Part shown: positions 1-12,857 of the stretch, piece after piece
How positions within the stretch are numbered: position 1 is the stretch's first letter
Layout of the letters: every line of letters begins with the position of its first letter
Source of the DNA: Nitrospinae bacterium RIFCSPLOWO2_12_FULL_45_22
GTDB taxonomy: Bacteria; 2-12-FULL-45-22
Reading direction: 5' to 3'
NCBI GenBank assembly: GCA_001803565.1
Contig: MHDQ01000147.1
Coordinates: forward strand, 1-12,857
DNA: 12,857 nt
Translations under genes and position numbers: made by a program
Notes under the pieces: model-generated
Database searches by the model: none
Told to the model about the DNA's origin: nothing
What the model saw: the letters and a program-made list of their open reading frames with translations, nothing else

Positions 1-614
1 CCCAGATGATCATCTTGCTCAGGCTCGCCCTCCAATTGGCCCTCATAAAAGGGGTAATGCCGGCTAAAGAAATCACCTCTTTGGAGCAAAGTTTATATGC
101 ACTACCAGAAGCAGTTAAGCAGATATTAAATACCTATCCTGGCCTGATAAATAAATTAGCAGTAAAGCACCGGAAGGTAAAGAATTGGCTTTATCTGGGT
201 AGGGGCGTTTATTATCCTATTGCCTTAGAGGCGGCCTTAAAGATGAAAGAAGTGGCCTATCTCCATGCCGAAGGGATGCCCGCGGGCTTCCTCAAGCATG
301 GTACATTGGCCCTGATAGATGAAGAGGTTAATACTATTGGTTTTGTCCCACCTAGAGAAGATGAGGAGCTTTATCATCTCACTATCAGTAGTATGGAGGA
401 AGTAAGGGCCAGGGGAGGCCATATTATAGGTTTACATTTTGAGAAGGGAATTGACTTATTCCAGGATGAACTGATCCTTCCCAAGGTACCATTACTTATT
501 GCCCCCTTCACTCAACTGGTTGCAGCCCAGCTCCTGGCTTATTATACCGCCTCTGCCCTCAAACGGAACATAGATAAACCGCGGTCATTGGCAAAATCCG
601 TCACCGTCGCCTGA
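1..614 (+). CDS. glmS: Glutamine--fructose-6-phosphate aminotransferase (isomerizing), C-terminal part; 5' end outside window
   Basis: GlmS makes glucosamine-6-phosphate from fructose-6-phosphate and glutamine, the first committed step to UDP-GlcNAc. Only the second SIS (sugar isomerase) domain is visible. The frame is open to the window edge, so the glutaminase domain and first SIS domain lie upstream. Numbering from the Met codon at 6, the active-site stretch KEVAYLHAEGMPAGFLKHG keeps the equivalents of E. coli Glu488 (E82), His493 (H87) and His504 (H98). The C-terminal tail DKPRSLAKSVTVA keeps the Lys603 equivalent (K197). One oddity is Phe95 where E. coli has Glu501 (GELKHG becomes GFLKHG). 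The stop is followed after 24 bp by the next start, which has its own AAGGAG ribosome site, so co-transcription with the mutase is likely. The family assignment is firm; the isomerase chemistry is inferred from conserved residues. Confidence 0.95.
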   Translation, partial: QMIILLRLALQLALIKGVMPAKEITSLEQSLYALPEAVKQILNTYPGLINKLAVKHRKVKNWLYLGRGVYYPIALEAALKMKEVAYLHAEGMPAGFLKHGTLALIDEEVNTIGFVPPREDEELYHLTISSMEEVRARGGHIIGLHFEKGIDLFQDELILPKVPLLIAPFTQLVAAQLLAYYTASALKRNIDKPRSLAKSVTVA

Positions 615-638
615 ACTGCCCTTTTAAGGAGAAAGATA

Positions 639-1970
639 ATGGAACAGGAGATATTTAAGGCTTATGATATTCGGGGTATTTACCCCGATCAGTTGGACGA
701 TGAAAGTGCTTACCGGATAGGGATAGCCATCGCCGAGTACCTGGGGCTGCAAGAGGTGGTGGTGGGGCGGGATATGAGATTATCCAGCCCAGCCATTCGC
801 GAAAGCCTTGTCCGAGGCATGATAGATAAAGGTGTGAATGTCATTGACGTCGGAAGGGTCTCTACCCCTATGGTCTATTTTGCGGTAGCTAACTATGGCT
901 ATAGTGGCGGTATAATGATCACGGCCTCGCATAATCCCAAAGAATATAATGGCTTCAAGGTCTGTCGAGACCAGGCTATCCCGGTCTTTGGTGAGGAGTT
1001 ACAGAAAATTGGTCAATTAGCTGAAACCATCTCATTCCCTATACCTAGTCAGACAAAAGGAGACATCTCTTTCAAGGAAATACTTTCAGATTACAAAAAC
1101 CATGTACTGAAATTCGCTACTCAGATAAAGCGGTTAAAAGTAATTGTTGATGCAAGTAATGGTATGGCTGGTACTATCTTCCCAGAGGTCTTTTCCGATC
1201 TCGATTTAGAGATAATAGGGCTTTATATGGAACCGGATGGTAATTTCCCTCACCATGAGCCCAACCCCCTAAAGAATGAAAACCTGGTGGACTTACAGAA
1301 AAAGGTTTTAGAAACCAGGGCAGACTTAGGGATAGCTTTTGATGGCGATGCCGATCGGGTTATGTTTGTAGATGAGGAGGGACAGATTATTGGTGCTGAT
1401 CGGATAACGCTCCTTATCGGCTTAGAGTTACTCAAAAATCATCCGGCAGAAGCCATTGTCTATGATGTTCGCTCCAGCCGCATTATTCCAGAAAAGGTAT
1501 CGGAGAGAGGAGGAAAACCGGTCAGGTGCAGGGTGGGCCATGCCTTCATGAAGGAAAGGATGCGGGCCGAGAGGGCCATTTTTGGCGGGGAGCTGGCAGG
1601 TCATTATTATTTCCGGGGTAATTTCTATGCCGATAATGCCGATATTGCAGCGGTCTCTATCCTTAACTTACTCAGCGAGGAAAATAAAGGCCTGGCAAAG
1701 ATACTGGAGCCTTACCAGATCTATTATAGTAGTGGGGAGATAAACAGAGAGGTAAAAGATAAAGAGGCCAAGCTAAAAGAGATGGCTGAGCTTTATAAAG
1801 ACGGTGAGGTATCCTTCCCGGATGGTCTTTTAGTAGAATATCCTGACTGGTGGTTTAACCTGAGACCCTCCAATACGGAGCCACTCTTACGGCTAAATGT
1901 GGAAGCCAGGAGCCAGGCTGCAATGGAGCGACATCGAGACCGGCTACTGTCTCAAATAGACGAGAGATAA
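639..1970 (+). CDS. Phosphomannomutase/phosphoglucomutase-family phosphohexomutase (ManB/AlgC/GlmM superfamily)
   Basis: Alpha-D-phosphohexomutase of 443 aa, a usual length for bacterial PMM/PGM; it interconverts hexose-6-P and hexose-1-P in the cytoplasm. All four signature regions are present. TASHNP at residues 95-100 contains the phosphoserine Ser97. DGDADR at 235-240 is the metal loop. GGELAGH at 316-322 is the sugar-binding loop. RPSNTEP at 409-415 is the phosphate-binding loop. The sugar loop reads GELAGH instead of the common GEMSGH/GEQSGH, so the usual Ser is Ala320. TASHNP rather than SASHNP favours PMM/PGM over typical GlmM, but substrate cannot be fixed from sequence. AAGGAG at 626-631 supports the ATG at 639. 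Lying between glmS and another mutase, it could supply mannose-1-P/glucose-1-P or act as the glucosamine mutase. It would commonly be labelled manB. Confidence 0.93.
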   Translation: MEQEIFKAYDIRGIYPDQLDDESAYRIGIAIAEYLGLQEVVVGRDMRLSSPAIRESLVRGMIDKGVNVIDVGRVSTPMVYFAVANYGYSGGIMITASHNPKEYNGFKVCRDQAIPVFGEELQKIGQLAETISFPIPSQTKGDISFKEILSDYKNHVLKFATQIKRLKVIVDASNGMAGTIFPEVFSDLDLEIIGLYMEPDGNFPHHEPNPLKNENLVDLQKKVLETRADLGIAFDGDADRVMFVDEEGQIIGADRITLLIGLELLKNHPAEAIVYDVRSSRIIPEKVSERGGKPVRCRVGHAFMKERMRAERAIFGGELAGHYYFRGNFYADNADIAAVSILNLLSEENKGLAKILEPYQIYYSSGEINREVKDKEAKLKEMAELYKDGEVSFPDGLLVEYPDWWFNLRPSNTEPLLRLNVEARSQAAMERHRDRLLSQIDER

Positions 1971-2069
1971 CAGTACAGTCACCAAGACACTAAGTTACTA
2001 AGGAGGAGCAAATGAGAGGTGAAGAGTCAAGCAAGCTCGACCACAACAAACTGGGTTTTAGGCTGTAGT

Positions 2070-2087
2070 AGCAGAGCTTGCTCTGCT
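2070..2087 (+). other. Perfect 8-bp stem hairpin
   Basis: AGCAGAGC at 2070-2077 pairs exactly with GCTCTGCT at 2080-2087 across TT. There is no following T run, so it is not a standard intrinsic terminator. Part of it can alternatively pair upstream: AGCAAGCTC at 2030-2038 is the exact reverse complement of GAGCTTGCT at 2074-2082. Two exclusive folds are therefore possible in the leader of the 709-aa mutase gene. Whether either has a regulatory role is unknown. Confidence 0.5.
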
Positions 2088-2096
2088 TCATACATC

Positions 2097-2115
2097 GGGC
2101 AAGAGTACCTTGCCC
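2097..2115 (+). other. 7-bp stem hairpin
   Basis: GGGCAAG at 2097-2103 pairs with CTTGCCC at 2109-2115 around the loop AGTAC. It sits between the first hairpin and the right arm of the repeat element. No poly-T tail follows, so a terminator role is not supported. Confidence 0.5.
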
Positions 2116-2200
2116 TTTGGTGTCTTCGTGCCTTAGTGGCTGATAAAAGAGAATCTATGCTATCTGGGAAATCTGTGGTTCCATTAGAAGTCGTTCACTA

Positions 2201-4330
2201 ATGATTCATAACCCAATCTCAGAGTCGCTAGCATTACCCAAAAGACTGCAGGGTACCGATGGGGTTCGGGGGGTAGCCTGCCCCGCTGATCATCCTTCTG
2301 TCGCTGGGCTCACACCAGTAGATGCCTTTCTCAAAAAAGGAATACTGACCGAAGAGTTTGTTGAACTGTACTGCTTTTGCTATGTAAAGTTACTGGAGCA
2401 AGAGTCGGTCTGGCAGCCTGGTCAGGAGATCGTTATTGGTTGGGACCCAAGAGATGACCAGGGTATCTATCATCAGGCGGCTATTAGAGGTGTCTGTAAG
2501 GCCGGCGCAAAGGCGGTAGCAATAGGGATATTGCCTACCCCGGCAGTACCGCTCTACTTGCTTCATCAAGAGGCCAGAGGGGGTATAATGATTACTGCCT
2601 CCCATAACCCGCCGGACCAGAATGGGATCAAGCTATTCAGTAAGACCCTGGGCTTAAAGCCACTGCCAGCCGATGATCAGCAGCTAACCTCCTTAATATA
2701 CCAAACCCCCTACTGGCAAGCCTATCAGTGTCCCTTAGAAGGATCTTATGAAGATGGGCATGATCAAGCCCTTGGAGTCTTCCTGAAATTCTTTGAGATT
2801 TCCAGCAATACCTGGCTAGAAAAAAAAGACCTCCTGCGCCACCTGATACTGATTATAGACCCCGCATATGGTTGCTGTCGAGGGTTGGCTAGTAAGGTCT
2901 TTAATCAATTAGGGGTAAAAGAGGTTATTGAGGTAAATAATGATCCTCGAGGACAGGTGAATGTAAACTCTGGTGTAGCTGGCTTAGAAGGGGCCAGAGA
3001 AATAGATAGCCAGTTACAGAGCGATTCTGGTCATATTTTTCAAGATTACAAGGTTGTCCAGACTATGTTTGAGATAGGCAGAAAATACCATGATAGTATT
3101 ATCCGGGGCAATATATGGGTAGCCGGAGCAGTCTTCGATGCCGATGGAGATCGGTTTTACCGGTTAGATTATGACCCACTCAGGGATAGGATCATAATCT
3201 TATCGGGTGATGAGATTGCCTATCATCAAGCGAAATACTTGATAAACCGCTTCCCGAAAGAATTATTAGGCGCCCCTTATGTGAATACAGTTGAGAGCGA
3301 CCTGAACTCCTCTCTGGCTGCCGCTGAGTTGGGCTACTGTCCAATAATCGAAGCCGTGGGTGACAAATGGCTCCTGGTACAGGGCGCTCTCAACTGGTTA
3401 GAGGCACGGTTGGACCATGATGGTAAAAAACACCTGGGAGAGCTGAAGCAGAAAGGGGTTTCTGCTATAGCTGAGATCGAAGACCTCTTTAGAAGTTCAA
3501 AGTCCAAAGCTCAAAGTTCAAAGTCTAAAGATCAAACCCCTGCTCTATGCCGCTATGAACCAGAGAGTTATCCAACTGGCCAAAGATTTAGGATAATTAA
3601 GGGCTACAGCATAGGCAGTGAAACCTCGGGCCATACCATAACCCCGGGGTTGCTTAATACCAATGCAGATATTACCATACCCGTATTTATTGGTAATGCC
3701 CTGAAGAGTGCGGTCAATACCTTTGTCGCTACTGAATCCCTTTATCACCGCTCAGATATTGCCAGGTATATTGATCAAGTTCATATGCCTTTCCCGCGCG
3801 GTTTTCAAAAATCCCTCCCGGTATATTATACCGATAAAACCAGGTTTTATAATGGCTCTCCCCTCTGGCACCAATTAGAAGCAACCATAAAAGAAGACAG
3901 GTCAGGCTTATGGGTAAAAAGGGTATACCCCCAGGAACGGGATATGTTATACTTAACCTTTAATGATCACGAAGGAGGACAGAAAGGAGCCCTCTTTATC
4001 CGTAATTCCGGCACTGAAGATAAGACTGTGGTCAATCTGAGGGGTTCCAGGAAAGACGGTGACAAGTTGTTGGCCGTGGGCCAGACCGTTCTAAAGTTGC
4101 TCTTCCAAGATCTTAAAGACCAAAACCATAACTATGCCCAGGCCGAAACACAAATCTTAAAGACCTTGACCGAAAGGGGGCCCTGCACCCCAGATGATCT
4201 GCTATCTTTGGTTCCCGGAATTAACTGGGACCGGCTCTTTAACGAACTAAGTAAACAAAGATTAATAGAATATAGGGATGGTCGGGTTTGCTTAACTTCT
4301 CTGGGCTCCTGGTATATCAAAAAAAGCTAA
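2201..4330 (+). CDS. Long phosphohexomutase-like protein with C-terminal winged-helix-like extension
   Basis: A 709-aa member of the phosphohexomutase superfamily, about 250 aa longer than the usual 440-470. Conserved sites in order: GTDGVRG (18-24), TASHNP (132-137, phosphoserine Ser134), DADGDR (313-318, metal loop), SETSGH (473-478, sugar loop) and RNSGTEDK (601-608, phosphate loop). The additional length comes from insertions before the metal loop (about 258-305), a stretch of about 80 residues before the sugar loop (about 390-470), and a tail after about 645. The tail looks like a small winged helix (TERGPCTPDDLLSLV, then a basic helix and YRDGRVCLTSLG). The insertion at 432-445 (SSKSKAQ SSKSKDQ) is encoded by a DNA repeat. 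With glmS upstream and a GlmU-C-like acetyltransferase downstream, an atypical glucosamine mutase role is attractive but inferred. The ATG at 2201 has only a weak AGAAG at 2186-2190; an upstream in-frame stop at 2144-2146 limits extension. Confidence 0.88.
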   Translation: MIHNPISESLALPKRLQGTDGVRGVACPADHPSVAGLTPVDAFLKKGILTEEFVELYCFCYVKLLEQESVWQPGQEIVIGWDPRDDQGIYHQAAIRGVCKAGAKAVAIGILPTPAVPLYLLHQEARGGIMITASHNPPDQNGIKLFSKTLGLKPLPADDQQLTSLIYQTPYWQAYQCPLEGSYEDGHDQALGVFLKFFEISSNTWLEKKDLLRHLILIIDPAYGCCRGLASKVFNQLGVKEVIEVNNDPRGQVNVNSGVAGLEGAREIDSQLQSDSGHIFQDYKVVQTMFEIGRKYHDSIIRGNIWVAGAVFDADGDRFYRLDYDPLRDRIIILSGDEIAYHQAKYLINRFPKELLGAPYVNTVESDLNSSLAAAELGYCPIIEAVGDKWLLVQGALNWLEARLDHDGKKHLGELKQKGVSAIAEIEDLFRSSKSKAQSSKSKDQTPALCRYEPESYPTGQRFRIIKGYSIGSETSGHTITPGLLNTNADITIPVFIGNALKSAVNTFVATESLYHRSDIARYIDQVHMPFPRGFQKSLPVYYTDKTRFYNGSPLWHQLEATIKEDRSGLWVKRVYPQERDMLYLTFNDHEGGQKGALFIRNSGTEDKTVVNLRGSRKDGDKLLAVGQTVLKLLFQDLKDQNHNYAQAETQILKTLTERGPCTPDDLLSLVPGINWDRLFNELSKQRLIEYRDGRVCLTSLGSWYIKKS
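3494..3535 (+). repeat. Two tandem 21-bp units inside the 709-aa mutase gene
   Basis: Units 3494-3514 and 3515-3535 match at 19 of 21 positions. Each begins AGTTCAAAGTC and encodes SSKSKAQ or SSKSKDQ. The low-complexity Ser/Lys composition contrasts with the surrounding enzyme sequence. The unit length is a multiple of three, so the reading frame is kept. It resembles the GTTCAAAGTCCAAAG-type repeats I have seen in intergenic DNA of candidate phyla, which suggests invasion of a permissive surface loop. That similarity is recollection, not a search. Confidence 0.8.
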
Positions 4331-4393
4331 AAGTGAAAAACGCAAAGTGAAAAGCTGGGAAATAATTACTTAGTTTTGCGCCTTTCGCTTTAA
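4329..4393. repeat. Imperfect inverted repeat after the long mutase gene
   Basis: AAAGTGAAAAACGCAAAG (around 4329-4347) and TTTTGCGCCTTTCGCTTT (4373-4390) are imperfect reverse complements, about 14 of 18 positions. The structure starts right at the mutase stop. It could form a stem near the transcript end, but no U-tract follows, so a terminator call is weak. The right arm contains CTTAGTTTTGCGC (4369-4381), which recurs exactly at 10610-10622 in the gap after hppA. The two gaps therefore share a dispersed repeat family. Confidence 0.55.
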
Positions 4394-4447
4394 GCGTTGC
4401 GTCTCTACAGTTATGAATAATTCTTGATAAAACCTAAGCCGGCATAA

Positions 4448-5278
4448 GTGGGGATTATATCTGTGGTACCATTAGAGGATTTTTGGGGTCACTTAGATAG
4501 CTTTACCCATAAAGGGCTATTTGCTGATATTCAATTCCCCTGGGAAGCAGTAGCCCGGATCAGGATTTATATTGAGCAGTTCCTGGCCTCTCTAGGCAAA
4601 GGGTCTCCCTATGACTTACGGCGTCTACCAGGGGTTTCCCTGCAACAGGTTTTAGATGGAGAAGGGAATATTAAAGAAAGGATGTTAGTTACCCAGGCAT
4701 GTATCCAGGAAAACCACGATATTTATCTGGAAGACCTGGGCATCTATATCGGAAAATACACTGTTATCGAACCTGGTGTTATTATCAAATCCCGGGCTAT
4801 TATTGGTGAAAATAGTGAAATTCGCCAGGGAGCTTATCTCAGGGGAGGAGTAATTATCGGTAATTACTGCGTTGTGGGCCATACTACCGAGGTAAAGAAC
4901 TCTGCTTTCTTAGATGGTTCGGAAGCGGGGCATTTTGCCTATATCGGCGATAGCATCTTGGGCAACCATGTCAACCTGGGCGCAGGCACTAAACTAGCCA
5001 ACCTGCAGTTCAGGACCCCTCAAGAAAGGAATACCGGTACTATTAATCCCATCAAAATAACTATCGGAGAGGAAAGATACGATACTAAATTAACCAAACT
5101 GGGGGCTATCCTGGGCGATAATGGGGAGACCGGGTGTAATACGGTCACCTCACCCGGCACCCTGATAGGACGTAACTCCTGGGTTTATCCCAATACCACC
5201 GTGCGGAAAGGCCTTTATCCACCACACTCCATCATCCGCCCTAAAGATAATGAATTAAAGATAGGAGTAATGGAGTAG
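4448..5278 (+). CDS. Left-handed beta-helix acetyltransferase resembling the GlmU C-terminal domain (likely glucosamine-1-P N-acetyltransferase)
   Basis: A 276-aa protein made of about 95 N-terminal residues followed by hexapeptide repeats (IGKYTVIEPGVII, IIGENSEI, VIIGNYCVVG and so on) that form a left-handed beta-helix from about residue 95 to 255. The acetyl-transfer site of GlmU is recognisable. LRGG carries the Arg333 equivalent (R132). EVKNS carries the Lys351 equivalent (K150). AGHFAYIGD carries His363 (H162) and Tyr366 (Y165), with the E. coli spacing of 12 between Lys and His; HVNLGAG follows. There is no N-terminal nucleotidyltransferase domain, so uridylation must be done elsewhere. 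The predicted product is GlcNAc-1-P, fitting the glmS/mutase neighbours. The start is uncertain: GTG at 4448 or GTG at 4463, neither with a clear Shine-Dalgarno. Another sugar O- or N-acetyltransferase is possible. Confidence 0.82.
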   Translation: MGIISVVPLEDFWGHLDSFTHKGLFADIQFPWEAVARIRIYIEQFLASLGKGSPYDLRRLPGVSLQQVLDGEGNIKERMLVTQACIQENHDIYLEDLGIYIGKYTVIEPGVIIKSRAIIGENSEIRQGAYLRGGVIIGNYCVVGHTTEVKNSAFLDGSEAGHFAYIGDSILGNHVNLGAGTKLANLQFRTPQERNTGTINPIKITIGEERYDTKLTKLGAILGDNGETGCNTVTSPGTLIGRNSWVYPNTTVRKGLYPPHSIIRPKDNELKIGVME

Positions 5279-5295
5279 ACTTATAGGAAGTAATT

Positions 5296-6411
5296 ATGAT
5301 AGAAGAATTCGAAGCCCAATATAATAATAGGTATCAGATATTAAAGGGTCTAAAGGCCCAGGGTAAAAGATTAATAGGCTGGGTCTGTACCTATGTCCCG
5401 GAAGAGATCATCCATGCTGCCGGTATGCACCCTTTCCGGATTGTAGGCCGGGAGAGTGATACACCTTTGGCCAATGCCTATCTTTATTCCAATATTTGCT
5501 CCTTCACCAGAAGTTGCCTGGAGGAAGGCTTAAACCGCAATCTATCCTTTATGGACGGTTTGGTAACCACCAATACTTGCGACCATATCCGACGGCTCTA
5601 TGATGTCTGGTTCAAATATATTGACACCCCTTATAAGAAGATTCTCGCCCAGCCCTGTACTACTTCTCAGAGTTGTCTCAGTTATTTCAAACAGGAGTTC
5701 ATACAGTTTAGAGAAGAGCTACAAAGGCACTTTCAGGTAGAGATTACTGATACTGCCTTAAAAGAATCTATAAAGCTGTTTAACCATATGAGAAGCTTAT
5801 TAAAAAGGCTCTATCTCTTGAGGAAACTCGACCCGCCACCCATCTCTGGGGAAGAGGTATGCCAGGTAGTCATGGCGGGGATGGTTTTACCTAAAGAGGG
5901 ATATATTACGCTGCTAGAATCCTTATTGAAACGACTAGAAAGCAGGCAACCTCGGTCGCCAAAGAATGGCCAACCCAGGCTGATGGTTATTGGCAGTGAG
6001 CTAGATAATCCTATATACATTAAGATTATAGAAGACTCTGGCACTTTAGTAGTGGCTGATGACCTTTGCTGCGGCAGTCGGTATTTCTGGGACCTGGTGG
6101 AAGAAGATAAGGACCCTATAGAGGCCCTGGCAGGAAGGTACCTCACTAAAATGCCCTGTGCCCGCATGCATCCCTCCTCCAGCCGTGTACTACTCTTGAA
6201 AACCCTGGCCCAAGAATTCAACGTAGAAGGCGTCATTTATCAATCTATAAAATTCTGTGATCTGCATGCCGGCATATTTCCCGTCATAAAAGCCGGTTTT
6301 GATGACCTGGGTATCCCAGTCCTTAAACTAGAGCGGGAATATCTGTTAGCCGGCGCAGGTCAAACCAAGACCCGCATCCAGGCCTTCTTGGAAATGCTCA
6401 AAGAACAATAG
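5296..6411 (+). CDS. 2-hydroxyacyl-CoA dehydratase subunit D / HgdB-FldC-BcrC-like iron-sulfur protein
   Basis: A 371-aa member of the 2-hydroxyacyl-CoA dehydratase / benzoyl-CoA reductase HgdB-BcrC family, normally 370-430 aa. These are soluble [4Fe-4S] subunits used by anaerobes for radical dehydration of 2-hydroxyacyl-CoA or for aromatic ring reduction. Recognisable stretches are GWVCTYVPEEIIHAAGMHPFR (C31), NICSFTRSC (C68, C74), TTNTCDHIRRLYD (C95), ADDLCCGSRYFW (C258, C259) and YQSIKFCDLHAG (C321), which supply the candidate cluster ligands. AGGAAG at 5284-5289 supports the ATG at 5296, 17 bp after the acetyltransferase gene, so co-transcription is likely. No partner subunit (HgdA/FldB-like) and no ATP-dependent activator (HgdC/FldI-like) is in the window, so substrate cannot be assigned. 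Lone members may have other roles. Confidence 0.9.
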   Translation: MIEEFEAQYNNRYQILKGLKAQGKRLIGWVCTYVPEEIIHAAGMHPFRIVGRESDTPLANAYLYSNICSFTRSCLEEGLNRNLSFMDGLVTTNTCDHIRRLYDVWFKYIDTPYKKILAQPCTTSQSCLSYFKQEFIQFREELQRHFQVEITDTALKESIKLFNHMRSLLKRLYLLRKLDPPPISGEEVCQVVMAGMVLPKEGYITLLESLLKRLESRQPRSPKNGQPRLMVIGSELDNPIYIKIIEDSGTLVVADDLCCGSRYFWDLVEEDKDPIEALAGRYLTKMPCARMHPSSSRVLLLKTLAQEFNVEGVIYQSIKFCDLHAGIFPVIKAGFDDLGIPVLKLEREYLLAGAGQTKTRIQAFLEMLKEQ

Positions 6412-6440
6412 TGGGAAAAGATTTGACCTTCCTTAAACTT

Positions 6441-6477
6441 AACCACGAATGACACGAAGTAACGAATTACACGAATA
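6441..6477 (+). repeat. Short-period CACGAA repeat in the cstA leader
   Basis: The stretch consists of near-copies of CACGAATGA / CACGAAGTA / ACGAATTA / CACGAAT, about nine bases apart. It ends 13 bp before the cstA ATG. It is non-coding and belongs to the general class of short-period repeats seen elsewhere in this window (compare 11254-11279). It occupies the region where the ribosome-binding site of cstA would be expected. Confidence 0.65.
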
Positions 6478-6490
6478 GCTCTTATCCCTG

Positions 6491-8386
6491 ATGAAGAAAG
6501 CGATATCTATCTTATTGTGGGGGTTCTTATCTGTTTTAGGGGCTATTGCTTTTATCTTTATTACCCAGATGTTCTATCCGGGCGAGCGGGTCAACGCCCT
6601 CTGGCTCGTGATAGCTGCCGTCTGCTTTTATCTTATTGCCTATCGCCTATATGCCTCATTTTTGGCGGTAAAAGTCTTTGCGTTAGACGATACGAACATT
6701 ACACCAGCTTACCGGCTAGCAGACAGTAAGGACTATTGCCCTACTAACAAATGGGTCTTATTCGGCCATCATTTTGCTGCCATTGCCGGTGCCGGGCCCC
6801 TGATAGGGCCGGTCTTAGCAGCCCAGTTCGGTTATTTGCCGGGGGCCTTGTGGCTCCTTATTGGTGCAGTATTTGCTGGTGGTGTACATGATTTTATTAT
6901 CCTGATGGCCTCGGTGCGGCGAAATGGCCTCTCCTTAGCAGAGATTGCCCGCAGGGAGGTAGGGCTCGTGAGTGGTATTGCTGCGGCCCTATGCATCCTT
7001 TTCATCATTATTGTGGCTTTGGCTGGATTGGGCTTAGTGGTAATAAATGCCTTGACCCATAGCCCCTGGGGTACCTTCTCTATCGGTATGACTATCCCGA
7101 TTGCTTTACTGATAGGATTCTATCTCCATTCCTTTAGGCCGGGCAAAGTAGCAGAAGTTTCTATCCTGGGGGTATCCCTCCTCTTGCTGGCAGTGATCTT
7201 TGGTGGCCGCATCCCTGGTTCCTGGCTCCATCCCTTTTTTGACCTGGATCGCAATATCTTGATCATCCTGATGGCTATCTATGGTTTTTTTGCGTCGGTC
7301 TTGCCCGTCTGGATGCTGTTGGCCCCCAGGGACTATCTGAGTACCTATATGAAGATCGGTACCGTCTTCCTCTTGGCCCTCGGGGTAATGATCATAGCCC
7401 CAACTATACAGATGCCGGCTACTACAGCCTTTGTTGACGGTGGAGGGCCAGTAATCCCAGGCGCCTTATTCCCTTTTATGTTTATAACTATCGCCTGTGG
7501 TGCCGTTTCAGGGTTCCATTCCCTAATAGCTTCCGGCACCACCCCCAAGATGATCGAGAAAGAATCCCATATGAAACTGATAGGGTTTGGGGCTATGCTG
7601 ACCGAGGGTTTTGTAGGTATCATTGCCCTTATTGCCGCTACTATCCTTATCCCAGGTGATTATTTTAGCATTAATACCCACCTCAGCCCTGAGCTGTTAG
7701 CTAAGCTAGGTTTTCCGGTTGGGCGGATAAAAGAGCTTTCTCAACTATTAGGTATAGAGGTAACGGGCCGGCCCGGTGGCGCCGTTTCTCTGGCAGTGGG
7801 GATGGCCTCGATCTTCTCCTCGTTGCCAGGTATGAAACATTTGTTGCCTTATTGGTATAATTTTGCTATCATGTTTGAGGCCCTATTCATACTTACTACT
7901 ATTGATGCCGGTACACGGGTGGCCCGCTTTATCTTACAAGAAATCGGGGGTTATGCCTACAAACCCCTGGGGAGAACCAACTGGCTCCCTGGGACCCTAC
8001 TTACCAGTGCTGTGGTAGTAAGTGCCTGGGGCTATCTGATTTATTCTGGGAGTATAGCTACTATCTGGCCCATGTTTGGGGTCGCTAACCAGCTCCTGGC
8101 AGCCTTTGCCTTGAGTGTAGGAACCACGGTTCTCATAAAGATGGGGAAGGTCCGCTACATCTGGGCCACTTTAGTCCCTATGGCTTTCATGGTAGCTGTT
8201 ACTTTGACAGCGTCCTGGAAACTTTTCTTTAGCTATCTGGATAATACTAGCAAGTCCTTTAGCTTCACTATTGATGCCATGTTAGTGGCTTTGATGGCGT
8301 CTTTAGTAATAGTGATCTTGTTGGACTCCGGTTGGAAGTGGTTGAAGAGCGCCGTAAGTGGTGAGGCAGTAAGTTGTTCCCATTGA
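6491..8386 (+). CDS. cstA: Carbon starvation protein CstA family transporter
   Basis: A 631-aa polytopic inner-membrane protein with many hydrophobic segments from residue 5 onward. The hallmark CstA N-terminal core is clear: FGHHFAAIAGAGPLIGP at 91-107, then LPGALWLLIGAVFAGGVHDF. The C-terminal part holds WPMFGVANQLLA at 526-537. CstA and BtsT of E. coli take up peptides or pyruvate and are about 700 aa; this is a shorter version, as in many other bacteria, and the substrate here is unknown. The ATG at 6491 begins a sensible MKKAISILLWG membrane start, but no Shine-Dalgarno lies in front; a repeat fills that space. hppA follows 40 bp after the stop, so co-transcription is plausible, and an ion gradient from HppA could energise the carrier. 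Confidence 0.95.
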   Translation: MKKAISILLWGFLSVLGAIAFIFITQMFYPGERVNALWLVIAAVCFYLIAYRLYASFLAVKVFALDDTNITPAYRLADSKDYCPTNKWVLFGHHFAAIAGAGPLIGPVLAAQFGYLPGALWLLIGAVFAGGVHDFIILMASVRRNGLSLAEIARREVGLVSGIAAALCILFIIIVALAGLGLVVINALTHSPWGTFSIGMTIPIALLIGFYLHSFRPGKVAEVSILGVSLLLLAVIFGGRIPGSWLHPFFDLDRNILIILMAIYGFFASVLPVWMLLAPRDYLSTYMKIGTVFLLALGVMIIAPTIQMPATTAFVDGGGPVIPGALFPFMFITIACGAVSGFHSLIASGTTPKMIEKESHMKLIGFGAMLTEGFVGIIALIAATILIPGDYFSINTHLSPELLAKLGFPVGRIKELSQLLGIEVTGRPGGAVSLAVGMASIFSSLPGMKHLLPYWYNFAIMFEALFILTTIDAGTRVARFILQEIGGYAYKPLGRTNWLPGTLLTSAVVVSAWGYLIYSGSIATIWPMFGVANQLLAAFALSVGTTVLIKMGKVRYIWATLVPMAFMVAVTLTASWKLFFSYLDNTSKSFSFTIDAMLVALMASLVIVILLDSGWKWLKSAVSGEAVSCSH

Positions 8387-8411
8387 ATCTTGTGTGGTTC
8401 AAGTTAGAAAG

Positions 8412-8422
8412 GGAGGGAGGAG
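8412..8422 (+). promoter_or_regulatory. Strong ribosome binding site deciding the hppA start
   Basis: The purine run GGAGGGAGGAG ends four bases before the ATG at 8427, with GGAGG (8416-8420) six bases away. This selects the ATG over an in-frame GTG at 8394, which would place the Shine-Dalgarno inside the gene and add a charged 11-residue leader before the first membrane segment. Confidence 0.8.
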
Positions 8423-8426
8423 TGGT

Positions 8427-10502
8427 ATGATATTTTTGATTCTGGTTATAAGTTTGCTGGCCCTGGCCTTTTCCGGTTACCTGGCAAGATATGTCCTGAG
8501 CCAGGATAGAGGAACTGTGGCTATGCAGCAGATCTCAGATGCCATAAGGGAGGGGGCAGAGGCATTCTTAAAGAGGCAATATAAGACCATTGCCATATTC
8601 AGTATTATACTGGCTGCACTCATTTTTATCCTTTATTGGGTGGTCAGAGGCGAGCCAGGGGTGGCCTGGAGGACCACAGTGGCCTTCTTACTCGGTGCAG
8701 GCTGTTCAGCCCTGGCGGGCTATATCGGCATGTATATCTCTATCCGGGCTAATATCCGCACTGCCAGCGCCGTATGCAACAGCTTGAATCATGCCTTGAC
8801 TATAGCCTTACGGGGGGGAGCCGTCTCTGGCCTTACAGTAGTAGCTATGAGCCTATTAGGGGTAGGGGGGATCTTTTTGCTCTATGGTGGGATAAGTAGT
8901 GACCCGGAGGTAGTTAAGCGGGTCCCCTTCCTGATCGTAGGGTATGGCTTTGGGGCAAGCTTTGTCGCCCTCTTTGCCCAATTGGGTGGTGGTATCTATA
9001 CCAAGGCGGCCGATGTAGGGGCCGATTTAGTAGGGAAAGTAGAGGCCGGTATCCCAGAGGATGACCCCCGCAACCCGGCAGTAATAGCCGACTTAGTGGG
9101 AGACAATGTAGGGGATTGTGCGGGCCGTGGGGCAGACCTGTTTGAGTCTACCGCCGCAGAGAACATCGGGGCCATGATCCTGGGTGTGGCGTTGTACCAG
9201 GAGTTTGGGATAAATGGTATCCTGTTCCCCCTGCTGGCCCGGGCCTTTGGCCTAATTGCCACCATGATAGGGATTATGTTTGTCAGGACCAGAGAGGATG
9301 GCGACCCCATGGCGGCCTTGAACCGGGGTTATTATGTAACCTGCCTCCTGGCTACCGTGGGGTTCTACCTGGCTACTTATCTGATGCTCAATAATAATCC
9401 CTGGTTTTTTGCTGCCGGGGTGATCGGTATCGTAACCAGCATCCTGTTTGTCTATATAACTCAGTATTATACCGAATATAAATTCCGGCCAGTAAGGTCT
9501 ATTGCCCAGGCCTCCCTTACCGGTCCGGCCACCAATATTATCACGGGCCTCTCAGTATCCCTGGAGTGTACCGCCTTACCAGTAATAGTTATCTCAGCCG
9601 CCCTTGTTGGGTCATATTATTGTGGCGCCATGGGTATACCCGGTGGTGGGCTCTATGGCACGGCGGTAGCCACCATGGGTATGCTGGCTACCTGTGCCTA
9701 TATCCTGGCGATGGATACCTTTGGTCCCATCACCGACAATGCCGGTGGTATCATTGAGATGTCACACCAGCCCGATGAGGTAAGGGTAAAGACCGATAGA
9801 CTGGATGCCGTGGGTAATACTACCAAGGCCCTGACCAAGGGCTATGCCATTGGCAGTGCGGCCCTGGCGGCCTTTCTCCTGTTCTCTGCCTATCTGGATG
9901 AAGTACAACATCTTACCGGTAGACCCTTCCACACAGTTGATATTGCCAAGATAGAGGTCTTTGTTGGCGCCCTCCTGGGGGTCATGCTGATCTTCCTGTT
10001 TAGTGGCCTGGCTATCAGGGCCGTGGGCCGGGCGGCCTATTATGTGATCAATGATGTACGGGCTCAATTTCAGGAAAACCCCGGTATCCTGGCAGGCAAC
10101 TGCAAGCCCGATTATGCCCGTTGCGTAGACATTGTTACCAAAGGGGCCTTAAAAGAGATGGTAGCACCGGGCTTGCTGGCAGTAGGGATGCCTATAGCAG
10201 TAGGGATGTTTTTCAAGAACTTTGGCATCGGAGCCGAGACCGTAGCTGCCTTCCTGATGGTGGGGACCATAGGCGGTGTGGTGCTGGCCATCTCCATGAA
10301 TAATGGAGGTGGGGCCTGGGATAATGCCAAGAAGTATATCGAGGCGGGCATGTGTGGTGGTAAAGGCTCAGAGGCCCATAAGGCCGGTGTAGTAGGCGAT
10401 ACCGTAGGAGACCCCTTGAAAGACACGGCTGGCCCCTCTATCCATGTCCTGATAAAACTCCTCAGTACCATCACCCTGGTCATGGCCCCCCTATTTATTT
10501 GA
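8427..10502 (+). CDS. hppA: Membrane-bound ion-translocating pyrophosphatase, K+-independent type (probably H+ pumping)
   Basis: A 691-aa integral membrane pyrophosphatase that couples PPi hydrolysis to ion export. Catalytic blocks: DVGADLVGKVE (196-206) and GDNVGDCAGRGADLFES (225-241) bind Mg-PPi, and GDTVGDPLKDTAGPS (657-671) forms the C-terminal part of the site. The diagnostic GNTTK at 463-467 has Lys467 where K+-dependent enzymes have Ala (GNTTA), so this is of the K+-independent class, whose characterised members pump H+. Many membrane segments are evident from the first residues. Length and motifs look complete and functional. The pump would salvage the PPi made by nucleotidyltransferases and other biosynthetic steps. 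The gene ends 142 bp before a convergent gene, with an inverted repeat between. The in-frame GTG at 8394 is a less likely start. Confidence 0.97.
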   Translation: MIFLILVISLLALAFSGYLARYVLSQDRGTVAMQQISDAIREGAEAFLKRQYKTIAIFSIILAALIFILYWVVRGEPGVAWRTTVAFLLGAGCSALAGYIGMYISIRANIRTASAVCNSLNHALTIALRGGAVSGLTVVAMSLLGVGGIFLLYGGISSDPEVVKRVPFLIVGYGFGASFVALFAQLGGGIYTKAADVGADLVGKVEAGIPEDDPRNPAVIADLVGDNVGDCAGRGADLFESTAAENIGAMILGVALYQEFGINGILFPLLARAFGLIATMIGIMFVRTREDGDPMAALNRGYYVTCLLATVGFYLATYLMLNNNPWFFAAGVIGIVTSILFVYITQYYTEYKFRPVRSIAQASLTGPATNIITGLSVSLECTALPVIVISAALVGSYYCGAMGIPGGGLYGTAVATMGMLATCAYILAMDTFGPITDNAGGIIEMSHQPDEVRVKTDRLDAVGNTTKALTKGYAIGSAALAAFLLFSAYLDEVQHLTGRPFHTVDIAKIEVFVGALLGVMLIFLFSGLAIRAVGRAAYYVINDVRAQFQENPGILAGNCKPDYARCVDIVTKGALKEMVAPGLLAVGMPIAVGMFFKNFGIGAETVAAFLMVGTIGGVVLAISMNNGGGAWDNAKKYIEAGMCGGKGSEAHKAGVVGDTVGDPLKDTAGPSIHVLIKLLSTITLVMAPLFI

Positions 10503-10519
10503 GGGGTAGACCAGGAGTG

Positions 10520-10635
10520 TAAAGCTAAGAAATAAGGCGTAAATCGTAAGGAGTGAGGGGTAAGGAGGCTCCCCTTTACGCTCTCACGATTCACTCCTTA
10601 CGCTCTAACCTTAGTTTTGCGCTTTAATCTTTGGC
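10520..10635. repeat. Inverted-repeat element between convergent genes
   Basis: CGTAAGGAGTGA (10545-10556) is the exact reverse complement of TCACTCCTTACG (10591-10602), giving a 12-bp stem. The interior contains further GCGTAA/TTACGC and AGGGG/CCCCT pairings. The outer segments AAAGCTAAG (left) and CTTAGTTTTGCGCTTT (right) are also partly complementary. CTTAGTTTTGCGC (10610-10622) is shared with 4369-4381. Lying between hppA (+) and the - strand gene ending at 10645, a stem readable from both strands could stop both transcripts. No T tract accompanies it, so it is listed as a repeat rather than a terminator. Confidence 0.65.
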
Positions 10636-10644
10636 GGGAATTTC

Positions 10645-11067
10645 CTAGGTCTTTTCTACCCGAACTTCCATCAAGACCTCTCCCCAGCCACCATTCTCTA
10701 CCCCTACATCGGTGCACCTAACCCTATTGAAGATGATCTTCTGGGGGTCTATCCCTTCAGCAATCTTATGCAAGACCATACCCACAAAGGGTAATACCGG
10801 CCCCAAGGCCCCCACACATACCTGACCCGGCGGTTCTTTGCTGACAAAACCGCCTAAGCCGGAAAAGATTAGCTTATCGCCTACTTTATGTTCCATAGCA
10901 CAGCCATAGGCATTGATCACTTCGGCTACTACCTTATATTTACCAAATTCTTCCATTTTCGCAATGACTTCCATATTTTTGGGATTGCTTTTCCAGAGCT
11001 CCCATTGGGCATCATTATAGCCTAATTGCTTTTTCAACCCTTCTAGAATTTCTTGACTCCTAGCCAT
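10645..11067 (-). CDS. Small conserved protein, probably TIGR04076 family
   Basis: A 140-aa soluble protein with no signal peptide or membrane segment. The N-terminal 40 residues are helical and charged (MARSQEILEGLKKQLGYND). They are followed by a compact domain of about 95 residues: YKVVAEVINAYGCAMEHKVGDKLIF at 44-68, VCVGALGPVLPFV at 83-95, and a C-terminal stretch with VRCTD (C118) and WGEVLMEVRVEK. The KVV..V....GC...HKVGDK pattern followed by a Cys-containing strand resembles TIGR04076, a family without an established function; this is recognition by eye. A GGGAGGG ribosome site (complement of 11075-11081) supports the ATG at 11067. It lies downstream of the porin gene on the same strand, but a 397-bp gap with a mobile-like element suggests its own promoter. 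Confidence 0.75.
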   Translation of the reverse strand: MARSQEILEGLKKQLGYNDAQWELWKSNPKNMEVIAKMEEFGKYKVVAEVINAYGCAMEHKVGDKLIFSGLGGFVSKEPPGQVCVGALGPVLPFVGMVLHKIAEGIDPQKIIFNRVRCTDVGVENGGWGEVLMEVRVEKT

Positions 11068-11125
11068 ATCTTTACCCTCCCTTTTTATGCCGTTACAAAG
11101 GGAACAAAACCTTTTTCTTAAAACC

Positions 11126-11154
11126 CTTTACCACAATTGATATTTCCCTGTCAA
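11126..11154 (-). promoter_or_regulatory. Candidate sigma-70-like promoter for the small - strand gene
   Basis: On the - strand a consensus TTGACA (complement of 11149-11154) lies about 80 bp upstream of the ATG at 11067. At 16-18 bp spacing the -10 region reads GGTAAA/GTAAAG/TAAAGG, a poor match to TATAAT. The -35 abuts the end of the mobile-like element. It is a candidate only. Confidence 0.3.
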
Positions 11155-11204
11155 ACACAAAATTTTCTGTAATAGTTTAGCCAAATAAAGTATCCCGAAG
11201 ACAT

Positions 11205-11223
11205 GCCACGGATAAACACAGAT
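11205..11223 (+). repeat. Left arm of the CACGGAT family inverted repeat
   Basis: GCCACGGATAAACACAGAT pairs with the segment at 11399-11417 at 18 of 19 positions. Extending right to 11233, the arm shows a ten-base period (CACGGATAAA / CACAGATGAG / CACGGAT), so it is a short quasi-tandem array and not a random sequence. Confidence 0.75.
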
Positions 11224-11398
11224 GAGCACGGATCCCTCAGTTAACCTTTCTCTGCCACGAAGGCACCAAGGCGCTAAGGTTCAAAGACTAGTAAGCCGTA
11301 AGTAGTGAGGAGTGAGCCGATAGCTGGTAACTACTTACTGCTTGCTCCTCACTCTTCACGGGTTGCTCCTTAGTGACTTAGTGGCCTAATCTCTGCTT

Positions 11399-11417
11399 AT
11401 CTGTGTTCATCCGTGGC
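11399..11417 (-). repeat. Right arm of the CACGGAT family inverted repeat
   Basis: ATCTGTGTTCATCCGTGGC is the near-exact reverse complement of 11205-11223, with one mismatch. The two arms are about 175 bp apart and enclose two more opposed repeat families. Confidence 0.75.
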
Positions 11418-11464
11418 TAAAATCCTAATCTTGGCTAAACAGTTACAAAATTTTCTATGTCTTG

Positions 11465-12832
11465 TTAAAAGGTACGGGTGAGAGCGTATTCAAAAGTGGG
11501 GCAATAGTGCTCCACACCATATCTTTCCCGGCCCCTATCCCCCTGGAGCCACTCGAACCGGGCATCAAAACTCCAGAGCCCTTTTTTGAAACCGATCCCC
11601 CAGCTTACTCCCCATTCGTTGTCATAAGGAGTAGTAGTAAAACCTGCTATGTCGTCGCTCGGATAAGCTCCCCGATCCTGGAAATAACCACTCCGAAAAG
11701 TCCATCTATCATTGAATTTCCACTCCAAACCCACCCGGTAACGGGTAGTTGCGCGCCAATCGAGATCAACATTCATATCCTTTAACATCTTCATTTTTTC
11801 ATCGGCAATATTATAATTAAAATCCCATTTCATAGTAGTCCAATCCGAGCGCTGCCAATCAAAAGTAATAGTCAGTTTTTTAAGGGGTTTTAGAGCTATC
11901 CCGATACCCCAGGTAGCGGGCATAGGGAGGCGCTGGGTATAATTACTACTCTCATTTATCCCCAAGGCAGTCTGTCGGACAAAGGCATCCCCTTCTATTT
12001 CCAGCGAGTCACCCGTTCTATATACCGCCCCGATACTCAACCAGGGCCTTACCCGCCATAGGAGGCCAAAGACCCCTTCTAGTCCGATACCACGGCCCTC
12101 CTGTTCAAAATCATACGCATAGTTTAACTCAGGCTGGGTAGTACTGAAATAGTCCTTATCTATATTATATTGGACGTTACTAATTAGGATGTTCAGACCG
12201 GTTCCGAGAGATAAATTAGGGGTTATTTTTTTTGCTACTGAGAAATTAAGGATAGGCATCAAGAATAAGGCATGATAAGAGGCATCTATCCGGGCATTAT
12301 TTTGCCTATCCAGGATAGTATCATCCCAATCTAACCAGTTACCCAAAGGGGTATAAAGGGAGGCGCCAAAATTAAATCCTTTCCATTTAAAATAACCCCC
12401 CATGCTGGGCTGAAAAAAGGGCAGGTTAATCCATTCCCGCTCAAACCTCAGAGATTCAGAGCCATATATCCGGTTAAATACCTCGCCCCTCTTAATATAT
12501 TGCTGGGCCTGACGCTCGTTAGCCGGCAGATCCGGGTTTGATACGGAGTCATTATCTTTAGAAAAATCATTCATGTTATAAAGTACTATACCAAACCCCT
12601 TACCCTTCAGTTGAGTAATCCCGGCTGGATTCCAGTATATAGCGGTCCAATCATCGGCCAGGCCGATAAATGCGCCACCCATACCACCGGCCCTGGCCCC
12701 TAAGCCCTCCCACTCAAATCCTGCGGGATAAGCTAATGTGACATATCCTAAGATAGACAGAGAGATTACTGAATAAATAAATACCTTCAAAGAACCTCTT
12801 TTCAGCAACATAAATTCAAAAAATTGTAACAT
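11465..12832 (-). CDS. OmpP1/FadL/TodX-family outer membrane transport protein
   Basis: A 455-aa outer-membrane beta-barrel of the FadL/TodX hydrophobic-compound transporter family. A basic start and hydrophobic stretch (about residues 8-35, KRGSLKVFIYSVISLSILG) form a Sec signal peptide, with likely cleavage after AYPA (around 37). The family hallmark follows: GMGGAFIGLADDWTAIYWNPAGI at 50-72. The rest is amphipathic strands rich in aromatic residues, ending in Phe455, the aromatic C-terminus expected of Bam-assembled barrels. The mature N-terminus GFEWEG could form the hatch plug. Ligand is unknown; family members carry fatty acids or aromatic hydrocarbons. The ATG at 12832 is preceded by a G-rich GGGGGG; a second ATG at 12811 is possible but has no ribosome site. 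Upstream sequence is cut off by the window edge, so its promoter cannot be judged. Confidence 0.88.
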   Translation of the reverse strand: MLQFFEFMLLKRGSLKVFIYSVISLSILGYVTLAYPAGFEWEGLGARAGGMGGAFIGLADDWTAIYWNPAGITQLKGKGFGIVLYNMNDFSKDNDSVSNPDLPANERQAQQYIKRGEVFNRIYGSESLRFEREWINLPFFQPSMGGYFKWKGFNFGASLYTPLGNWLDWDDTILDRQNNARIDASYHALFLMPILNFSVAKKITPNLSLGTGLNILISNVQYNIDKDYFSTTQPELNYAYDFEQEGRGIGLEGVFGLLWRVRPWLSIGAVYRTGDSLEIEGDAFVRQTALGINESSNYTQRLPMPATWGIGIALKPLKKLTITFDWQRSDWTTMKWDFNYNIADEKMKMLKDMNVDLDWRATTRYRVGLEWKFNDRWTFRSGYFQDRGAYPSDDIAGFTTTPYDNEWGVSWGIGFKKGLWSFDARFEWLQGDRGRERYGVEHYCPTFEYALTRTF

Positions 12833-12857
12833 TTTAGCCCCCCAATAAGGCTTTATG

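Follow-up and report, generated by a model that had tools for sequence, protein, structure and literature searches.

A putative IS66-type MITE with nested palindromic repeats downstream of a porin gene in a Nitrospinae bacterium

Anatomy of the element

The window, that is, the whole stretch of 12,857 bp that was analyzed (contig MHDQ01000147.1 of Nitrospinae bacterium RIFCSPLOWO2_12_FULL_45_22), harbors a 278-bp element at 11169-11446 that lies 18 bp past the stop codon of a porin gene. Its ends are GTAATAGTTTAGCC and GGCTAAACAGTTAC (GTAA...TTAC). The first-pass annotation had described terminal inverted repeats with a 14/16 match that enclose nested opposed layers (CACGGAT, a nine-base-period family, and a core), and all of them were verified in place in the sequence (Table 1). 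The CACGAAGG/CACCAAGG layer sits between the CACGGAT layer and the GTGAGGAGTGAG core. A single strand of the element is predicted to fold into one long concentric hairpin, with z = -9.0 under RNA parameters and z = -7.7 under DNA parameters, and no shuffle equals either fold. No ORF of at least 80 amino acids lies inside 11169-11446, so a transposase gene is absent, and the length stays below about 600 bp.

Table 1. Features of the composite element and its flanks, in window positions
Feature	Position	Strand	Remarks
Whole composite MITE	11169..11446	+	278 bp, GTAA...TTAC
Direct repeat AAAATTTTCT, left copy	11159..11168	.	target-site duplication, 10 bp here
Direct repeat AAAATTTTCT, right copy	11447..11456	.	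target-site duplication
Left terminal inverted repeat GTAATAGTTTAGCCAA	11169..11184	+	IS66-type
Right terminal inverted repeat GTAACTGTTTAGCCAA (read on the - strand)	11431..11446	-	14/16 vs left repeat
Layer B, left arm	11205..11233	+	CACGGAT, ten-base period
Layer B, right arm	11389..11417	-	
Layer C, left arm	11255..11279	+	CACGAAGG/CACCAAGG, nine-base period
Layer C, right arm CCTTAGTGACTTAGTGGCC	11368..11386	-	
Core cassette E, left arm (GTGAGGAGTGAG)	11290..11317	+	slot holds cassette D or nothing in other copies
Core cassette E, right arm	11340..11367	-	

Copies in this and other genomes

The lack of a second copy had been named beforehand as evidence against a mobile element, and a search for further copies had been proposed. 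A 300-base query gave 48 BLAST matches in the source genome. These copies uphold two earlier suggestions, a composite non-autonomous element and palindromic cassettes inserted into one another. The terminal repeat TAAYNGTTTAGCCAAA occurs there at 140 sites when up to two mismatches are allowed, compared with 17 for the reversed control, and the 54 elements that were delimited are 49-347 bp long. A second set of MITEs that end in GTAACCGTTCA[CG]CC occupies 70 sites (control, 0).

Without mismatches, TAAYNGTTTAGCCAAA is found only in the source genome among 386; of the 385 comparison genomes, a single one belongs to the same order and all others are related at the domain level only. The strict 22-base terminal repeat occurs as lone ends in two MAGs, one named Nitrospinota and the other Nitrospirae, and no full shell element was seen in the scan of these named genomes. 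Within the reach of these searches, the shell is confined to this lineage. Beside a shell end in the public MAG contig CAJVYE010000170.1 (L099, about 100-155), an Illumina adapter sequence is present. No unoccupied orthologous site was seen among the relatives, which are too distant: in the sole genome of the same order the best match is 31% identical, and no porin gene lies within about 1.5 kb beside any homologue.

Target-site duplication

An exact 8-bp direct repeat directly abuts 7 of the 19 strict-ended copies of the shell, and 9 of the 19 match in at least seven of eight positions; a clear duplication is absent in the other 10. None of 20,000 mispaired shuffles reached 9/19, and no other duplication length stands out. 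Examples are CTTTATAC (L010), AAAATGAA (L024), CCCGATTC (L059), and GAATAACC (L063), and further exact 8-bp duplications flank L026, L036, L088, and L091. In the second set, 8 of 17 elements have exact 8-bp duplications, one of which is a run of T. The duplicated sites are about 70% AT.

The window copy is an outlier, with a direct repeat AAAATTTTCT of 10 bp where the family has 8 bp. Compared at exactly 8 bp, its flanks match in only 5/8 positions; they require a duplication of 10 bp or, alternatively, a slip of 2 bp within the A/T run. The 12-mer ACAAAATTTTCT, reported earlier as an exact direct repeat, is indeed present at 11157-11168 and 11445-11456, and its interpretation as a target-site duplication holds for the duplication itself but not for the 12-bp length. 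The latter reading was dropped: because the family ends are GTAA...TTAC, the "AC" at 11445-11446 is the right end of the element itself. The inverted self-match of the 12-mer, given as 8/12, is 10/12 by direct inspection, so that the flank by itself is indecisive; the direct-repeat reading is decided by the family-wide duplication. Given the many copies, the terminal inverted repeats, the short length without a transposase, and the target-site duplication, the element is a MITE.

The placement and fold of the element could also point to a fixed functional structure that is not mobile, with the 3′ end of the porin gene marked by a structured RNA or a transcription terminator. The fold is very stable and close to the porin stop codon, and the other copies, too, sit near gene ends, with no ORF interrupted by the 10 copies with long flanks (a small sample). 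However, no Rfam family scored above the curated threshold, the element holds no terminator-like site by consensus, and copies lie at unrelated loci next to 8-bp duplications of their own, which makes this explanation very unlikely. The element may still have a secondary role as a terminator.

IS66-type ends

Plasmid-annotated IS66 transposases were taken together with their flanks, and the ends were searched without an assumed sequence. Five of the six records have inverted ends starting with GTAA (GTAAY..) next to exact 8-bp duplications; the ends are GTAACTATTCAGCC, GTAATCGTTTAGCCCC, GTAACTATTCAGCCC, GTAACCGTTCACAGG, and GTAACCGTTTAGCCCCCC. The IS66 of Thiodictyon combines the end GTAACCGTTTAGCCCCCC with the exact 8-bp duplication CGCCGGCC, and that of Methylotuvimicrobium the end GTAATCGTTTAGCCCCC with GTCGAGCT. 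Published 8-bp repeats are tabulated for the IS66-family elements ISPpa5a and ISPpa7 (PMC3281130). In the unrelated genome G048, an IS66 with the ends GTAACYATTCAGGGG shows exact duplications at three copies. The window ends differ from the Thiodictyon end at 1 or 2 of 14 positions. Because IS66 elements share GTAAY.. ends and exact 8-bp duplications, the outer shell, with its IS66-like ends (GTAAY..TTYA..) and the 8-bp duplication of its family, is classed from its sequence as an IS66-type MITE. Thus, the transposase family that the first-pass annotation had proposed to look for was identified from the ends as IS66.

Several IS families generate 8-bp duplications, and the genome's own 85%-complete assembly yielded no intact IS66 transposase. 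Both points would suit ends derived from another such family and a coincidental match to IS66. This is extremely improbable, as the IS66 ends of Thiodictyon (GTAACCGTTTAGCC) and Methylotuvimicrobium (GTAATCGTTTAGCC) agree with those of the window copy in all but 1-2 of 14 positions and both elements have exact 8-bp duplications.

The single IS66 transposase gene found in this assembly is truncated, and GTAACCGTTCACCC precedes its start by about 133 bp. It encodes a zf-IS66 domain and the beginning of the DDE domain, then passes into an HD-domain protein next to a gap in the assembly, and is devoid of the catalytic C-terminal part. A run of N (L057, 2207-2215) in this chimeric IS66-transposase/HD-domain ORF is flanked on either side by an identical 27-base sequence and is a scaffold join that duplicates sequence. 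A candidate for a complete IS66 of 2,036 bp with both ends in contig C275 was rejected, since the supposed right end is part of a separate MITE, which has a duplication of its own (AAGAAAGA); the reading also fails on the truncated transposase and the HD-domain gene fusion next to the N run.

Nested cassettes

The interior of the shell (A) varies between copies in an ordered manner. Tokenized by repeat type, the 54 elements show a nested layer order that is nearly always concentric, and short empty shells leave little off-centre room for insertions. The orders A-B-C-D (L009, L010), A-B-D (L022, L024), A-B-F (L020, L023, L026, L036), A-C, A-B-C, and others were seen, along with the empty shell (L040, 49 bp); the window copy is A-B-C-E. 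In aligned copies, the slot within layer C is either empty or occupied by D or E. Short hairpins are also found off centre (L013, L044, L169).

Insertions can be followed in L164, L167, L171, and L169, which are nearly identical apart from hairpins. A central 27-bp hairpin CCTGCCTGTGCGGTGCACGCAGACAGG is present in L167, L171, and L169 and missing from L164, and an additional 19-bp hairpin in one arm of L169 is a clean insertion; neither has a target duplication. In L165, part of one arm is replaced by a different hairpin, and L009 has an extra outer inverted layer (GACATTCAAGAGGTTTTTAT...) that surrounds the shell. The hairpin insertions and this outer layer indicate that the shell can gain layers internally and, in at least one case, externally.

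Layer B has a wider distribution than the shell. Its triple CACGGAT unit was detected in 6 of 78 genomes, with 71 occurrences in G049 and none in the control. In G049 the CACGGAT palindromes surround a different core (CCCTCTCCC...GGGAGAGGG) and are devoid of an IS66 shell. The inner CACGGAT layer is therefore a widespread repeat type that also occurs in unrelated bacteria; a literature search for the CACGGAT word returned no paper. At L143, L149, L153, and L157 of G049, the palindromes with the CCCTCTCCC/GGGAGAGGG core form tandem arrays of about 172 bp.

Elsewhere in the window, inner cassettes also occur singly or one within another. Cassette D (an AAAGTG/GCAAAG palindrome) stands alone at 4325-4405, where it overlaps the stop codon of a 709-aa ORF, and cassette E (GTAAGGAGTGAG) is nested in a D-type palindrome at 10515-10632 between convergent genes.

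Such layers might instead have arisen by inverted duplication or by a template switch during replication, with the palindrome of a MITE growing from its centre rather than receiving cassettes. The near-universal concentricity would fit this, as would arms made of degenerate tandem short-period units, which slippage yields, and hairpins inserted without target duplication. Growth from the centre is nevertheless rather unlikely: individual cassette types are found on their own or within different shells, D lies directly in B in L022 and L024 and F in B in L023, L026, and L036, and layer B exists without the shell in other genomes. In addition, arms of the same side are 74% and 72% alike across copies, compared with 68% for the two arms within one element. 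As a left arm is closer to its counterparts in other copies (74%) than to the right arm of its own element (68%), copying of one arm from the other is not pronounced, although the difference is small. The values are consistent with copying of the filled element as a unit, with the same small margin.

A different weighting of the same data places mobility in the interior. The inner short-period palindromes (CACGGAT, CACNAAGG, AAAGC, GTGAGGAG, and CCTGYCTG) would then be widespread mobile hairpin cassettes that enter palindrome tips without duplication by an undescribed mechanism, and the IS66 shell would only carry and amplify them. The shared slot, the two clean duplication-free insertions, and the CACGGAT layer of an unrelated genome, which encloses another core, speak for this proposal, to which we assign a low probability.

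Proposed origin

Very probably, the 278-bp stretch is a non-autonomous IS66-type MITE whose interior is a cassette slot filled by nested palindromic short-period repeats. Its ends GTAAYNGTTTAGCC would be of the kind recognized by an IS66-family enzyme (single-transposase, ISBst12-like). The shell would transpose through cuts staggered by 8 bp, which would create the target duplication of 8 bp (10 bp for the window copy). Palindromic short-period cassettes would be captured near the centre of the shell, one within another, possibly by tip-targeted insertion or template switching. Subsequently, the filled element would transpose as a unit and give rise to subfamilies with a common shell and different interiors. 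As the genome's own IS66 gene is broken, an IS66 transposase is only inferred as the driver in this cell. The order of events and the mode of cassette entry are likewise inferred.

Relation to known systems

The shell shares the GTAAY..TTYA.CC repeats and the 8-bp duplications with IS66 insertion sequences (single-transposase, ISBst12-like; e.g., ISGst1 and ISGka4), from which the window element differs by the missing transposase, a length of 278 bp against about 1.6 kb, and an interior of palindromic repeats. The Chunjie MITE of Geobacter uraniireducens (178-235 bp) likewise has terminal repeats and direct repeats (PMC10969869). Chunjie-like MITEs are comparable in size, terminal repeats, duplications, and their many intergenic copies of variable size, whereas the elements described here have IS66-type ends and, inside, concentric palindromes that are interchangeable. 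In Streptococcus pneumoniae, the small repeats BOX, RUP, and SPRITE likewise insert into each other (PMC10969869); the present elements are distinguished by a regular order of concentric layers and by inner types common to unrelated bacteria. REP/BIME palindromes are similar as short extragenic hairpins, and the 19-27 bp CCTGYCTG hairpins found here insert without target duplication; in contrast to REP/BIME, the outer shell has long terminal repeats and 8-bp duplications.

In a recent review of prokaryotic MITEs, IS66 has 0 occurrences (PMC10969869), and the elements described here would add it to the families that feed MITEs. The element can be seen as a readable record of small repeats that inserted into each other in a bacterium. 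Because empty and filled versions of the slot coexist at different loci, the insertion mechanism of common, unexplained palindromic repeats becomes accessible to study.

Other repeats in the window

Three further repeats were observed in the window. Another composite at 1967-2145 (TAACAGTACAGTCACCAAGACACTAAG ... GAGCTTGCTC hairpin ... CTTCGTGCCTTAGTGGCTG) lies between two sugar-phosphate mutase genes. At 3493-3534, two 21-bp tandem units AAGTTCAAAGTCCAAAGCTCA are in frame in the 709-aa mutase-like ORF and encode SSKSKAQSSKSKDQ. A lone arm of an ACGAATGACACGAA repeat is located at 6440-6490, just 5′ of a CstA-like gene.
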